Part shown: positions 1 through 64,000 of the stretch, piece by piece
Layout of the letters: each line of letters starts with the position of its first letter
Position numbering within the stretch: position 1 is the stretch's first letter
Source: Gloeobacter morelensis MG652769
GTDB taxonomy: Bacteria > Cyanobacteriota > Cyanobacteriia > Gloeobacterales > Gloeobacteraceae
Direction: 5' to 3'
DNA: 64,000 nucleotides
NCBI RefSeq assembly: GCF_021018745.1
Contig: NZ_CP063845.1
Coordinates: forward strand, 2,170,001 to 2,234,000
Program-made: the position numbers and the translations under genes
Notes under the pieces: generated by a model
Databases searched by the model: none
Told to the model about the DNA's origin: nothing
What the model saw: the letters and a program-made list of their open reading frames with translations, nothing else

Positions 1-1
1 T

Positions 2-1636
2 CTGGGCGATTGGCGCTGCTACTTCAGCTTCTGTGTCGATCACAAGGTGATCGGCATCCAGTACCTGGTGACGACCTTTTTCTTCTACCTGCTGGGCGGC
101 GCCCTGGCGATGGTCATCCGCGCCGAGCTGATGACCCCTGGGGCCGAACTGGATCGCTCGCTCTACAACGGCGTGTTTACCATCCACGCGACGATCATGA
201 TCTTTCTTTGGATCATTCCGACCCTGGCGGGCTTCGGCAACTTCCTGGTGCCTTTGATGATTGGTGCCCGGGACATGGCCTTTCCGCGGCTCAACGCCCT
301 CAGTTTCTGGATGATTCCGCCCGGGGGGCTGCTTCTGCTTTCGAGCTTTTTTGTGCAAAGCGGAGCAGCCGGTGCCGGTTGGACCTCCTATCCACCCCTC
401 AGCACCCAGCAGGTGCAGGTGGGCGACTTGTTGGTGACCAACTTCGGTCAGGTCATCTGGATTGCGAGCGTTGTCTTTTTGGGCACGTCATCGATCCTGG
501 CAGCCCTCAACTTCATCGTCACGATCGTGGCGATGCGCACCGAGGGGATGGAGCTGTTTCGGATGCCGCTATTTTGCTGGGCGACGCTCACCGCCTCGTG
601 CATCACGCTGCTGGGCACTCCGGTCCTGGCCGGGGCGGTGATTTTGCTCGCCTTTGATCTACTTTTGGGAACCGTCTTTTTCAACCCGACCGGCGGCGGC
701 GACCCGGTGGTCTACCAGCACATGTTCTGGTTCTATTCCCACCCGGCGGTCTACATTATGGTCCTGCCGGCGATGGGGATCATCTCCGAGGTGCTGCCGG
801 TCTTCTCGCGCAAACCGATCTTCGGCTACAAGGCGATCGCCATTTCGAGCATGGGTATTGCCGTGCTGGGCTTTCTGGTCTGGGCGCACCACATGTTCAC
901 CTCCGGTACCCCCGACTGGCTGCGCATGTTCTTCATGGTCACTTCGTTTTTGATCGCGGTACCCACCGGCATCAAGGTCTTCAGCTGGCTGGGCACGATC
1001 TGGGGCGGCAAGCTGGAACTGTCTTCGGCGATGCTCTTTGCCATGGGCTTTGTCTCGATGTTCGTCGTAGGCGGCCTGTCGGGCATCATGCTCGCCTCGG
1101 TGCCGGTGGATATCCACGTCCACGACACCTACTTCGTGGTCGCCCACCTGCACTACGTACTCTTTGGCGGCAGCGTCTTCGCCATCTATGCGGGGCTTTA
1201 CTACTGGTTTCCAAAGATGACCGGGCGGCTGCTCAACGAGACCTGGGGCAAGATCCACTTCGCCCTCACCTTCATCGGTTTCAACCTGTGCTTCTTGCCG
1301 ATGCACCAGTTGGGACTGCAGGGAATGCCCCGGCGCGTCGCCGAGTACGCCGAGCAGTTCCAGAGCCTCAACGTGCTGGTGAGTATCGGCGGCTTCCTGC
1401 TGGGTATCTCGACGTTGCCCTTTTTGTTCAATGCCATCTACAGCTGGCTGTGGGGACCGAAGGCCCCGGCCAATCCCTGGCGGGCTTTGACCTTGGAATG
1501 GACCACCGCCTCGCCGCCGCCGGTCGAGAACTTCGAGTACCTGCCGGTGGTCACCGCCGGTCCTTACGAGTACGGTACGGTCGGCTCCAGCCCCGAGGGC
1601 GACACGCCGACGGCCATCTCCCAACCTAAGTCCTGA
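2..1636 (+). CDS. ctaD: Cytochrome c oxidase subunit I (5' partial)
   Basis: Subunit I of a haem-copper terminal oxidase, the membrane subunit that reduces O2 and pumps protons. The frame is already open at base 2 (GDWRCYFSFCVDHK), so the true start lies before the window; 544 residues are visible. Family marks seen: TIHATIMIF (low-spin haem histidine) near base 180, WFYSHPAVYIMVLP (CuB His and the cross-linked Tyr) near 728, AHHMFTSG (two CuB His) near 885, and HDTYFVVAHLHY (haem a3 and haem a ligands) near 1121. About twelve membrane segments fit the family. ctaE follows after 18 bp, as in the usual ctaCDE order; ctaC would be upstream of the window. Confidence 0.96.
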   Translation: MGDWRCYFSFCVDHKVIGIQYLVTTFFFYLLGGALAMVIRAELMTPGAELDRSLYNGVFTIHATIMIFLWIIPTLAGFGNFLVPLMIGARDMAFPRLNALSFWMIPPGGLLLLSSFFVQSGAAGAGWTSYPPLSTQQVQVGDLLVTNFGQVIWIASVVFLGTSSILAALNFIVTIVAMRTEGMELFRMPLFCWATLTASCITLLGTPVLAGAVILLAFDLLLGTVFFNPTGGGDPVVYQHMFWFYSHPAVYIMVLPAMGIISEVLPVFSRKPIFGYKAIAISSMGIAVLGFLVWAHHMFTSGTPDWLRMFFMVTSFLIAVPTGIKVFSWLGTIWGGKLELSSAMLFAMGFVSMFVVGGLSGIMLASVPVDIHVHDTYFVVAHLHYVLFGGSVFAIYAGLYYWFPKMTGRLLNETWGKIHFALTFIGFNLCFLPMHQLGLQGMPRRVAEYAEQFQSLNVLVSIGGFLLGISTLPFLFNAIYSWLWGPKAPANPWRALTLEWTTASPPPVENFEYLPVVTAGPYEYGTVGSSPEGDTPTAISQPKS

Positions 1637-1654
1637 CGCTCCGGATAGACACAG

Positions 1655-2281
1655 ATGCAATCACCGATCAGTTCCAACGACGCGGCGATGTCCCAGGCAA
1701 TCGGCCATGGCGACGGCCACGGCCACGGCCACGGCGAGCACCCTGACCTGCGCATGCTCGGTTTCACGCTGTTTTTGATCTCGGAGGGGATGCTCTTCGT
1801 GGGCCTGTTCGTGGCCTACCTCACCTACCGGGCTGCCGCCCCGGCCTGGCCGCCGGCGGGCACCCCCGAACTGGAGAAGATTCTGCCTGCCATCTTCACG
1901 GTCATCCTGGTGGCCAGTTCCGGGGTGATCATGCTCGCTGAGCGCGCCCTCAAGCACGGCGACATGGGTCAGTTCCGGCTATTTTGGTTACTCACCACGG
2001 CGATGGGCACCATCTTCGTAGCCGGCCAGGCCTACGAGTGGATGCACCTCGAATTCGGCCTCAAAGACGGCCTGTTCGGCGGCACGTTCTATGTGCTCAC
2101 CGGCTTCCACGGCATGCACGTGATCATCGGTCTGCTGTTGCAGGCGGTGGTCTTCTTCCGTTCGTTCAAGACCAACCACTACACCCCCGCAAGCCACTTT
2201 GGCGTTGGCGCCAGCTCGCTGTACTGGCACTTCGTAGACGTAGTCTGGATTTTCCTGTTCGCCCTGCTGTACATCATTTAG
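1655..2281 (+). CDS. ctaE: Cytochrome c oxidase subunit III
   Basis: Subunit III of the same oxidase, 208 residues, with about five membrane helices and the family stretches GMLFVGLFVAYLTYRA near the N-terminus and GFHGMHVIIGLLLQ near residue 150. The cytoplasmic N-terminus carries a striking His/Gly/Asp run (GHGDGHGHGHGEH, residues 18-30) that could bind metal; this is an observation, not a known function. No strong ribosome-binding site precedes the ATG at 1655, and an internal ATG at 1688 is an alternative start. It follows ctaD by 18 bp and is closed by a hairpin terminator at 2309. Confidence 0.95.
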   Translation: MQSPISSNDAAMSQAIGHGDGHGHGHGEHPDLRMLGFTLFLISEGMLFVGLFVAYLTYRAAAPAWPPAGTPELEKILPAIFTVILVASSGVIMLAERALKHGDMGQFRLFWLLTTAMGTIFVAGQAYEWMHLEFGLKDGLFGGTFYVLTGFHGMHVIIGLLLQAVVFFRSFKTNHYTPASHFGVGASSLYWHFVDVVWIFLFALLYII

Positions 2282-2308
2282 GCGAGCGGTCGGTTGTCCG
2301 TTTTGAGT

Positions 2309-2343
2309 CTGGGTACGGCTTGACTGTCCGTACCCAGTTTTTT
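2309..2343 (+). terminator. Rho-independent terminator of the ctaD-ctaE operon
   Basis: A perfect 10-bp stem (CTGGGTACGG / CCGTACCCAG, 2309-2318 and 2328-2337) with a 9-nt loop is followed at once by TTTTTT. It sits 27 bp after the ctaE stop, between ctaE and the convergent symporter gene. Confidence 0.88.
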
Positions 2344-2413
2344 GGGGAATAACTTGGTGCATTGCCCATCAACGCGGGTTGTCGGCCACAACAGTTGTCG
2401 GTGCTGGGCAATG

Positions 2414-4219
<1,806 letters not shown>

Positions 4220-4338
4220 ATCAAAACTGCAGACATATTACGGGCAAATGCACTGCCGGTGTGTTCACCGATACCTGCTGGCCGCTGCGATTGCTCCTGC
4301 AAGGGGCTACAGTGATCCCAGACGTTGCGAGGCAAGCG

Positions 4339-4530
4339 ATGGGTCCAGCCTGGATCGCACTGTCGCTGGTCGTCTGGGCGGCGGTCGCGGTGTATCTGTT
4401 GTTTACGGGCATTCCCCTGGTGCAGGCGTTGCCCGCCATGCTGCTGGCCCTCTTGCTGTACGGGATCGGGGTGCTGTGGATCTGGTGGAAGGGCCCCAAG
4501 CTGCCACCTTCCAAAGACACTCCAAAGTAG
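4339..4530 (+). CDS. Small two-helix membrane protein, unknown function
   Basis: A 63-residue protein beginning MGPAWIALSL, with two hydrophobic helices (about residues 3-22 and 29-48) joined by a short Gly/Pro turn and ending in a basic, Pro-rich tail (WKGPKLPPSKDTPK). An in-frame GTG at 4261 would add 26 residues, but that extension has no membrane or family character, so the ATG is preferred. No family recognised. It ends 28 bp before the GST-like gene and may be co-transcribed with it. Confidence 0.55.
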   Translation: MGPAWIALSLVVWAAVAVYLLFTGIPLVQALPAMLLALLLYGIGVLWIWWKGPKLPPSKDTPK

Positions 4531-4558
4531 AGCGCCGAATTTTTGCGGAGGTCATCGG

Positions 4559-5212
4559 ATGGAGCTTCCCGTTCTGGTCATCGGCAACAAAAACTATTCC
4601 TCCTGGTCGCTGCGCCCCTGGCTCGCCCTCAAGCAGGCCGGTTTCGCCTTCGAGGAAGTGCGCATCAGCCTGGATAGTTCCGAAACCCGCGCCCAAATCC
4701 TGGCCTACTCCCCCTCCGGGAAGGTGCCGGTGCTCACCCACGGCAAGCTGCGCATCTGGGAATCGCTCGCTATCTGTGAGTATGTCGCTGAGCAATTGCC
4801 TGAAGCCGGGCTGTGGCCTGCGGATCCGGCGGTGCGGGCGGTGGCGCGGGCCGCCAGCTGCGAGATGCACGCCGGTTTTGCCGCCCTGCGCGCCGGGATG
4901 CCCATGGACACCCGCGCCCGCCACACCCATTGGCCGATGCCCCCTGCCGTCATGGACGACATCGACCGCATCGCCAACCTGTGGCGCCGTTGCCGCATGG
5001 AGTACGGCAACGGCGGCGACTTTTTGTTTGGTCGCTTCACGATCGCCGATGCGATGTACGCGCCGGTGGTCACCCGCTTTATCAGCTACGGCGTTCTGCT
5101 CGACGAAGACCTTGGACAGTACTGCGAAGCGCTGTTAGCCCTCGCCCCTTTCCAGCGGTGGCTAGAAGAAGCCCGCCGAGAGATCGAGACCATAGATATA
5201 CCCCGACCCTGA
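4559..5212 (+). CDS. Glutathione S-transferase family protein
   Basis: A 217-residue cytosolic GST-fold protein. The N-terminal thioredoxin-like half shows NKNYSSWSLRPWLALKQAGF (catalytic Ser/Tyr region), the cis-Pro segment SGKVPVLTHG and the glutathione gamma-Glu contact WESLAICEYVAE. The C-terminal half is all-helical and contains GRFTIADAMYAPVVTRF, the conserved N-capping region. The start is supported by GCGGAGG 7 nt before the ATG. It belongs to the GST group with an SxxR-type active site found widely in bacteria; the substrate is unknown. Confidence 0.9.
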   Translation: MELPVLVIGNKNYSSWSLRPWLALKQAGFAFEEVRISLDSSETRAQILAYSPSGKVPVLTHGKLRIWESLAICEYVAEQLPEAGLWPADPAVRAVARAASCEMHAGFAALRAGMPMDTRARHTHWPMPPAVMDDIDRIANLWRRCRMEYGNGGDFLFGRFTIADAMYAPVVTRFISYGVLLDEDLGQYCEALLALAPFQRWLEEARREIETIDIPRP

Positions 5213-5217
5213 GCTTG

Positions 5218-5440
5218 ATGTCTTGCTTGAATGAAGCGTTCATCATTCATCCGCGCCAGGAAGGGCCGGTGCTCTACGACCAGTTTTTCGAGCTGTGCGC
5301 GCGGATGGGTTTTCGCCCCAAAGTGGTACGGGAGGCGACGACGCACCAGAACAGAATCGGCCTGGTGGTGGCGGGCATGGGCATCACGTTCCTGCCGGAG
5401 AGTCTGCAAGCGCAGGCCGGAAAACGCTTCGCCCATCCTC
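5218..5440 (+). pseudogene. Remnant of a LysR-type regulator (ligand-binding domain)
   Basis: Starting 5 bp after the GST stop, this frame reads FIIHPRQEGPVLYDQFFELC, then GFRPKVVREATTHQNRIGLV and AGMGITFLPESLQ. That is the distal half of a LysR-family substrate-binding domain. The helix-turn-helix and the first half of the domain are absent, and after QAQAGKR the frame runs into unrelated sequence, ending at 5493. It is a truncated, non-functional fragment. Confidence 0.7.
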
Positions 5441-5495
5441 GGCCATTTTCTGGCGGTCACCAAAGCAGTTGCAGACCTGTAGCAATCCTTTAGAG

Positions 5496-5540
5496 CAGGT
5501 GTCAGGGGTGAAGGCGCACTTACTGAACCCCTGGCACCTG
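5496..5540. repeat. Inverted repeat at the 3' end of chlD
   Basis: Arms CAGGTGTCAGGGGT (5496-5509) and ACCCCTGGCACCTG (5527-5540) pair over 14 bp with one G-T mismatch around a 17-nt loop, and end 1 bp from the chlD stop codon. There is no T-run on either side, so it may stabilise the chlD mRNA end or act as a weak terminator. Confidence 0.55.
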
Positions 5541-5541
5541 G

Positions 5542-7545
5542 TCAATCCCGCAATTGCGCAATCGCATCCTGCGTCGCCCGTGCCAGAGTCTGCTCACTCG
5601 CGCGGGGCAGGTAGAAGTAGCGCCCGCCCGCCTGGGTGGCCAGTTCTTTGGCAAAACCGGTGGAGACGAAGCGGTTTTCGGTGTCGATGACCAGCAACTT
5701 GAAACCGAGGGCGCCGATGCGGCCGGCGAGGGCGAGCAGTTCGGCTTTGATGTCGGGTTTGTCGTCCGTCGGCGGTTCGCCCAGGGAGCGGGCGAGGGGA
5801 ATGTTGCCCCGGCCGTCGGTGATCGCCACGATGATTACCTGGCCGACGTCGCCGGCGCTCTGGGCGTTCACTCCCAGGCGGATCGCCTGGCTGAGGGCGT
5901 GGGCCAACGGCGATCCGCCGCCGCAGGGTAATGACTCCAGACGCCTGCGCGCCTGGGCGATCGAGCGGGTGGGCGGCAGCAACACGTCGGCTTTTTCACC
6001 GCGAAAGGGGACGAGCGCCACCTTGTCGCGGTTTTGATACGCCTCGGTGAGCAGCTTCAACACGGCACCTTTGGCCGAGCGCATCCGGTTGAGGGCCATC
6101 GAACCGCTCGCATCGACCACGAAGGTGATGAGCGCCCCGGCCTTGCGCGCCAGGCGCTTGGCGCGCACATCGGCCGCCTCGACGATCACCCGCCTGCTGG
6201 GATCGCGCTCGCGGCGGGCCTTCTGGTGCGGCGCGGCGGCGCGCAGGGTGGCGTCCACGGCGATGCGGTTCACCCGGCCCCGGGGCAAGATCGGCTTGAC
6301 GTAGCGGCCGCGCGAGTCGGAATAAATCTTGGTGCGCGCCCCGGATTTGCTCTTGCGCCGTACTGTCTGGGCAAAGGCCAACAGCTGCGGATCGAGAATG
6401 ACCCCCTCGGCGTCGAAGACAAAATCCTCGGGTAGGCTCGGGGGCGCCTCCTGCTCCCCCGGTTCGTTGTCGTTTTCCTGGGGGTCGTCGTCCTGCCGCT
6501 CGTCCTCGTCCTGCTCCTGCTCGTCGGGAGGGGGCGGCGGTGGGGGGGGCGGCGGTGGGGGCTCCTCCGAGGGGATCACCGTCGAGCGCGGAATAATCAC
6601 CAGTTCGACCGCCCGGCGCAAGTCCTCGGCGTTGACGCGGGTGCGGCCATCGAGGGCGCAGTGCACCTTTGCCGCCCGGACGGCAAACAGTTCCGCCCGG
6701 TGGCCCTCTACCTCGCCGCGTACAGCTTCTTCGACCAGGTAGGCAATCTGCTCAGGTTCGATGGTCACTTCCGCGAGACGCTGGCGGGCAAGGACGATCT
6801 GCGTCTGCAATTCTTCGATCTCACTGCGGTGAGTGGCCACAAAGGCCGCCGGATCGCGGGCGTACCGGCGCGCTTGGTCCACTACTGCGAGGCGGTCCTC
6901 CAGACTCAACTGCGCCTCGGCAGGCAGGCAGATGGCGATGCGATCGAGCAGGTGTTCGCGCAGTTCGCCCTCTTCAGGGTTGAACGTGGCGAGCAACACC
7001 ATTGCGCAGGGATGCTCGAAACTGATCCCCTCGCGCTCGACGCGGTTGATGCCCTCGCTGAGGGTCGTGAGCAACAAATTGGCGATCTGGTTGTCGAGCA
7101 GGTTGATCTCGTCGACGTAGAGGATGCCCCGATTCGCCTCGGCGAGCAGCCCCGGCTGAAGGACGGGTTCGCCCAGGCGCATCGATTTTTCGAGATCGAC
7201 GGTGCCGATCACCCGGTCCTCGGTGGCCCCGAGGGGCACCTGCACAAAGGGCACCGGCCGCATCGCCCGCTGGGGCTCCCGCTCGGCGTAGAGGCGGCGG
7301 CAGTGGTCGCACCAGGACTCGGGCCGCTCGGGATCGTCGTTTGCCGGGCAACCGGCAATCACTTCGATGGGGGGCAGCAGGGCGTGGATGCCCCGGGCCA
7401 TCACCGATTTGGCCGTGCCGCGCCGACCGCTGATGGCCACCCCCCCCAGTCCCGGGTCGGTGACCGCCAATAGCAGCGCGAGCTTGATCGCCTCCTGGGC
7501 GACGACGGCAGTAATTGGAAAGGCAAGGGGCGCAGAGGCAGTCAT
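5542..7545 (-). CDS. chlD: Magnesium chelatase subunit D
   Basis: The D subunit of protoporphyrin IX magnesium chelatase (ChlH/ChlI/ChlD), which inserts Mg2+ at the first committed step of chlorophyll synthesis. 667 residues. The N-terminal AAA+ half has [20 protein letters not shown] (Walker A) and [20 protein letters not shown] (Walker B). A linker of twelve consecutive prolines, then a long Asp/Glu/Gln-rich run, follows at about residues 325-375. The C-terminal von Willebrand A domain carries the MIDAS motif [11 protein letters not shown]. The ATG at 7545 (MTASAPLAF) overlaps the mutT stop by 4 bp, implying translational coupling; the longer frame upstream is the antisense of mutT. Confidence 0.94.
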
Positions 7546-7934
7546 GGGCAAAGGCGCTGCTGAATCAGCGGAATGAGCGGGGCGTTCGCCACCGGAAACG
7601 TGTAGCCGTCCAGTTCCCGCGGCTCCACCCACTCGACGGCATCGCAGGCGATCGCCCGGGCGGCGTCGCTCTCACTGTGGCACAGGTAGGCGCGGATGCG
7701 GACGACAAAATCGGAGTAGTCGTGCTCCAAGGTAGCCAGCAGTTCGCCCACGGTTACGGTAAGTCCCACTTCCTCCAGCACCTCGCGGGCCACGCACGCC
7801 TCAGGTGTCTCTCCGGGGAGGATTTTGCCGCCGGGAAACTCCCACAACCCACCCAGCGCCGCGTCCGCAGGCCTGCGATCGATCAGCACTTTGCCTGCGA
7901 AGCACACGATGCCGATGGCAATTGCTTTGGGCAT
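7542..7934 (-). CDS. mutT: MutT-type Nudix hydrolase (8-oxo-dGTPase-like)
   Basis: A 130-residue Nudix hydrolase that probably removes oxidised purine nucleotides such as 8-oxo-dGTP. It has a complete Nudix box: [23 protein letters not shown] at about residues 36-58, preceded by [10 protein letters not shown] as in MutT. The start ATG abuts the stop of the upstream gene (7935) and its stop overlaps the chlD ATG by 4 bp, so the three genes form one tight transcription unit. The exact substrate is inferred from family resemblance. Confidence 0.85.
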
Positions 7935-8429
7935 TCAACCGGCCTGCGTCTCCACGCCGAGGGCAGTATCGATCTCTGCCAAATAGGCCGCCTCCGCCTC
8001 GCTCACCCGCTTGCCGCCGATACCCATAAATCCGCCTTCTTTGGCGGCCTCGGCCACCTTGCGGGCGATGGCCGCGAGCCAGCGGCAGTACTCCTCGGCT
8101 TCCTGGGGGCTGGCTTTTTCGGCGAGCAGGGCGACGCTTTGGCGGCACAGATCGAGCGTCTCGGCTTTGAATTGGGTGCGCGCTTCGGTGCTGTCGAGGC
8201 GGGGCTTGGTGTCCAGTTGCTTTTCCTCGGACAGGATGCCTTGGATGATGTTGTTGTCGGGAAAATCGGCGGCGCAGGCAATCGCGCCCATGGCAAGGGC
8301 TACGCCCTCCTGGAGCATGCCGAAAAAACCGCTTGCGGTGTCTGCCACCATCACCGCTGCCCCAATACTGAGGGGCGTCTCCCGCAACAGGCGCCACTCC
8401 CCGGCTGAAAAATCCGCTTTGGAAGTCAT
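7935..8429 (-). CDS. Conserved-looking protein of unknown function
   Basis: A 164-residue protein starting MTSKADFSAGEWRLLRETP, with a mildly hydrophobic Ala/Gly-rich segment at residues 20-50 (SIGAAVMVADTASGFFGMLQ), a helical middle region with EEYCRWLAAIARKVAEAAKEGG near residue 120, and an acidic tail. The start has a strong GGGGAGGAG 5 nt upstream. No family is recognised. It heads the unit with mutT and chlD, with zero bases between its stop and the mutT start. The helical, metal-free appearance gives no enzymatic clue. Confidence 0.75.
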   Translation of the reverse strand: MTSKADFSAGEWRLLRETPLSIGAAVMVADTASGFFGMLQEGVALAMGAIACAADFPDNNIIQGILSEEKQLDTKPRLDSTEARTQFKAETLDLCRQSVALLAEKASPQEAEEYCRWLAAIARKVAEAAKEGGFMGIGGKRVSEAEAAYLAEIDTALGVETQAG

Positions 8430-8493
8430 GCTGCTCCTCCCCGCTTCGCGTGTCTCGCGCCGATCGGCGCTTCCAGTAATATACCCAGCCGAC

Positions 8494-10131
8494 CTACTTC
8501 GCGACCGTCCCGCGCACCTGCGGTCTATCCACAACATCCAAGGGAATGGCGAAGTCGCGGGCGATCTCCCGGGCCGTCATCTTGGCGGACATCATCACCG
8601 CCGGGGTACCGCCGCCGGGTTGGGTGTTGGCGCCGACTAAGTAGAAGTTGGCGATGTCTTCGCTTTTGTTGTGGGGGCGAAAGTACGCCGACTGCCACAG
8701 CACCGGCTCGATGCCGAAACCGTTGCCCAGCCGGCTGTTGAGCGTGTGCTCGAAGTAGTCGGGGGTGATAAAGCTCTTGTAGACGAGCCGCTCGCCAAGC
8801 CCCGGGATATACCCACGCTCGTCCAAAAAGCGCAGCACCCGGTCTACGAAAGGATCGGCGAGTTTCGACCAGTCGAGGCCACTGCCGTTGTGGGGGACGG
8901 GTACGAGGGTATAGGCGCAGTGGTGCCCCGGCGGCGCCAGGCTCGGGTCGGTAACCGAAGGAATGTGCAGGTACTGCGAGAAGTCCTCCGCCAGGATCTT
9001 CCGGCCGAAGATGTCCTTGAGCAATTCTTCGTAGCGCGGACCGAGGATGATGTTGTGGTGCCTGAGATCTAGATCCAGCCCGTCCGAGCGAAAGCCGAAG
9101 TAGACAACCAACAGTGACATCGACTGGCGCGCAAGCTTCAGGCGCACGTCCGGATGGCTCGGCCGGTGGGCGCGGTCGATGAGTTTGAGATAGGTGTTGA
9201 CGTAATCGCCGTTGGAAGCGACGAGGTCCGCCGGGTGGCGGCTGCCGTCCACGAGCACGACGGCGGTGGCCCGGCGATGCTTGCCGCTGCTTTCAACTTC
9301 GATGCGGGCAACTTCGCTCCCATAGCGCATCGTCCCGCCCAGCTCTTCAAATTTGCGCACGAAGCCGCGCACGAGCGCCCCCGTGCCGCCCATGGCGAAG
9401 TGGATGCCCCAGGTCTTCTCGACAAAATGGATCATCGCGTAGATGGCGGGCACCGCGAGCGGGTTGCCGCCCACCAGCAAGGGCTCGAAGCTGAAGACCT
9501 GCCGGAGCTTGTCGCTTTTGAAGTAGCGCTTCACGAACGAAAACAAGGGCCGCACCGCATCCAGCTTCACCAGATCCGGGGCGATGCGCAGCATCGAGGG
9601 CACGTCGCGAAAGTACGTAAATCCCAATTCCAGAAAACCGCGCTCGAAGATGGCTCGCGCGTCGCGGTGAAAGCGCTCGTAGCCTTCAAGATCCTCCGGG
9701 GCAATGGCGCGGATCTGCGCGCGGGTGCGCTCGGGATCGCCGTCGTAGTCAAAGTACGTCCCGTCGTCGAAGTAAATGCGGTAAAAAGGCAAAATCGGAA
9801 TGATCTGGACATATTTGGAAGTGGCCGGCCCGCCGCTCACCCCCGAGGTGATGCGCGCGTTTGCATCCAGCACAGCCGCTGGAAAGTCCGGCTTGTCGAG
9901 TGCCGGTTGATCCCGTTCCAGGGCGAACAGTTCCTCGATAAAGTGGGGCACGGTGATCACCGTCGGCCCCATATCGAAGGTAAATCCCTCGGCGCGGCGC
10001 ACGTAGGCCCGCCCGCCCGGGCCGTCCAGCTTCTCGAAGATCGTCGTGTCAAACCCGAGACTCTGCAGACGGATCCCCAGCGAAAGCCCGCCGACCCCCG
10101 AACCGATGACAATGGCCTTCTTGCGCTCCAA
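8494..10131 (-). CDS. crtI: Phytoene desaturase, bacterial CrtI type
   Basis: An FAD-dependent carotenoid desaturase of the CrtI family, likely converting phytoene to lycopene. The N-terminus has the dinucleotide fold [20 protein letters not shown] with FEK at the strand end and GPGGRAY. The C-terminus has the CrtI signature FRPHNKSED, then [17 protein letters not shown]. The middle [20 protein letters not shown] is also CrtI-like. The last motif reads NTQPGGGTP where most enzymes have GTHPGAGIP, so relatives such as CrtN-type desaturases are possible. The start is uncertain: TTG at 10131 is preceded by AGAGGG, while a GTG at 10221 would add 30 residues without family character. Confidence 0.82.
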
Positions 10132-10231
10132 AGCTTCTGCCCTCTGTGACCGACGTTTGATTACAGATCGTAACACTCTTGCGGTTTGGGCGGCCTGCCA
10201 TACGCTGGCTAAGCGAAGCACATTACAGTAA

Positions 10232-10619
10232 TTATCTATTAATTCGCAAGTTCGCTGCTATCCAGTTAGAAAATTGTTCGCGGCTCATCTGCTCAGAGGC
10301 CACCTGCAAAATGATTCTTTCCTGTTCGTCTACAGTAGCGTCAGCCTCGTAGCCATTAAGCACCAGAAACACTTCCATAGCGGCATGACCGGTGCGCTTG
10401 TTTCCATCTATGAAAGGATGGTTTTGGATCAACGAAAAGCCGAGGGCTGCTTTGTCTGCCATTGTGGGATATAGATCTTGCCCGGCAAAGGTCATCCACA
10501 AACAGTTGGACTAGTGCCGATTCCAGGCTGCCCATATCACGAATACCCAAGGAACCGCCTGAGCGGGCAATGATTTGCTGGTGTAAAGCTAAGACTTCGG
10601 GTATACCCAGATAGCGCAT
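10232..10619 (-). pseudogene. Doc/Fic-type toxin, frameshifted
   Basis: A death-on-curing type toxin of the Fic fold, which in active form transfers phosphate or AMP to a translation factor. The first part (MRYLGIPEVLALHQQIIARS, then GSLESALVQ) is in one frame and the rest ([10 protein letters not shown], then the Fic core [20 protein letters not shown]) in another. Between the conserved Gln and Met there are 10 nt where the family needs a multiple of three, so a 1-nt insertion near 10497-10507 breaks the gene. ATG at 10619 overlaps the antitoxin stop (ATGA), the classic toxin-antitoxin arrangement. Confidence 0.82.
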
Positions 10620-10740
10620 CAAGCCAGTCGCCGGTACAACTCGGCATTTTTATCAAAGACATAATCGGCTGCTTGTTCAAATGCCTTGTCTTGGTGACTC
10701 AATAGTCCCTCGATACCGATTAGCACCAGTTCTTCCAAAG
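10619..10740 (-). pseudogene. Doc antitoxin, C-terminal part (split by an IS)
   Basis: The C-terminal 37 codons of the antitoxin, reading EELVLIGIEGLLSHQ, then AADYVFDKNAELYRRLA and stop. The tail is the toxin-neutralising segment found in short antitoxins paired with Doc. The gene is interrupted at 10740 by the IS starting at 10741; its N-terminal 28 codons lie beyond the element (11972-12055). Removing the IS and one 8-bp duplication restores a 65-residue frame that reads through the junction as SLEELVLIG. Confidence 0.85.
10733..10740. repeat. Target site duplication, left copy (TTCCAAAG)
   Basis: TTCCAAAG immediately left of the ISL3-family element; identical to 11972-11979 on the right. 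Eight bp is the usual duplication size for this family. Confidence 0.95.
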
Positions 10741-11971
10741 GGGTCTCCTGAAACGAGTGTGTAGAATGTGTGCAGCTATACATTCTGCCAATGGGCCTCG
10801 AAATCACCGAACTCCTCGAACTACCGAACATCTACGTCGAATCCTACTCCAAGACCGACAAGGGGTGGCTGTTGCAGTTGCGCCCTCTCAGTGACGGCAT
10901 GCGTTGCCCTGGTTGTGGACGGTTCATTGACCGTGTCCATCAAGCACCAAAAGTAATCATTCGCGACTTGGCTATTCTCAAACGACCCGTCCATCTACAA
11001 ATCCCCCGCCGTCAATTTCACTGTCCAGATTGCCAACGCTACGCCACCGAGCAATTGGAGTTTGTCGATTGGCGGCGGCGACATACTCGACGTTTTGAGC
11101 AGGATGTTTATGAACGGGTACAACACTCAAGCCTCGAACAGATTGCCCGCGAAGAAGGGATCAGCCCGGAGGAAGTGCGCGGCATATTTGAGCATGTGGC
11201 GGCACAGTCAAAAAAAAGACTGGGACGCAGTGGTACGCATAAGCATCGATGAGTTCGGCATGCGGCGAGGTCACGATTTCAAGACGGTCGTCAGCAATAT
11301 TGAGACGGGCGAACTGCTGGAAGTGGTGGACAGCCATAAACAGAAGGAGATCATCGAAAACCTGTCAAGGCAAGCATCCTCGGTGCGTGAAGCGGTCGAG
11401 GAAGTGAGCATAGACATGTGGGGAGGATTTACGAAGGTTGTGCAGCAAGTGTTTCCGAATGCCGTGATTGTCTACGACCGATTTCACGTGATGCGGATGG
11501 TTGTGTCCGAGGTCAAAAAGATTGCCCGTCAGTGTGGCATTGGCAAACGCAAGGAGCAGTGCTGTTTGCTGAAGAATGGCAAGGACTTGAGTGTCGAGGA
11601 GAGTGAGAAGTTGGAGGCCGCTCTGCAGCGGGACAAGCGTTTGCGTCAGGCCTACGAATACAAAGAAGAATTTCGGTTAATTTATGAAGAGAGTCAGACA
11701 GTGGAAGAAGGACAGCGGAACTTGGAAGCATGGCTGCTGAAAGTTCGCAAGGTCTATGGGAAGGTGGTGCAGACGATTAGTGAGCATTTCGAGGGGATCT
11801 GCAACTATTTTATCAGTCGTTCGAGTAGCGGTGTAATGGAGGGAATCAACAATCGAATCAAGTTGATTAAGCGTCAAGGTTACGGCTTTACAAACTTTGA
11901 GAACCTGCGTCTGCGTCTGCTGGCCTGCTTTACGGGAAAAGGCTCCCCTTCACACTGAAGTCAGGAGAGCC
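10741..11971 (+). mobile_element. ISL3-family insertion sequence, 1231 bp
   Basis: The ends are imperfect 24-bp inverted repeats: GGGTCTCCTGAAACGAGTGT... at 10741 and, on the other strand, GGCTCTCCTGACTTCAGTGT... at 11971 (18 of 24 match). The element is flanked by the perfect 8-bp duplication TTCCAAAG and contains one transposase gene occupying nearly its whole length. It lies inside the antitoxin gene, in the opposite orientation. Confidence 0.92.
10791..11958 (+). pseudogene. ISL3-family transposase, frame broken at an A8 tract
   Basis: The first frame gives the ISL3 N-terminal zinc-finger and helix-turn-helix region: GMRCPGCGRFIDRVHQAPK, then HCPDCQRYATEQL. The catalytic part (ISIDEFGMRRGHDFKTVV, VSIDMWGGFTKVV, YDRFHVM and the terminal SSSGVMEGINNRIKLIKRQG) is in the +1 frame. 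The switch falls in eight consecutive A at 11210-11217. Removing one A gives a continuous reading SKKDWDAVVRISIDEF. It may be an inactivating slip, or be rescued by transcriptional slippage on the A-run. Confidence 0.88.
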
Positions 11972-11979
11972 TTCCAAAG
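11972..11979. repeat. Target site duplication, right copy (TTCCAAAG)
   Basis: TTCCAAAG directly after the right inverted repeat of the ISL3-family element, identical to 10733-10740. Confidence 0.95.
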
Positions 11980-12055
11980 AAAGACCGAGCCGGTCAGCCA
12001 ACCGCTGCAACTCTAGTACGCGATTGTCGGGAACGTTGATGTGCAGTTGGGTCAT
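11972..12055 (-). pseudogene. Doc antitoxin, N-terminal part (split by an IS)
   Basis: Twenty-eight codons beginning MTQLHINVPDN and continuing VLELQRLADRLGLSLE, a short ribbon-helix-helix-like N-terminus, running exactly to the right end of the insertion sequence. The frame continues in phase at 10732 once the element and one target duplication are removed. The original gene order was antitoxin then toxin, on the minus strand, upstream of crtI. Confidence 0.85.
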
Positions 12056-12167
12056 GGTTCAGGGTTGAAAGTGCGCAAGTTCCATCTCTATTGTGCTGCA
12101 GCATTTGTTGTCTTGGCCATAGGAGGTCGATGCTAGCCTGTCAAAGGTCTTTGAATGGACAGGCAAG

Positions 12168-13271
12168 TTGGGACACAGCACGGCAAAACTATCGCTCGAC
12201 GACTTTCCTGAGCCCGAACAGGTTGTCCGGCTGCGCGCCCAACTGTTGGAATGGTACGGCCGTATGGGGCGAGATTTGCCCTGGCGCCGCACCCGTGACC
12301 CCTATGCCATCTGGATTTCGGAAATCATGCTCCAGCAGACCCAGGTAAAGACGGTCCTGCCCTATTACCAGAGATGGCTTATAGCCCTCCCTACCGTCAC
12401 CGACCTTGCCGATGCCGACTTAGAGACGGTACTCAAGCTCTGGGAGGGCCTGGGCTACTACACGCGGGCGCGCAACCTCCATAAAACCGCGCAGGCAATT
12501 GTCAAAGAGCACGGCGGCGTTTTTCCCGAAACCGCCCGGCAGTTGCAAGTGCTGCCAGGTATCGGCCGCTCGACGGCAGGTGCAATCGCAAGCAGCGCCT
12601 TCGGCCGGTGCGAAGCGATCCTCGATGCCAACGTCCGCAGGGTGCTGGGTCGCCTGTTAGCTGTGGACGATCCGCCTGCGCGGGCAGAAGCAAAGCTTTG
12701 GGAGATTTCACAGCGGCTGGTGGACCCGCAAGCTCCCCACAACTTCAACCAGGCGTTGATGGATCTAGGAGCGACAGTTTGTACAGCAAGATCTCCTTTG
12801 TGTCTGCTCTGTCCGTGGCAGGCCGATTGTCTGGGAAGGCGCTCAGGGGAGCCTACGCGCTTTCCGGTTCGACCCGCACGGACGGTGCGCTCCGAGATCG
12901 CAGGGGTCAGTGTCCTAATCGAGTGCCAGGGAAAATTCCTACTTGTCCGCCGACCGGAGCGGGGGTTGCTCGCTGGGCTCTGGGAATTTCCGTTTGTCGA
13001 ATCAGTGGGCGGCGGCGAGCCGGAAGAAACCGTCCGAATGGCTTTTGGCAATCGCCTGGAGTCGCTTGAGCGGCTGGGGCAGGTGGAGCACGAATTTACC
13101 CACCGCCATCTGACAGCCCAGGTACTGTGGGCGCGGTGGGCAGCAACATTGGACGAATTGCCGGATTGCATCGAGCACCGGGAACACGCCTGGGTTGCTC
13201 CCGAGCACTGGCCGGAGTACGCGATGCCAGCCTACGTGCGTAAAATCTGCCGACTCCAGTGCCTACAGTAA
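12168..13271 (+). CDS. mutY: A/G-specific adenine DNA glycosylase
   Basis: Base-excision repair glycosylase that removes adenine mispaired with 8-oxoguanine. 367 residues. The N-terminal catalytic domain has EIMLQQTQV (catalytic Glu region), the helix-hairpin-helix LPGIGRSTAGAIASSAFG and the catalytic Asp in ILDANVRRVLGR. The [4Fe-4S] cluster ligands are C-x6-C-x2-C-x5-C (CTARSPLCLLCPWQADC). The C-terminal Nudix-like domain, which recognises 8-oxoG, includes LLAGLWEFPFVES. No ATG fits; TTG at 12168 is the first start-like codon after an in-frame stop at 12120. Together with mutT it forms the 8-oxoguanine defence. Confidence 0.94.
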   Translation: MGHSTAKLSLDDFPEPEQVVRLRAQLLEWYGRMGRDLPWRRTRDPYAIWISEIMLQQTQVKTVLPYYQRWLIALPTVTDLADADLETVLKLWEGLGYYTRARNLHKTAQAIVKEHGGVFPETARQLQVLPGIGRSTAGAIASSAFGRCEAILDANVRRVLGRLLAVDDPPARAEAKLWEISQRLVDPQAPHNFNQALMDLGATVCTARSPLCLLCPWQADCLGRRSGEPTRFPVRPARTVRSEIAGVSVLIECQGKFLLVRRPERGLLAGLWEFPFVESVGGGEPEETVRMAFGNRLESLERLGQVEHEFTHRHLTAQVLWARWAATLDELPDCIEHREHAWVAPEHWPEYAMPAYVRKICRLQCLQ

Positions 13272-13288
13272 TGCTTACGAGTTTGGAA

Positions 13289-13420
13289 TTACTGCGTTAA
13301 CGTCCAAACGAGTTTACCAGTTCGGTCGATGTAGCCGGACTTTCCATCGAGCCAAACGCGCGCAAGCCCGTCAACAAAACTTTCGACGCTATTGTAGAAC
13401 TTAGGTTGGATTGCCCAATG
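13289..13420 (-). pseudogene. Remnant of a WG-repeat protein
   Basis: On the minus strand an open stretch reads HWAIQPKFYNSVESFVDGLA, then VWLDGKSGYIDRTGKLVW and a stop. This is one and a half WG (KWG) repeats, with the typical GLA...DGK.GYID.TGK pattern. No start codon precedes it; a stop codon bounds it at 13421. It is the 3' end of a lost WG-repeat gene between mutY and psbJ. Confidence 0.6.
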
Positions 13421-13506
13421 TCAATTGGTGCAGACAGTGCAAGGCACCTAGTTGCGGTGAGTGCCGACAGACTGCGCGCTTGCGCGAATAGATTGGAAGG
13501 CGAGGT

Positions 13507-13617
13507 CTAGCCGGCGCCGAGACCGGCGTAGGAACCGTAAAAGAACAGCCCCAGGATCGCAATTACGCCCAGACCAGCCATCACACCCACCATCCACAGG
13601 GGAATTCTTTGCGGCAT
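13507..13617 (-). CDS. psbJ: Photosystem II reaction centre protein J
   Basis: A 36-residue single-span membrane subunit of photosystem II, last gene of psbEFLJ. It reads [20 protein letters not shown] and ends SYAGLGAG, matching the family, which is about 40 residues. It begins 13 bp after psbL. PsbJ affects forward electron flow from QA to QB and assembly of the oxygen-evolving side. Confidence 0.95.
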
Positions 13618-13630
13618 CGTCGCGCTCCGA

Positions 13631-13744
13631 TTAATTGATGAAGTAGTTGGAGAACAGCAAGATGATCACGAGCACCAGCACCAGGCCCATGTACAGGGAA
13701 GTGCGGTTCAGCTCGACGCCAGGATTTTTCGGGTCTTTGGACAC
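13631..13744 (-). CDS. psbL: Photosystem II reaction centre protein L
   Basis: A 37-residue single-span subunit of photosystem II at the monomer interface. The start is GTG at 13744 with GGAG 8 nt upstream; the reading is (M)[19 protein letters not shown] and ends FSNYFIN, the standard PsbL C-terminus. It lies 15 bp after psbF. Confidence 0.95.
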
Positions 13745-13759
13745 GAGATTTTCTCCGTC

Positions 13760-13915
13760 TTAGCGCTGAATAAACTGCATCGCGGCCAGGGCACCCAGGA
13801 AGAAGATCGTGGGCACGGCCAGGGCGTGGACCGCCAGCCAGCGGACGGTGAAGACCGGGTAGGAGACGGGCTGGGTCGGGCCACCGGGGGTAGGACGGTT
13901 TGAAGAAGTGGTCAT
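13760..13915 (-). CDS. psbF: Cytochrome b559 beta subunit
   Basis: The beta chain of cytochrome b559 in photosystem II, 51 residues. Its single membrane helix holds the haem-ligand histidine in [15 protein letters not shown], and it ends MQFIQR as usual. The N-terminus ([17 protein letters not shown]) is somewhat longer than the roughly 44-residue form typical of other cyanobacteria. It lies 19 bp after psbE. Confidence 0.96.
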
Positions 13916-13934
13916 GACGGTGCTTCCTGCAAAA

Positions 13935-14189
13935 TTATTTGTTCTTGGTGCCTTCGTCCAGCTGCTGCTTTGCCTCGAAGCGCTGGTTCACCAGCGGCTT
14001 TTTGGTGCCGTCGGAGTTGTAGTATTCGTCGGGGCGGGGAGTGCCGAACACGTCGTAGGCGAGTCCCGTGTAGACGAATAGAAAACCGCTCGCAAACAAA
14101 ATGGTCAGAGCGGGAATGTGGATGATCCAGTAGCGCGTACTGGTGATGATATCGGTGAACGGGCGCTCGCCAGTGCTGCGGCTCGACAT
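13935..14189 (-). CDS. psbE: Cytochrome b559 alpha subunit
   Basis: The alpha chain of cytochrome b559, 84 residues. The N-terminus [20 protein letters not shown] is followed by the membrane helix with the haem-ligand histidine ([19 protein letters not shown]) and the lumenal-side [10 protein letters not shown]. The start at 14189 matches the family start. It follows ycf48 by 74 bp in the conserved rubA-ycf48-psbEFLJ order. Confidence 0.97.
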
Positions 14190-14263
14190 AAGATAAGGCC
14201 TCCCAGGACTCTTGCCTGCAATTTTACACAATGATACGGAACATTACACGGGATAACAAGAAT

Positions 14264-15235
14264 TTAATCTGCGGCCCCTCGGTATTTGAGCAACACGCCG
14301 TTCTGGCCCAACACAAAGCCCTTGTTGCCGATAAATTCGACGTTGAGCAGGCTGCCTTTGATGCCGGGAACCTCCTCGGCCTTCCAGTTCTGGCCGTCGT
14401 CGGCGCTGACGATGAGCGTGCCGCCGCCACCCGCCGCCCAGATTTTTTTGTCGTCGGCGGTGTAGTCGGCATCCAGCAGACCGAGGCCATTGAGGATCAC
14501 CGAGCGGCCCGGCGTCCAGGTTTCGCCATGGTTGGCGGTAAATTGCATCTCGCCACCCTGGTTGATCATCCAGCCGGCTTTGCCGCCGCTGAAGCCCATC
14601 GCCTGGATGCGCCGGGAACTGGTGCGTTCGTAGTTGGTCCACTGCGGATCGCCGGGCTTCCATTGCAAATAGGAGCCGCCTCGGGTCGAGACGACCCAGT
14701 AGGAACCGTCGGCGACACGCTCGGCGCTGCGGATGCCGCCCGCTGAGGCCGGGGTAACCACCTGCCAGTTCTTACCGCCGTTGACGGTCTTGATCACCAG
14801 GCCCGAATTGAGCACGACTTCGGCGGTGTCGGGACCCAGGGCATAGACCTTGATGGGGCTGCCCGGCAGGCGCCGATCGAGGGTGATCGACGTCCAGCTC
14901 TCGCCGCCGTTGACGGTGCGCAATAGCCGCTTCGGTTCACCGCCTATCCAGCCGTTTTTGCCGTCGAAGCTCACCGACAAAAAGCGCGAGTCCGAATCGA
15001 GTTTGACGGGGATGGCGCTCCAGCTCTCGCCGCCGTCGGCGGTGCGCAGCAGCGTCGAGCGGCTGCCCACCGCCCAGCCGTTTTCATCGTCGACAAAAGC
15101 GATATCCAGCAAATCGGCCTTATCGGAAAGACCCGTCGGGATCACCTTCCATTCATCGCGCTCGAGGGGAGGCGCCCCGCAACCGGCGAGCGCCAGCAGC
15201 AGCAACCCCAGCCCCAGCCCGCTCCATTTGCGCAT
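14264..15235 (-). CDS. ycf48: Photosystem II assembly factor Ycf48 (HCF136)
   Basis: A lipoprotein beta-propeller needed for early photosystem II assembly around D1. 323 residues: a signal peptide with lipobox ends LLALAGC (Cys about residue 19), then repeated propeller blades with the BNR-like pattern ([51 protein letters not shown]). It starts 1 bp after the rubA stop, so the two are translationally coupled, and psbEFLJ follow. Confidence 0.95.
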
Positions 15236-15236
15236 G

Positions 15237-15572
15237 TCAGTTGCCCAAAAAATAGATGCTCATGAAAAACAGAAAACCCACGAACAAAGCGCCAAAAATC
15301 AAGACGTTCTTGGTCTGGGCGTTGAGGACGTTGACGCCCCAGCCGTAGCCGGCGTTCTCCTCGAATCCGGCCACCGTTCCTACCTTCGGGCCGATGCTCT
15401 TGAAGCGGCTGGTAGCAGAGGAGCAAATCGGACAGCGCCAGTCGGCGGGGAGTTCCTCGAAGGGTGTGCCCGCCGGTACCGTGGCGTCACCCTTGGTCGG
15501 CTCGTAGATGTAGCCGCAGGTGCGGCACTCGTAGCGGTCGAGTTGCGTTGGGTCGGTAATCCGGGTCGTCAT
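15237..15572 (-). CDS. rubA: Membrane-anchored rubredoxin
   Basis: A 111-residue rubredoxin with C-terminal membrane anchor, required for photosystem II and/or I biogenesis in phototrophs. The iron site is two CxxC knuckles, [12 protein letters not shown] and WRCPICSS. The C-terminal helix ([20 protein letters not shown]) anchors it to the membrane. ATG at 15572 ([16 protein letters not shown]) is chosen over one five codons upstream as it fits the family. It is the first gene of the photosystem II assembly cluster. Confidence 0.94.
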
Positions 15573-15694
15573 GGCGGTTGACAGCAAAGCGACGGGCCAA
15601 ATATGAAGAAAAACTTAATTTCTCTTCACTATCGAGGATACCCCCTCCCTCCGCTTTGTGCCACGATTTGACGCTCCTTATCGCTGTATTTAGG

Positions 15695-16117
15695 ATGGAA
15701 ACGATTCTTCAGCAGATCTTCATGGTTCAGCAAATTTCTCCCTGGCTTTCGCGCATCGAAGAGGTAGACCGCAAGCTGTCCAGTCGCCATATCGATCTCG
15801 ACGCGGCCGGGTATTTTTTGATCGCTGTCGATCGTCAGGAGGGTCTGCTTGTCGCCCGGCACTTTGGCCTCACCGTCGACGATCGTGGTCTGGCGGTCGA
15901 CCCCCAGACCGGTAAGCCGCTACCGGCGCGCGGCCCGGTGAGCACGCCGCTGCTGTCCACTTACACGGCGCGCACGGCCAAGGAGATGTGTGTCAAGCTG
16001 TTCGAATCGGACGCTCCGCCGCCGGTGGGCATGCTCAACCACGCCGCCTACCTGGGCCGCGAACTGCAGCGCGCCGAGTCCGCCCTCATCCACGGTACCG
16101 AGTACGTGCAGGACTGA
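15695..16117 (+). CDS. DUF4346-like conserved protein
   Basis: A 140-residue soluble protein. The segment HIDLDAAGYFLIAVDRQEGL, then ARHFGL, followed by STYTARTAKEMCVKLFESD and NHAAYLGRELQRAESAL, matches my memory of the DUF4346 domain conserved in cyanobacteria; its function is unknown. ATG at 15695 has AGG close by; an in-frame start at 15578 would add 39 unconserved residues over the rubA promoter region. It is divergent from rubA and followed after 6 bp by the zinc-ribbon gene, probably one operon. Confidence 0.75.
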   Translation: METILQQIFMVQQISPWLSRIEEVDRKLSSRHIDLDAAGYFLIAVDRQEGLLVARHFGLTVDDRGLAVDPQTGKPLPARGPVSTPLLSTYTARTAKEMCVKLFESDAPPPVGMLNHAAYLGRELQRAESALIHGTEYVQD

Positions 16118-16123
16118 AGACCG

Positions 16124-16453
16124 ATGCGCTGCCCCCGCTGCGGCACCTTGCTGAGCGAGAAGGAGCTGCATTGCCCCGAATGCCAGCTGGGTTTTTTGGC
16201 GGGCGACCGTCCGGGTATCCGCATCGCAGTGGCCCCCAAAGGCGAAGTGCTCTGCGGGCACTGCACCTACCGGGAAGATTGTAATCTGCCCGATTTTCCG
16301 GAGGCGCGGCGCTGCACGCTGTACCGCGACGAGCGCGCCCCGGCCGAGCCGCCGCCAATCTACCAGACGCCCGTGAGCCAGCGTTTCTGGAGCGTGCCGC
16401 TGCTGTTTGCGCTGTTGCTGTTGATGAGCTGGCTGCTCACCCTCAAGCCGTGA
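16124..16453 (+). CDS. Zinc-ribbon protein with C-terminal membrane anchor
   Basis: 109 residues. An N-terminal zinc ribbon has two CxxC pairs (MRCPRCGTLL and HCPECQ). A second Cys cluster follows (LCGHCTYREDC, then RRC), and one C-terminal membrane helix (VPLLFALLLLMSWLLTL). No catalytic family is recognised; the layout suggests a small membrane-tethered metal-binding protein. It sits 6 bp after the DUF4346-like gene and converges with cysS, with only 4 bp between stop codons. Confidence 0.72.
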   Translation: MRCPRCGTLLSEKELHCPECQLGFLAGDRPGIRIAVAPKGEVLCGHCTYREDCNLPDFPEARRCTLYRDERAPAEPPPIYQTPVSQRFWSVPLLFALLLLMSWLLTLKP

Positions 16454-16457
16454 AGGC

Positions 16458-17906
16458 TCACGGGTCGGCGTGGCGCCAGGTGGTGGGTTTGTCCTTGTGG
16501 TCGATAAGCACGATGCCCTGGTCCAATAGTTGCTTGCGGATGCGGTCGGCCTCCGCCCAGTTGCGCTGCGCGCGGGCCTGGCGGCGCAGGGCAATCTGCG
16601 CTTCGATCTGCGCCTCAGGAAGGGCCGATTGGCGCACCTCGGGCTCACCGGCCTTCAGGCCCAGAATGTCGCAGAGAAACGCGAAGGTGCACCACTCCCG
16701 GGCAAAACGGACCGGGTCCGCGAGGGGTGTGCCGTGGATGGCGGCGTGGTAGCGGCCGGCCAGTTGCTTACCCAGGGCGATCACCTCGGCGAGGGCGGCG
16801 GCGGTATTAAAATCGTCGTCCATTGCCTCGTTGAAGCGCCGCACCCAGGAATCGAACAGGATGTCGCCGGCGACGGATTGACCTTGCTGAGCGAGCCAGG
16901 GAGCCAATCGGAGCACTTCTTCCATTTCGCGCCAGTTTTGCTCTGAACCCTTGAGAGCTTCGAGCGAGAAGGCGATCGGGTTGCGGTAGGAGGTCTTGAG
17001 CAAAAATAGCCGCAGGGCCATGGGAGGGAAAACTTCGAACAGATCCCGCAGCGTCTTGAAGTTGCCCAGGGACTTGGACATCTTCTCTTCTGTCCCGGCC
17101 TGGTTGACGACGTTGAGAAAAGCGTTGTGCATCCAGTAGCGCGCGAGCGGCTTGCCCGTCACGGCCTCCGACTGGGCGATTTCGTTTTCGTGGTGGGGAA
17201 ATTGCAGATCCTCACCCCCGGCGTGGATATCGATGGTTTCTCCCAAACTTTTTTTTACCATCGCCGAGCACTCGATGTGCCAGCCCGGCCGACCGGCTCC
17301 CCAGGGCGACTCCCAGGCGGGCTCCCCCGGTTTGGACCCCTTCCAGAGAGCGAAGTCGAACGGGTCTTTCTTGCGCGCCAGCTCTTCGTCTTGAAGCCGT
17401 TCGCTTGCCCCCGCCTCCAGTTCAGCCAGGCGTTTGCCCGAGAGCTTGCCGTACTCGGCAAAGCGCCGAACGCTGTAGTAGACATCCCCCGCCGCCGCAT
17501 AGGCGTACCCGATCGAGGTGAGCTGATCAATCAATGCGGCAATCTCGGGCATCGTCTGGGTGGCGCGCGGATAGCTGTCCGCCCGCAGGACGTTGAGCCT
17601 GTCCATGTCCTCGAAGTAGGCGGCGATGTATCTCTCGGATACCGCTTCCATCGTGGTGCCCTCCTGCTGGGCGCGGCGCAGGATCTTGTCGTCCACGTCC
17701 GTAAAATTCTGAACATAGGTGACCGCGTACCCGCGCGATACCAGGTAGCGGCGGACGGTGTCCCAGACGACGTAGGTGCGCCCGTGGCCCAGGTGGCAGT
17801 AATCGTAGACGGTCACACCGCAGACGTACATTTTGACTTTGCCCGCTGCGAGGGGGACGAACGGTTCTTTGCGGCGCGTCAGCGTGTTGTAGATCTGCAA
17901 GGCCAT
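16458..17906 (-). CDS. cysS: Cysteinyl-tRNA synthetase
   Basis: Class I aminoacyl-tRNA synthetase charging tRNA-Cys. 482 residues. The N-terminus [19 protein letters not shown] leads to [20 protein letters not shown], containing the zinc-ligand Cys and the HIGH-like motif [17 protein letters not shown] is conserved, and the KMSKS loop reads [14 protein letters not shown] at 17906 fits the family. The frame continues open upstream to 18272 but that part is antisense to bvdR. Confidence 0.96.
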
Positions 17907-17934
17907 AGGCCACCCCGGGCGTGCTGTTTCTATC

Positions 17935-18927
17935 CTATGGGAGTGCCGGCACTTCCACCGCCTCGCTGCGGCCGAGGGCGGCGGAGCGCTCGCAGGCGGC
18001 GGCTGTCGCCAGGATGTGCAGGCTCCTTTCAGGTGTGGTGTACAGTTCGCCCCTGCCCTGCAAAACATCGAGCACCAGGTGCGTGTCGCGCTCGAAGAGC
18101 CCTTTGCGGCTGCCGGGTTCCAGGATGCGGGTATCCTGGCCGTCGAGCACCGTGAGCTTTTCGCCGTCGTGGACGAGCGCCCCGCGGCTGCCCGCCAGTT
18201 CAAGGCGGGTCTCGGATTGGTAGCAGCCCGCGCCTTTGGCGTAGGTGATTTGTCCAACCGCTCCGCACTCAAATTGCAGTTGCGCCACGCACGAACAGCC
18301 CCGGTAGTAGCCGTCGGGGGTCAAATCGAAGTAGCGGTTCTGGCAGAAGACCGAGGCGACCGGCCCCACCAGATCCACCAGGCGACTGAGGCGCGCGAGC
18401 GCCCCCACCAGCGGAAAGCCGAATAGGTCCACCGAAAACGTCCAGCGCCCCGGCTCAGGCAGGCGGGCGACCACGCTGCTGTAGCGGGCCAAATGCACCG
18501 AGCCCACCGCCGCCATTTGAGCGGCCAGCGCCTGGTGGATGCCGCTCATCAGCTCGATATGTTCAACATGCAGCAGCAGGCGGCACTCGCGCGCCAGGGC
18601 GACTAGCGCCGCCCCCTCAGCAGCATCCAGCGCCAGCGGATATTCGACGACGACATGGGCACCCCGCTCCAGGGCGCGGCGCACCCAGAGGCCGTGATCG
18701 CGGTTGACGGTGCAGACAAAGACCAGATGCGCCCCAGCCAGCAGTGCTTCGTCACCCGCCTCGATGCCGAATTGCGCCGCAAACTTTTCGCTTGCAGCCG
18801 GGCTGTGACCAATAAAACCCATGAGCTTGACGCGCGGATCGCCTGCGAGGGTGATCGCCCGCTGGCGAGCCGCGTAGCCCGTGCCGACGATTAGCGTGCG
18901 CCAGGGAGGCGTGAAGAAATGCAACAT
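17935..18927 (-). CDS. bvdR: Biliverdin reductase, BvdR type
   Basis: A 330-residue Gfo/Idh/MocA-fold NADPH oxidoreductase resembling cyanobacterial BvdR, which reduces biliverdin IXalpha to bilirubin and supports phycobilisome synthesis. Seen: Rossmann motif LIVGTGYAARQRA, VVVEYPLAL, then LLLHVEHIELMSGIHQALAAQ, ARYSSVV, FGFPLVGALARLSRLVDLVG and GSRKGLFERDTHLVLDVL. These correspond segment by segment to the Synechocystis enzyme as I remember it. It lies 28 bp upstream of cysS on the same strand and is divergent from the CGLD27 gene. Confidence 0.85.
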   Translation of the reverse strand: MLHFFTPPWRTLIVGTGYAARQRAITLAGDPRVKLMGFIGHSPAASEKFAAQFGIEAGDEALLAGAHLVFVCTVNRDHGLWVRRALERGAHVVVEYPLALDAAEGAALVALARECRLLLHVEHIELMSGIHQALAAQMAAVGSVHLARYSSVVARLPEPGRWTFSVDLFGFPLVGALARLSRLVDLVGPVASVFCQNRYFDLTPDGYYRGCSCVAQLQFECGAVGQITYAKGAGCYQSETRLELAGSRGALVHDGEKLTVLDGQDTRILEPGSRKGLFERDTHLVLDVLQGRGELYTTPERSLHILATAAACERSAALGRSEAVEVPALP

Positions 18928-18990
18928 AGAGAGTGTTGGCCGATAGACTGGAGAGGAGCCCCTCTCCAGGATAGGAGTTTGTACTCAGGC

Positions 18991-19488
18991 ATGGAGCGCC
19001 GGACTCCCTCCGTAGCGATACCTCCCGAACAGCGCCCGTTCAATGAGTATCAGCAGCTACGCAGTTCCTACTTTTTTCGCTGGGCGACCGTCGAGCCGCG
19101 GGTTTACCTGGGCACGATTCTGGCCGTCTGGGCGGTGGCGTGGATTGTGAGCGGGCCGGTGGCCGCCTGGAGTTTTCCGCCGGGGCGCATGCCGTGGCAG
19201 TTTCTGGTGGGCGGCGCGGGCGGTGCTGCGATCATCCTGGGTTTGGTGCTGTTGCGGCTCTACCTGGGCTGGTCCTACGTGCATACGCGCTTGCTCTCGG
19301 CGAGCGTGCACTACGAAGAAACCGGCTGGTACGACGGCAGTTTCTGGACCAAGCCCGCCGAGGATCTGGCCAAGGATCGGCTGGTGGTCGAGTACCAGGT
19401 GTCGCCGGTCATGCGGCGGCTGCGGCGCACCCTGGCGGCCCTCGCCCTTTTCTATGCCATCGAAGCTCTGCTCTGCTGGTTGATGTGA
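18991..19488 (+). CDS. CGLD27/DUF1230 family membrane protein
   Basis: 165 residues with three hydrophobic segments. Family features seen: FNEYQQLRSSYFFRWATVE, LLRLYLGWSYVHTRLLSASV, YEETGWYDGSFWTKP and KDRLVVEYQVSPVMRRLRRT. The family (conserved in the green lineage and diatoms) is linked to photosynthesis, and a plant member to growth under iron limitation; its biochemistry is unknown. ATG at 18991 is preferred over one 24 codons upstream because the family starts near PFNEY. Confidence 0.85.
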   Translation: MERRTPSVAIPPEQRPFNEYQQLRSSYFFRWATVEPRVYLGTILAVWAVAWIVSGPVAAWSFPPGRMPWQFLVGGAGGAAIILGLVLLRLYLGWSYVHTRLLSASVHYEETGWYDGSFWTKPAEDLAKDRLVVEYQVSPVMRRLRRTLAALALFYAIEALLCWLM

Positions 19489-19962
19489 CTAGCCGTGCAG
19501 GCTCTGGCGGCCATTTTTGACAATTTGCATCAGCTGGCCAAGATCGCCCTCGAGTTTGCCTAGGACACGCTCGGCGTATTGATCGGCGCCGCTTTGAACC
19601 GCCTGGGCCTGCTGCAGGGCGGTCTGCTGAATCTGGTCGGCTTCTTTTTGGGCGGCGGCTTTGAGTTCTTCGGCGCGCGAACGGGCCACCCGCAACAGTT
19701 CCGATTCTTCGACCACCCGCTCGGCGCGCTGTTCGGCCAAAGTCAAGATGCGCTCGGCCTCCTGTTGAGCCTGGGCGACGAGCGCTTCGCTTTGATCGAC
19801 GACGCGCTCGGCTTCTTCGATCACCTTGGGCAGGTTCATACGGATGCGATCGAGGATGTCGAGGATGGCATTCTCGTCGATCACGGTGCGGCCGGTAAAG
19901 GGGATGCGCGGCGAGGAAAGAATCATGTCCTCCAGGCGGTCGAGTTCCTTCTGGATGTTCAT
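19489..19962 (-). CDS. Coiled-coil protein, DivIVA-like
   Basis: A 157-residue soluble, mostly helical protein. The N-terminus [20 protein letters not shown] is followed by a short linker, then from about residue 50 a long coiled coil rich in Ala, Gln and Glu ([20 protein letters not shown] and [20 protein letters not shown]). It resembles short DivIVA or V/A-ATPase subunit E-like coiled coils found next to coaD in cyanobacteria. Its ATG overlaps the coaD stop (4 bp), so the two are coupled. Function unknown. Confidence 0.75.
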
Positions 19963-20444
19963 AGGGGCTCTCCAGCGAACCGCGTTCGCAGTTCTTTCTC
20001 GATGTGCTCAGGCACCATGTGCGACACCGGACCGCCGGCCGCAGCGATGTTCTTGACCAGTGAACTGCTCAAGAAGCTGTGCTCGGTGGAAGTACTCAAA
20101 AACAGCGTCTCGATTTCGGTCGCCAGGGTGCGGTTGGTCTGGGCCATTTGCAGTTCGGCCTCAAAATCGGAGACCGCCCGCAGCCCGCGCAGCAGTACCC
20201 GGGCGTCCAGGCGGCGGGCAACGGTGACCGTCAGTCCGTTGAACGCTTCGACTTCGACATTATCGAGATGGCGCACCGCCTTCTGGATCTGGCTGAGGCG
20301 CTCCTCGACGGTAAACAGCGGCACCTTGGCCGGGTTGCGCAGGACGGCGACAACCACCCGGTCAAACAGACGGGCGGCGCGCTCGATAATATCCAGATGG
20401 CCGTAGGTCAGGGGATCAAAGCTCCCCGGATACAGTGCGATCAA
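19959..20444 (-). CDS. coaD: Phosphopantetheine adenylyltransferase
   Basis: Penultimate enzyme of coenzyme A synthesis: 4'-phosphopantetheine + ATP to dephospho-CoA. 161 residues, the usual length. Motifs: [20 protein letters not shown] (nucleotidyl transferase TxGH), [20 protein letters not shown] and the C-terminal [18 protein letters not shown]. It begins 4 bp after the nadB stop and overlaps the coiled-coil gene. Confidence 0.96.
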
Positions 20445-20448
20445 GTGG

Positions 20449-22041
20449 CTAGCCTGAAGTTGGTCTTATTTTAGCGACCGCGAGTGGGGTTTGAAACAAG
20501 CGGCCCTCGGCAATCTCAGTGTGCACCTGCCAGGCGGGATCCGGGGCCGGGTGGTCGCTGCGGTAGTGCCCCCCCCGCGACTCGGTGCGCGCGAGGGCGC
20601 ATTTGAGCAACAGTTGCGCAGCAATCACCAGGTTGCGCACCTCCAGGGTGGCTCGCTCGGTGGTGGCATCGACGCCGCTCAGTTGCTGTTTCCACATTTG
20701 CAACTGCTCCAGTCCGCGCCTGAGGCCGTCTGCATCCCGGATGATGCCGCAGGTGCGCCAGACCAGCCACGGCAGTTCATTGCGGATGCGCTGGACCAGT
20801 TCAAAGTTGACCGGGCTCTGGGCGGCGGCGGGTGGAAAGTGAATGATGCCTGTGGCGGTACGGCTGATACCGCTGCTGCGCACGGCCTCGGCGATGCGGT
20901 GGGCAAAAACCAGGCATTCGAGCAGCGAATTGCTTGCGAGGCGATTGGCGCCGTGCACACCTGTGGAAGCGACTTCGCCGACGGCGAAAAGCCCCGGCAG
21001 GCTCGTGCGGCCATCGAGATCCGTGACGACGCCGCCCATCCAGTAGTGGGCGGCGGGGGCGACGGGGACCGGTTCGCCGAACACATCGACACCGAACTTG
21101 CGACAGACATGGGCGATGTTGGGAAAGCGCTGCTCAATCAGCGCTTCGCCGATGGGCCGCAGGTCGATAAGCACGTGGGTGGCGCCGCTCGACTGCATCT
21201 GATCGAAGATGGCCCGGGCGACCACATCGCGCGGAGCCAGTTCTCCGCGCGGATGGTAGCGGCCCATGAAGCGCTCCCCGGCCAGGTTGACCAGTTGCCC
21301 CCCTTCGCCGCGCACCGCTTCTGAAATTAAAAAGCGCGGCGCCCCTTCGATGGCAAGCGCCGTCGGATGAAACTGGACAAATTCGAGATCCCGCAGTGCT
21401 ACCCCCGCCCGGGCCGCCATGGCGATCCCGTCGCCTGTGGCGACTGCGGGGTTGGTGGTGTAGGCGAACACCTGCCCGGCCCCGCCGGTGGCGAGCACCG
21501 TCACCGGCGCCATGTACCATTCGCGCACCCCGAGGGCGTCCACCAGCACCCCGCGGCAGCGGCCGCCGTCGAGGGCCAGGTCGATGGCGAGCGCTTCCTC
21601 GATGACCCGGATGTTACTCAGTGCCTGCACCTCTTCGACCAGGGCGCGCACCAGTTCGCGGCCGGTGGCGTCGGCGGCGTGCAGGATGCGCTTGCGGGAG
21701 TGGGCGGCTTCAAGGGTGACCGCGAGCCGCCCCTGGTAACGATCGAACTCGACCCCCAGTGCGATTAGTTCGCAAATGCGCTCAGGGGCTTCTTCTACCA
21801 GTACCCGCACCGCTTCCGGCTCGCACAAGCCCGCCCCGGCTGCCAGGGTGTCGTCGTAGTGCAGCCGAAAGGAGTCATCGGGCTCTACGACCGCAGCGAT
21901 GCCCCCCTGCGCCCACTGGCTTGAAGAGAGGGTCAAATTTTCTTTGGTGAGCAGGGCGATGCGCCACTCGCGCGGCAGCTTCAGGGCCGTATACAGTCCC
22001 GCCGCGCCACTGCCGATCACGATCGCATCGTAAGCTTTCAT
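20449..22041 (-). CDS. nadB: L-aspartate oxidase
   Basis: FAD enzyme oxidising L-aspartate to iminoaspartate, the first step of de novo NAD synthesis (with NadA, not in the window). 530 residues. N-terminal FAD fold [20 protein letters not shown], then [13 protein letters not shown], the active-site stretch [21 protein letters not shown] with the substrate His, and [16 protein letters not shown] with the catalytic Arg region. The C-terminal three-helix domain is present. It heads a nadB-coaD-coiled-coil unit. Confidence 0.95.
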
Positions 22042-22138
22042 AATCTGCCATTATCGGCGATCTGCACGGGCGTGGCCGCCTATGGCGTTCGGGCTGCCAG
22101 CGCACCTGACATACCAGTGGTTGCGGCGGCAGCGAATT

Positions 22139-22813
22139 TTATTCACTCACCATCCGGGTATCTTGCCAATCTTCGAAAGAACGGGTGTGGACGAAGCGGC
22201 CGATTGCCAGGTATTCGCGTTCCGCCGGGGTGGACTCGCGCCCCAGGACGGCGTTGCGGTGGGGATGGCGGCCGAAGCGGGCGATCACGTCGCGATGGGA
22301 GCGGGCCTGATCGGCCGAGAACTCCAGTAGCTCGCGATCCGCCCGCGGCTCCGCCTCGATGAGTGCCTTTGCAAGCTCGGCGACCCTCTGCAGGTGGGTA
22401 AGCTCCTCGCAATGCCCGAGGGGCAGGAAGAAGAACGTCTTCTGCCAGGGTGTCGCAAGGGCAGCATAATGCCCGAGGCGGATGCCTTCGAGCGCCAGGC
22501 TGAGGGCCAGCGGATCTAGCGCGAAGGCCCGGGCGGTGCTGCGATGGATGGTGCGCGAAAACTGGTCCAGGACGAGGATGAGGGCGAGCCGCGAGCGTGG
22601 CGTGGCGGACCAATCGTTCAGTTCACCGCGCTCGGCCCGCGCCAGGAGCGGCGCAAACCGGGAAATCACCTCGGCGTTCGCGCCCCCGCAAAACCACCAT
22701 TCGAAGCGCTGCCGGGTGATCGGCTGGTCGTCGTCTTCGGGAAACCAGAAACGAAGCACATCCTCGAATGTTTCGTTTGCCGACGTCAATGGCTGGTCAG
22801 GTTGTGTGTGCAT
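22139..22813 (-). CDS. DUF924 family protein
   Basis: 224 residues; a soluble all-helical protein of the DUF924 family, whose fold is TPR-like. Seen: FEDVLRFWFPED near the start, FEWWFCGGANAEVISRFAPL, LALILVLDQFSRTIHRSTARAF, TFFFLPLGHCEELTHLQRVA and FGRHPHRNAVLGRESTPAE, all family hallmarks. ATG at 22813 is chosen; the frame runs further upstream only as antisense of the SDR gene. Biochemical function is unknown. Confidence 0.88.
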   Translation of the reverse strand: MHTQPDQPLTSANETFEDVLRFWFPEDDDQPITRQRFEWWFCGGANAEVISRFAPLLARAERGELNDWSATPRSRLALILVLDQFSRTIHRSTARAFALDPLALSLALEGIRLGHYAALATPWQKTFFFLPLGHCEELTHLQRVAELAKALIEAEPRADRELLEFSADQARSHRDVIARFGRHPHRNAVLGRESTPAEREYLAIGRFVHTRSFEDWQDTRMVSE

Positions 22814-22993
22814 GCGAACTACCTCTTTCGAAGACACTACGCCCCTGCTCGCAGGTTGGTTCGACAGCGGTGGTTGATGGGTTCCCGCCGGTTGCCCCCA
22901 ACCGGTAGAATGCTTCGCTGAGGACTCTTCCTCCGGGAAGGTGCATCGCAACAATCCGCAAACAAAGATAAGACCAGGGACCGTGGGGGACAG

Positions 22994-23806
22994 ATGGGTT
23001 ACTCGAACACGCTGCTTGAGGGCCAAAAGGCGATCGTCACCGGCGCCAGTGCCGGAATCGGCGAAGCGATCGCCCGCCACCTCGCCGCAGCCGGGGCGGC
23101 GGTGGCGGTCAATTACCGCTCCGACCCCGACTCCGCCAAGAAAATCGTCGATGAGATCCAGGCGCAGGGCGGCGAAGCGATCGCTATCCAGGCGGACGTC
23201 AGCAAAGAAGAGGCGGTCCACAAGCTTTTTGAGGAAGCCCTCGCACACTTCGGCACCCTCGATATTCTCATCAACAACGCCGGACGGCAGAACGATGCGC
23301 CCTTTACCGAGATGACCCCCGACCAGTGGCGCTCGGTGATTGACGTCAACCTGACCGGGCCGTTTCTGTGCGCCCAGCGGGCAGCCCGGCTTTTTTTAAA
23401 GCAGGGGGTGCGCGAAGGGGTTTCCCGGGCCGCGGGCAAGATTATCTTCATCAGTTCGGTGCACGAAGTGATCCCCTGGGCCGGACGGGTCAACTACGCG
23501 GCCAGCAAAGGGGGCATCGAACTGTTGATGAAAAGTGTGGCCCAGGAACTTGCTTCTCGCAGAATCCGGGTCAACAGCATCGCCCCCGGCGCGATCAAAA
23601 CCGACATCAACCGCGAAGCCTGGGAGCAACCGGAGGCGGAGGCCGAACTGCTCAAGCTGATCCCCGCCGGCCGGGTGGGAGAACCCGACGACATCGGCAA
23701 GGCGGCGGTTTGGCTAGCCTCGGATGAATCGGATTACGTCAACGGCACGACGTTGTTTATCGACGGCGGCATGACCCTCTACCCGGAATTTGCCGACGGG
23801 GGATAG
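22994..23806 (+). CDS. Short-chain dehydrogenase, glucose 1-dehydrogenase-like
   Basis: 270-residue classical SDR oxidoreductase. Cofactor motif [21 protein letters not shown] at about residue 92, catalytic Ser in IIFISSVHE and YAASKGG with the catalytic Tyr and Lys, then [16 protein letters not shown]. The C-terminus [19 protein letters not shown] is typical of glucose 1-dehydrogenase-like members, and a basic residue after the first strand (NYRSD) suggests NADP use. It is followed by the glycosidase gene after 52 bp on the same strand. Confidence 0.85.
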
Positions 23807-23858
23807 ACGGACCCGGCCGCCGCTTTTAAGACCATCGCCCCAACCAGCGAGCCAAACG

Positions 23859-26564
<2,706 letters not shown>

Positions 26565-26580
26565 TAGTGATTCGACCGAA

Positions 26581-26820
26581 ATGCCCGCTGCAAAATGGTT
26601 CGATGCCGGGCGATCAATTTACCGGCGTTTGTCGCGTTGTTGGGCAAGTGGAGTTTACACAGCCATGCTTGCCCGAATACGTCCGACCCCAGCAGTCAAA
26701 ATCGCCACGACCGCCGAGGAGCGCGAAGCCATCTTCCGTTTCCGCCGTTTTGTCGCCGCCTACCGCTTTCGCAACAGTACGATGGCGGCTCGACCATCAC
26801 CAGCAGTAGCCCGCGCGTGA
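26581..26820 (+). pseudogene. GNAT/FeeM-like acyltransferase, internally deleted
   Basis: 79 codons. The first half (KWFDAGRSIYRRLSRCWASG, then KIATTAEEREAIFRFR) matches the start of the intact gene at 37325-38557. It then jumps directly to FRNSTMAAR, which corresponds to residues about 150-160 of that gene (FRHSSMAAR). Roughly 100 codons of the acyltransferase core are deleted and the 3' end is lost. The shared N-terminal frame supports the longer start in the intact paralogue. Confidence 0.75.
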
Positions 26821-26917
26821 CTTGTGAACACTCGCGCTTTGCAATCTGATAAGTCACCGACTTCCTTTCGGGCTTGCGCCGCTGCAACAAATGTAATCTA
26901 GACTACCAGGGGGCATC

Positions 26918-27700
26918 ATGCATTCGTCGATTCCCGCGGACAACTCCGCGCCTGTCTCGCTCGCCTACTACCTTCTTCATCCGCCCGATGACCACGGTTT
27001 GAGTGTCCGTCGCGAAGCAGCCTGGAACGATACCTTCTACGGCAGGCTGTTGGTTTCTTCTTTGAAGCTGCGCACGCAAGTGCTTAGAAACAGCGGCGTT
27101 TACCACAAAGCAGAAAGCAAACTGTGCGTCGATGAACTCGACGATTACGCTTATCATCTGTTGTGTATTAACGGCGACAATTGTTGCGTGGGCGCGATCC
27201 GTTTTCTCGAGCATGAGCGCCTGCAGCGGGTGGGATTGCAGAGCGGCATAGAAAAATTGGCCCGCTGGGCTGCTCCCAAAATCCCCGCTTACCGGGCGGC
27301 CGTCGAAATGGTGGAACGGTCGCGCGAGGCAAAAAAGCGCCTGGTCGAAGCCGGAATGCTGGTGGTGCGGACCGATTTGCAAAAAGTATCGAGTATCGCC
27401 TTGGGACTGACTATGCTCAGCATCCGATACGGGCGTCAGCAAGGGTTCGACCTTGCCTTGTGCAGCGCGGGAGTCCTTCACGGGGCGTCGCTATACCGGC
27501 GATTGGGATTTGCAGATTTCGTCGATGCCGAGGGCCGGCCCCTCGCCCCGCTCGCCCATCCGGAACTGGCTGATCAAGTCACCTTTCAGTATCTCGAATT
27601 GCAAGCCCAACCCGAGGCGCGGATTTGCCGTCTGCAGGAGCGCTACGGCAATGTAGCGCGGGAGCTGAAGTATCTGGACGGACTGCTGCACGCAGCTTGA
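26918..27700 (+). CDS. GNAT-fold N-acyltransferase-like protein
   Basis: 260 residues. The core shows YHLLCINGDNCCVGAIRFLE (GNAT central strands), RLVEAGMLVVRTDLQKVSSI, GLTMLSIRYGRQQGFDLALC (acyl carrier or CoA-binding helix region) and VLHGASLYRRLGFADF (terminal GNAT strand and helix). The layout is closest to the FeeM/autoinducer-synthase-like N-acyltransferases that use acyl-ACP; the assignment is from fold pattern only. GGGGG precedes the ATG. It lies just after the deleted paralogue and before the broken beta-propeller gene. Confidence 0.65.
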   Translation: MHSSIPADNSAPVSLAYYLLHPPDDHGLSVRREAAWNDTFYGRLLVSSLKLRTQVLRNSGVYHKAESKLCVDELDDYAYHLLCINGDNCCVGAIRFLEHERLQRVGLQSGIEKLARWAAPKIPAYRAAVEMVERSREAKKRLVEAGMLVVRTDLQKVSSIALGLTMLSIRYGRQQGFDLALCSAGVLHGASLYRRLGFADFVDAEGRPLAPLAHPELADQVTFQYLELQAQPEARICRLQERYGNVARELKYLDGLLHAA

Positions 27701-27747
27701 GGAATCGGCGGTACTCTACAAAACAATACGCCTCAGCCTTCGGAAAG

Positions 27748-28693
27748 ATGCTTCCCTACCGCATCGGAATCGCCCACGCTCAAGCGGGTGCACCGGTCGA
27801 GACACTCATCACCTTCGACCCCACCACTGGAGAATTGCCGGAGGGGGTCACCGTCGATAACTGTGGCAATGTCTACGTGGGCATCGTCAGCACGGGCGAG
27901 CTCCGCAAGCTGAGCACCACCGGCGAGCAGTTGACTCTCGCAACCCTGGATACGGGCAGGGGACCGGAGGCGGGCTACGGGCTGGTGGGACTGGCGGTGG
28001 ATCCTGCAGGTAATGTCTATGCGGCGCTCGCCTCGTTTGTGGAGGCCACCCACGGTGTCTGGCGCGTCCGCCCCGACGGAGCGAGCGAACGCCTGGCCGT
28101 CCTGCCCGTGACCACGGTGCCAAACGCCCTGGCCTTTGACCGGCGCGGCAATCTTTTTGTCTCGGACTCGTTGGGCGGCAAGATTTACCGCGTTGCCCGC
28201 GGCGCGCGCCTCGCCGAGGTGTGGTCGTCGGATCCGCGGCTGGTGGGCGACCTTTCTCTGGGTCTGGAGGCCGTCGGCGCCAACGGCGTCGCCTTCTACA
28301 GCGGGGCTTTGTTCGTCGCCAATTCGGACGCCGCCCGCATCTACCGCATCCCGGTCGCCCCCGACGGCAGCGCCGGAAGGCCTGTCCTGCACTTTGACGG
28401 CATACAGGTTCCCCGGCATCGCCTTCGACGTGCCGGGGAACCTGTATGCCGTCACCGGCCCCGGCAATACTCTGATCAAGGTCGCTGCAGACGGCACCGA
28501 GCAGGTCTTGGCCTCGGTGGAGGATGGCCTTGATTTTCCGGCGAGCCTGGCCTTTGGTCCCGAGGGCGAGCGGCGCGATCTGTATTTGACCAACGCCGCC
28601 TTTGTTTCGCTTGCCAATCCCAGCTTGCAGAGGCTGCAGACGGCGCAGCCCAGATTGCCCGGCCGCTTTCCGGCCGGTTGCAGGGCAGACTGA
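27748..28693 (+). pseudogene. NHL/SMP-30-like beta-propeller protein, frameshifted
   Basis: Propeller blades are readable as LPEGVTVDNCGNVYVGIVST, YGLVGLAVDPAGNVYAALAS, PNALAFDRRGNLFVSDSLGG and NGVAFYSGALFVANSDAARI. After HFDG the frame is lost and continues +1 as GIAFDVPGNLYAVTGPGNTL, then FPASLAFGPEGERRDLYLTN. A 16-bp insertion at 28402-28417 causes the shift. There is no signal peptide and the N-terminus may be truncated too. Relatives are SMP-30/gluconolactonase-like or NHL-repeat proteins of unknown substrate. Confidence 0.78.
28395..28454. repeat. Perfect 24-bp palindrome created by a templated insertion
   Basis: Arms 28395-28418 and 28431-28454 are exact reverse complements around a 12-nt loop. 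The left arm contains ATACAGGTTCCCCGGC (28402-28417), the reverse complement of bases just downstream in the gene. Removing these 16 bases restores the protein frame DGIAFDVPGNLYA. Confidence 0.9.
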
Positions 28694-28801
28694 AACTGTC
28701 TCAACTGGGCGCGGATGGTGGGGCAGACGCCGCAAATTGCTGTTGTTGCTCAGTTGTCTTGTCGGTTCTGCACTCTCATATAAGAATGAGTGCCTATCCA
28801 C

Positions 28802-29668
28802 TCAGCCTGGAGTGTTCCCGCGCTCAAGAGCGCCGCTTGCCCGGTTGTTCTCCTTACGTTTGGCCCGTTGAATTTTCTGGTTTTGCCAAATCAGAAAGGG
28901 CAAACAGCGTCCAAATTCTGGGAAGTAACGTAGGTTCTTGCCCTTCGAAGCGAGCCAGAGGAAATTGATCGAGGCGTTGTAGCTGTCAAGCGATTCAACC
29001 TGATGCCAGTAAAACGCCGGGATGTAGAGCAATTCGCCTGCTTTGAGGGTGAACTCGATGGGCCAGGTGTGGCGAAAGTGAGGGAAACGCTCCAAGTCGG
29101 GGAAATCCGGATTAACCTGGCTGAAAGAAGGGCCGGTGGATGCGATGCTGTGGGGATAGAAGCCCCTGAGTCCAGGGCGGAAGCAGACAAAGCGCTTGCT
29201 GCCCGCCATCATCCAGTGCAGCACCTCGACAGAGTCGTAGTGCAGCGGGGTGACCAATCCGGCGCCGCTTACCCACAACTTGGTCCGTCTGACCTGACGG
29301 CCCGTCAGGTACACCGGTTCTTGGTAGTACTTGCGCAGAGCGGGAAAGTTGTTGATGTCGTCCTGCAGGTAAACGCGCGGCCCCTCGAAAGTCTCGGTGG
29401 TGATGCGGTCGCGGAATTCTGCGAAAGGCACGCGCGCAAAGGGAACCCTGTTTTTTGGATCCCACTGGTAATACCTCGACGCGACGCGAATGACCTCGAT
29501 CCACCGGTTCTCGACTACTTTTTCGAGCAAATCGAGCGAGTAGGTGTTGTTCTTGGACAGGGTTTGCCCAAGACCGCGGATCACGACGAGCTGGTGTTGT
29601 TTGACTGCCTCTTCAAACTGTTCGAGGGTCGGCTGATCCATATACTTGACAGCATCAAGATTCTTCAT
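28802..29668 (-). CDS. JmjC/cupin-8 Fe(II)/2-oxoglutarate oxygenase-like protein
   Basis: 288 residues. The double-stranded beta-helix core shows VTPLHYDSVEVLHWMMAGSK (His-x-Asp iron ligands, then the family's tunnel strand), a Lys/Arg 2-oxoglutarate site around KRFVCFRPG, and LLYIPAFYWHQVESLD (distal iron His). The N-terminal segment VVIRGLGQTLSKN is typical of cupin-8 hydroxylases. The C-terminal tail RYFPEFGRCLPFLIWQ resembles that of the hybrid ORF at 37048. ATG at 29668 is chosen. It lies 5 bp downstream of the methyltransferase fragment, as in a former operon. Substrate unknown (protein, peptide or small molecule). Confidence 0.75.
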   Translation of the reverse strand: MKNLDAVKYMDQPTLEQFEEAVKQHQLVVIRGLGQTLSKNNTYSLDLLEKVVENRWIEVIRVASRYYQWDPKNRVPFARVPFAEFRDRITTETFEGPRVYLQDDINNFPALRKYYQEPVYLTGRQVRRTKLWVSGAGLVTPLHYDSVEVLHWMMAGSKRFVCFRPGLRGFYPHSIASTGPSFSQVNPDFPDLERFPHFRHTWPIEFTLKAGELLYIPAFYWHQVESLDSYNASINFLWLASKGKNLRYFPEFGRCLPFLIWQNQKIQRAKRKENNRASGALERGNTPG

Positions 29669-29673
29669 TGCGC

Positions 29674-29874
29674 TCACTTTTTGATACCGGTAATCACGCC
29701 GTGGCCGTCCGGAAGCGATTGCCTCAAGACCACCGCAAAACCTGCTTCCTTTATCCAGTTTTCGTACTCTTTCCACGTGTAGAGCATTCCATCTCCTGTA
29801 GCTAAGGTTAAGAAGTATGGGGAACCAAAAGCTGCACGCAAAGGGCCTGTTTCATCGTTATTCTGCATCATACC
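29674..29874 (-). pseudogene. C-terminal fragment of an O-methyltransferase-like gene
   Basis: Reads QNNDETGPLRAAFGSPYFLT, then YTWKEYENWIKEAGFAVVLR and SLPDGHGVITGIKK before the stop. It resembles the last 65 residues of a SAM-dependent methyltransferase of the dimerising O-methyltransferase type. The upstream 5' part is missing: the frame meets the left end of a MITE at 29875. It is followed by the cupin gene after 5 bp. Confidence 0.65.
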
Positions 29875-30083
29875 CAGGGCTTTTTCGTTCTCTGTAAGAT
29901 CAGTTATGCTTAATTCGTTAACCTGCCTGACGCAGAGCCTGCTATCAAAAGGAATTCTGTACATCCTCTATTAAGAAAAAAAATTTACTGGTCTTAGGTG
30001 CTCTGCTGTTGATGGCGGTCACAGCGAAGCTGTGGCTACGACTTGGTTTCAGCAAATTGATGCTCCAGAATGAAAAAGCCCTG
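29875..30083. mobile_element. MITE-like element, copy 1 (about 209 bp)
   Basis: Nearly identical to 35572-35780. Terminal inverted repeats CAGGGCTTTTTCGTTCT (left) and CAGGGCTTTTTCATTCT (right, other strand). No transposase inside; the short frame on the minus strand (MYRIPFDSRLCVRQVNELS) is shared by both copies and is probably not a gene. It truncates the methyltransferase fragment. No flanking duplication is visible here. Confidence 0.8.
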
Positions 30084-30328
30084 CCCCGTCAATCGAGATA
30101 GAGGCGGACAGTTACCGCAAAAAAGCGGCACAGATGCGTAGGTCAGGGGCACCGGCAAGCTGAGAGGCCATACAAAAAGTACTCTCGGTTTTAATTGACG
30201 TCAGTGATCCCCATCAATTAGTAGTTGACGCGTTTGGATCATCGGCATCGGACAGCCTAATTGTCGCCAATTGGACATGGTAGTTGACGCCGAACAGGAA
30301 AGTCGGGAGTCCGGCTTTCAGAAGCACC
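30084..30328. other. Non-coding stretch with short direct repeats
   Basis: No gene recognised. TAGTTGACGC occurs twice (30222-30231 and 30281-30290), and TTGACG a third time at 30194. These may be remains of insertion sequence ends. Confidence 0.4.
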
Positions 30329-31033
30329 CTAACCTCGTGCGTAGCGGTTTGCACTGCCCTGGATCTCTTCGACATCTTTGAAATGCCTAGCAGCAGCGAG
30401 GATCCCTCGGTTGATGGCTGAGAGCCAAGGGGTGAGCGGTCTGAGAAAATCGACCATCAGCACCGCGCGGCAACGGGGGTCATGGTTCCATGCTTCGTGC
30501 TCGAAGGTGTCGTCAAAAATCAGACTTTTGCCCTCCTTCCACGAACGGACTTGGTCATCGACGCGGATGGCGCACGCTTCTGCTTCCACCGGAACCATTA
30601 GACCTAGGTGATAGCGCAGCACACCCTTGCAAGGTCCGGGGTGTGGGGGAATGTGTGCATTGCCTTCTAGAATTGAGAACATCGCGAGGTTCATGCCCGG
30701 AATGCGTTGCAGCAGGGCAGCCGTCTGCGGGAAGCGTTCACAGTTTTCGTCGACCCAGCGGCCGTAGACATTGAAGAACAGTGATTTCCACCTCGTACCG
30801 GCAAACATGGACTGCCGCTGCGACAGGCTCGACATATACGGTATTCGGTCCGGCTCTGTCAGCGCTTCATCAAGATCGCGCCGAATCGTTTTCCAAGAGG
30901 CCTCGATTTCGGGCACCCAGGCAAACTGGTCAGGCTCAAAAAAGCGTCTATTGGCATCGGGACAGAATCGATCGATAAGCTTATTGTTCAGGTCCATTAA
31001 TAGAGGATTTTGACCAGGCGGAAACTTTTTCAT
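30329..31033 (-). CDS. Aspartyl/asparaginyl beta-hydroxylase family protein (copy 1)
   Basis: A 234-residue Fe(II)/2-oxoglutarate dioxygenase of the Asp/Asn beta-hydroxylase family. Core motifs: MNLAMFSILEGNAHIPPHPG (first iron His), KGVLRYHLGLMVP, SLIFDDTFEHEAWNHDPRCR (second iron His and the 2-oxoglutarate Arg) and VDFLRPL. The Asp ligand found in some relatives is not obvious, as is normal for this family. It is paralogous to 36329-37051. Family members hydroxylate EGF-like domains, ornithine lipids (OlsC/OlsD-like) or lipopeptide residues; the GNAT neighbours favour an acylated amino acid (inference). Confidence 0.88.
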   Translation of the reverse strand: MKKFPPGQNPLLMDLNNKLIDRFCPDANRRFFEPDQFAWVPEIEASWKTIRRDLDEALTEPDRIPYMSSLSQRQSMFAGTRWKSLFFNVYGRWVDENCERFPQTAALLQRIPGMNLAMFSILEGNAHIPPHPGPCKGVLRYHLGLMVPVEAEACAIRVDDQVRSWKEGKSLIFDDTFEHEAWNHDPRCRAVLMVDFLRPLTPWLSAINRGILAAARHFKDVEEIQGSANRYARG

Positions 31034-31199
31034 CTGCAGCGTTTATGTGGCTATCGTTTTCACTTGCAGTGTAGGCGGGTGCTGCTTGCGGTTTTGCCTG
31101 GCAAATTGCTGTAAATAACGCTTAAAAACCAAAAAAAGTTGCCGGAGCTGAGTGGCGAAATGGAGTGAACCCCTCCGGTGAGACAGTCTTCTGGCCTTC

Positions 31200-31296
31200 C
31201 TAAGTGGGTTGGCTTGTCAGACTTATCTCACGAACAAGGCTTGCCTCAAACTCGACGGGCGGCAAATACCCGATGGATAAATGCAATTGCTTCTGA
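31200..31296 (-). pseudogene. 3' remnant of an IS3-family OrfB transposase
   Basis: On the minus strand the frame DSQKQLHLSIGYLPPVEFEA, then SLTSQPT and stop, matches the C-terminus of IS3-family OrfB (LH..LGYLSPVEFE). It is cut off at 31297 by the IS256-family element. Only about 31 codons remain. Confidence 0.65.
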
Positions 31297-31668
31297 GAGT
31301 CTGTAAAGTAAATTGTGTAAGTGGTCTCAGCAAAGAAAGTACAATACTCTCTCAGACAGGAGAAGCTGATGACCATCCGCAAAGAAATCCTCGACGAACT
31401 GCTCAAAGACTACGACGGCACCGACCCGCAAACGATTCTCGGTGAAGGCGGTTTACTCAAGCAACTGACCAAAGCTGTCATCGAACGTGCCCTCGAAGCC
31501 GAGATGGAAACCCACCTTGGCTATAAAAAACACGAAGCCGCCGGCAAAGGCACTGGCAACTCCAGAAACGGCAAAAGCCAGAAGACGATTCAAGCGGAAT
31601 GCGGTGCCGTCGAACTGGCCATACCGCGCGACCGTAACGCCGAGTTCGAGCCTGTGGTGGTGCGCAAA

Positions 31669-31698
31669 GGTCACACCCGTTGGATCAACGGGTGGTCA
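31669..31698. repeat. Small hairpin insertion 1 with 5-bp repeat GGTCA
   Basis: CACCCGTTG-GAT-CAACGGGTG (31674-31694) is a perfect 9-bp hairpin with a 3-nt loop, lying between two GGTCA copies (31669-31673, 31694-31698). Deleting 25 bp restores the transposase frame KGQTRLAG. Confidence 0.85.
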
Positions 31699-32284
31699 GA
31701 CGCGTCTGGCGGGGCTCGATGAGAAAATCCTGACGCTGTACGCCAGAGGAATGACGACCCGAGATATCCAGGCCCAACTGCTAGAAATGTACGGAGTCGA
31801 GGTCTCCCCAACGCTGATCTCGAACGTCACCGATGCGGTGATGGACGAGGTGCGGCAGTGGCAGAACCGGCCGCTCGAAGCGGTCTACCCAATGGCATAC
31901 TTCGACTGTCTACACGTAAAGGTCCGAGACAATGGCCGGGTGGTCAACAAAGCCGTCTACCTGGCTCTGGGCGTTGATGTAGAAGGTCAGAAGGAACTGC
32001 TGGGTATCTGGCTGTCGGCTCACGAAGGGGCGAAGTTCTGGTTGGAAATACTGACGGAATTGAGCAACCGCGGATTCAGGGACATCCTGATTGCTTGTGT
32101 GGATGGTTTGACAGGGTTGCCGGAGGCTATCGAGTCGGTCTATCCCGGCTGTTTGGTACAATTGTGCATGGTACATATGGTGAGAAACTCATGCAAATAT
32201 GTCTCCTGGAAAGACCGCAAAGCGTTGTGTGCTGATCTGCGGTGTATCTACAGTGCAGCGACGGAAGATGAAGCGGAGTTGCAT

Positions 32285-32312
32285 CTGGGGGGCGTTGTCC
32301 CAACGCCCCTGG
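32285..32312. repeat. Small hairpin insertion 2 with 4-bp repeat CTGG
   Basis: GGGGCGTTG-TCC-CAACGCCCC (32289-32309) is a perfect 9-bp hairpin with a 3-nt loop, between two CTGG copies (32285-32288, 32309-32312). Deleting 24 bp gives the expected transposase reading AELHLELLCEKWDK. It shares CGTTG-N3-CAACG with hairpin 1. Confidence 0.85.
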
Positions 32313-32834
32313 AACTGCTGTGCGAGAAGTGGGATAAGCAGTATCCGAGTGTCGGGCGGATGTGGCGAGAGAACTGGTCGAGGGTGATACCCATCTTTCG
32401 ATTTGGCGAGGACATCCGGAAGGTCATCTATACGACGAATACCATCGAGTCGTTGAACATGACAATCCGCAAGGTGAGTCGGAACCACCGAATTATGCCA
32501 AATGATGAGTCGGTGCTGAAGATGGTCTACCTGGCAATCCAGAACCAGATGAAGAAATGGACGATGCCGATCCGGGCCTGGCGTCCCGCCCTAAACCGGC
32601 TGACGATTGAGTTCGAGGGAAGGCTAAAAGTATAACAAAATCACTTACACAAAATATTTGACAGATCCCACGGTGGTCGTGGTGCACATTGTAACTAAAA
32701 CTACCTTGCCTTTTATGAGACTGCTTGAACTCGGGAAGCGTAACTACTTACGAAGAGTCGGCGACACGGGCGGTGCACCTGGTAATGGGCACCTCAAAAC
32801 TTTGCATTGGAAGACTGAACTAAAGAGGATTGCT

Positions 32835-33995
32835 ATGGAAGCGCACAAGCAAGACTTTGCGAGCACCATCCCCACCCCACTGCTCGGACGCATTGGCTAC
32901 CTCGACGGCGTCCGCGGATTTTTGAGCCTGTTGGTTATCGTCCATCACGTGGCGGTCACTTATGGCGGTGCCGGCATATGGTACTACATAGAGCATAGCG
33001 GACCAGTCTGGGTGAAGCTGCTGCTGACCACGTTCGTCACGCTCAATCGGTTCTATTTCATGGGGCTGTTTTTCCTGCTGGCCGCCGTCTTCACTCCCGG
33101 TTCGCTTGCCCGCAAAGGCGAAGTGGATTTTGTGCAGGAGCGTTGTAGGCGGCTGGGTATTCCCCTGGTCCTTTTCGCGCTCTTGCTCAGCCCACCGCTG
33201 GGGTACCTCGCCCGGGTCTACCAGGACAATTTCAAGGGCAGCTTCGGAGAGTACCTGACGCTTGAGCCGCCTCTGCTCAAGGACTTCAATCCCGGGCCGC
33301 TGTGGTTCGTAGAAGCGTTACTGGTGTTCAGCCTGCTCTACCTGCTTGTGCGGCGCTTACAGCCCCGTTCTACGTCGGTGCTCAAGGAGGTGACAACTTG
33401 GCAAGTGGCAGGTTTCGCCGTCTTGCTGGCGGTTCTGTATTTTTTTGTGCGGTTGGTTTATCCGCTTGGAACTTTTGCCTGGCACCTACAACTGGCCTAC
33501 TTCCCCCAGTACATCCTGCTGTTTGCAGTGGGAGTGTGGGCCGGTTCCGCCGAGTTTTTCGCGCGGCTGAACCGCCGCTGGTTCTGGCCGTGCGCGGCCC
33601 TGACCGCCTGGGGCGCGGCGATGGTGCCAAGCCTCGTTCTGCTGAACGGCGGTATCGACGATCACTTCCTGGGTGGGTGGCACTGGCAGGCGGCAGCCCT
33701 CTGCCTGGTGGAGGGTGTGACCTGCCCGGCCGCCTGTATCGCCGTGCTTCTATTGTTTCGCGATCGGATTTCGGTGGGCCGCCGGTTGCAGGCCTTTCTG
33801 GGGGAGAATTCTTATGCCGTGTACATCGTGCACGCTCCGGTGTGCGTGCTCGCCGCGCTGGCGTTTCGTGACATTCCCCTGCACCCGTTGGGCAAGTTCT
33901 TCGTGGTGTCGCTCCTGGGCGTGGGCCTGTCGCTGGCGGTGGCCGCCTCTCTCCGGCGGTGGGGCGGCAAGGCGGTGCGAGCGGTGCTCGGGTGA
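32835..33995 (+). CDS. Acyltransferase-3 family membrane protein
   Basis: 386 residues with about ten membrane helices. The N-terminal GYLDGVRGFLSLLVIVHHVA carries the acyltransferase-3 signature (D-x-R-G and the catalytic-site His after LLVIVHH). The end LGENSYAVYIVHAPVCVLAA is the conserved YxxYLxH-like region. Such proteins O-acylate sugars, peptides or lipids using acyl-CoA at the membrane. ATG at 32835 has AGAGGA 7 nt upstream; an open extension to 32658 runs over the IS end. In this region it may acylate the product of the GNAT/hydroxylase genes (inference). Confidence 0.82.
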   Translation: MEAHKQDFASTIPTPLLGRIGYLDGVRGFLSLLVIVHHVAVTYGGAGIWYYIEHSGPVWVKLLLTTFVTLNRFYFMGLFFLLAAVFTPGSLARKGEVDFVQERCRRLGIPLVLFALLLSPPLGYLARVYQDNFKGSFGEYLTLEPPLLKDFNPGPLWFVEALLVFSLLYLLVRRLQPRSTSVLKEVTTWQVAGFAVLLAVLYFFVRLVYPLGTFAWHLQLAYFPQYILLFAVGVWAGSAEFFARLNRRWFWPCAALTAWGAAMVPSLVLLNGGIDDHFLGGWHWQAAALCLVEGVTCPAACIAVLLLFRDRISVGRRLQAFLGENSYAVYIVHAPVCVLAALAFRDIPLHPLGKFFVVSLLGVGLSLAVAASLRRWGGKAVRAVLG

Positions 33996-34344
33996 TAAGT
34001 AAGTGACCCGGATTAAACCAAAGATCTTTCTGGAAAGATCCCTTGCCTGAGCGGATTTCAGGGCGCAGAGGTTCAGGATTTTTAGAGCTACCTACTTAGC
34101 GTGATTTGGCTTTGGTATCACTCTGCTTCAATTTCTGGGAAGCATAGCTCATGGGGGTGACGGTGTAGCTCAAAAACTTAACTTCACAGGCATTCCAGGA
34201 TCGCTGTAGCGAAGAATGGACTCGGGACGTCGCCCGGGCAGCTCAGGAGTGTACGTCAGCCGAGGCAGATCGCGTAAGCCACCTCGGCTGATGATTTTAT
34301 TAGCAGCAGATGGTCGCATTGGTGAAACTGCCATCTGCGCCTGC
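33996..34344. other. Intergenic region between convergent genes
   Basis: No gene recognised apart from the hairpin at 34256-34291. Short frames crossing it show no family resemblance. Confidence 0.5.
34256..34301 (+). terminator. Candidate terminator after the acyltransferase gene
   Basis: A perfect 10-bp stem TCAGCCGAGG / CCTCGGCTGA (34256-34265, 34282-34291) with a 16-nt loop, followed by TGATTTTATT. It sits between the convergent acyltransferase and methyltransferase genes. Confidence 0.5.
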
Positions 34345-35334
34345 TCACTGGTTTGGCATCCGACGGGCAGCGATAAGTGCGACGACGGCATCGGGCGGGC
34401 TTGGCAGCGCCCGAACATCAACGAGTCCAGTCCGGCTCAAGAGTGTCTCGACTTGGCTGGGAACTATCACATAACCGCCCCGAAGCACTGTTCGCAGTCG
34501 GACGAGGGATGCAGTCAGTGGATCGGTACCGGGATTAGCCATTGCAAACAGGAGCCATCCGCCGGGACGCAACGCGCGGTGCACGTGTTCGCAGGCCACT
34601 GGAATCACCTGCTCAGGCATGAAGGCGCTGGGAATCCAGGCGAGATCAAAGGCGCTTGTATCGCCAAGATCTTCTGCCGCCTGTTCCCGTAACTGAATGC
34701 GGCCTGTGAGTTCAGCACTGCGCACATTCGCGCGCGCGAGGGCTAAGGATGGTACCCAGGGATCGATGCCGACCACGCGCAGCGACGGCCATAGGCGTGC
34801 CATCGCGATCGACAGGCCGGCGATGCCCACGCCAACGTCAAGAAACGATCCGCCGGGGGAACTCAGCCGCTGCGCAAGCCCTTCGAGACGCGGTACGATC
34901 GTGCGCGTCAACGTATCGGCAAAGCCATCGGAGACCTCTCCCGCCGCCTGCAGGATCTCGGTCTCGGTATGTGCCCACATTGTTGTCCGTTTTGTGTCGA
35001 ACAGAAGCTTTGTTTCCAAAAGCATATTGAAGCGAATTTCTGCCAGCAGGTGCTTGAGTTGAGCCGGATTGTACTTCTCTATCAGGTCGCACACCCCGAG
35101 TGCGCTTAGAACTTCGTCGATCCGGGCCTGGAGTACGGGATCAAGGGAATTGCCCGTCACCTGCGCATCGAGCACTGCAGCGAGGGCGGCAAGGATGGTC
35201 GTCGAACGACTCTGGCGATCGACGAATTCGCGAAGGGCTTGGGTACTGGCTTTGCTCCGGGTGCAATTTACTTCATCGTTCACGGCTGTGTCCTTGTAGC
35301 TGCCGGTGCTCGATAATGCTTGAAGCGAATGCAT
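34345..35334 (-). CDS. SAM-dependent methyltransferase
   Basis: 329 residues. A helical N-terminal half of about 155 residues precedes a class I methyltransferase fold. Motif I reads SFLDVGVGIAGLSIAMARLW; VVGIDPWVPSLALARANV is the acidic strand-2 region; then FDLAWIPSAFMP and ALRPGGWLLFAMANPG. The terminal GLVDVRALPSPPDAVVALIA resembles O-methyltransferases of natural-product pathways. ATG at 35334 is used; a TTG six codons upstream is possible. It lies in the accessory region downstream of no obvious partner. Confidence 0.8.
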   Translation of the reverse strand: MHSLQALSSTGSYKDTAVNDEVNCTRSKASTQALREFVDRQSRSTTILAALAAVLDAQVTGNSLDPVLQARIDEVLSALGVCDLIEKYNPAQLKHLLAEIRFNMLLETKLLFDTKRTTMWAHTETEILQAAGEVSDGFADTLTRTIVPRLEGLAQRLSSPGGSFLDVGVGIAGLSIAMARLWPSLRVVGIDPWVPSLALARANVRSAELTGRIQLREQAAEDLGDTSAFDLAWIPSAFMPEQVIPVACEHVHRALRPGGWLLFAMANPGTDPLTASLVRLRTVLRGGYVIVPSQVETLLSRTGLVDVRALPSPPDAVVALIAARRMPNQ

Positions 35335-35571
35335 TTGCCGGCAGCTAAGCAAATATATTTTACAGCAATGTGCTTGTGGTTATGCTTCTATAAACGCTTT
35401 TAAAAATGCTCAAATACAGTGCTTGAATTGGTTGCTCTTTGGTTGGGGTTTTGTTTGGTTTGGCACGAAGATCTGTGGGTGCGAGAGGTGGAACCCCCTT
35501 CGGGTTCCCCTCTCGCGCTCTCCCCCTCCTCCCCGCGTCGAGGGGGCTGCCAGCCCCCGACACCCCCGGAC
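35335..35571. repeat. Non-coding region with a GC-rich interspersed repeat, copy 1
   Basis: From about 35485 the sequence holds a hairpin (GGTGGAACCC / GGGTTCCCCTC) and GC-rich tracts ending CCCCCGACACCCCCGGAC. On the other strand this resembles 57977-58050 over about 75 bp. The repeat resumes at 35781 (CCCCCGGACTGAGCGGCACG), split by the MITE. Confidence 0.55.
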
Positions 35572-35780
35572 CATGGCTTTTTCGTTCTCTGTAAGATCAG
35601 TTATGCTTAATTCGTTAACCTGCCTGACGCAGAGCCTGCTATCAAAAGGAATTCTGTACATCCTCTATTAAGAAAAAAATTTACTGGCCTTAGGTACTAT
35701 GCTGTTGATGGCGGTCACAGCGGAGCTGTGGCTACGACTTGATTTCAGCAAATTGATGCTCCAGAATGAAAAAGCCCTGC
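35572..35780. mobile_element. MITE-like element, copy 2 (about 209 bp)
   Basis: Copy of 29875-30083 with a handful of differences. Ends CATGGCTTTTTCGTTCT and, on the other strand, CAGGGCTTTTTCATTCT. It is flanked by a roughly 9-bp duplication CCCCCGGAC (35563-35571 and 35781-35789). The uninterrupted target can be seen in the related repeat at 57977. Confidence 0.85.
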
Positions 35781-35939
35781 CCCCCGGACTGAGCGGCACG
35801 CTTGGGAACGAGGCTTGGCGGGTGGGATAGGCTTATTGTTCCAGTGCGTGCACGACGCGTGCCGACTGCGGCATAGTGCCGAGTAAGCGGTGCAGTCAGA
35901 AAGGGTGGCTGAATGCGTGAATCTCTGCTCCAGGTAGCC
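35781..35939. other. Non-coding stretch between MITE copy 2 and an IS remnant
   Basis: It begins with the second half of the interspersed repeat (to about 35801). After that I see no gene or clear structure. Confidence 0.4.
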
Positions 35940-36254
35940 CTAGCGGCGAGTGGGGGGTGTACGCTGAAACCTGGCGCGAAGCAGGGCTTTACCCAAGGCG
36001 GCGTGGGCCTCGGTCAGTTGGGCTTCGTGCAGTTGAGCCGCGTCGCGGGTGCGGTTGCGAAAACCGTTTTCCATATGCATCTCGGCCTGGAAAAGCCAGG
36101 CTTTGATCTCCGAGGGAGGCAACTTGTACTTGCGGGCAAGGTCGAATACCGTTGCGTTCCCTTTCAACAGGTCGAGAACAACCTTGACTTTGCGCCGGGG
36201 TGTCCAGTACTCGAAATTGCGCTCGGTTCCAGTGTTGTTTAATGAAGTGAGCAT
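35940..36254 (-). pseudogene. Remnant of an IS OrfA-like gene
   Basis: 104 codons: MLTSLNNTGTERNFEYWTPR, then RRKVKVVLDLLKGNATVFDL, ARKYKLPPSEIKAWLFQAEM and ENGFRNR. The middle is the helix-turn-helix of IS3-type OrfA (DUF1153-like). No OrfB follows downstream on the minus strand, so it is a solitary remnant; the OrfB piece at 31200 could be from the same kind of element. Confidence 0.6.
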
Positions 36255-36328
36255 GATCTGTCACTCGGTTGAGGGTTGTTTTTTGATTTTTGAATCCGAC
36301 GGGCATACTTCGCCTATAAGCCAGAAGT

Positions 36329-37051
36329 TTAGCTTTTTTCAGTGCCACGTCCACGCGCATAGCGACTTGCAGTCTCCTGGGCTTCTTTGACCGTGTGCGA
36401 GTGTACGGCTGCAGCGGCAATGCCTCGGTTGAGCACCGCCAGCCAGCCAGGCAGCGGTCTGAAAAAATCGACAAACAACACCACCCGAGGGCGCGGATCC
36501 AGATTCCAGACTTCGTGCTCGAAGGTGTCGTCGAATATCAAACTTTTTCCTTCTTTCCAACAGCGGACTTCGTTGTCGACGCGCAGGGCGCACGTTTCGT
36601 TTTCCACCGGTACCTTCAAGCCCAAGTGATAGCGCAGTACGCCCTTGTAGGGGCCTTGGTGGGTAGGAATGCGGGCGTTGCCGTCCAGAATCGAAAACAT
36701 CGCCAGATTCATCCCCGGAATGCGCCGCAGCAGCGCGGCGGTCTGCGGGAAGCGTTCGCAGTTCTCTTCTACTCGGCGGCCGTAGAAATAGAACATAAAC
36801 GTCTTCCATCGCGTCCCGGCAAAAACAGACTGCCGCTCGGACAGGCTCGCCCAATCCGGTATGCGCTCCGGCTCGGCGAGCGCCGCGTCGAGATCCCGGC
36901 GAATGATCCGCCAGGCACTCTCGATTTCGCCCACCCAGGCGAAGCGCTCGGTCTCAAAAAATCGCCGATCGGCATCGGGACAAAACCGCTCGATCAGCCT
37001 GTGTTGTAGGTTGACGAAGGGCTGGGGTTTTGACGAAAGAACTTCGTTCAT
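36329..37051 (-). CDS. Aspartyl/asparaginyl beta-hydroxylase family protein (copy 2)
   Basis: 240 residues, an Fe(II)/2-oxoglutarate dioxygenase closely similar to 30329-31033, especially over GMNLAMFSILDGNARIPTHQ, KGVLRYHLGLKVPVE, WKEGKSLIFDDTFEHEVWNL and VDFFRPL. The iron histidines are both present. Its ATG overlaps the stop of the short hybrid gene (4 bp) and thus follows the GNAT-cNMP fusion gene in one transcription unit. A role in hydroxylating an acylated amino acid or lipid head group is inferred from that coupling and from OlsC/OlsD precedents. Confidence 0.88.
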   Translation of the reverse strand: MNEVLSSKPQPFVNLQHRLIERFCPDADRRFFETERFAWVGEIESAWRIIRRDLDAALAEPERIPDWASLSERQSVFAGTRWKTFMFYFYGRRVEENCERFPQTAALLRRIPGMNLAMFSILDGNARIPTHQGPYKGVLRYHLGLKVPVENETCALRVDNEVRCWKEGKSLIFDDTFEHEVWNLDPRPRVVLFVDFFRPLPGWLAVLNRGIAAAAVHSHTVKEAQETASRYARGRGTEKS

Positions 37052-37320
37052 TTGCGATCCTTTTTGTACATATAAAAACTAACAAGCCGACGCATCAAGC
37101 TCCACTCGGCCCAACGGAGTTTGAGCGGCTGCCACAGCAAGGCAGGTACATAGCGCCAGAATCTGGGAAATATTGCAAATGTTTGACTATCGATACGATC
37201 GGCGGTGGTGATCGGCTTGGGAAGCTGCCGGTTCCTCTCCTCTGCAAAAATGCGGTGGCGAAAGCGGAAGATGGCTTCGCGCTCCGCAGCGGTAGTGGCA
37301 ATTTTGACGTGGATAGCCAT
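37048..37320 (-). pseudogene. Hybrid ORF: GNAT start joined to a cupin-like tail
   Basis: 90 codons. The first half, MAIHVKIATTAAEREAIFRF, then RHRIFAEERNRQLP, is the start of the FeeM-like acyltransferase family as at 38470. The second half, FAIFPRFWRYVPALLWQPLK, resembles the C-terminal tail of the JmjC/cupin protein at 28802. It looks like a deletion that fused two adjacent genes. It starts 4 bp after the GNAT-cNMP stop and overlaps the hydroxylase start, so it may still be translated. Confidence 0.6.
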
Positions 37321-37324
37321 GGAT

Positions 37325-38557
37325 TCAACTGTGGAGAATGGCTGTGGGCAGAAATCGGCTGCACGGCTCCTGCAGGAGGTTTGCGCGCAGATGGTGGATG
37401 ACCTGGGGGTGCTTGTGCCGGTGCTGGGCAACGGCTGCCTCCGGCAAGACCAGTAGATAAACTTCGCTCAGGGCGACCGCCTGCCCTACGGCGCAGCAGG
37501 AGGCCAAAATGCCTTCGGCACCGAAACATTCGCCGCTTGAGAGCACGTCGGGCGGCCGGTCAAAGTTGCCAGGGTAGTACAGCGCGACCGCACCGGAAGC
37601 GATGATGAAAAGCGACCCGAGCAGGTCTCCTCGCTGCACGATAATCTTGCCCGCCCGTACCCGGTGGAGGAGCGCGTGCTTGAGGAGCGCTCTGGCGTCC
37701 GCCTCGCTCAGCCCCTGCAGCATCCGGATGGCCCGTTCGGGAGGACCGCCCAAAAGCCGGCACATTTGGGACCACCGCCGTTCGGGCGACAGCGTCCGCG
37801 CGGGAGCAAATTCCGGCGGCGCGGGAAATTGCTCCGAAAACCAGGCGCCCTCCGAGGCGCGGTTGGCAAAGCGGCGCGCCTCGCGGGCGAAAGGAGAACC
37901 CACCGAGCGCAGGTGCTCCACATCCTCACCCACGCAGACCATCGGTGCCATCAGGCCGAACGCATGATTTACATCAAGATAATTATTCACATAGCGTCGG
38001 TAGCCGAGGTGCTCGTACATCTCAATCTGGTGGAAGCGGCTGAGTAAAAAATCGAAGCGCACGCCCTCCTCGCGGCCGTGTCGGTAGGCGGCGATCGCGA
38101 GCCGCGCGGCCATCGAACTGTGGCGAAAACGGCTGGCGACCATAAAACGACCGCTCACCGAGAGTGTGTTTGGGGCCACCTTGGCAAAGCGTTCCAGGGC
38201 AAACGCCTCGCGCCATTCGGGGTGACAATTGTCGATATCGACCATATTGCGCCGCAGCGTGGCTACCACTTCGCCTTGATCTTCGATGTAAAACAACAGG
38301 GCGCTCTCGTCGTGTCGATCGCACACGTGCTGGCGGCGGTGGTCGGTGTGGGGAAGCCACACGTTCATTTCCTGGATGTAGATGCGGTAGCGAAAGCGGA
38401 AGATGGCTTCGCGCTCCGCGTCGGTAGTGGCAATTTTGACCTGCGGCAGTGTCTGGTTTTGGGTGACCATGGCTCTGAAAACTCCACTTGCCCAACAACG
38501 CGACAAACGCCGGTGGATTGATCGCCTGGGACGGAACCATTTTTGAGAATCGGGCAT
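37325..38557 (-). CDS. FeeM-like N-acyltransferase fused to a cyclic-nucleotide-binding domain
   Basis: 410 residues. Residues about 45-230 form a GNAT/N-acyl amino acid synthase-like domain: VKIATTDAEREAIFRFRYRI, FYIEDQGEVVATLRRNMVDI, LSVSGRFMVASRFRHSSMAA and RFHQIEMYEHLGYRRYVNNY. Residues about 290-400 form a cNMP-binding beta-roll: HALLHRVRAGKIIVQRGDLL, SLFIIASGAVALYYPG and LSSGECFGAEGILASCCAVG. In the last the usual phosphate-binding GExxGE/RA is only partly kept. ATG at 38557 is chosen because its leader is conserved in frame in the 26581 remnant; ATG at 38470 is possible. First gene of the unit with the hydroxylase. Confidence 0.78.
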   Translation of the reverse strand: MPDSQKWFRPRRSIHRRLSRCWASGVFRAMVTQNQTLPQVKIATTDAEREAIFRFRYRIYIQEMNVWLPHTDHRRQHVCDRHDESALLFYIEDQGEVVATLRRNMVDIDNCHPEWREAFALERFAKVAPNTLSVSGRFMVASRFRHSSMAARLAIAAYRHGREEGVRFDFLLSRFHQIEMYEHLGYRRYVNNYLDVNHAFGLMAPMVCVGEDVEHLRSVGSPFAREARRFANRASEGAWFSEQFPAPPEFAPARTLSPERRWSQMCRLLGGPPERAIRMLQGLSEADARALLKHALLHRVRAGKIIVQRGDLLGSLFIIASGAVALYYPGNFDRPPDVLSSGECFGAEGILASCCAVGQAVALSEVYLLVLPEAAVAQHRHKHPQVIHHLRANLLQEPCSRFLPTAILHS

Positions 38558-38657
38558 CGGCCGCCAGCTCTGACGCAAATTGAATGCTGTCACCGGGGGC
38601 ATTGAACGGCCGGAGGCAGCCGATTTCGGCCATCACTCACTCAGAAAAAGCGCGCGG

Positions 38658-39050
38658 TCAGTAGCTGTCGCTCTGCGGTAGACCGTCTGTAATCTCGTAG
38701 TAGTCGCCCTTGTCCCCGACAAATGTGTGTTTGGAGAGATACAATCCGGTCGGGTCATCGAACAGACCCATCGCGACCGCTGTGAACTGATAGCCTTCAA
38801 TCGTGGGCTTCCAGAACAGCGTCGAGCCGCACTCTGAACAGAATCCACGTTCGACTTTGTCTGAGGATCGATACCAACGGACGTATTGCTCACCGCCGAC
38901 TGTGAGCGCGTCGCGCCGAACATTCACTGCAGCGAGGACGTGACCAGTCTGTTTCCGACACATCCTGCAATGGCAAACTTCAGGCTGATGTTCAATTGGG
39001 CCTGTTACCTCGACGCTGACCCTGCCGCACAGGCACGCGCCCCTCAACAT
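38658..39050 (-). CDS. GFA/CENP-V family zinc protein
   Basis: 130 residues of the glutathione-dependent formaldehyde-activating enzyme (GFA) family. Zinc-binding cysteines appear as GACLCGRVSVEV, VCHCRMCRKQTG and GFCSECGSTLFW, in the family's order. Most members have no proven enzyme activity. ATG at 39050 (MLRGACLCG) is preferred; one five codons upstream exists. It stands alone between the acyltransferase fusion and the duplicated nuclease-like genes. Confidence 0.85.
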   Translation of the reverse strand: MLRGACLCGRVSVEVTGPIEHQPEVCHCRMCRKQTGHVLAAVNVRRDALTVGGEQYVRWYRSSDKVERGFCSECGSTLFWKPTIEGYQFTAVAMGLFDDPTGLYLSKHTFVGDKGDYYEITDGLPQSDSY

Positions 39051-39221
39051 GGCAGCTCTCCACATTTGACATCGCCGCTCTCGCTAATTCGACGGTACTC
39101 ACAATTGGCAGGCCAATTGTAGGGCTGGAATTGGCCAATGGAGGTGACCCGAGTACTTGAGCACCAGGAATGGAAAACCGGATGACCTCTAGACTGGCAA
39201 AAGATCGCGGGTTACAGCACA

Positions 39222-40188
39222 ATTGTTCAGCCCGGCTCGGTTTCACAATAGCCGCTCAAAGCTCTCTAGATCCGGCGCATCCAGGACAGCCTCCGCCAAT
39301 TGCTCCAGCCGGTCTGTCTCAGTAATTTCCCCCAGGCGGGTAAGGAGAGCTTCCGGCAGCGGGCCAAAGCGGTGGGTGAGCAGACGCACCAGTACACGCC
39401 GTTGTCCTTCCTGTCGGCCTTCCTGTCGGCCTTCCTGTCGGCCTTCCTGTCGGCCTTCTTCGAGAATCTGTTGATAGACCACCGACTGGCGCATCTTCCC
39501 CTCCGTGAATATCCGATTCAACAAATCCAACTCGTACCTCAGACCCGCCAGGATCTTCACCCGAATGGTCACATCCTGGCGTTTGGGCTCCTCTATCGTA
39601 TCGAGCCGGGCCGCCACCCGGCGCAGCAATGCCTCGGGGGACTGGGCACGCGCCAGGGGGGCTAACGGCAACAACGCCGGGTCGGACAGCAGCACCGCCG
39701 GGTCTTCCTCCCACAGCCGCACCACCCGATAGCGATGAACAGTGGTCGGACTGGCGTACGCTTCGGCGATCTCGGTGGTGGCCGGGGGCGGCGTGAGCAA
39801 AATGACGATCTGCTGCACCGGCAGGCGATAAGTCCGCGTCAGCCGCACGGAGTAGTCGAGCATGCGCAGCGGCAGCGGTGGCTCCGATTCGTACTCGGTT
39901 TGAAACTCAAGATGGAGGATGCCGCCACCCACACTCAAAAACAGCACACTGTCCGCCCGGATCGGCTCGATGCTCAGCTCGGTTTTGAGCACGCTCACCT
40001 GCGGCGGCGCTTCCCCCAAAAGCCAGGTGGTGAAGGACGCCGGCGCCTGTTCGGCGAGCAGTTTGCACAGGTTGTCGTAGGACACCTTCTTCTCTTGCGC
40101 ACCGCACCGCATTCTCCCATGCCGAGGGCGATAGTCGGGCGGTCGGCAGCCACGGGAGGAGCGCTTGGTCTGCTGCCGAGGGTTGGAC
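39222..40188. repeat. Direct duplication, unit A (about 967 bp)
   Basis: Nearly identical to 40775-41756. It begins ATTGTTCAGCCCGGCTCGGT and ends shortly after CTTGGTCTGCTGCCGA. It contains the Rpn/DUF4351-like gene and about 75 bp upstream of it. Confidence 0.9.
39243..40112 (-). CDS. Rpn/DUF4351-type PD-(D/E)XK nuclease-like protein (copy A)
   Basis: 289 residues. The N-terminal part is a PD-(D/E)XK-like fold: SIEPIRADSVLFLSVGGGIL (Asp), LHLEFQTEYE (the ExQ motif) and MLDYSVRLTRTY. The C-terminus has the DUF4351 region LTHRFGPLPEALLTRLGEIT. Between them lie four tandem RQEG units encoded by a 12-bp repeat. Proteins of this family (related to RpnA and YhgA) include recombination-promoting nucleases; many are lineage-expanded in cyanobacteria. 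ATG at 40112 is used; no strong ribosome-binding site. Confidence 0.8.
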   Translation of the reverse strand: MRCGAQEKKVSYDNLCKLLAEQAPASFTTWLLGEAPPQVSVLKTELSIEPIRADSVLFLSVGGGILHLEFQTEYESEPPLPLRMLDYSVRLTRTYRLPVQQIVILLTPPPATTEIAEAYASPTTVHRYRVVRLWEEDPAVLLSDPALLPLAPLARAQSPEALLRRVAARLDTIEEPKRQDVTIRVKILAGLRYELDLLNRIFTEGKMRQSVVYQQILEEGRQEGRQEGRQEGRQEGQRRVLVRLLTHRFGPLPEALLTRLGEITETDRLEQLAEAVLDAPDLESFERLL

Positions 40189-40209
40189 TCATCGGGCGTT
40201 TTGGTATTG

Positions 40210-40776
40210 TCAGGCTAGAAAGGCCACGTCATCGTAGAGTTCTGCAAAGGTGCCAGAAAAATTGAGAGCGCTGATCTCGAACACTTCTTGCCTGTAGGAC
40301 TGCAGCACCCAGGGTTCTTCGGCGTTGCGCCGAAAGCATTCGACTTGCGGCTGTTTTGAGCTGACCAGAACATACTCACTTAACGTATCGATCGTTTGAT
40401 AGTCCTGAAACTTTGCTTCCCGATCAAAAGCTTCTGTGGAGTCCGACAGAACTTCTACGATGAGCCTGGGAAGACGCAGATACAGCGGGGTCGTCCGGTC
40501 GCGCTCGTCACAGGAGACGGCAATATCCGGATAGAAAAAGCGGTTGCGCTGTTCGACCCGCACTTTTACATCCGATGTCAATACCCGGCAGCCAGTTTCG
40601 TGCAGATGCCTGCGCAACGCAAACGCAAGATTGAGCACGACCAGATTGTGGTCCTGGGTGGAACCCACCATCGCATAGAGCTTCCCGTCTACGTACTCGT
40701 GCTTGATGGGGCTGTGCTCCTCGATCTGGAGATATTCCTCAGGCGAGTAAAAAGGATTGTCAGCAGTAATAAGCAT
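40210..40776 (-). CDS. Uma2 family (DUF820) endonuclease-like protein
   Basis: 188 residues of the Uma2/DUF820 family, a PD-(D/E)XK fold abundant in cyanobacteria. Seen: YSPEEYLQIEEHSPIKHEYV with DGKLYAM, DVKVRVEQRNRFFYPDIAV (Asp) and PRLIVEVLSDSTEAFDREAK (the ExE/K active-site strand). The biological role is unknown. It sits exactly between the two copies of the duplicated nuclease-like gene, all three on the minus strand. Confidence 0.87.
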   Translation of the reverse strand: MLITADNPFYSPEEYLQIEEHSPIKHEYVDGKLYAMVGSTQDHNLVVLNLAFALRRHLHETGCRVLTSDVKVRVEQRNRFFYPDIAVSCDERDRTTPLYLRLPRLIVEVLSDSTEAFDREAKFQDYQTIDTLSEYVLVSSKQPQVECFRRNAEEPWVLQSYRQEVFEISALNFSGTFAELYDDVAFLA

Positions 40777-41756
40777 TGTTCAGCCCGGCTCGGTTTCACA
40801 ATAGCCGCTCAAAGCTCTGCAGGTCCGACGCATCCAGGACAGCCTCCGCCAATTGCTCCAGCCGGTCTGTCTCAGTAATTTCCCCCAGGCGGGTAAGGAG
40901 TGCTTCCGGCAGCGGGCCAAAGCGGTGGGTGAGCAGACGCACCAGTATCCGCCGTTGTCCTTTCTGTTGCCCTTCCTGTTGTCCTTCCTGTCGGCCTTCC
41001 TGTCGGCCTTCCTGTCGGCCTTCTTCGAGAATCTGTTGATAGACCACCGACTGGCGCATCTTCCCCTCCGTGAATATCCGATTCAACAAATCCAACTCGT
41101 ACCTCAGACCCGCCAGGATCTTCACCCGAATGGTCACATCCTGGCGTTTGGGCTCCTCTATCGTATCGAGCCGGGCCGCCACCCGGCGCAGCAATGCCTC
41201 GGGGGACTGGGCACGCGCCAGGGGGGCTAACGGCAACAACGCCGGGTCGGACAGCAGCACCGCCGGGTCTTCCTCCCACAGCCGCACCACCCGATAGCGA
41301 TGAACAGTGGTCGGACTGGCGTACGCTTCGGCGATCTCGGTGGTGGCCGGGGGCGGCGTGAGCAAAATGACGATCTGCTGCACCGGCAGGCGATAAGTCC
41401 GCGTCAGCCGCACGGAGTAGTCGAGCATGCGCAGCGGCAGCGGTGGCTCCGATTCGTACTCGGTTTGAAACTCAAGATGGAGGATGCCGCCACCCACACT
41501 CAAAAACAGCACACTGTCCGCCCGGATCGGCTCGATGCTCAGCTCGGTTTTGAGCACGCTCACCTGCGGCGGCGCTTCCCCCAAAAGCCAGGTGGTGAAG
41601 GACGCCGGCGCCTGTTCGGCGAGCAGTTTGCACAGGTTGTCGTAGGACACCTTCTTCTCTTGCGCACCGCACCGCATTCTCCCATACCGAGGGTGATAGT
41701 CGGGCGGTCGGCAGCCACGGGAGGAGCGCTTGGTCTGCTGCCGAACGGTTGGACTC
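40775..41756. repeat. Direct duplication, unit B (about 982 bp)
   Basis: Nearly identical to 39222-40188, differing at a few bases and by one extra 12-bp unit in the RQEG tract. Both right boundaries lie just after CTTGGTCTGCTGCCGA. Confidence 0.9.
40796..41677 (-). CDS. Rpn/DUF4351-type PD-(D/E)XK nuclease-like protein (copy B)
   Basis: 293 residues, almost identical to copy A at 39243. Differences cluster in the repeat tract, which reads RQEG-RQEG-RQEG-QQEG-QQKG here, one unit longer than copy A, and in a few residues at the end (LDASDLQSFERLL). The catalytic-looking ILHLEFQTEYE segment is unchanged, so both copies may be active. The frame is open further upstream to 41899 but only over the kinase 3' end. 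Confidence 0.8.
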   Translation of the reverse strand: MRCGAQEKKVSYDNLCKLLAEQAPASFTTWLLGEAPPQVSVLKTELSIEPIRADSVLFLSVGGGILHLEFQTEYESEPPLPLRMLDYSVRLTRTYRLPVQQIVILLTPPPATTEIAEAYASPTTVHRYRVVRLWEEDPAVLLSDPALLPLAPLARAQSPEALLRRVAARLDTIEEPKRQDVTIRVKILAGLRYELDLLNRIFTEGKMRQSVVYQQILEEGRQEGRQEGRQEGQQEGQQKGQRRILVRLLTHRFGPLPEALLTRLGEITETDRLEQLAEAVLDASDLQSFERLL

Positions 41757-41786
41757 GCTTTGGTTGCTAAGGAAGCAGTGCAAACA

Positions 41787-44552
41787 TCACGGTAGCTGGG
41801 CCAGCGCCCGCAACCGCATCTTCTCCACCTGCATCCTGAGATCGGCCAGAAGTTGCTCGAAGCGCTTATCCCCGCGCAGGTTCTCGAAGATGGGGTCAAA
41901 TTGCAATGTATGCACGTCGCGGTAGCCGTTTTTGATCGCTTCGCGCAGCCGGCCGAGCGCCGCTTGCCGTTCTTCGCGCAGGGCGTGAATTACCGCCATA
42001 TCTAGAAAGTACAGCCACTCTTCATTGCCTGTGGAGACCCGCTTGCGGTTAAAATCCAGGCTCTGGGCGAGCAGGCGACGCGCGCGCTGCGGTCGATTTT
42101 CCTGAAGGGCAAGATAGCCAAGGACGGTCCGTGCCCGCAGACTGGTATCGCCCGCATCCTCCAGGTCGGTGGTCTCGGTAAGCTTGAGCATCTTCTCGTA
42201 GTAGCGGCGCGAGCGTTCCCACCGCCCGCTCTGCCGCTCCACGGCCCCGGCCAGACTCAAAGCCTCCACGTTATTCGGCTCCACTCCAAGCACCTGCAAG
42301 GCGATCTGCCGGGCCTCATCGTGCTTCCCCCGACGCAGGTAAGCGCGGCCACGGCTCACCTGCAGCCTCGCCCCATCCGGGATGAGGGCAAGACCCTTAT
42401 CGATCCAGACATCGCCCTTTGCGGCTTCTCCTAGTAGCCAGTAGTAGGAAGCAATCGAGCGATAACAACCGGAGCACAGCGGATTAACCCGAACCGCCTT
42501 TTTCATCCAGTACAGACCTTCGTCCAGCCTGCCGAGGCTCGCCAGGATCGCCGAGTAGTTGTACATTGCCGGGAACGAATTTGGGTTCAAGTCGATGGCC
42601 TGGCGATACTCCGCCATCGCCTGAGGCTGGAAGCGCAGTTCCATCTGCGAGTAACAGGCAGCCATGGCGATATGACCCTCCGCCAGACCGGGCTCCAGAG
42701 CAACGGCGCGGCCCGCCTCCCGACAGCCGGCCTCGCGCCACGACACCGCACCACCGTAGATAAACCGGTTGAGATAGCCGACGGCCAGTCCGCTCTGGGC
42801 GAGAGCAAAGCGGGGGTCAAGGGCCAGGGCCTGCTTGAAAAAACCGATCGCGTATTCGTTGTCTTTGACAGTAAAGCGATTGTTGTACTCGCGCCCGCGC
42901 AGATAGTAACGGTAGGCCGCCGCATCACGGGCAGGCGGGCGCGCCAGGCGGATCTTTTCCTCAGTTGTAAGCTTTGCTTTCATGGCTGCGGCGATCCGCT
43001 GCGCCACTTCTGTCTGGATCGCAAAAATATCCTGCAGTTTCCGGTCATACTGCTCCGCCCACAACTGGGTGCCGCTGCGGGGGTCCACCAGCCGGGCGGC
43101 GATGCGGACGCGCTCGCCCGAGCGCAGGACGCTGCCGGTGAGCACGCCGGTGGCTCCCAGGTCGCGGCCGATCTGAGCAAGGCTGCTGTCGCGGTACTGC
43201 AGCGCCGCCCGGTCGGAGATGACCGTGAGCGCCGCTACCTTGCCCAGTTGGGTGGTGAGGCTGAGGGTGAGTCCATCGGCAAGGCGCTCGTCGCCTGTGC
43301 TGCCTCGCTCGCTAAAGGGCAGCACCACTACGGTTTTACCGGAGGCTGCCAGCAAGCGCTCCTCCAGCAACGACCAACCGTAACCGCTTGCCAGTGCCAG
43401 TGCCGCCGCAGCCAGAGCGGTACTCACCCGGTGTCGGCCGAGGAACTTGCGGATGCCGTAGAACCAGGAGCCGCCTCGGGCTGTGACCGGCCGACCGTCT
43501 AAATAATTCCTGATATCGGCGGCGAAGGCCTCGACCGATGGGTAGCGCCCTTCCGGCTCAACGGACATGGCTTTGCAGGCGATGCTGTCGAGTTCTTTGA
43601 GCTGACTGGATCGGAGTCGGGCAGCAGGCTCCGGCCCGGGGCGAGGAGGCCGACTGCCGTGGAGCAATTCGTAGAGCACGACACCCAGGGCGTAGATATC
43701 GGTGAGCGGGGTGATGGCCCCCCCGTGTAACTGTTCTGGCGCGGCGTACTCGGGGGTGAGCGCCCCTTCGGTAACCCCGGCGGGCTGTACAGTCCCGGCT
43801 GCACCGCCTGCCTCGGGCGGCGTACTCTCTGTGCACTCCAGGAGCTTGGCGACGCCAAAATCGAGCAACCGGGGCATGCCCTCCGCCGTCACCAGGATGT
43901 TGCCAGGTTTGAGGTCGCGGTGGACGATTTGCCGCCGATGGGCATAGGAAACCGCCCCGCACACCCCCAAGAACAGTTCCAGCCGGGCGCGCACGGCGAG
44001 GCGACGACGCTCGCAGTAGCGGTCGATCGCTTCGCCGTCGATGTAGTCCATCACCAGGTAGGGCAGTCCCCCGGCGGTCGTGCCGCCATCGATCAGGTGG
44101 GCGATATTCGGGTGGTCGAGGTCCGCGAGGATTTGCCGCTCCAGGCGGAAGCGCCCCACCAGTGTCTCCGTCCCGAGCTCGGCGCGCAGGACTTTGATGG
44201 CGACCTGCTTGCGGTACTGCGCGTCTGCCCGCTCCGCCAGATAGACACTGCCCATCCCGCCCTGGCCGAGTTTGCTCACCACCCGATAGGGGCCGAGATA
44301 TTCTCCTATCTGCAGAGTCGGTCCAGGTTCCTCCAGCAGTTGAACTACCGGGCGGTTCAAAAAGTTTTCGCTCTCCCGGTGGTGCTCTAAAAGCGAAAGG
44401 GCTTCCGCCAGCATCTGCGCACAATCTGCGCAGGAGCGCTCCAGAAAAGCCCGCCGCTCATCGGCAGGCTTTTCGAGCGCCTCGGTAAACAGGTTTTTCA
44501 GCCGCTGCCACTGTTCGCTCGTCAGCACGCTCCCACCCCGTCTATCGATCAA
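41787..44552 (-). CDS. Ser/Thr protein kinase with TolB-like and TPR domains
   Basis: 921 residues. Kinase domain at about 85-355: YRVVSKLGQGGMGSVYLAER (Gly-rich loop), VAIKVL (Lys), IVHRDLKPGNILV (catalytic loop), LLDFGVAKLLE (DFG) and YAAPEQLHGG. A single membrane helix follows near residue 380 (STALAAAALALASGYGW). Then a TolB-like/adenylate-cyclase-associated domain (LADGLTLSLTTQLGKVAALT, ISDRAALQYRDSS, VDPRSGTQLWAEQYDR) and several TPRs to the end. TTG at 44552 is the apparent start; GTG at 44528 is an alternative. It follows an ECF sigma gene by 51 bp, the usual pairing of this kinase class with ECF43-type sigma factors. Confidence 0.9.
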   Translation of the reverse strand: MIDRRGGSVLTSEQWQRLKNLFTEALEKPADERRAFLERSCADCAQMLAEALSLLEHHRESENFLNRPVVQLLEEPGPTLQIGEYLGPYRVVSKLGQGGMGSVYLAERADAQYRKQVAIKVLRAELGTETLVGRFRLERQILADLDHPNIAHLIDGGTTAGGLPYLVMDYIDGEAIDRYCERRRLAVRARLELFLGVCGAVSYAHRRQIVHRDLKPGNILVTAEGMPRLLDFGVAKLLECTESTPPEAGGAAGTVQPAGVTEGALTPEYAAPEQLHGGAITPLTDIYALGVVLYELLHGSRPPRPGPEPAARLRSSQLKELDSIACKAMSVEPEGRYPSVEAFAADIRNYLDGRPVTARGGSWFYGIRKFLGRHRVSTALAAAALALASGYGWSLLEERLLAASGKTVVVLPFSERGSTGDERLADGLTLSLTTQLGKVAALTVISDRAALQYRDSSLAQIGRDLGATGVLTGSVLRSGERVRIAARLVDPRSGTQLWAEQYDRKLQDIFAIQTEVAQRIAAAMKAKLTTEEKIRLARPPARDAAAYRYYLRGREYNNRFTVKDNEYAIGFFKQALALDPRFALAQSGLAVGYLNRFIYGGAVSWREAGCREAGRAVALEPGLAEGHIAMAACYSQMELRFQPQAMAEYRQAIDLNPNSFPAMYNYSAILASLGRLDEGLYWMKKAVRVNPLCSGCYRSIASYYWLLGEAAKGDVWIDKGLALIPDGARLQVSRGRAYLRRGKHDEARQIALQVLGVEPNNVEALSLAGAVERQSGRWERSRRYYEKMLKLTETTDLEDAGDTSLRARTVLGYLALQENRPQRARRLLAQSLDFNRKRVSTGNEEWLYFLDMAVIHALREERQAALGRLREAIKNGYRDVHTLQFDPIFENLRGDKRFEQLLADLRMQVEKMRLRALAQLP

Positions 44553-44603
44553 ATAGCCGGCGGGAGATTCTCAACCGAGAGCGGCTCGAACGCGGTTGGA
44601 AGC

Positions 44604-45233
44604 TCAGCCATGAAAGCAAGCACCGGTCTTATCCCCGCAAGTCGTATCGTCCAGTTCCCGACGCAGCCAGGCGCGGGCGAAGGCCCAGCGGCGCGTCACC
44701 GCCCCCGGCGACAGACCCAGCACCTCGGCTGTCTCCGAGATGGTCAGCCCGGCAAAATAGCGCAACTCGACCACCCGGCACTCCTCGGGCGAGTGGACAG
44801 CCAGCCGCTCCAGCGCCGCATCCAGGACCACCAGATCCAGATCAGCCTCCTCTACAGCTACCGCGAGGGATTCATCCAAAGACAGCATGCACACCCCACC
44901 GCCCCGCTTGTGTCGGGCGCGGGCGCGGGCGTGATCGACAAGTACCCGCCGCATCAGGTGGGCTGCCATGCCGAAGAAGTGGGCGCGGTTCCGCCAGCTC
45001 TGGCGCTGGTCGATGAGCTTCAGATAGGCTTCGTTGACGAGGGCTGTCGGCCGCAGGGTGTGTCCGCAGCGCTCCGAGCGCAGTAGATGCCGGGCCAGTT
45101 GGCGCAGTTCGCCCTCGAGAATCGGTGCTATGCGGTCGAGAGCCTGCCGGTCACCGCGCTGCCAGCTGCACAGCAGTTGTGTGAGATCGGCCGCGGCCCC
45201 AGCCCGGTGGCTGTGGTTCCCAACGGTATTCAT
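44604..45233 (-). CDS. ECF-type RNA polymerase sigma factor
   Basis: 209 residues, resembling the ECF sigma group that co-occurs with Ser/Thr kinases (sometimes called Sig-70_X6 or ECF43). Region 2: LRPTALVNEAYLKLIDQRQS and RAHFFGMAAHLMRRVLVDHA. Region 4: RVVELRYFAGLTISETAEVL, then GLSPGAVTRRWAFARAWLRR (helix-turn-helix). ATG at 45233 with GGAG upstream. No anti-sigma gene is seen; phosphorylation by the adjacent kinase is the likely control (inference from the family). Confidence 0.9.
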   Translation of the reverse strand: MNTVGNHSHRAGAAADLTQLLCSWQRGDRQALDRIAPILEGELRQLARHLLRSERCGHTLRPTALVNEAYLKLIDQRQSWRNRAHFFGMAAHLMRRVLVDHARARARHKRGGGVCMLSLDESLAVAVEEADLDLVVLDAALERLAVHSPEECRVVELRYFAGLTISETAEVLGLSPGAVTRRWAFARAWLRRELDDTTCGDKTGACFHG

Positions 45234-45586
45234 GCCAATACTCCAGCGATGGGTGAATAAGTGTGCCCAACGAATACGACAGCAAAACCCGTCAGCCGCA
45301 TTGCATGAGAAAAGTTCCCATGTCAAAAAGAAGCCGCAGGGACCAATCAGGAAGTTTCTGAGCTGGGCTCTAGCTCCCGAGGGGAGAGCCGCGAGGAATC
45401 ATAAGTGTTCGAATAGTATCGGGCACAGGGGGGAAGAGAGACCGTGCCTTGCGCGTCGGGGCGCGCGCTATCTCAGTTGCCCTGACTGTAGAGGGGCACT
45501 GCTTACACTTTCGCGCGGTGAAGTGCTTCGGGTGACGCTTAAATGTCAAAAAATTTCCCACAAACTTTGTAGACGGCGTGAGGGAC
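45234..45586. other. Intergenic region upstream of the sigma gene
   Basis: 353 bp between the BTAD regulator stop and the sigma-factor start, both on the minus strand. It must hold the sigma-kinase promoter. I see no gene, clear hairpin or repeat in it. Confidence 0.45.
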
Positions 45587-46399
45587 CTAGAGGTTTTCGC
45601 CCCGGCGCAGCTCCTCGAAAAGGCGGGTGGTCTCGGTGGCCGGCGGGGAACCCAACTCCCGGCGCAACAGGTGCACCAGGGTCTGGTACTGCCGCAGGGC
45701 GAGGCCCGTCTCACCGAGGCGGGCGTAACAGCGCATCAGTTCGCGGTGGGCGCGCTCGAGGAGGTTGTCGCAGGTGACGATGCGGCGGTAGACGTCGGCG
45801 GCCTGCAGACTCTGCCCGGTGGCGCTCAACAGTTGCCCCAGGGCAAACAGCGCTTCGACAAACCGCCTGTGCAATTCCTCCCGTCTCGACAGACACCAAT
45901 CGCTCTGAATCAGCCCTTCGAGCAATTCGCCCTCGTAGAGACCCACTGCCGCCTCGAAGCAGGCGATCGCCCGCTCGGGGGCACCGACCTCCAGCCGCTT
46001 ACCCTCGGCACAGTGGGCCTCGAACTCCTCGACGTCGAACCAGTAAGGCAAGCAGCGGTTGAATGCATAGCGCTGGTGCTCATAGACAATCCACTCCGCC
46101 GGGCCGAGGGCGCGGCGCAGGTGGTGCAAAGTCGTGTGGAAACTGCGGCGCAGCTGCAGCGCCGAGGCATCGGGCCACAGTGCCAGGCCGAGTTGTTCTT
46201 TAGTGGCGCAGCGGCGCAGCAGCAGACAGAAAAACAGCTCCCGGGGCCTCGCGTAGGTCCAGTCGGTCGCACTCAGAGCGTACTCGCCCCGGTACACCAA
46301 AGCTGTACCCAGGGCGTAGATTCGCAGCGGCAGCACCTCCTTCGGGTCGGCCCCGTTGGCCGGCGGGTGATACGGGGTCTTCCAGGGCATCTTCTGCAT
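45587..46399 (-). CDS. BTAD-domain (SARP-like) transcriptional regulator
   Basis: 270 residues. The N-terminal OmpR-like winged-helix part reads RIYALGTALVYRGEYALSAT, then WTYARPRELFFCLLLRRCAT and LQLRRSFHTTLHHLRRALGP, as in the DNA-binding part of SARP and SARP-like regulators. The C-terminal bacterial transcriptional activation domain is TPR-like (ERAHRELMRCYARLGETGLA, then LRQYQTLVHLLRRELGSPPA). It ends 353 bp before the sigma gene. No ATPase domain follows, so it is a short, SARP-type form. The target is unknown. Confidence 0.82.
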   Translation of the reverse strand: MQKMPWKTPYHPPANGADPKEVLPLRIYALGTALVYRGEYALSATDWTYARPRELFFCLLLRRCATKEQLGLALWPDASALQLRRSFHTTLHHLRRALGPAEWIVYEHQRYAFNRCLPYWFDVEEFEAHCAEGKRLEVGAPERAIACFEAAVGLYEGELLEGLIQSDWCLSRREELHRRFVEALFALGQLLSATGQSLQAADVYRRIVTCDNLLERAHRELMRCYARLGETGLALRQYQTLVHLLRRELGSPPATETTRLFEELRRGENL

Positions 46400-46705
46400 A
46401 GGTATCCTTCCCTTCGGCGCCCTGCGCCGTGCGAATCGTCAAACGCCACCTAAAATACGAAATCCCCAGACCGGCGGGATCGCTGACCGTCAGGAATATT
46501 TTGACAAACCGACTTTTTGGGTATGTCGAAGCGGAATAGGCAACGGATTTTTGATATCTACTCCTGAAGAGATAGTCCCTTCAGCTATCAGATACATACC
46601 CCGAGCGGGACGAACCCAACATTTCTCACCTGCGGTGGATGGAGAAGGCAACTTGTCTTGTAAAGCTGGGTGTAACAAGCAATCGAACCTGATCAGGAGG
46701 CATTC
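46400..46705. other. Divergent intergenic region
   Basis: 306 bp between the BTAD regulator and the SRPBCC-rhodanese gene. TTGACA at 46501 may be a -35 box for the rightward gene, but no good -10 is apparent. AGGAGG lies 6 nt before the ATG at 46706. No other structure recognised. Confidence 0.4.
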
Positions 46706-47899
46706 ATGGCAATCGGTACTAGTGATACCGTTGCTGCCCACGGCAACCACCGGGTGAGCATTGATATTGCCGCCCCCCCGGAGCTGGCTTACGCCCTCTG
46801 GACCCAGTTTGAAAATTTTCCCCGTTACTTCCGCCACATCCTGGAGGTGCGCACTGCCCCCGAGAACCGTCTGGTGCAGCACTGGAAGGGCAAAATCTTC
46901 GGCATCGAGCAGGAGTGGGACGCCGAAATCAGCACCCTCACCCCCAACCGGGTGATCGCCTGGCGCTCGGTCAAAGGTTTCGAGAACAGCGGTTCGTTGA
47001 CCTTTGAACCCCGTGCGGGCGCAGGTACGCAGTTGACCGCTCAGATCGGCTACGACCCGCCCATGGGCGCCCTGGGCGATATCGCCGAAGCGGTCTGGGT
47101 GAAAAATCGCTTCGACGAAGGCTTGCAGGAGGATCTCACCCGCTTTAAGACCTACTGCGAAGGCATCTACGCGCGCATTGCCGAACGCACCGGCAAGGGC
47201 GAATCGATGGAAGCGGCTTTGCAGGCGGTGCTGGCGGGTGAAGAAGGCATGATCGCCCAGGACTTGCCCACCTGCATCGAACCGGCCGAATACGATATGG
47301 ACCACGCCCCGCGGGGGGGGGTGATTACCACCACCGAACTGACCAATCGCCTCGGCTGGGGTGAGGTGGCCTTCACCCTGCTTGACGTGCGTCCGCTCGA
47401 AGCTTACAAAGCCGCCCACATCCAGGGGGCAAACGCCGCGCCGATCGAGTCCCTGGAGGAGATTGTGCGCGAAATTACCGCCTCGATGAGCGGCGAGAGC
47501 AACCGGTCCTTGATAGTCTACTCCGAGAGCGGCGACGGCCTCAGTGCCGTCGCGGCCCAGCGTCTCCTGGCACTGGGCTACACCAGCGTCCTCGATTACA
47601 CCGACGGCTTTGCCGCCTGGCGCTCGGCGGGTCAGCCCGTCGAGACCCAGACCATGGGTCAGATCCAGAGCAAAGGGTTGCCCGAGCGCGAGGAGTACAT
47701 CGATCGCGTGATCGCCGCTCCGACCGCCAACGACAACCCGGTGGTAGGCAGCACGGCCGCCGGCCAGGAAAAGGTCAAGCCCCAAGCTTACGGTTCTCCC
47801 ATGGGCCGTGTTGGCGAGAACGCGGCCTTGAGCGAGGAAGAGTTCCTGCGCAGGCAGCAACAGCGGGACGAGGACAGCGCTAAGACCGATCCCCGCTAA
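46706..47899 (+). CDS. SRPBCC domain fused to a cysteine-less rhodanese domain (copy 1)
   Basis: 397 residues. Residues about 10-150 form a cyclase/dehydrase-type SRPBCC domain (ELAYALWTQFENFPRYFRHI, then WKGKIFGIEQEWDAEISTLT and RVIAWRSVKGFENSGSLTFE). Residues about 205-315 form a rhodanese fold (FTLLDVRPLEAYKAAHIQGA and VLDYTDGFAAWRSAGQPV). The active-site loop, normally with Cys after VY, reads LIVYSESGDGLSAV, so sulfurtransferase activity is not expected. A basic and acidic, disordered tail ends the protein. AGGAGG lies 6 nt before the ATG. A terminator follows at 47952. Confidence 0.85.
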   Translation: MAIGTSDTVAAHGNHRVSIDIAAPPELAYALWTQFENFPRYFRHILEVRTAPENRLVQHWKGKIFGIEQEWDAEISTLTPNRVIAWRSVKGFENSGSLTFEPRAGAGTQLTAQIGYDPPMGALGDIAEAVWVKNRFDEGLQEDLTRFKTYCEGIYARIAERTGKGESMEAALQAVLAGEEGMIAQDLPTCIEPAEYDMDHAPRGGVITTTELTNRLGWGEVAFTLLDVRPLEAYKAAHIQGANAAPIESLEEIVREITASMSGESNRSLIVYSESGDGLSAVAAQRLLALGYTSVLDYTDGFAAWRSAGQPVETQTMGQIQSKGLPEREEYIDRVIAAPTANDNPVVGSTAAGQEKVKPQAYGSPMGRVGENAALSEEEFLRRQQQRDEDSAKTDPR

Positions 47900-47951
47900 A
47901 CCTGCCGCCTGCAGCCGCGCCGTTGCGCGCTATGGCGAATTGAGAAAAACC

Positions 47952-47985
47952 GGCCTGGGCAGCGAATGCCCGGGCCTTTGTTTTT
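47952..47985 (+). terminator. Rho-independent terminator
   Basis: Stem GGCCTGGGCA / TGCCCGGGCC (one T-G pair) with loop GCGAA, followed by TTTGTTTTT, 53 bp after the first SRPBCC-rhodanese gene. It separates the two tandem paralogues into distinct units. Confidence 0.85.
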
Positions 47986-48143
47986 GCAGTCCAACACTCA
48001 ACTTAGGGATCAAAAAGAAAAATATAAAATCTAGATAGTTCCTGCCAGTACTCGTCGCTCAAAGTTTTGATGACAAAGGTTTTAAGCGACTTGGGCAAAC
48101 AAAATTCTTATGATAAAAGTGTCTTAAATCCAGGGAGATCGCC

Positions 48144-49394
48144 ATGGCGTCCGACGCGACCACGGCCCGTGCTCCACACCGCACTACCGTGGAAGTCCAG
48201 GCAAAAGCGGAACTGCTCTATTCGCTGTGGACACAGTTTGAATGTTCGCCGTTATTTTTCCACCACGTCAAAAGCGTCGAACTCGATCCCACCAACTGCC
48301 ACATCCAGCGCTGGAGCGGCGATATCGGCGGTACTGCGCAGGAGTGGACGGTCTATATTACCGAACTGGAACCCAACCGCCGCATCGCCTGGCGCTCGGT
48401 GCAGAGCGACTTTGAAAACAGCGGCTCGGTGACCTTCGAGCCCGCCCCTGCCGGGAAGACCACCCGACTCACCGTCGAAATGTTCTTCGAACTGCCCACA
48501 GCCCTCGAAGCCGACGGCCCCGAGGTGTTCGAAGAAACCTTCGCAACTAACCTCGAAGCGGATCTCAGCCGTCTGGGGCCGATGGTGGAGACCCTCGAAG
48601 CCCGCCTCGACAGCCATCGGTTGGCAGGCGAGCCGCTCGATGCAGCCCTGACGCGCTTGCTCCAGGGTGAAGCCGGGTGGCCGGAACGTTTGGCAAAAGG
48701 CAATGACCCCGCTGCTGTGTTGGAGGCGAGCGGCGTCTTTGTGAAGGCCGGTGCCCGCCACATCGGCGCCTGCGCCCTGCTCGCCCTGCTCCAAAGCGGC
48801 AACCCGTTGCTGCTCATCGATGTGCGCTTCAGCAGCGACTACGAACAGGGGCACATCGAAGGGGCGGCCAACGCTTCGCTGGATAGGCTTGAATTGTTTG
48901 TCTACGAACAGTTCGAGCAGTTGGAAAGCACGCTCGACCTGCCAATCGTGCTTTATAGCGACCTCGACGGCATCGCGGCGCGCGGAACGCTCGTCCTCCA
49001 GGAAGCGGGCTACTCCCCGGTCCTGGAGTACACGGGCGGTTTTACCGAATGGGAGGCGATGGGCCTGCCCGTCTGCCGCTACGACGAGGAAGAAGCGGAG
49101 GAGCCGCAGCAGATGGGTACCTCCGAGCCGCCAGCCCCGGCCGAGTTCCCCGCGGCCGTCAGCTTAGAGCCGACGGCGGCCTTCGAGCTTCTAGCCGCGT
49201 CCGCGACGCTCCTGGCCGAGCCGGAGCAGACCGCATTCAACCCGTGGACGCCCTTCGCAGAAGAGCACCTGCTAGCCGGTGGCGAAGAGCACCTGGTCGC
49301 CCAAACCGACGAAATGCCCGCATTTACGGACCTCTCGGCGGTCGAGGTACAGACGTCGATGGACGACGAGGACGACGAGGACGCTCCATTTTGA
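48144..49394 (+). CDS. SRPBCC domain fused to a cysteine-less rhodanese domain (copy 2)
   Basis: 416 residues, paralogous to the previous gene. SRPBCC part: ELLYSLWTQFECSPLFFHHV, then GTAQEWTVYITELEPNRRIA and WRSVQSDFENSGSVTFEP. Rhodanese part: PLLLIDVRFSSDYEQGHIEG and PVLEYTGGFTEWEAMGLPV, where the active-site loop reads PIVLYSDLDGIAARG, again Ser in place of Cys. An acidic, Ala/Glu-rich tail of about 100 residues follows and ends DDEDDEDAPF. AGGGAG precedes the ATG. Its stop is 3 bp from the convergent Nudix gene. Confidence 0.85.
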   Translation: MASDATTARAPHRTTVEVQAKAELLYSLWTQFECSPLFFHHVKSVELDPTNCHIQRWSGDIGGTAQEWTVYITELEPNRRIAWRSVQSDFENSGSVTFEPAPAGKTTRLTVEMFFELPTALEADGPEVFEETFATNLEADLSRLGPMVETLEARLDSHRLAGEPLDAALTRLLQGEAGWPERLAKGNDPAAVLEASGVFVKAGARHIGACALLALLQSGNPLLLIDVRFSSDYEQGHIEGAANASLDRLELFVYEQFEQLESTLDLPIVLYSDLDGIAARGTLVLQEAGYSPVLEYTGGFTEWEAMGLPVCRYDEEEAEEPQQMGTSEPPAPAEFPAAVSLEPTAAFELLAASATLLAEPEQTAFNPWTPFAEEHLLAGGEEHLVAQTDEMPAFTDLSAVEVQTSMDDEDDEDAPF

Positions 49395-49397
49395 AGC

Positions 49398-49892
49398 TCA
49401 GTCGAGGCCCGCGCCCATCAAGCACTTGATTACGTAGGGGTGCAGTCCGTCCGGGATGCGCTGCACCCAGAGATAGTCTTCGTGGAAGCGATCGAGCACG
49501 GGTGCTCCGACCGGGGCGACCGGATACAAAAAAAAGCAGCTGTTGATGCTGTGGATCGGGATGCCCGAGGGACCGTCCGGAAAGATCGTCTCGGCAGTAT
49601 GGATGATCGGCCCCACGTGGCATTCGATGCCGACCTCTTCGAAGGCTTTGCGCCGGGCGGCATCTTTCATCATTTCGTTCTTGAGCACCCGGCCGCCGGG
49701 TACCCACCACTGTCCCATCGCCGGGGGCACCTTGCGCTTGACGAGCAGGACCGCACCCTGGGCGACGATGGCCACATCCACACAGGCGATGGGCAGGTTG
49801 GCGAGAATCTGGTCGTACAGCGGTTGGGGAATCAACGTGGCGGGCAATGCGGGTACCGCGGCAGCGGCGGCTTTGGGTGGCATTCTCTTCAT
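49398..49892 (-). CDS. Nudix hydrolase, GDP-mannose hydrolase-like
   Basis: 164 residues. The region KVPPAMGQWWVPGGRVLKNE and RRKAFEEVGIEC is a Nudix box in which the RE pair reads RK, a loss of one conserved Glu, as in some GDP-mannose mannosyl hydrolase-like members. DYLWVQRIPDGLHPYVIKCL at the end also fits that group. ATG at 49892 (MKRMPPKAA) or three codons later. Activity and substrate are uncertain because of the altered box. Confidence 0.72.
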   Translation of the reverse strand: MKRMPPKAAAAAVPALPATLIPQPLYDQILANLPIACVDVAIVAQGAVLLVKRKVPPAMGQWWVPGGRVLKNEMMKDAARRKAFEEVGIECHVGPIIHTAETIFPDGPSGIPIHSINSCFFLYPVAPVGAPVLDRFHEDYLWVQRIPDGLHPYVIKCLMGAGLD

Positions 49893-50069
49893 TCGGACCT
49901 GTTGTCGGGTGGCAAAGCAGAATCGACGATTGACGCGCTCGCCATTGTAACGGAGCCCTATCCCCGGGTAAAGATGACTTTTTGGTATACTGTGCCCGTC
50001 CTGCCCGCGCGGTCGGCCCGCAACGCGGCAAGCAAACCCCACCACCCGCACCGGATTTTCGAAAGCTTC

Positions 50070-50621
50070 ATGAGCAGCGAAAGCCTCGATTCCTGGCAAA
50101 AACTCGACAGCGAGACCCTCGCCACCAACCCCTACTGGAGCTACCGGCGCGACCGTTTTCGGACCGTCGGCGGCAATATAGGTATGTATTATTATGTCCA
50201 AACCCCCGGCTCGGTGCTGGTGGTGCCGCTGATGGACGAAAAGACCGTGCTGATGGTGCGCCAGTACCGCTACCTGCGCGATTGTGAGAGCCTCGAGCTG
50301 CCGGGCGGTGGGCGCAAAATTGGTCAAAGCACCCTCGCAGGTGCCCAGAACGAGTTGCGCGAGGAAACCGGCTTCCGGGCGGCACTCTGGCAGGAGGTGG
50401 GCGGCTTTAACCCGTGCAAGGGCCTCACCGACGAGTGGTGCACGGTGTTTGTCTGCCGCCAATTGCAAAGCGATCCCCTGCAGGGCGAAGACCCCTTCGA
50501 AGTGACCGCCGCGGTGCCGGTCGCCATCGCCGATATCCCCTCCAGAGTGGCCGACGGCGAGATCTGGTGCGGTATGACCCTTGCCGCCTGGTTTCTCGCG
50601 GCCCGGACGCTGACGAACTGA
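50070..50621 (+). CDS. Nudix hydrolase, ADP-ribose pyrophosphatase-like
   Basis: 183 residues. The N-terminal half resembles NudF-type enzymes (YYYVQTPGSVLVVPLMDEKT, then MVRQYRYLRDCESLELPGGG). The Nudix box is altered: after the Gly the first Glu is Gln and the Arg is Asn (RKIGQSTLAGAQNELREETG), but the EExG core remains. C-terminal VPVAIADIPSRVADGEIWCG is typical of the group. ATG at 50070; the open extension upstream overlaps the divergent Nudix gene. It is convergent with sat. Confidence 0.75.
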   Translation: MSSESLDSWQKLDSETLATNPYWSYRRDRFRTVGGNIGMYYYVQTPGSVLVVPLMDEKTVLMVRQYRYLRDCESLELPGGGRKIGQSTLAGAQNELREETGFRAALWQEVGGFNPCKGLTDEWCTVFVCRQLQSDPLQGEDPFEVTAAVPVAIADIPSRVADGEIWCGMTLAAWFLAARTLTN

Positions 50622-50628
50622 CCAACGG

Positions 50629-51807
50629 TTATTGGGCTTGCTTCTGCATCGCTTCGATGAGGATCTGGGCCACCTCGGGGCGGGTGAATTCCGGCGGCGG
50701 CTCGAGACCTTCGCGCAGCATTGCCCGCACCTTGGTGCCGGAGAGATGAATTCGGTCCTCGGGGCCGGAGGGACTGGTCTTGGTGGTGGCCATGCCGGCG
50801 ATGCGCTTGCAGTAGAAGGCATGCTCGAACATCAGCGGCGTGATCCCCAGATCCTGCGGCTCGAACTCGTAGAAGATGTACTGGGCGTCGTAGGTACCGT
50901 AGTAGTCGCCCACCCCGGCGTGGTCGCGCCCGACGATGAAGTGGGTGCAGCCGTAGTTCTTGCGCACCAGGGCGTGGAAAATCGCCTCGCGCGGACCGGC
51001 GTAGCGCATCGCCGCCGGGTTGATGGCAAGAATGACCCGGTCGAGCGGATAGTACTTCTCGATCAGGACTTCGTAGCAGTGCATGCGCACATCGGCGGGG
51101 ATATCGTCGCTCTTGGTGGCACCGACCAGCGGGTGCAGGAACAAGCCGTCGACGATCTCCAGGGCGCACTTCTGGATGTACTCGTGGGCGCGGTGAATCG
51201 GGTTGCGGGTCTGAAAACCGACCACCGAACGCCAGCCCTTGTCGATAAACGCCCGGCGCGAATCGGCCGGGTCGAGTTGGCGGGAGGCGAACAGCGGGTG
51301 GGGACGGCGCTCCAGGAGCATAATCGGACCGGCCAGGTAGACATCGCCCTGGCCGTAGACCACCTTGACGCCCGGGTGCTTCTCGTCGGTAGTGCGGTAG
51401 ACCATTTCGGCCTCGCGCTGCTTGTCGTAGGTGTACTTCTCAGCCAGGTCGAGAATGCCTACCAGAGTACCGGTGCTGTCCTCCAGACCAAGGGTCTCGC
51501 CAATTTCGAGCGTCTGGGCCACCTCGGCGCTCACCGGCAACGTAATCGGGATCGACCAGACCACGCCGTCGGTCAGGCGCATCTTCTCGACCACCGAATG
51601 GTAGTCCTCGCTGCCCATGAAGCCGGTCAGCGGCGAGAAACCGCCGATGGCGATCAACTCCAAATCCGAGACGGCCCGCTCGTCGATCCGGACGCGCTTG
51701 AGGCCTCCGGCACCGTCCTGATACTTTTGCCGTTGCTCAGCGGTGGCCACCTGGTTGATGAGCGTTCCGCCATGCGGAGCGATGGTCTGTCTTGGGGCGC
51801 TGCTCAT
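50629..51807 (-). CDS. sat: Sulfate adenylyltransferase
   Basis: Dissimilatory-type/Sat-family ATP sulfurylase making adenosine 5'-phosphosulfate from ATP and sulfate, the first step of sulfate assimilation. 392 residues. Motifs: [30 protein letters not shown] (QTRN and HxxH-type ATP site), [17 protein letters not shown] and the C-terminal [16 protein letters not shown]. No APS-kinase domain is attached and none lies nearby. The start is ATG at 51807. Confidence 0.95.
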
Positions 51808-51967
51808 AACTTGTTGTAAAGAAATTCTGCAGTCAGATTACCACTGGTGCGGCTAAACTGCGTTGCTATCGCTACAAATGCGTGAAGTTTTGTGTGCATT
51901 TGGGCTGCTGTTGCGTAGGATCTTGGCAATTTGGTACAAAAGCACCAACAACAAGGGAGCCGAGGCA

Positions 51968-52078
51968 ATGACGGGCGAGATCTTTTTTGTGGCTGGGTTG
52001 GTTTTCGTACTGACGCTGGTGGGTATGGCCCTCGGTTTTGGCATCCTCAAGCTGCGTGGTGAGGGCAAAGAAGCCTGA
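51968..52078 (+). CDS. petM: Cytochrome b6f complex subunit PetM
   Basis: A 36-residue single-helix subunit of the cytochrome b6f complex: [19 protein letters not shown], then [11 protein letters not shown]. The MxGEI start and LxLLKL-like end match PetM of cyanobacteria, with a slightly longer polar tail. It is divergent from sat and precedes the 2H phosphoesterase gene by one base. It was identified by eye, and another short photosynthetic peptide is a remote alternative. Confidence 0.82.
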
Positions 52079-52079
52079 A

Positions 52080-52664
52080 ATGGCGAAGGCGGGCGCTTCT
52101 GGAGTCCGGGGGGGTGCCGGGGACCACGATCGCTATTTCGTGGCGGTGCTGCCTCCAGGGGTCATTGCCCAGGAAGTCGAGCGCATCCAGCAGATTTTTG
52201 CCGACCATTTTGCCAGTGGCGGCGCGCTGAGATCGCCACCGCATATTACGTTGCAGCCGCCTTTCGAGTGGCCCGCTGCGGAGCGGGAGTGGCTTGAGGA
52301 TTGTCTGCTGAATTTTGCAGACAATCAGCCCCGTTTTGCTGTGGCATTGTCGGGATTTGCGGCTTTCCCGCCGCGGGTCATCTATATCGATGTGGTAGCC
52401 AATGCAGCCCTCGAAGCTTTGCAGATCTCCCTTGCGGAGCGATTCGAGCGGGTGCTGGGCGTCGTCGAAAGGTCGCGCTCCCGGGGTTATGTTCCCCACA
52501 TGACCGTCGCTTTTCGGGATTTGACGCGGGAGAATTTTGCGCGCGCCTGGCCTCAATTTAAAGACCGGCCGTTGTCCATCGAATTTGCGGTGCACCATCT
52601 GACCCTGCTGATGCATGGGGGTGCACGCTGGCAGGTCTGCAAAGAATTTGCGCTGCAGCCGTAG
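52080..52664 (+). CDS. 2H phosphoesterase (2'-5' RNA ligase-like)
   Basis: 194 residues. Two H-x-T motifs of the 2H superfamily are present: SPPHITLQPPFEWP near residue 57 and YVPHMTVAFRDL near residue 143. Members hydrolyse or ligate 2'-5' or cyclic phosphates of RNA or nucleotides. ATG at 52080 lies one base after the petM stop, so the two are probably co-transcribed. The true substrate is unknown. Confidence 0.82.
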   Translation: MAKAGASGVRGGAGDHDRYFVAVLPPGVIAQEVERIQQIFADHFASGGALRSPPHITLQPPFEWPAAEREWLEDCLLNFADNQPRFAVALSGFAAFPPRVIYIDVVANAALEALQISLAERFERVLGVVERSRSRGYVPHMTVAFRDLTRENFARAWPQFKDRPLSIEFAVHHLTLLMHGGARWQVCKEFALQP

Positions 52665-52760
52665 GCGCCCGCGGGCGTTTTGCTGAATCTGCCCGCAGAG
52701 CGGATTATTTGTATCGTTGGGTCGATGCATTGTCGAGACTGCTACGACTAGAACAAAGAA

Positions 52761-52777
52761 GTTCCCCGCTGGGGAAC
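52761..52777. repeat. Short perfect inverted repeat upstream of the DUF2905 gene
   Basis: GTTCCCC-GCT-GGGGAAC, 26 bp before the ATG at 52803. It could be a repressor site or an RNA hairpin before the gene. No family assignment. Confidence 0.45.
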
Positions 52778-52802
52778 GTGTCGTCGATGGCGAGACTTGT
52801 GC

Positions 52803-53036
52803 ATGGCTGAAGGGTTGGGATTGCTGCTATTTTTGGCTGGGGTTGTGGGTACCGCCTTTGTCGGCTTGCTTTGGCCCGCTGCTCGGCAGCATGTGCCCGA
52901 GCCGCTCGGGCGGTTGCCGGGGGACGTCGTCTACAGCGGCGGCGGAGTGACGCTTTACTTTCCCTTGATGACGAGCATTTTATTTGCCGTTCTCGGTAGT
53001 GCCGTGGTGTGGCTCGCTTTGCGGCTGATGCGCTAA
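52803..53036 (+). CDS. DUF2905-like small membrane protein
   Basis: 77 residues with two membrane helices: MAEGLGLLLFLAGVVGTAFV at the start and YFPLMTSILFAVLGSAVVWL at the end. Between them LGRLPGDVVYSGGGVTLYFP matches the family signature (GrLPGDi..., then fYFPltT). Function unknown. ATG at 52803; a TTG two codons upstream is also possible. A short inverted repeat lies just upstream. Confidence 0.85.
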   Translation: MAEGLGLLLFLAGVVGTAFVGLLWPAARQHVPEPLGRLPGDVVYSGGGVTLYFPLMTSILFAVLGSAVVWLALRLMR

Positions 53037-53111
53037 CGTGCCTTCGATGGCGGCGGTGATTGGCCTGGCGGTGGGCTAACTTGGAGTTTGGTACACGCAA
53101 GGAAGGCAAAG

Positions 53112-54059
53112 ATGCCATTTGAACTGTCGGCTTCGCAACCGGTTGCGCAGGAAATTCGGCGCATTGTCCGCGAGCAGATTGCCGAAGCGCTCGAACTGTT
53201 GGGCGCCCGGTACGATGAGCAACCCGAAGCAGCCGTGCACTCCGCCCGCAAGCTGTTCAAGCGGTTGCGCGCACTGCTGCGCCTGGTGCGCGCCGAGTTG
53301 GGAGCGAGCAGGTACAAAGGCGAAGACCGGGTCGTTCAGCAGGCCGGACAGGCGCTCTCCGAGGCGCGCGACGCCCACGTGCTTACCCAGACGCTGGCCA
53401 AGGTGCGCAAGGACCAGGTAGGGCCATTGCCCGACGGTTTGTTTGACGCCCTCGCGGACGCCATCGACCGCAATGCCGCGAGCACCCAACTTGAGCGCGC
53501 GGCCGTTACTGACGTTGTCGTGGCTCTGGTCGGCCTACAAGAGCGGCTTGCAGACTGGCCGCTGGAGCGCGAGGGATTCAAGCTGCTCGAGGACGGTCTG
53601 CTGTGGGTCTACCGCGAAGGTCGCCGGGCGATGAGGGCTGCCTTTGCCGATCCCGACCCGGAGCACTTTCACACCTGGCGCAAACGCGTCAAAGATCTCT
53701 GGCACCAGTTCGAGGTGCTCACCCCGATCTGGCCGGAATTGCTGGTGCCCTGCGCCACCCAGGCCCATCAACTGGCCGACTACCTGGGGGACGACCACGA
53801 CCTGGCGGTCCTCTATGAGACCGTCGCAAAGCAAATCCCCGTCGATTATGCCGCCGAGGGAGCCTGGCTGCTGAGTGACATCGATCGGCGGCGCACCGAG
53901 TTGCAGCGATTGGCAGAGCCCCTGGGGATCAAGCTCTACGCCGAGACGCCCGGCACCTTTGTGCGGCGTTTGGGCACCTACTGGCGAGCCTGGCAACGCA
54001 GCGAGCAGGGCCTCGCACCACCGCAAAGGACCGAGCCTGCGCTGCAAAAGTTGGCCTGA
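53112..54059 (+). CDS. CHAD-domain protein
   Basis: 315 residues. A conserved histidine alpha-helical domain (CHAD), which binds inorganic polyphosphate. Conserved segments: PEAAVHSARKLFKRLRALLR (His and basic face), LSEARDAHVL, FHTWRKRVKDLWHQFEVLTP and LADYLGDDHDLAVLYE. Histidines and Arg/Lys line the predicted pore as expected. No CYTH/triphosphate tunnel domain is attached. ATG at 53112. It converges with pyrF-pyrE. Confidence 0.9.
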   Translation: MPFELSASQPVAQEIRRIVREQIAEALELLGARYDEQPEAAVHSARKLFKRLRALLRLVRAELGASRYKGEDRVVQQAGQALSEARDAHVLTQTLAKVRKDQVGPLPDGLFDALADAIDRNAASTQLERAAVTDVVVALVGLQERLADWPLEREGFKLLEDGLLWVYREGRRAMRAAFADPDPEHFHTWRKRVKDLWHQFEVLTPIWPELLVPCATQAHQLADYLGDDHDLAVLYETVAKQIPVDYAAEGAWLLSDIDRRRTELQRLAEPLGIKLYAETPGTFVRRLGTYWRAWQRSEQGLAPPQRTEPALQKLA

Positions 54060-54065
54060 GGCGGC

Positions 54066-55520
54066 TCAACTTGCGCTCGCAAGCGTGGCTTCGCCCAGGG
54101 CGGCGTACTGGCTGTCGTCGATACGTCCAGCCTGATGCAGAGTGCGGGCGATACGTTCAAAGGGCAGTACGGCGTAGGCATTGTACCCTTGCGATTGCAA
54201 AAAGGCGCTCGCCTGAGGACCGTGCTCGATGAGCACGACGATATCGCGGACCACCAATCCGGCGGACTGGAGCTTGCGCGCCCCTTCTACGGCGCTGTTG
54301 CCGGTGATCAAGATATCGTCGACCACCACGGCCGTTTCGCCCGGATAGAAGGTGCCCTCGATCGCCCGCCGGGTGCCGTGGGCTTTGACTTCCTTACGCG
54401 GGAAGATGAGCGGCCGGTTGAGGTGAAGCGCCAGTCCGGTGGCGGTGGGCAGCGAGCCGTAGGGAATTCCCGCGATGCGATCGAAGTGCAGGGTGCTCAA
54501 GATCTCCGCGTAGGCGAGCAGTACCTGCTGAAAGAGCTGCGGGTTGGAGATAATCCGCCTGAGATCGATATAGTACGGAAACACCGCACCGCTGGCCTGG
54601 ACGTACTCGCCAAAGAGAATGCAGCCGGTGTCGAACAGCTGCAAGGCCAGATCCAGGAGCCGATCGGTTTCGATGAGGCAGACATCCGGTTGCCAGAGGG
54701 TACAGCTGCTGGGCGCATCCCCGGGGACAGTCCGGGTCGCTTCAATTTCGCAGCGCAGCGCTGCGACGCTGAGGCCCGGATTTTCTGCCCCCAGACACTC
54801 CTGGGGCACCGGCACCAGCAAACCGCCCCCCGCCGCATCGAGGCCGGCGGCGAGCATCGACGCGAGCGATCCCGGCGGTGCAGCCCAGAGGCTGCGCACC
54901 ATGATGAGCCGCTCGGGTGCGGCGGCGCGCACGCGCGCCAGGATCTCCGGCCGGACCGTACCCACCTCCAGGCCCAGTTGTTCGGGCAGACCCCAACCCC
55001 TCGCCTCGCGGACCACCTGTTGATACAGCGGCGGTTGCTGGCCCGGGTGCGCTTGCATCGCCTGGGCCGCCGGATTGGCGGTGTGGCAGAGGACGAATAC
55101 CCCTTTGCGCGGGTAGAGCAAAAACGGTGCCACCGCATCCTGACCGGCAAAGGGATTGATGGTGAGCGCATCGACCTGCCAGTCCTCAAAGAACGTGCGC
55201 GCGAGCTGCGTACCGGTGTTGAGGTCACTGTGTTTGGCATCCAAAATGACCGGCAGGTGCGGCGGAATCCAGCCGAGCACCTCCAGCAACAGGTCGATCC
55301 CGGCCGGACCGAGGGCCTGATAGAAGCCGAGGGTCGGTTTGAAGGCGCAGACAGAAGCGGCGGTCTGCTCGACGAGGGCGCGCATCCAGTCGCGCAAGGC
55401 AGCCATCGACGCGGTGCGGCCGTAGCGCTCGGGCAGCATCTCGGGGTTGGGATCGAGGCCGACGAATAGCAGACTGCCTTGCTGCGCGATGGCCTTGTCC
55501 AGTTTGTCGAAAAAATTCAT
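54066..55520 (-). CDS. pyrFE: Bifunctional orotidine 5'-phosphate decarboxylase / orotate phosphoribosyltransferase
   Basis: 484 residues joining the last two steps of UMP synthesis. Residues about 1-275 are a PyrF of the long (type 2) form: SLLFVGLDPNPEMLPERYG, VILDAKHSDLNTGTQLARTF (catalytic DxKxxD) and MVRSLWAAPPGS. Residues about 285-484 are PyrE: FPYYIDLRRIISNPQLFQQV, RKEVKAHGTRRAIEGTF and the PRPP motif TAVVVDDILITGNSAVEGAR. The F-E order is typical of cyanobacteria and differs from the E-F order of eukaryotic UMP synthase. Confidence 0.95.
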   Translation of the reverse strand: MNFFDKLDKAIAQQGSLLFVGLDPNPEMLPERYGRTASMAALRDWMRALVEQTAASVCAFKPTLGFYQALGPAGIDLLLEVLGWIPPHLPVILDAKHSDLNTGTQLARTFFEDWQVDALTINPFAGQDAVAPFLLYPRKGVFVLCHTANPAAQAMQAHPGQQPPLYQQVVREARGWGLPEQLGLEVGTVRPEILARVRAAAPERLIMVRSLWAAPPGSLASMLAAGLDAAGGGLLVPVPQECLGAENPGLSVAALRCEIEATRTVPGDAPSSCTLWQPDVCLIETDRLLDLALQLFDTGCILFGEYVQASGAVFPYYIDLRRIISNPQLFQQVLLAYAEILSTLHFDRIAGIPYGSLPTATGLALHLNRPLIFPRKEVKAHGTRRAIEGTFYPGETAVVVDDILITGNSAVEGARKLQSAGLVVRDIVVLIEHGPQASAFLQSQGYNAYAVLPFERIARTLHQAGRIDDSQYAALGEATLASAS

Positions 55521-55576
55521 GGCTCCGTGCCGCTGCCCTTTGGGCCATGATAGGCGCAGTTATCGGCTCTATCGGT

Positions 55577-56368
55577 ATGCCCCAGGACGAAACCCCCGGT
55601 TTTTCGCTGCACCGGTTGCAGCCGCTGGAGCGTTTCAGCGACCGGGCGGACGACTATGCCCGCTACCGGCCGAGCTACCCCGCCGCTGCCCTCGACGCCA
55701 TTTTCGCAGGACTCACAACCCCGATAGCCGCCGCAGACATCGGGGCGGGCACCGGGATCAGCTCCCGGCTGCTCGCTGAGCGCGGGGCCATAGTCACGGC
55801 CATCGAGCCCAACCAGGCGATGCGCGCAGCCGCCATCCCCCATGCAGGCGTGGTCTTCCGCGCAGGCAGCGCCGAGCGGACGGGTCTTGCTGACGCATGC
55901 CAGCATTTGCTCACCTGTTTTCAATCATTCCACTGGTTCGAGCCGGTGCCCTGCCTGGCAGAATTTGCCCGGATCCTCAGAGCGGGGGGCCGACTGGCTC
56001 TGGTCTGGAACGACCGCGACGAGCGCGACGGGTTCACCGCCGATTACAGTGCACTGATCCGCCGGGTCTCCAGCCACCACCCCGCCACCCGCCGCACCGA
56101 TCGAAAGCAATCCGAGGCAATCCTGACATTGCTCGACGGGTCGGGCCACTTCGCCAACACCCGCACCCACGCCTTCGCAAGCCGCCAGCCCCTCGACCTC
56201 GAAGCGCTGATTGGCCGCGTGCGCAGTAGCTCCTACATTCCCCTCGACGAACCGGTACAGACTTCGCTGAGCGCGGATCTCAAAGCGCTGCACGCCCGCT
56301 GGGCGGACGCCAGCGGCCTGGTGTACCTGGTGTACCGAACCCAGGTTTTTCTGTGCGAGCGACGATGA
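55577..56368 (+). CDS. SAM-dependent methyltransferase (class I)
   Basis: 263 residues. Methyltransf_11-type core: ERFSDRADDYARYRPSYPAA, motif I AADIGAGTGISSRLLAERGA, IEPNQAMRAAA, CFQSFHWFEPVPCLAEFARI and LRAGGRLALVWNDRDERDGF. The pattern (YARYRPSYP, W-N-x-RD) is typical of trans-aconitate-like or ubiquinone-type methyltransferases of unknown substrate. ATG at 55577 gives a family-like start; ATG at 55547 is possible. It is divergent from pyrF-pyrE, with overlapping control regions. Confidence 0.87.
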   Translation: MPQDETPGFSLHRLQPLERFSDRADDYARYRPSYPAAALDAIFAGLTTPIAAADIGAGTGISSRLLAERGAIVTAIEPNQAMRAAAIPHAGVVFRAGSAERTGLADACQHLLTCFQSFHWFEPVPCLAEFARILRAGGRLALVWNDRDERDGFTADYSALIRRVSSHHPATRRTDRKQSEAILTLLDGSGHFANTRTHAFASRQPLDLEALIGRVRSSSYIPLDEPVQTSLSADLKALHARWADASGLVYLVYRTQVFLCERR

Positions 56369-56390
56369 AAAAGCCTGGCCGATGGTCGCC

Positions 56391-56867
56391 CTAGGGCGCA
56401 CTCTGCAGACTGCCCAGCACGACGTCCTTCAGCACCGGATACATGATGTACTCGAAAGGCAGATTGACCCCGCCCACGGTGTTGCGCACGATGCGCCCAT
56501 CGTCGACCGCCAGCAGGTGAATTTCCCGAAGCGGCACTATCTGACCGGTAGCCTTCACGCCGTAGTAGTCCTTCTCAAATAGAGCGGTCGCGGTGAACTG
56601 GATAGCCACCAGGTTGCCCTCGGCCACGACCGCGTGGATCTCAAAGCGCTGCACCGGCCAGGCATCGGCAAACTGAGCAAAGATAGCCTTGTAAGCTTCG
56701 CGGCCCCGAATGGGTTCTGCCGGGCTGAGGCCGGTCTCAACAACGATGTCCTCGGCAAGCAGTGCATCAAAGATGGTCAAATCGGCTTTGGCGATCCCTT
56801 CGGCGATGAAGGTGTAGGCAAGGTCGCGGGCGGTCTTCTCGTTCAAAGCGGTCTCCCTGACTTCCAC
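56391..56867 (-). CDS. SnoaL-like / ketosteroid isomerase-fold protein
   Basis: 158 residues of the NTF2-like fold: FIAEGIAKADLTIFDALLAE, ETGLSPAEPIRGREAYKAIF, then GNLVAIQFTATALFEKDYYG and GQIVPLREIHLLAVDDGRIV. This SnoaL-type family includes small cyclases, isomerases and binding proteins; catalytic residues cannot be assigned. It is divergent from the LysR gene with 79 bp between starts, so the regulator probably controls it. Confidence 0.8.
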   Translation of the reverse strand: MEVRETALNEKTARDLAYTFIAEGIAKADLTIFDALLAEDIVVETGLSPAEPIRGREAYKAIFAQFADAWPVQRFEIHAVVAEGNLVAIQFTATALFEKDYYGVKATGQIVPLREIHLLAVDDGRIVRNTVGGVNLPFEYIMYPVLKDVVLGSLQSAP

Positions 56868-56946
56868 AAGAAAAATCTACAGCGCGCGGCTGATATTCTG
56901 AAATAGTAATCTAAGAATTTTGTCTATAACCTGAAAGCATATCAAC

Positions 56947-57867
56947 ATGAAAGGCGCCACTGGCCTGGATTTGAACTTGTTGCTGTTGCTGGAGGCGCTG
57001 CTTGCCGAGGGGAGCGTCTCAGGAGCCGCTCGACGTCTCGGGATCAGCCAACCGGCGGCCAGCAAAGCCCTCGCTCGGCTGAGGCGCCACTTCGGCGATG
57101 CACTGTTTGTGCGCACACCGCGGGGCATGCGCCCCACGGACCGGGTTATCCAACTGGAGGCCGAACTGAAGCGGGTGCTTGCCGATGTGCGCCGCCTGGT
57201 GGAAGAAGCGCCAGTTTTCGACCCAAGCACTGCCCAGGGGATTGTCCGTCTGGCGATGTCCGATATTGCCGAATTTGCGCTGTTGCCGGGGCTAATCGAG
57301 CGCCTGCACCACCTGGCGCCGCAAGTGGATCTGCGGGCGCGTCCGCTCGATAAAACCCGCGCCTACGCAGCCCTCGACAGCGGTGAACTCGACGCCCTCG
57401 TCGGGGTATTCCCGGATTTACCGAAGCGCTTCAGCCGCATGGTGCTCTGGCAGGAGCGCTTCGTCTGCCTGGTGCGCTCAGGCCACCCATGGCTTGCCCA
57501 GGGTGCGACCCTTGCAGGCTATCTGTCCTATCCGCACATTCTGGTCACCCTCAAAGACGACGCCGAAGGCGCGGTGGACAGAGCCCTGGCCGCCTTGGGG
57601 TTGACGCGGCGGGTGGCGGCGACGGCCGGGCATTTTCTGTCGGTGCCGCCGATCCTGACCCACTCAGACTGCGTTGCGACGGTAGGCTCCCGCTTTGCCC
57701 AGGTGCTCGCCGAACCCATGGGCTGCCGGATCTGCGAGCCGCCGCTGACGGTTGCCGGCTGGACCGAGCAACTTGTCTGGGGCCAGGGAGCCGACCGACC
57801 GCCCTTGCAGCGGTGGGTACGCAAGCAGATTGCGGCGGCGGCGCGCTCGATTGGGCAGGCGGAGTAA
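56947..57867 (+). CDS. LysR-type transcriptional regulator
   Basis: 306 residues. N-terminal winged helix-turn-helix: DLNLLLLLEALLAEGSVSGA, ARRLGISQPAASKALARLRR and GDALFVRTPRGMRPTDR. The substrate-binding domain contains GIVRLAMSDIAEFALLPGLI and LVGVFPDLPKRFSRMVLWQE, closest to the NodD/NahR-like group (LysR with the VRTPRG-MxPT linker). It is divergent from the SnoaL-like gene, the usual layout for a regulator and its target. The ligand is unknown. Confidence 0.92.
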   Translation: MKGATGLDLNLLLLLEALLAEGSVSGAARRLGISQPAASKALARLRRHFGDALFVRTPRGMRPTDRVIQLEAELKRVLADVRRLVEEAPVFDPSTAQGIVRLAMSDIAEFALLPGLIERLHHLAPQVDLRARPLDKTRAYAALDSGELDALVGVFPDLPKRFSRMVLWQERFVCLVRSGHPWLAQGATLAGYLSYPHILVTLKDDAEGAVDRALAALGLTRRVAATAGHFLSVPPILTHSDCVATVGSRFAQVLAEPMGCRICEPPLTVAGWTEQLVWGQGADRPPLQRWVRKQIAAAARSIGQAE

Positions 57868-57976
57868 ATAGATGTCAGCAGCCCAACGTCGAGCCATCCC
57901 CCTCGCCGCAGTCGACACCCATCGTGCAGGCCCTGGAAGCATAAACCCACCCCACCCGCCAATGCTCGTACTCAAC

Positions 57977-58050
57977 CGTGCCGCTCAGTCCGGGGGGTGT
58001 CGGGGGGGTGGCACGCCCGGCGAGGCGGGGAGGAGCAGAGCGCGCAATTG
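57977..58050. repeat. GC-rich interspersed repeat, copy 2
   Basis: CGTGCCGCTCAGTCCGGGGG, then GTGTCGGGGGGG and TGGCACGCC...GGCGGGGAGGAG. On the other strand it matches 35500-35571 joined to 35781-35801, so it shows the uninterrupted version of the MITE target. The G-runs could form a quadruplex. Confidence 0.6.
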
Positions 58051-58067
58051 CGATGTGGAGCGAACGG

Positions 58068-60326
58068 CTAGAGCTGCTCGACGGCCAGCTGGCCCAGCCG
58101 GGTGAGGACGCGGCGGCGGTCGGTGGCCGAGGGAATCGAATCGCAGGCCCGGTAAAAAGCGGCGAGCAGCGTCGGGTCGTGGGTAGTGGCGACTTGCGGG
58201 GCCATGCGCAACAGCAATCGGGCGCGGTCGTCGCTCGAAGGGATGCTCTGCATCGCCTCCAGAATGCCCAGGATCACCGGCCGATAGCCGCCGCCCTGGT
58301 GTTCGAGCAGCCGCGAGAGCACGCGCCGCTTGTCGCTGGAGGAGCTGACCCCGGCGTAGGCGTCAAAAAAGGCGGCAAGGCCCCCTGCGTCCAGGGGCAA
58401 TCCCGCCGCCTTGAGCAGCACGTTCGCTTTGTCGCCGCTCGCGGCAATGCCGTGCACCGCTCTGAGGACACCGCGGGTGACGCTCTCGCTCGGGGGCAAA
58501 TCGAGCAATGCACCCAGCACGCGCCGCCGGTCACCGGAGGAAGTGAGCGTATCGATTCCCTCCAGCACTCCCGCGACGACGGCTTCGCTTTCAGGCGGTG
58601 CAAGGTGGAGCACCTCAACAAGCACCCGGCGCTTGCTGCCGTCCGCACTCAGGCTCCGCACACTGCGCAGCACCCGCAGCAGGACGCTCTCGTCCAGGTC
58701 GGTTCTTTCAAGAATTGTAGAAAGCACCCGACGGCGGTCGTCATCGGCGGACAAACCCTCGATCAGCCGAAAAAAGGCGGGTGTGAGCGGCGCGCCGCTT
58801 TGTGCGTCGCCTTCGGCGTAAGCGCTCAGGGCGCGGGCGCGATCGGAGGCCGACGGCATCGATGCGATCGCCGCAAGCACATCCTGGGGCGAAGGAATCG
58901 CTTCCTCCAGCGCCTCGGTGGCGAGCACGACGCCGGTAAAAGCCTGCGGGGCATCTTCCTCGCTTTCGAAAGTGGCAATGGCGACGGGAGCTTCGACCCG
59001 GCGAGCCACTTTGGGGGCGGCGCGCTCGGCCACAGCCCGCTTCGCCATCCCCTCGAACTCGGCCTCCATCCGCGCGTACTCCGCCTCGTGCCGGGCGTGT
59101 TCAAGCTCCAGGCGGGCATACTCGGCCTCGCGCCGTTGTTCGGTGCGCTCCAGTTCCTGCCGGGCGCGCTCGAAGTCGGCGGCAAACGCCCCCGCATCCA
59201 GGTCCAGCTGCGCGGGAGCCACCGCAAAATCGGGAGCAGCTTCGGGGCGAGGGACCGCCACCACCGGCACCATCTGAACAGCAAAGGCCGAAGCGCTCAA
59301 CAGCGCCGCCGCCGCCGCCGCCAGAATCGGCGAGGAGAGCCTGGGCCGGGTGTTGCGGTCGCGCTTGAGCAGCATTTCGACCCGCCGCCGGATCTGGGAA
59401 GTGCCGCTCAGCACTCCGGGGTGCAGCCGGCTCGTCCCAGAAGCGCGCGTCAGCTCGATCAACCGGGCAAGGCAGGCGGCATAAGGGATCGGTTTGCCGG
59501 TCGCGGCGATCACGGCGTCGTCGCAGGCTATCTCCCGCTCGGTATCGAGCCGCCGGGCGATCCACAGCACGGCGGGGTGAAAACACAAGAGCGCCTCGAT
59601 CAGCTTTTGCACCAGATTGGTCCAGTCGTCCCAGCGGCTGAGATGCGCCAGTTCGTGCAATACGATCTGCTCCAGTTCACTGTCGCTCAGCTGTGCGAGC
59701 AGCGCCTCCGGGAGGATTACCGTCGGGTTAAAAAGACCCACCGCCACGGGCACCGGCACCTCCCGAGCGCTGCACAGCCGCACCGGTCGGGGGGTGGTCG
59801 CAAGCCACGGCTCCAGTGCCTCGCGATAGGCGCTCTGCAGCGGCAGACTGCGCGCTTTGAGCCGTCGCAAGGCGCGTAAGCCGTTCACAATGCCGGCCAA
59901 CCGATAACCGGCAAAGCCCAACCAGATTCCAACCAGCCCCACAGGCCAGCTGTCGGGCACCTGCGGCAACGTCCAGCCGGGATAGCCCGCAACCGGGGCG
60001 AAGGGTTCTTCCACAGACACCGTCTCCATTTCGGCGGCCGGAGCCCCCCCCATCGCGGGCGCCGCCGCAGGCGCAGGTACCACCCGATCCGCCCTTGCGA
60101 GAACCGGAGCCGGAACGGTGGGCAGGCGCCCGGAGACCAGCGGCAGGACGGCCACCGTCACCAGCACGGCAAACCAGACGGCGTAACGGGTCGCCGCGTT
60201 GAGACGCTTTGCCGAAGCCATCGGCACGGCCACCGCCGCCGTCAGCAGGGCACCCTGCCATAAACCGTTGAGCAATGCCTCGACAATTGCGGCTGAGAGA
60301 TCGACAAACACGCTCAAGTGGGGCAT
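58068..60326 (-). CDS. BlaR1-like M56 metallopeptidase with C-terminal repeats
   Basis: 752 residues. Membrane helices occupy about residues 15-65 and 130-150; the zinc site IVLHELAHLSRWDDWTNLVQ (HExxH) and CDDAVIA lie near residues 225-280; a further helix is near 340 (LAAAAAALLSASAFAVQMV). A charged coiled region follows (LERTEQRREAEYARLELEHA). Instead of the penicillin-binding sensor of true BlaR1, the last 270 residues are eight repeats of about 36 residues around SSSDKRRVL. The usual BlaI repressor gene is absent next door; the gene lies 52 bp after an ABC ATPase gene on the same strand. Confidence 0.85.
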   Translation of the reverse strand: MPHLSVFVDLSAAIVEALLNGLWQGALLTAAVAVPMASAKRLNAATRYAVWFAVLVTVAVLPLVSGRLPTVPAPVLARADRVVPAPAAAPAMGGAPAAEMETVSVEEPFAPVAGYPGWTLPQVPDSWPVGLVGIWLGFAGYRLAGIVNGLRALRRLKARSLPLQSAYREALEPWLATTPRPVRLCSAREVPVPVAVGLFNPTVILPEALLAQLSDSELEQIVLHELAHLSRWDDWTNLVQKLIEALLCFHPAVLWIARRLDTEREIACDDAVIAATGKPIPYAACLARLIELTRASGTSRLHPGVLSGTSQIRRRVEMLLKRDRNTRPRLSSPILAAAAAALLSASAFAVQMVPVVAVPRPEAAPDFAVAPAQLDLDAGAFAADFERARQELERTEQRREAEYARLELEHARHEAEYARMEAEFEGMAKRAVAERAAPKVARRVEAPVAIATFESEEDAPQAFTGVVLATEALEEAIPSPQDVLAAIASMPSASDRARALSAYAEGDAQSGAPLTPAFFRLIEGLSADDDRRRVLSTILERTDLDESVLLRVLRSVRSLSADGSKRRVLVEVLHLAPPESEAVVAGVLEGIDTLTSSGDRRRVLGALLDLPPSESVTRGVLRAVHGIAASGDKANVLLKAAGLPLDAGGLAAFFDAYAGVSSSSDKRRVLSRLLEHQGGGYRPVILGILEAMQSIPSSDDRARLLLRMAPQVATTHDPTLLAAFYRACDSIPSATDRRRVLTRLGQLAVEQL

Positions 60327-60378
60327 GGCGGCTCACTGGGTGTAGGAAGCGGTGGAGCGGGTACTTGCTGACATCGTT

Positions 60379-61089
60379 TCAATGGGCCTGAACCGGCACG
60401 GCGTCCGCATGGACGACGCACCCGTCCAGCAGGTGGATGGTGCGGCTTGCGCAGCGGGCGAAGCGCGGATCGTGGGTGACGATGCAGAGGGTGGTGCCGC
60501 CCCGGTGCAATTCACCCAGAAGCTCCATTACCGTTTCACCGCTGGCCGAATCGAGGTTGCCGGTCGGCTCGTCCGCCAGCAAAAGCGGGGGCCTGCCCGC
60601 CAGGACGCGGGCGACGGCGACGCGCTGCTGCTGACCGCCCGACAGTTGTGCCGGATAGTGTTTGCGGCGGTGGGCGAGGCCGACGCACTCCAGGGCCGCT
60701 TCGACGCGCCGCTCGCGCTCGCCGGCCGCAAGCCCCCGGTAAATCAAGGGCAACTCGACGTTCTCGGCGACACTCAAATCGCCAATCAGATTGAACGCCT
60801 GAAAGATCAAGCCGATGCGGCGGTTGCGCAGGCGCGAACGCTCGAGGGGGCCAAGCCGGGAGACCGGCTTGCCTTCAAAAAAATACTCGCCGCCGGTGGG
60901 TGCATCGAGCAGGCCCAAAATCGACAACAACGAAGACTTGCCGCAACCGCTCGGACCGGCGATCGCCACATACTCACCCACCCCGACCGTCAGACTCACC
61001 TCCGAGAGGGCGCGCGTCTCCACAGCATCGGTGACAAAAACCCTCGAAACGTTCTCCAACTGGATCAGCGGCCGGTAGTCGGTGCTCAT
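60379..61089 (-). CDS. ABC transporter ATP-binding protein (MacB/LolD-like)
   Basis: 236-residue ATPase of the MacB/LolD/FtsE-type class. Walker A GPSGCGKSSLLSILGLLD, Q-loop IGLIFQAFNLIGDLSVAENV, signature QLSGGQQQRVAVARVLAGRP, Walker B LLLADEPTGNLDSASG and H-loop IVTHD. No permease is visible in the window; downstream comes the M56 peptidase gene. ATG at 61089 (MSTDYRPLIQLENVSRVF) fits the family; other ATGs up to 61128 extend it without homology. Export or lipoprotein release is possible. Confidence 0.92.
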   Translation of the reverse strand: MSTDYRPLIQLENVSRVFVTDAVETRALSEVSLTVGVGEYVAIAGPSGCGKSSLLSILGLLDAPTGGEYFFEGKPVSRLGPLERSRLRNRRIGLIFQAFNLIGDLSVAENVELPLIYRGLAAGERERRVEAALECVGLAHRRKHYPAQLSGGQQQRVAVARVLAGRPPLLLADEPTGNLDSASGETVMELLGELHRGGTTLCIVTHDPRFARCASRTIHLLDGCVVHADAVPVQAH

Positions 61090-61147
61090 GGGGCAGAAAA
61101 ATCGCATAGGGGCGGCAAGGCGCATCAACCGTCAATCGCCTGTGTCT

Positions 61148-61217
61148 ACTAAATTATTAATTGCTCTTGCGCTCAGCCTACCGCCCACTCCGTGGCCCTG
61201 TCAACTAAATAATTAAT
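61148..61217 (-). promoter_or_regulatory. Paired direct repeats, candidate operator of the ABC-M56 unit
   Basis: On the plus strand, ACTAAATTATTAAT (61148-61161) and ACTAAATAATTAAT (61204-61217) differ at one base and are 56 bp apart, in an AT-rich gap within very GC-rich DNA. They lie upstream of the ABC ATPase start. A BlaI-type repressor encoded elsewhere might bind them; this is inference. Confidence 0.5.
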
Positions 61218-61221
61218 AGCC

Positions 61222-63993
61222 TCAGGTTAGTGCGAGCACGGCGAGCTGGACGGGGTCGCCCGGCCGTTCGACCAGTGCAAATCCGAGTCGGGTGCAAATG
61301 CGCTGCATCACCAGGTTGGTGGTCAAGATTTCGGCGCGGATGGCGCTGAGCTTTTCGTCGCGGGCTACGGCGATGAGCCGTTTGAGCATTTCGGTGCCCA
61401 GGCCCTGACCGTGGAGCCGGTCGCTGACCATCATCGAAAATTCCGCCCGGGTGGTGCCGGGGATTTTGCTGAGCCGCCCCACAGCGACGATCTGCGCCCG
61501 CTCGCTTTTGGGCTCACGAATTTTGGCTACCAGGGCCATCTCGCGGTCGTAATCGATAAAGCAAAGCCGGGCGAGGCGTTCGTGGGCGACGCGGCGGCTG
61601 AGCTTGAGAATTTGAAAGTAGCGCTGGTAGACGCTTTCGGCCGAGAGGCTCTCGTGGAAGTGCACCGCGAGCGGTTCGTCCTCCGGCCGGATCGGTTCGA
61701 TGAGCACTGCAGTCCCGTCGCGCAACGTCCAGGGGGCGCGGTACTGGAGGGGGTAGGGCCGGATGGCGGGCCGGGGCAGATCGCTGTCGCAAATGGTTTC
61801 GGGGTGCAGTACGACGCGGGCGTCGAGGGCAATCAGCGTCGGGGCGTCGCTGTCGCCGGGTCGGGCCAACAGCGGGTTGATGTCGATTTCGCGGATGCGC
61901 GGCTGCTCGGTGACCAGTTGGCTGAAGCGCACCAGGAGCCGCTCCAGGGCGGCGAGATCCACAGGTGCCCGGCCGCGCACCCCCAGCAGCGCCCCGTAAA
62001 TGCGCGTCTGCTCCATCATCCGCCGTGCCAGGGTGGTGTTGAGGGGCGGCAGACCGAGGGCGCGGTCTTTGAAGACTTCGACTAATTGCCCGCCGGTGCC
62101 GAAGAGCAGCACCGGTCCGAATTGGGCGTCGATGCTGCTGCCTAGGATCAGTTCGTAGCCGTCGAGGCGGACCATCGGCTGCACGCTCACCCCCAGAAAA
62201 TGGGGTTTCTGCGGGGAGGGTTGGAGTTTGCCCGCGCGCTCCTGCGCCTCCACCGCCCCGGCGACAGCGCGGTAGGCGGCGCGCACGGCCGCTGCGTCCC
62301 CGAGGTTCAGGTGCACCCCCTGCACGTCGCTCTTGTGGGTAATCGTTTCGGAGTGCAGCTTCACGACCACCGGGTAACCGATCGCCCCCGCGGCGGCGAC
62401 GGCCGCCTCTTCGTCCGCTGCCACGCGCGTCTCGACCGTCGGGATGCCGTAGGCAGCCAGCAGCGCTTTGGCCTCAAATTCGGTGAGCAGCGTCCTGCCC
62501 GCCTGCCGGGCGGCGGTGAGCACCCCTGCGGCGGCGGCCCGCTCGATGCCCGTGTCCGCTTCTGTGGCGCAGGGCGTCTCGTAGATGCCGCGCAGGTTGT
62601 AGCTGTAGAGCCCCATGTAGTTGAAGACGCGCGCGGCGGTATCCGGATAGGTGTAAGTGGGAACGCCCGCGCGGTTGAGCAACGCTTCTCCCGCCGCCAC
62701 TTCCGCTCCTCCCATCCAACTGGCCAAAATCGGCTTGTGGTGCAGGTCGCGGCTACATTCGACCAGTTGACGGGCGGTCTCGGTCGGCTGGCTCATCGCC
62801 TGGGGGGTGAGGATCACCAGAAGCCCGTCGCTACCCGGATCGTGGGCGGCGGCGGCGAGCGCCCGGGTGTAGCGCTCGGGTTCAGCGTCGCCCAAAATGT
62901 CGATCGGATTGCCGTGGCTCCAGTGGTCGGGCAGCAGTTGGTCCAGTTTGGCGACCGTCTCGGGCGACAGCGCGGCAAGCTCTCCGCCCGCGCCGACGAG
63001 CGCGTCGGTGGCGAGCACCCCCGGCCCGCCCGCGTTGGTGAGGATGGTGAGCCTGCGTCCCTGCGGACGCGGCTGTTTGGCGAGCACTTCGGCCATATTG
63101 AACAGCTCCGAGACGCTCGCCACCCGCAGAACGCCCGTGCGCCGGAAGGCGGCATCCAGCACCTCGTCGCTGCCGGTGAGGGCGCCTGTGTGGCTGGTGG
63201 CAGCCTGGGCCGCCGCCGCTGTCCGGCCCGCCTTGATGACGATGATCGGTTTGGTATAGGCCACCTCCCGCGCCGCCGACAAAAACGAGCGCGCGTCGCC
63301 GATCGATTCCATGTAGATGACGATGCTCTCGGTGCGGGGGTCATCCCCGAGATAGTAAATCCAGTCGCCCCAGCCCACATCGAGCATCGAGCCCATCGAG
63401 ACGAAGGCGCTGAAACCGACGTGCTCGCGAAAGCTCCAGTCGAGAATCGACGTGCAAAGAGCACCGCTCTGGCTGAGAAACGCGAGGCTGCCGGGATTGG
63501 CCATCGCACCGGCAAACGTGCCGTTGAAGCCCAGGTGCGGGTTCATCACCCCCAGGCAGTTGGGACCGACAATCCGCATCCCGCCCCTGCGCGCCTCGGC
63601 GAGCACCTGGCGCTCCAGTTCGGCCCCCGCCTCCCCCGTCTCCCGAAATCCGGCGGAGATTACAATGGCCCCCGGCACCCCCGCCTCGGCGCATGCGCGG
63701 ATCACCCCGGGCACCGTGGCGGCCGGGGTGACGACGATGGCCAGTTCCACCCGCTCACCGACCGCGGCAATGGTCGGGTAGGCTTTGACACCCAGCACGG
63801 CGGGCCGCTTGGGGTTGACCGGAAAGACCGTGCCGCCGAAGGGATTGCCCAGCAAATTGGCGAGGATCGTGCGGCCGACGCTGCCCGGCCGGTCGGTGGC
63901 GCCGATTACCGCCACACTTTTGGGAGCAAAGATGAGATCCAACGGTCGGCGCATCGAGCGCAAAACGTCCTGGGCCGGATCGGCGGTGAGCAT
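61222..63993 (-). CDS. ADP-forming acyl-CoA synthetase fused to a GNAT acetyltransferase
   Basis: 923 residues. N-terminal acyl-CoA synthetase (ADP-forming) domains at about 1-700: [20 protein letters not shown] (CoA-binding Rossmann), [31 protein letters not shown] (phospho-His loop) and an ATP-grasp part ([40 protein letters not shown]). The last 170 residues are a GNAT domain ([20 protein letters not shown]). The domain order resembles the Pat-type protein acetyltransferases, in which the synthetase half is often inactive; here the phospho-His loop is intact. ATG at 63993 with AGG upstream is the likely start, 7 bp from the window end. Confidence 0.9.
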
Positions 63994-64000
63994 CCTGGAG

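Follow-up and report, generated by a model that had tools for sequence, protein, structure and literature searches.

We analysed a 64,000-nt stretch of DNA from Gloeobacter morelensis MG652769 (contig NZ_CP063845.1, positions 2,170,001 to 2,234,000 of the forward strand), hereafter called the window. Within it lies the remnant of a beta-propeller gene that contains a perfect palindrome (Table 1). The first-pass annotation had proposed a beta-propeller gene as host, and this was borne out by Pfam matches of the first reading frame. The remnant belongs to the SGL/strictosidine-synthase-like/ScyD-ScyE-like class, in which the NCBIfam ScyE_fam match falls under the cut-off. The homologous locus L004 was 41% identical to the first frame over query residues 12-217. 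The two open frames reported earlier, 27727-28401 and 28418-28693, do differ by a one-base offset, and the second piece opens with IAFDVPGNLYA.

Table 1. Features of the beta-propeller locus, in window coordinates.
Feature	Position	Strand	Evidence or remark
Second-lesion junction, 173 bp of sister genome G001 missing here	27765..27766	+	
Beta-propeller gene remnant, frame 1, starting within the signal peptide	27766..28401	+	Pfam SGL, SSL_N, SBBP; ScyE_fam (under cut-off); L004
Left arm of the palindrome, putative templated (new) copy	28395..28418	+	24/24 complementary to 28431-28454; lies where 18/18 homologues carry a conserved Asp missing from the read-through; the 16 bp of the first-pass annotation are 28402-28417
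Palindrome loop, 12 nt, native coding sequence inside IAFD	28419..28430	+	
Right arm of the palindrome, putative donor, native coding sequence VPGNLYAV	28431..28454	+	In-frame alignment with homologues (GNLYV, GNLYG, GNLYA)
Same beta-propeller gene, frame 2, ending at a stop codon	28418..28693	+	tblastn matches colinear with frame 1 in several homologues; alignment

The palindrome was found with the letters and at the place first reported, and its full arms of 24 nt are longer than the 16 bp that had been named. The arms are 100% complementary and are separated by a loop of 12 nt. In the 64-kb window this was the sole perfect inverted repeat with arms of at least 12 nt and a loop no longer than 60 nt, and it also ranked first in an independent mismatch-tolerant inverted-repeat scan. 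At the base composition of the window, about 5e-8 perfect repeats with an arm of at least 24 nt and a loop of up to 60 nt are expected per 64 kb. The same genome was sampled in 40 evenly spaced 20-kb stretches of the chromosome (800 kb), which held 19 perfect repeats with arms of at least 14 nt, four of them with at least 18 nt and the longest with 20 nt. The sister genome G001, sampled over 400 kb, held six perfect repeats with arms of at least 14 nt, and none reached 18 nt. When the 16-mer was searched in its own genome (5.10 Mb), the two palindrome arms were the only sites at zero or one mismatch, and one additional site was found at two mismatches. Folding of 28390-28460 as single-stranded DNA gave -35 kcal/mol (z = -9.9). 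The palindrome is templated and statistically unmistakable, and it is of a known mutation type: as in a quasipalindrome mutation, the new bases are the reverse complement of a tract that lies tens of nucleotides away.

The orthologous locus was then compared among the genomes of the genus. The syntenic copy in G001 aligns with the window gene on both sides and carries, between the window neighbours 27765 and 27766, 173 bp that comprise a ribosome-binding site, a GTG start codon and the greater part of a signal peptide. Because the homologue L004 also starts with a signal peptide, it is the window copy that has suffered the loss. The window gene retains an in-frame ATG at 27748, from which some translation without export may start. 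The G001 copy is itself dead: it has a TAG in its first third and an unrelated 3' end, and window bases 27959-28471 are replaced in it by 8 nt, a deletion of about 513 bp. None of the lesions is common to both species, neither the palindrome and the 173-bp loss of the window copy nor those of G001. Since the deletion in G001, the only orthologue found, spans the palindrome site, no orthologue shows an empty site. The closest genome, G002, is 95-98% identical where compared; of its matches flanking the window locus, the one on C95 runs to window position ~22845 and the one on C41 begins at ~37025, both at the end of a contig, and the locus is unassembled there. G003 gave no match to the gene at E<=1e-5, and 386 genomes of the phylum gave no match beyond the own genome at E<=1e-20.

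Between the aligned remnants of the window and G001, 7, 9 and 20 differences were counted at codon positions 1, 2 and 3, respectively (chi-square 8.2 for equal numbers, 2 degrees of freedom). This skew suggests that some coding constraint persisted after the species split. The host gene once encoded a secreted beta-propeller protein, and its remnant bears at least one more lesion, a deletion that is probably inactivating; therefore, the palindrome need not have been the cause of gene death. The description of the palindrome as a fresh gene-killing event had left out this 173-bp loss, and was not upheld. The only sign of freshness is the perfect match of the arms, and repeated switching could also keep them perfect.

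Homologues were aligned at the palindrome site. The set comprised 19 loci, namely L004, L085-L090 (6), L105-L109 (5) and 7 of 11 plasmid matches. L107 was left out because its extracted frame ended short of the site, so that 18 homologues were aligned. L004 was the sole locus used from the 79 distinct loci of one search; among the matches listed, most others of those 79 loci showed several overlapping repeat registers. The homologues are about 24-45% identical to the window gene, and the choice between replacement and insertion is based on them. At the site, all 18 hold 5-10 residues more than the window gene after removal of the 16 bp, as counted by hand from the printed alignment: 5 in each of the six cyanobacterial homologues, 6 in each of the six actinobacterial ones and 7-10 in the remaining six (L004, L105, L106, L108, L098 and L109). 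An interval of 22 nt here corresponds to 21 to 36 nt in the homologues. The first-pass annotation had held that deletion of the 16 bp restores the gene. The frame is indeed restored, as arithmetic requires, and the native gene is probably not regained, given the longer loops of all 18 homologues.

No homologue had a comparable inverted repeat within the 90 nt surrounding the site, where the longest arm was 8 nt. The VPGNLYAV encoded by the downstream arm matches GNLYA, GNLYG, GNLYV and similar sequences in the homologues, and the upstream arm encodes nothing common to them. Because the product of the downstream arm aligns with homologues and that of the upstream arm does not, the downstream arm is best read as the original, or donor, and the upstream arm as the new copy. 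The proposal that 28402-28417 is a templated copy of the adjacent arm stood up, given the 24/24 match of the arms, the lack of any perfect repeat above 20 nt in the 800-kb sample, a donor unique in the genome at up to one mismatch, and a comparable repeat in 0/18 homologues.

These results point to a quasipalindrome-type, short-range template switch during replication that rewrote 28395-28418, a reading to which we give a probability of roughly 80%. The growing strand would have annealed to the adjacent arm, either its own or that of the opposite strand at the fork, and would have copied 10 to 24 nt of this arm in reverse complement. It would then have gone back to its own template at CGGCA, bases common to both, leaving a perfect 24-bp hairpin and a frame change of +1. 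CGGCA is present at the return point both in the donor copy and in the native continuation, and the junctions share bases on both sides, TGACGGCAT/ATGCCGTCA and CGGCA. The 9-nt match TGACGGCAT/ATGCCGTCA exists now, and if native sequence was replaced, this match too may be a product of the copying. From this arrangement we infer both the switch itself and the replacement of native sequence. In the simplest single event, at least 21 nt of native sequence would have given way to a copied tract of as many as 24 nt. Within the template-switch reading, we lean toward replacement, because all 18 homologues carry the additional residues at the site; that the tract was purely inserted is a sizeable but lesser chance. 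Judged from the alignment, an overwrite of native bases is more probable than an insertion.

The clean insertion of 16 bp claimed at first is a sub-case of the same mechanism, in which the strand would exit and re-enter at the same TGACGGCAT with no native loss. The 9-nt primer match and a return match of 5-6 nt would suit such an event, and the joined flanks give DGIAFD, which fits the conserved D-[GD] ahead of the IAF motif. However, the product would be shorter than every one of the 18 homologues by the residue counts given above, and thus a separate earlier deletion in the loop would be needed. We keep this explanation as a tentative one; as a clean insertion into an otherwise healthy gene it is not preferred, in view of the homologue lengths and the 173-bp loss. 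Subtraction of one base rather than 16 gives the exact residue number of the six cyanobacterial homologues, as if the palindrome were native and in frame (IQVPG-IAFD) and the sole recent change were the gain of a single C by the CCCC run. Yet the Asp that stands two residues ahead of the IAF-like motif in 18/18 homologues is absent from the window read-through IQVPG, and the palindrome itself is found in none of them. The one-base slip is disfavoured by this Asp and appears improbable.

An artefact of assembly or sequencing, arising from an inverted chimeric read, has to be weighed, since the palindrome was read from the assembled sequence. Such a chimera must switch twice within about 24 nt and then resume the original sequence, and the 800 kb sampled from the same assembly contained no perfect repeat above 20 nt, which argues against a general chimera problem. 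Three of the next four longest repeats are, moreover, hairpins that are whole or nearly whole in sister genomes. We consider an artefact very improbable. A functional hairpin, for instance a small repeat element of palindromic type or an intrinsic terminator, would agree with the strong fold and with the appearance of the other long sampled repeats, which look like short-loop hairpins and are in some cases conserved between species. Against it, the stem lies inside a former coding frame as a single copy, has no Rfam match and is flanked by CCTGCACTT and CCGGCCCCG, with a T-run on neither side. It was also missing from the output of the terminator scan, although loops there are limited to 8, so that a loop of 12 nt would have been passed over in any case. 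An intrinsic terminator was rejected for the lack of a following T-run, and a repeated palindromic element (REP or MITE-like) was rejected because many copies would be expected and the two arms alone were found at up to one mismatch. A functional hairpin is hardly credible.

The four sampled repeats used for comparison have arms of 18-20 nt. In L126:2669-2723 (G000:C1, 20-nt arms), one arm exceeds its counterparts in G002 and G001 by about 4 nt, and these extra bases match the other arm. Such a gain is what template switching would leave, and it is a possible second case. The stem of the 19-nt hairpin at L114:13173-13213 is retained, with paired base changes, in G002 and for the most part in G001, and an equally strong hairpin is present in G002 for L139:8488-8527. 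For L120:14091-14132, no sister-genome sequence covers the hairpin, and the comparison is with a second copy in the own genome only. The palindrome tract and L126:2669-2723 would fit template switches that overwrite sequence, and do not only add to it, as a recurrent source of mutation in the genus, a reading that is doubtful. If it held, the two outcomes of a single process would be preserved in dead genes and in hairpins.

Several other repeats were observed. The dead copy in G001 (L084, G001:C1:1186355-1189561) ends beside a perfect hairpin whose arms measure about 23 nt, as judged by eye. Two modules of the window, 35455-35571 and 35780-35872, recur widely in G002, where they are usually adjacent; they had 4 and 2 matches, respectively, in the 800-kb sample of the own genome and lie about 208 bp apart in the window. 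Between them, ~35577-35697 appears by eye to be a near-identical copy, about 120 bp long, of ~29876-30000 upstream. A stretch of about 144 bp, L120:13790-13933, has numerous partial matches, which extend to all four genomes of the genus.

The quasipalindrome mutation mechanism is known in Escherichia coli, where a thyA hotspot and lacZ QP reporters are described (PMC7202029). As in the E. coli quasipalindromes of that report, a local inverted copy would have produced a perfect inverted repeat and a frame shift, with a short loop and a return at shared bases (PMC7202029). The lacZ reporters described there change 4 bp, whereas the event in the window would have copied 10-24 nt, and the window case is a natural event in a cyanobacterial pseudogene rather than a reporter construct (PMC7202029). 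In the four-point model of short-range template switches, a median copied length of 12 is reported (PMC7954356). The window tract of 10-24 nt is near this median, and in both cases native sequence may be replaced by the copied tract (PMC7954356). In contrast to the window case, the switches of that report were found in hominid alignments in which the ancestral state is known (PMC7954356). Template switching has also been described in the origin and upkeep of RNA hairpins (PMC8794818). The perfect stem that one event would have given resembles the origin of RNA hairpins presented there, and unlike those hairpins the window stem carries no sign of function (PMC8794818). The synteny of the genus is treated in PMC13237429, and template switching in connection with Gloeobacter was not found in the literature searched.

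The palindrome leaves knowledge of the template-switch mechanism unchanged. It offers a clean natural example, from a deep-branching cyanobacterial lineage, of a mutation type for which most study has relied on laboratory reporters. Moreover, it indicates that an apparent simple insertion may hide overwritten native bases, and that homologues reveal such an overwrite where the sequence by itself does not.

Follow-up and report, generated by a model that had tools for sequence, protein, structure and literature searches.

Can the synthesis of an N-acyl amino acid be gated by a cyclic nucleotide through a sensor domain carried on the enzyme itself? The question is raised by a gene of Gloeobacter morelensis (5.1-Mb genome assembly, chromosome 4.92 Mb) located in the window, the whole 64,000-nucleotide stretch of DNA analyzed here. 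An earlier note on this DNA had read the gene as a FeeM/OlsB-like GNAT domain fused to a cNMP-type β-roll, with cAMP or cGMP controlling the enzyme. Coordinates of the gene, its domains and its neighbors are collected in Table 1.

Table 1. Features of the fusion gene and its surroundings in the window
Feature	Position	Strand	Description and basis
GNAT (FeeM/LuxI-like) + cNMP-like fusion CDS	37325..38470	−	381 aa, corrected start; domain matches, homolog alignments
Putative acyl-ACP-type GNAT domain	37871..38470	−	Residues 1–200 of 381-aa protein; invariant R27, D51, D54, R73, R108
CRP-like β-roll (PF00027)	37424..37666	−	Residues 269–349 of 381-aa protein, C-terminal; Pfam
Phosphate-binding-cassette region GECFGAEGILASCCAVGQAV	37475..37534	−	Residues 313–332; canonical Glu displaced, Arg absent
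Cluster-specific upstream motif CGATCAA...CGTTTGTCGCGTTGTT	38494..38525	−	In front of synthase; candidate promoter/regulator site
90-aa ORF, probable relic	37048..37320	−	Begins with copy of synthase N-terminus (71% over 31 aa); 4-nt overlap with next gene
Relic: upstream motif and first synthase codons, then internal deletion	26582..26820	+	Homolog and motif alignments
OlsC/LpxO-like Asp/Asn-type hydroxylase (PF05118)	36329..37051	−	Next full gene downstream of synthase; PF05118 match over cut-off
SAM-dependent methyltransferase	34345..35352	−	Downstream; conserved in G001
SARP/AfsR-like regulator	45587..46399	−	G001 counterpart preceded by upstream motif of synthase
Second FeeM/Acetyltransf_5 protein, single-domain	26918..27700	+	260 aa; domain match
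Second OlsC/LpxO-like hydroxylase	30329..31033	−	In same window

The Fusion Gene and Its Start

The gene lies in an open frame of 425 amino acids (37325–38602, minus strand). Homologs align with this frame only from about residue 45 onward, and the DNA ahead of that point is conserved, yet carries stop codons in two relatives (G002 and G001). The start is therefore placed at 38470, where GTGGAG precedes the start codon; the start at 38557 given in the earlier note is too early. Matches to PF13444, PF21926, and PF00027 in this one protein bear out the pairing of a GNAT domain with a cNMP-type β-roll. Both halves evolve under purifying selection, as dN/dS values indicate, and 14 other full-length proteins share the arrangement; chance, frameshift, and misassembly can thus be set aside, and the fusion is real.

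Distribution of the Fusion

Three other Gloeobacterales genomes encode full-length homologs, four proteins in all (two copies in G001, one each in G002 and G004); G003, a genome of the same genus, has no full-length homolog. Searching 386 genomes of the phylum with a profile of the five Gloeobacterales proteins yielded ten more full-length proteins from eight genomes: four from family f4, relatives with small genomes, and four from family f45, which belongs to another class. Across the 18 genomes of that class that were searched, full-length matches, among the matches listed, occur only in f45. The family alignment thus comprises 15 full-length proteins, five from Gloeobacterales and ten others, from a search limited to one phylum. 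The tree places the five Gloeobacterales proteins together in a supported clade, subject to a long-branch warning. No relatives were found on plasmids with the G. morelensis protein as query; with a relative as query there were partial matches only, which, among the matches listed, lie over the cNMP part. Viral contigs contained no relatives of the fusion protein, and our literature search found no paper pairing the two domains. Within the phylum, three lineages carry the fusion, which is undescribed in the literature searched.

At three loci of f45, the gene order is motB, motA, synthase (L112, 8299–11011; L113, 8344–10968; L116, 1922–4635), the synthase lying close behind motA at one and overlapping it by 1 base at the other two. 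In f4, a methyltransferase follows the synthase, overlapping it by 4 nt in L111.

The N-Terminal Half

From its sequence, the N-terminal half is likely an acyl-ACP-using GNAT enzyme. In the 425-residue frame, PF13444 (Acetyltransf_5) matches residues 70–168 (E 1e-8; 36.2 bits against a cut-off of 22.4) and PF21926 (FeeM) matches residues 66–205 with 27.2–27.5 bits, barely over its cut-off of 27. Each of these models is matched by 14 of the 15 family members. OlsB and exosortase-acyltransferase models are matched, below cut-off, by 11 of the 15; the G. morelensis protein falls below both cut-offs, and misses the threshold of the OlsB equivalog (NF052554) with 19.8 against 350 bits.

A profile of residues 10–115 supports the acyl-ACP reading, because three of its five matches in the PDB are LuxI-type AHL synthases (3p2f, E 9e-4; 6wns, 0.9; 6wn0, 1.4), and their alignments with the GNAT half keep Arg-Tyr, Asp-x2-Asp, and Arg in register. 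The five residues singled out in Table 1 are invariant across all 15 aligned sequences, and for EsaI-type enzymes conservation of Arg24, Asp45, and Arg68 has been reported (PMC10580929). FeeM's own PDB entry (2G0B) was not matched by the family profiles in PDB searches, and the Pfam scan of the synthase frame gave no match to a LuxI-type family. The SAM-pocket Trp of LuxI enzymes is not conserved in the fusion family. In our reading of the alignment, the LuxI catalytic Glu presumably has no clear equivalent ahead of R108. An AlphaFold model built from only two sequences (the G. morelensis protein and L036) has a mean pLDDT of 36. Taken with the tallies and PDB matches above, the placement of this half among acyl-ACP-using GNAT enzymes in the earlier note appears sound.

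The β-Roll and Its Nucleotide Pocket

PF00027 (cNMP_binding) matches residues 313–393 of the 425-residue frame with an E-value of 5e-11 and 43 bits, against a cut-off of 27.5. In the 15-member alignment, the phosphate-binding cassette reads GEM[AG]F[LF]....R[ST]ADV in all ten rows from outside Gloeobacterales. In all five rows from Gloeobacterales, F[GA]AEG stands there instead, the Glu being displaced and the Arg missing. The earlier note had named a β-roll lacking a nucleotide pocket as grounds for giving up its reading; judged from the alignment, two key residues of the pocket are gone, while the PF00027 match itself is kept. The domain is not decaying, given its dN/dS of 0.12–0.31; in four of five pairs the GNAT half has the higher value. 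This purifying selection implies that the Gloeobacterales β-roll probably serves a purpose other than cNMP binding, for instance another ligand or dimerization. The β-roll also weakly matches the model of the family 2B encapsulin CBD, and these CBDs are reported not to bind cyclic nucleotides, owing to divergent site residues (PMC12407261).

No class III cyclase (PF00211) was found in the G. morelensis genome or in five others (G001–G005), with positive controls in Synechococcus elongatus and G007; nor was a class I cyclase (PF01295) found in G. morelensis or G001–G004. PF00211 is present in seven of the eight genomes that encode relatives with an intact cassette. Gating by cAMP or cGMP, as earlier proposed, is thus unlikely for the G. 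morelensis gene, which has lost the cassette Glu and Arg in a genome where neither cyclase family was found. Since the pocket residues are intact in eight genomes of other lineages, cNMP-gated acyl-amide synthesis may hold there. c-di-GMP was also considered as a ligand and looks unlikely, because the G. morelensis genome has a single, partial GGDEF match. The same genome has nine PF00027 matches; of the eight domains read, only L002 is near-canonical in the cassette.

Neighboring Genes and the Upstream Motif

The hydroxylase that follows the synthase remains below the OlsC equivalog cut-off (184.5 against 450 bits), and no OlsA-like O-acyltransferase was seen beside the synthase. In G001, the gene order is synthase, Uma2, synthase, hydroxylase, methyltransferase. 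Because the gene adjoins OlsC/LpxO-like hydroxylases and a methyltransferase and stands under a cluster-specific motif, its surroundings suggest an aminolipid-type pathway. If this reading holds, the gene may also point to aminolipids in Gloeobacter; a literature search on Gloeobacter and ornithine lipid found nothing beyond a tree-of-life study.

The exact 16-mer within the upstream motif, CGTTTGTCGCGTTGTT, occurs in the window at 26626–26641 (plus strand) and 38494–38509 (minus strand), and in L037 at 2177–2192 and 3266–3281. There are two exact copies in the G. morelensis genome, three in G001, one in G002, and two in G004, always within the synthase cluster; in G003 and G005 the best match is no closer than two mismatches. 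The 16-mer sits before the synthase, before the SARP-type gene and the E1 dehydrogenase gene of G001, and before relics. From this placement it may be a regulator-binding site.

Several further features of the region were noted. Copies of the synthase's upstream region and/or first codons turn up repeatedly: in the relic at 26582–26820, the ORF at 37048–37320, and the E1 dehydrogenase gene of G004. The 90-residue ORF is probably a relic, since it is interrupted by a stop codon in G002. In G004 (L039, 3067–5097), the start of E1 dehydrogenase is replaced by the synthase N-terminus, and in G001 the E1 dehydrogenase (L037, 2–2031 and upstream) is split by a transposase-like insert, yet each piece shares 91% identity with the G004 gene. 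Next to the G004 synthase lie E1-E2-FabF genes; the idea that they supply acyl chains was set aside, the G. morelensis genome having no close copy of E1. Some 5 kb separates the two hydroxylase genes of the window, and this interval contains a transposase-like gene and an acyltransferase-3 gene. Near-identical DUF4351-type proteins with QEGR repeats (39243–40112 and 40796–41899) flank a Uma2 gene, apparently through a recent duplication. No support was found for an anti-phage role.

Proposed Mechanism and Alternatives

We favor, with moderate confidence, a reading of the gene as an N-acyltransferase of the LuxI/FeeM/OlsB kind whose β-roll does not bind cyclic nucleotides, and which belongs to a motif-switched cluster of aminolipid type. 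The enzyme would transfer a fatty acyl chain from acyl-ACP to an amine, either an amino acid or a similar compound; acyl-ACP as donor, the amine that accepts the chain, and the product are what we infer. In the Gloeobacterales lineage, the β-roll would have lost cNMP binding and been kept, presumably, for dimerization or for sensing another ligand. The OlsC/LpxO-like hydroxylase and the methyltransferase may then hydroxylate or methylate the N-acyl amide, and the common upstream motif would serve to switch the cluster on, perhaps with the SARP regulator as its binder.

A sharper version of this explanation, compatible with it, has the β-roll sense another small molecule (such as a lipid, an amino acid, 2-oxoglutarate, or c-di-AMP) and regulate the enzyme. 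We regard this as a real possibility that falls short of even chances. CRP-fold domains with ligands other than cNMP exist, NtcA being an example, and selection maintains the β-roll despite the lost cNMP residues; dimerization alone, however, would conserve it likewise. For c-di-AMP in particular, Gloeobacter species have two diadenylate cyclases (PMC4284465, PMC5986932). That cAMP or cGMP binds the β-roll and gates N-acyl amino acid synthesis in G. morelensis is, by comparison, very improbable. The PF00027 score above cut-off speaks for such gating, as does the canonical cassette of the ten relatives, six of which, those of the other class, reside in genomes with 6–32 class III cyclase matches each, and the principle is shown by mycobacterial Pat, in which the cNMP domain precedes the GNAT domain (PMC8556138). 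Against this stand the missing cassette Glu and Arg in every Gloeobacterales copy and the failure to find a class III or class I cyclase in the genome.

The catalytic half has its own alternative, which we judge unlikely: instead of an acyl-ACP enzyme, it would be an ordinary GNAT acetyltransferase with proteins or small molecules as substrates. The full N-terminal profile does match SACOL1063 and dopamine N-acetyltransferase at E-values like those of the AHL synthases, and ten members match the mycobacterial Pat model, but what the profile matches in ordinary GNATs is largely the core shared by all GNAT domains (about residues 93–159). The N-terminal R..D..D..R signature, on the other hand, fits the AHL synthases and the FeeM, OlsB, and exosortase-acyltransferase models.

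For the family as a whole, it is tempting to speculate, though we hold the idea to be rather doubtful, that it represents a new architecture, in which a cyclic-nucleotide switch is attached C-terminally to an N-acyl-amide synthase. Relatives with an intact pocket, including one cyclase-rich lineage coupled to motA/motB, would then carry out cAMP/cGMP-gated acyl-amide or aminolipid synthesis, and in the Gloeobacter branch, where no cyclases are detectable, the domain would be rewired to another signal. If this is so, the phylum holds a fused family with a nucleotide sensor wired into lipid or signal synthesis; in one branch the sensor domain has outlived the synthesis of its ligand.

Comparison With Known Systems

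The catalytic domain appears to be of the same kind as FeeM and the N-acyl amino acid synthases (PF21926, PDB entry 2G0B), given the Pfam FeeM matches across nearly the whole family. Unlike FeeM, the fusion adds a C-terminal CRP-like domain, and the score of the G. morelensis member is marginal. With the OlsB ornithine N-acyltransferase and the aminolipid pathway it shares PF13444 and an OlsC/LpxO-like hydroxylase encoded by the next full gene; however, it scores far under the OlsB cut-off, has no OlsA-like partner in sight, and the hydroxylase is itself under the OlsC cut-off. The aligned Arg, Asp-x2-Asp, Arg signature links the family to LuxI-type AHL synthases, from which it differs in the missing LuxI-type Pfam match and in the SAM-pocket Trp. 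The cAMP-gated Pat of mycobacteria (Rv0998, MSMEG_5458) likewise carries a cNMP-type domain and a GNAT domain on one chain. In contrast to the fusion, which has the GNAT domain first, belongs to another GNAT branch, and has a degenerate pocket, Pat has its cNMP domain first and acetylates proteins (PMC8556138). The family 2B encapsulin CBD resembles the Gloeobacterales β-roll in combining a cNMP fold with a divergent site, and binds no cyclic nucleotides (PMC12407261), but is inserted in a shell protein, whereas the β-roll is joined to an enzyme. The intact and degenerate pockets of the fusion family would offer a natural pair for following the fate of CRP-fold domains after the loss of cNMP binding, the same question that the family 2B encapsulins pose.
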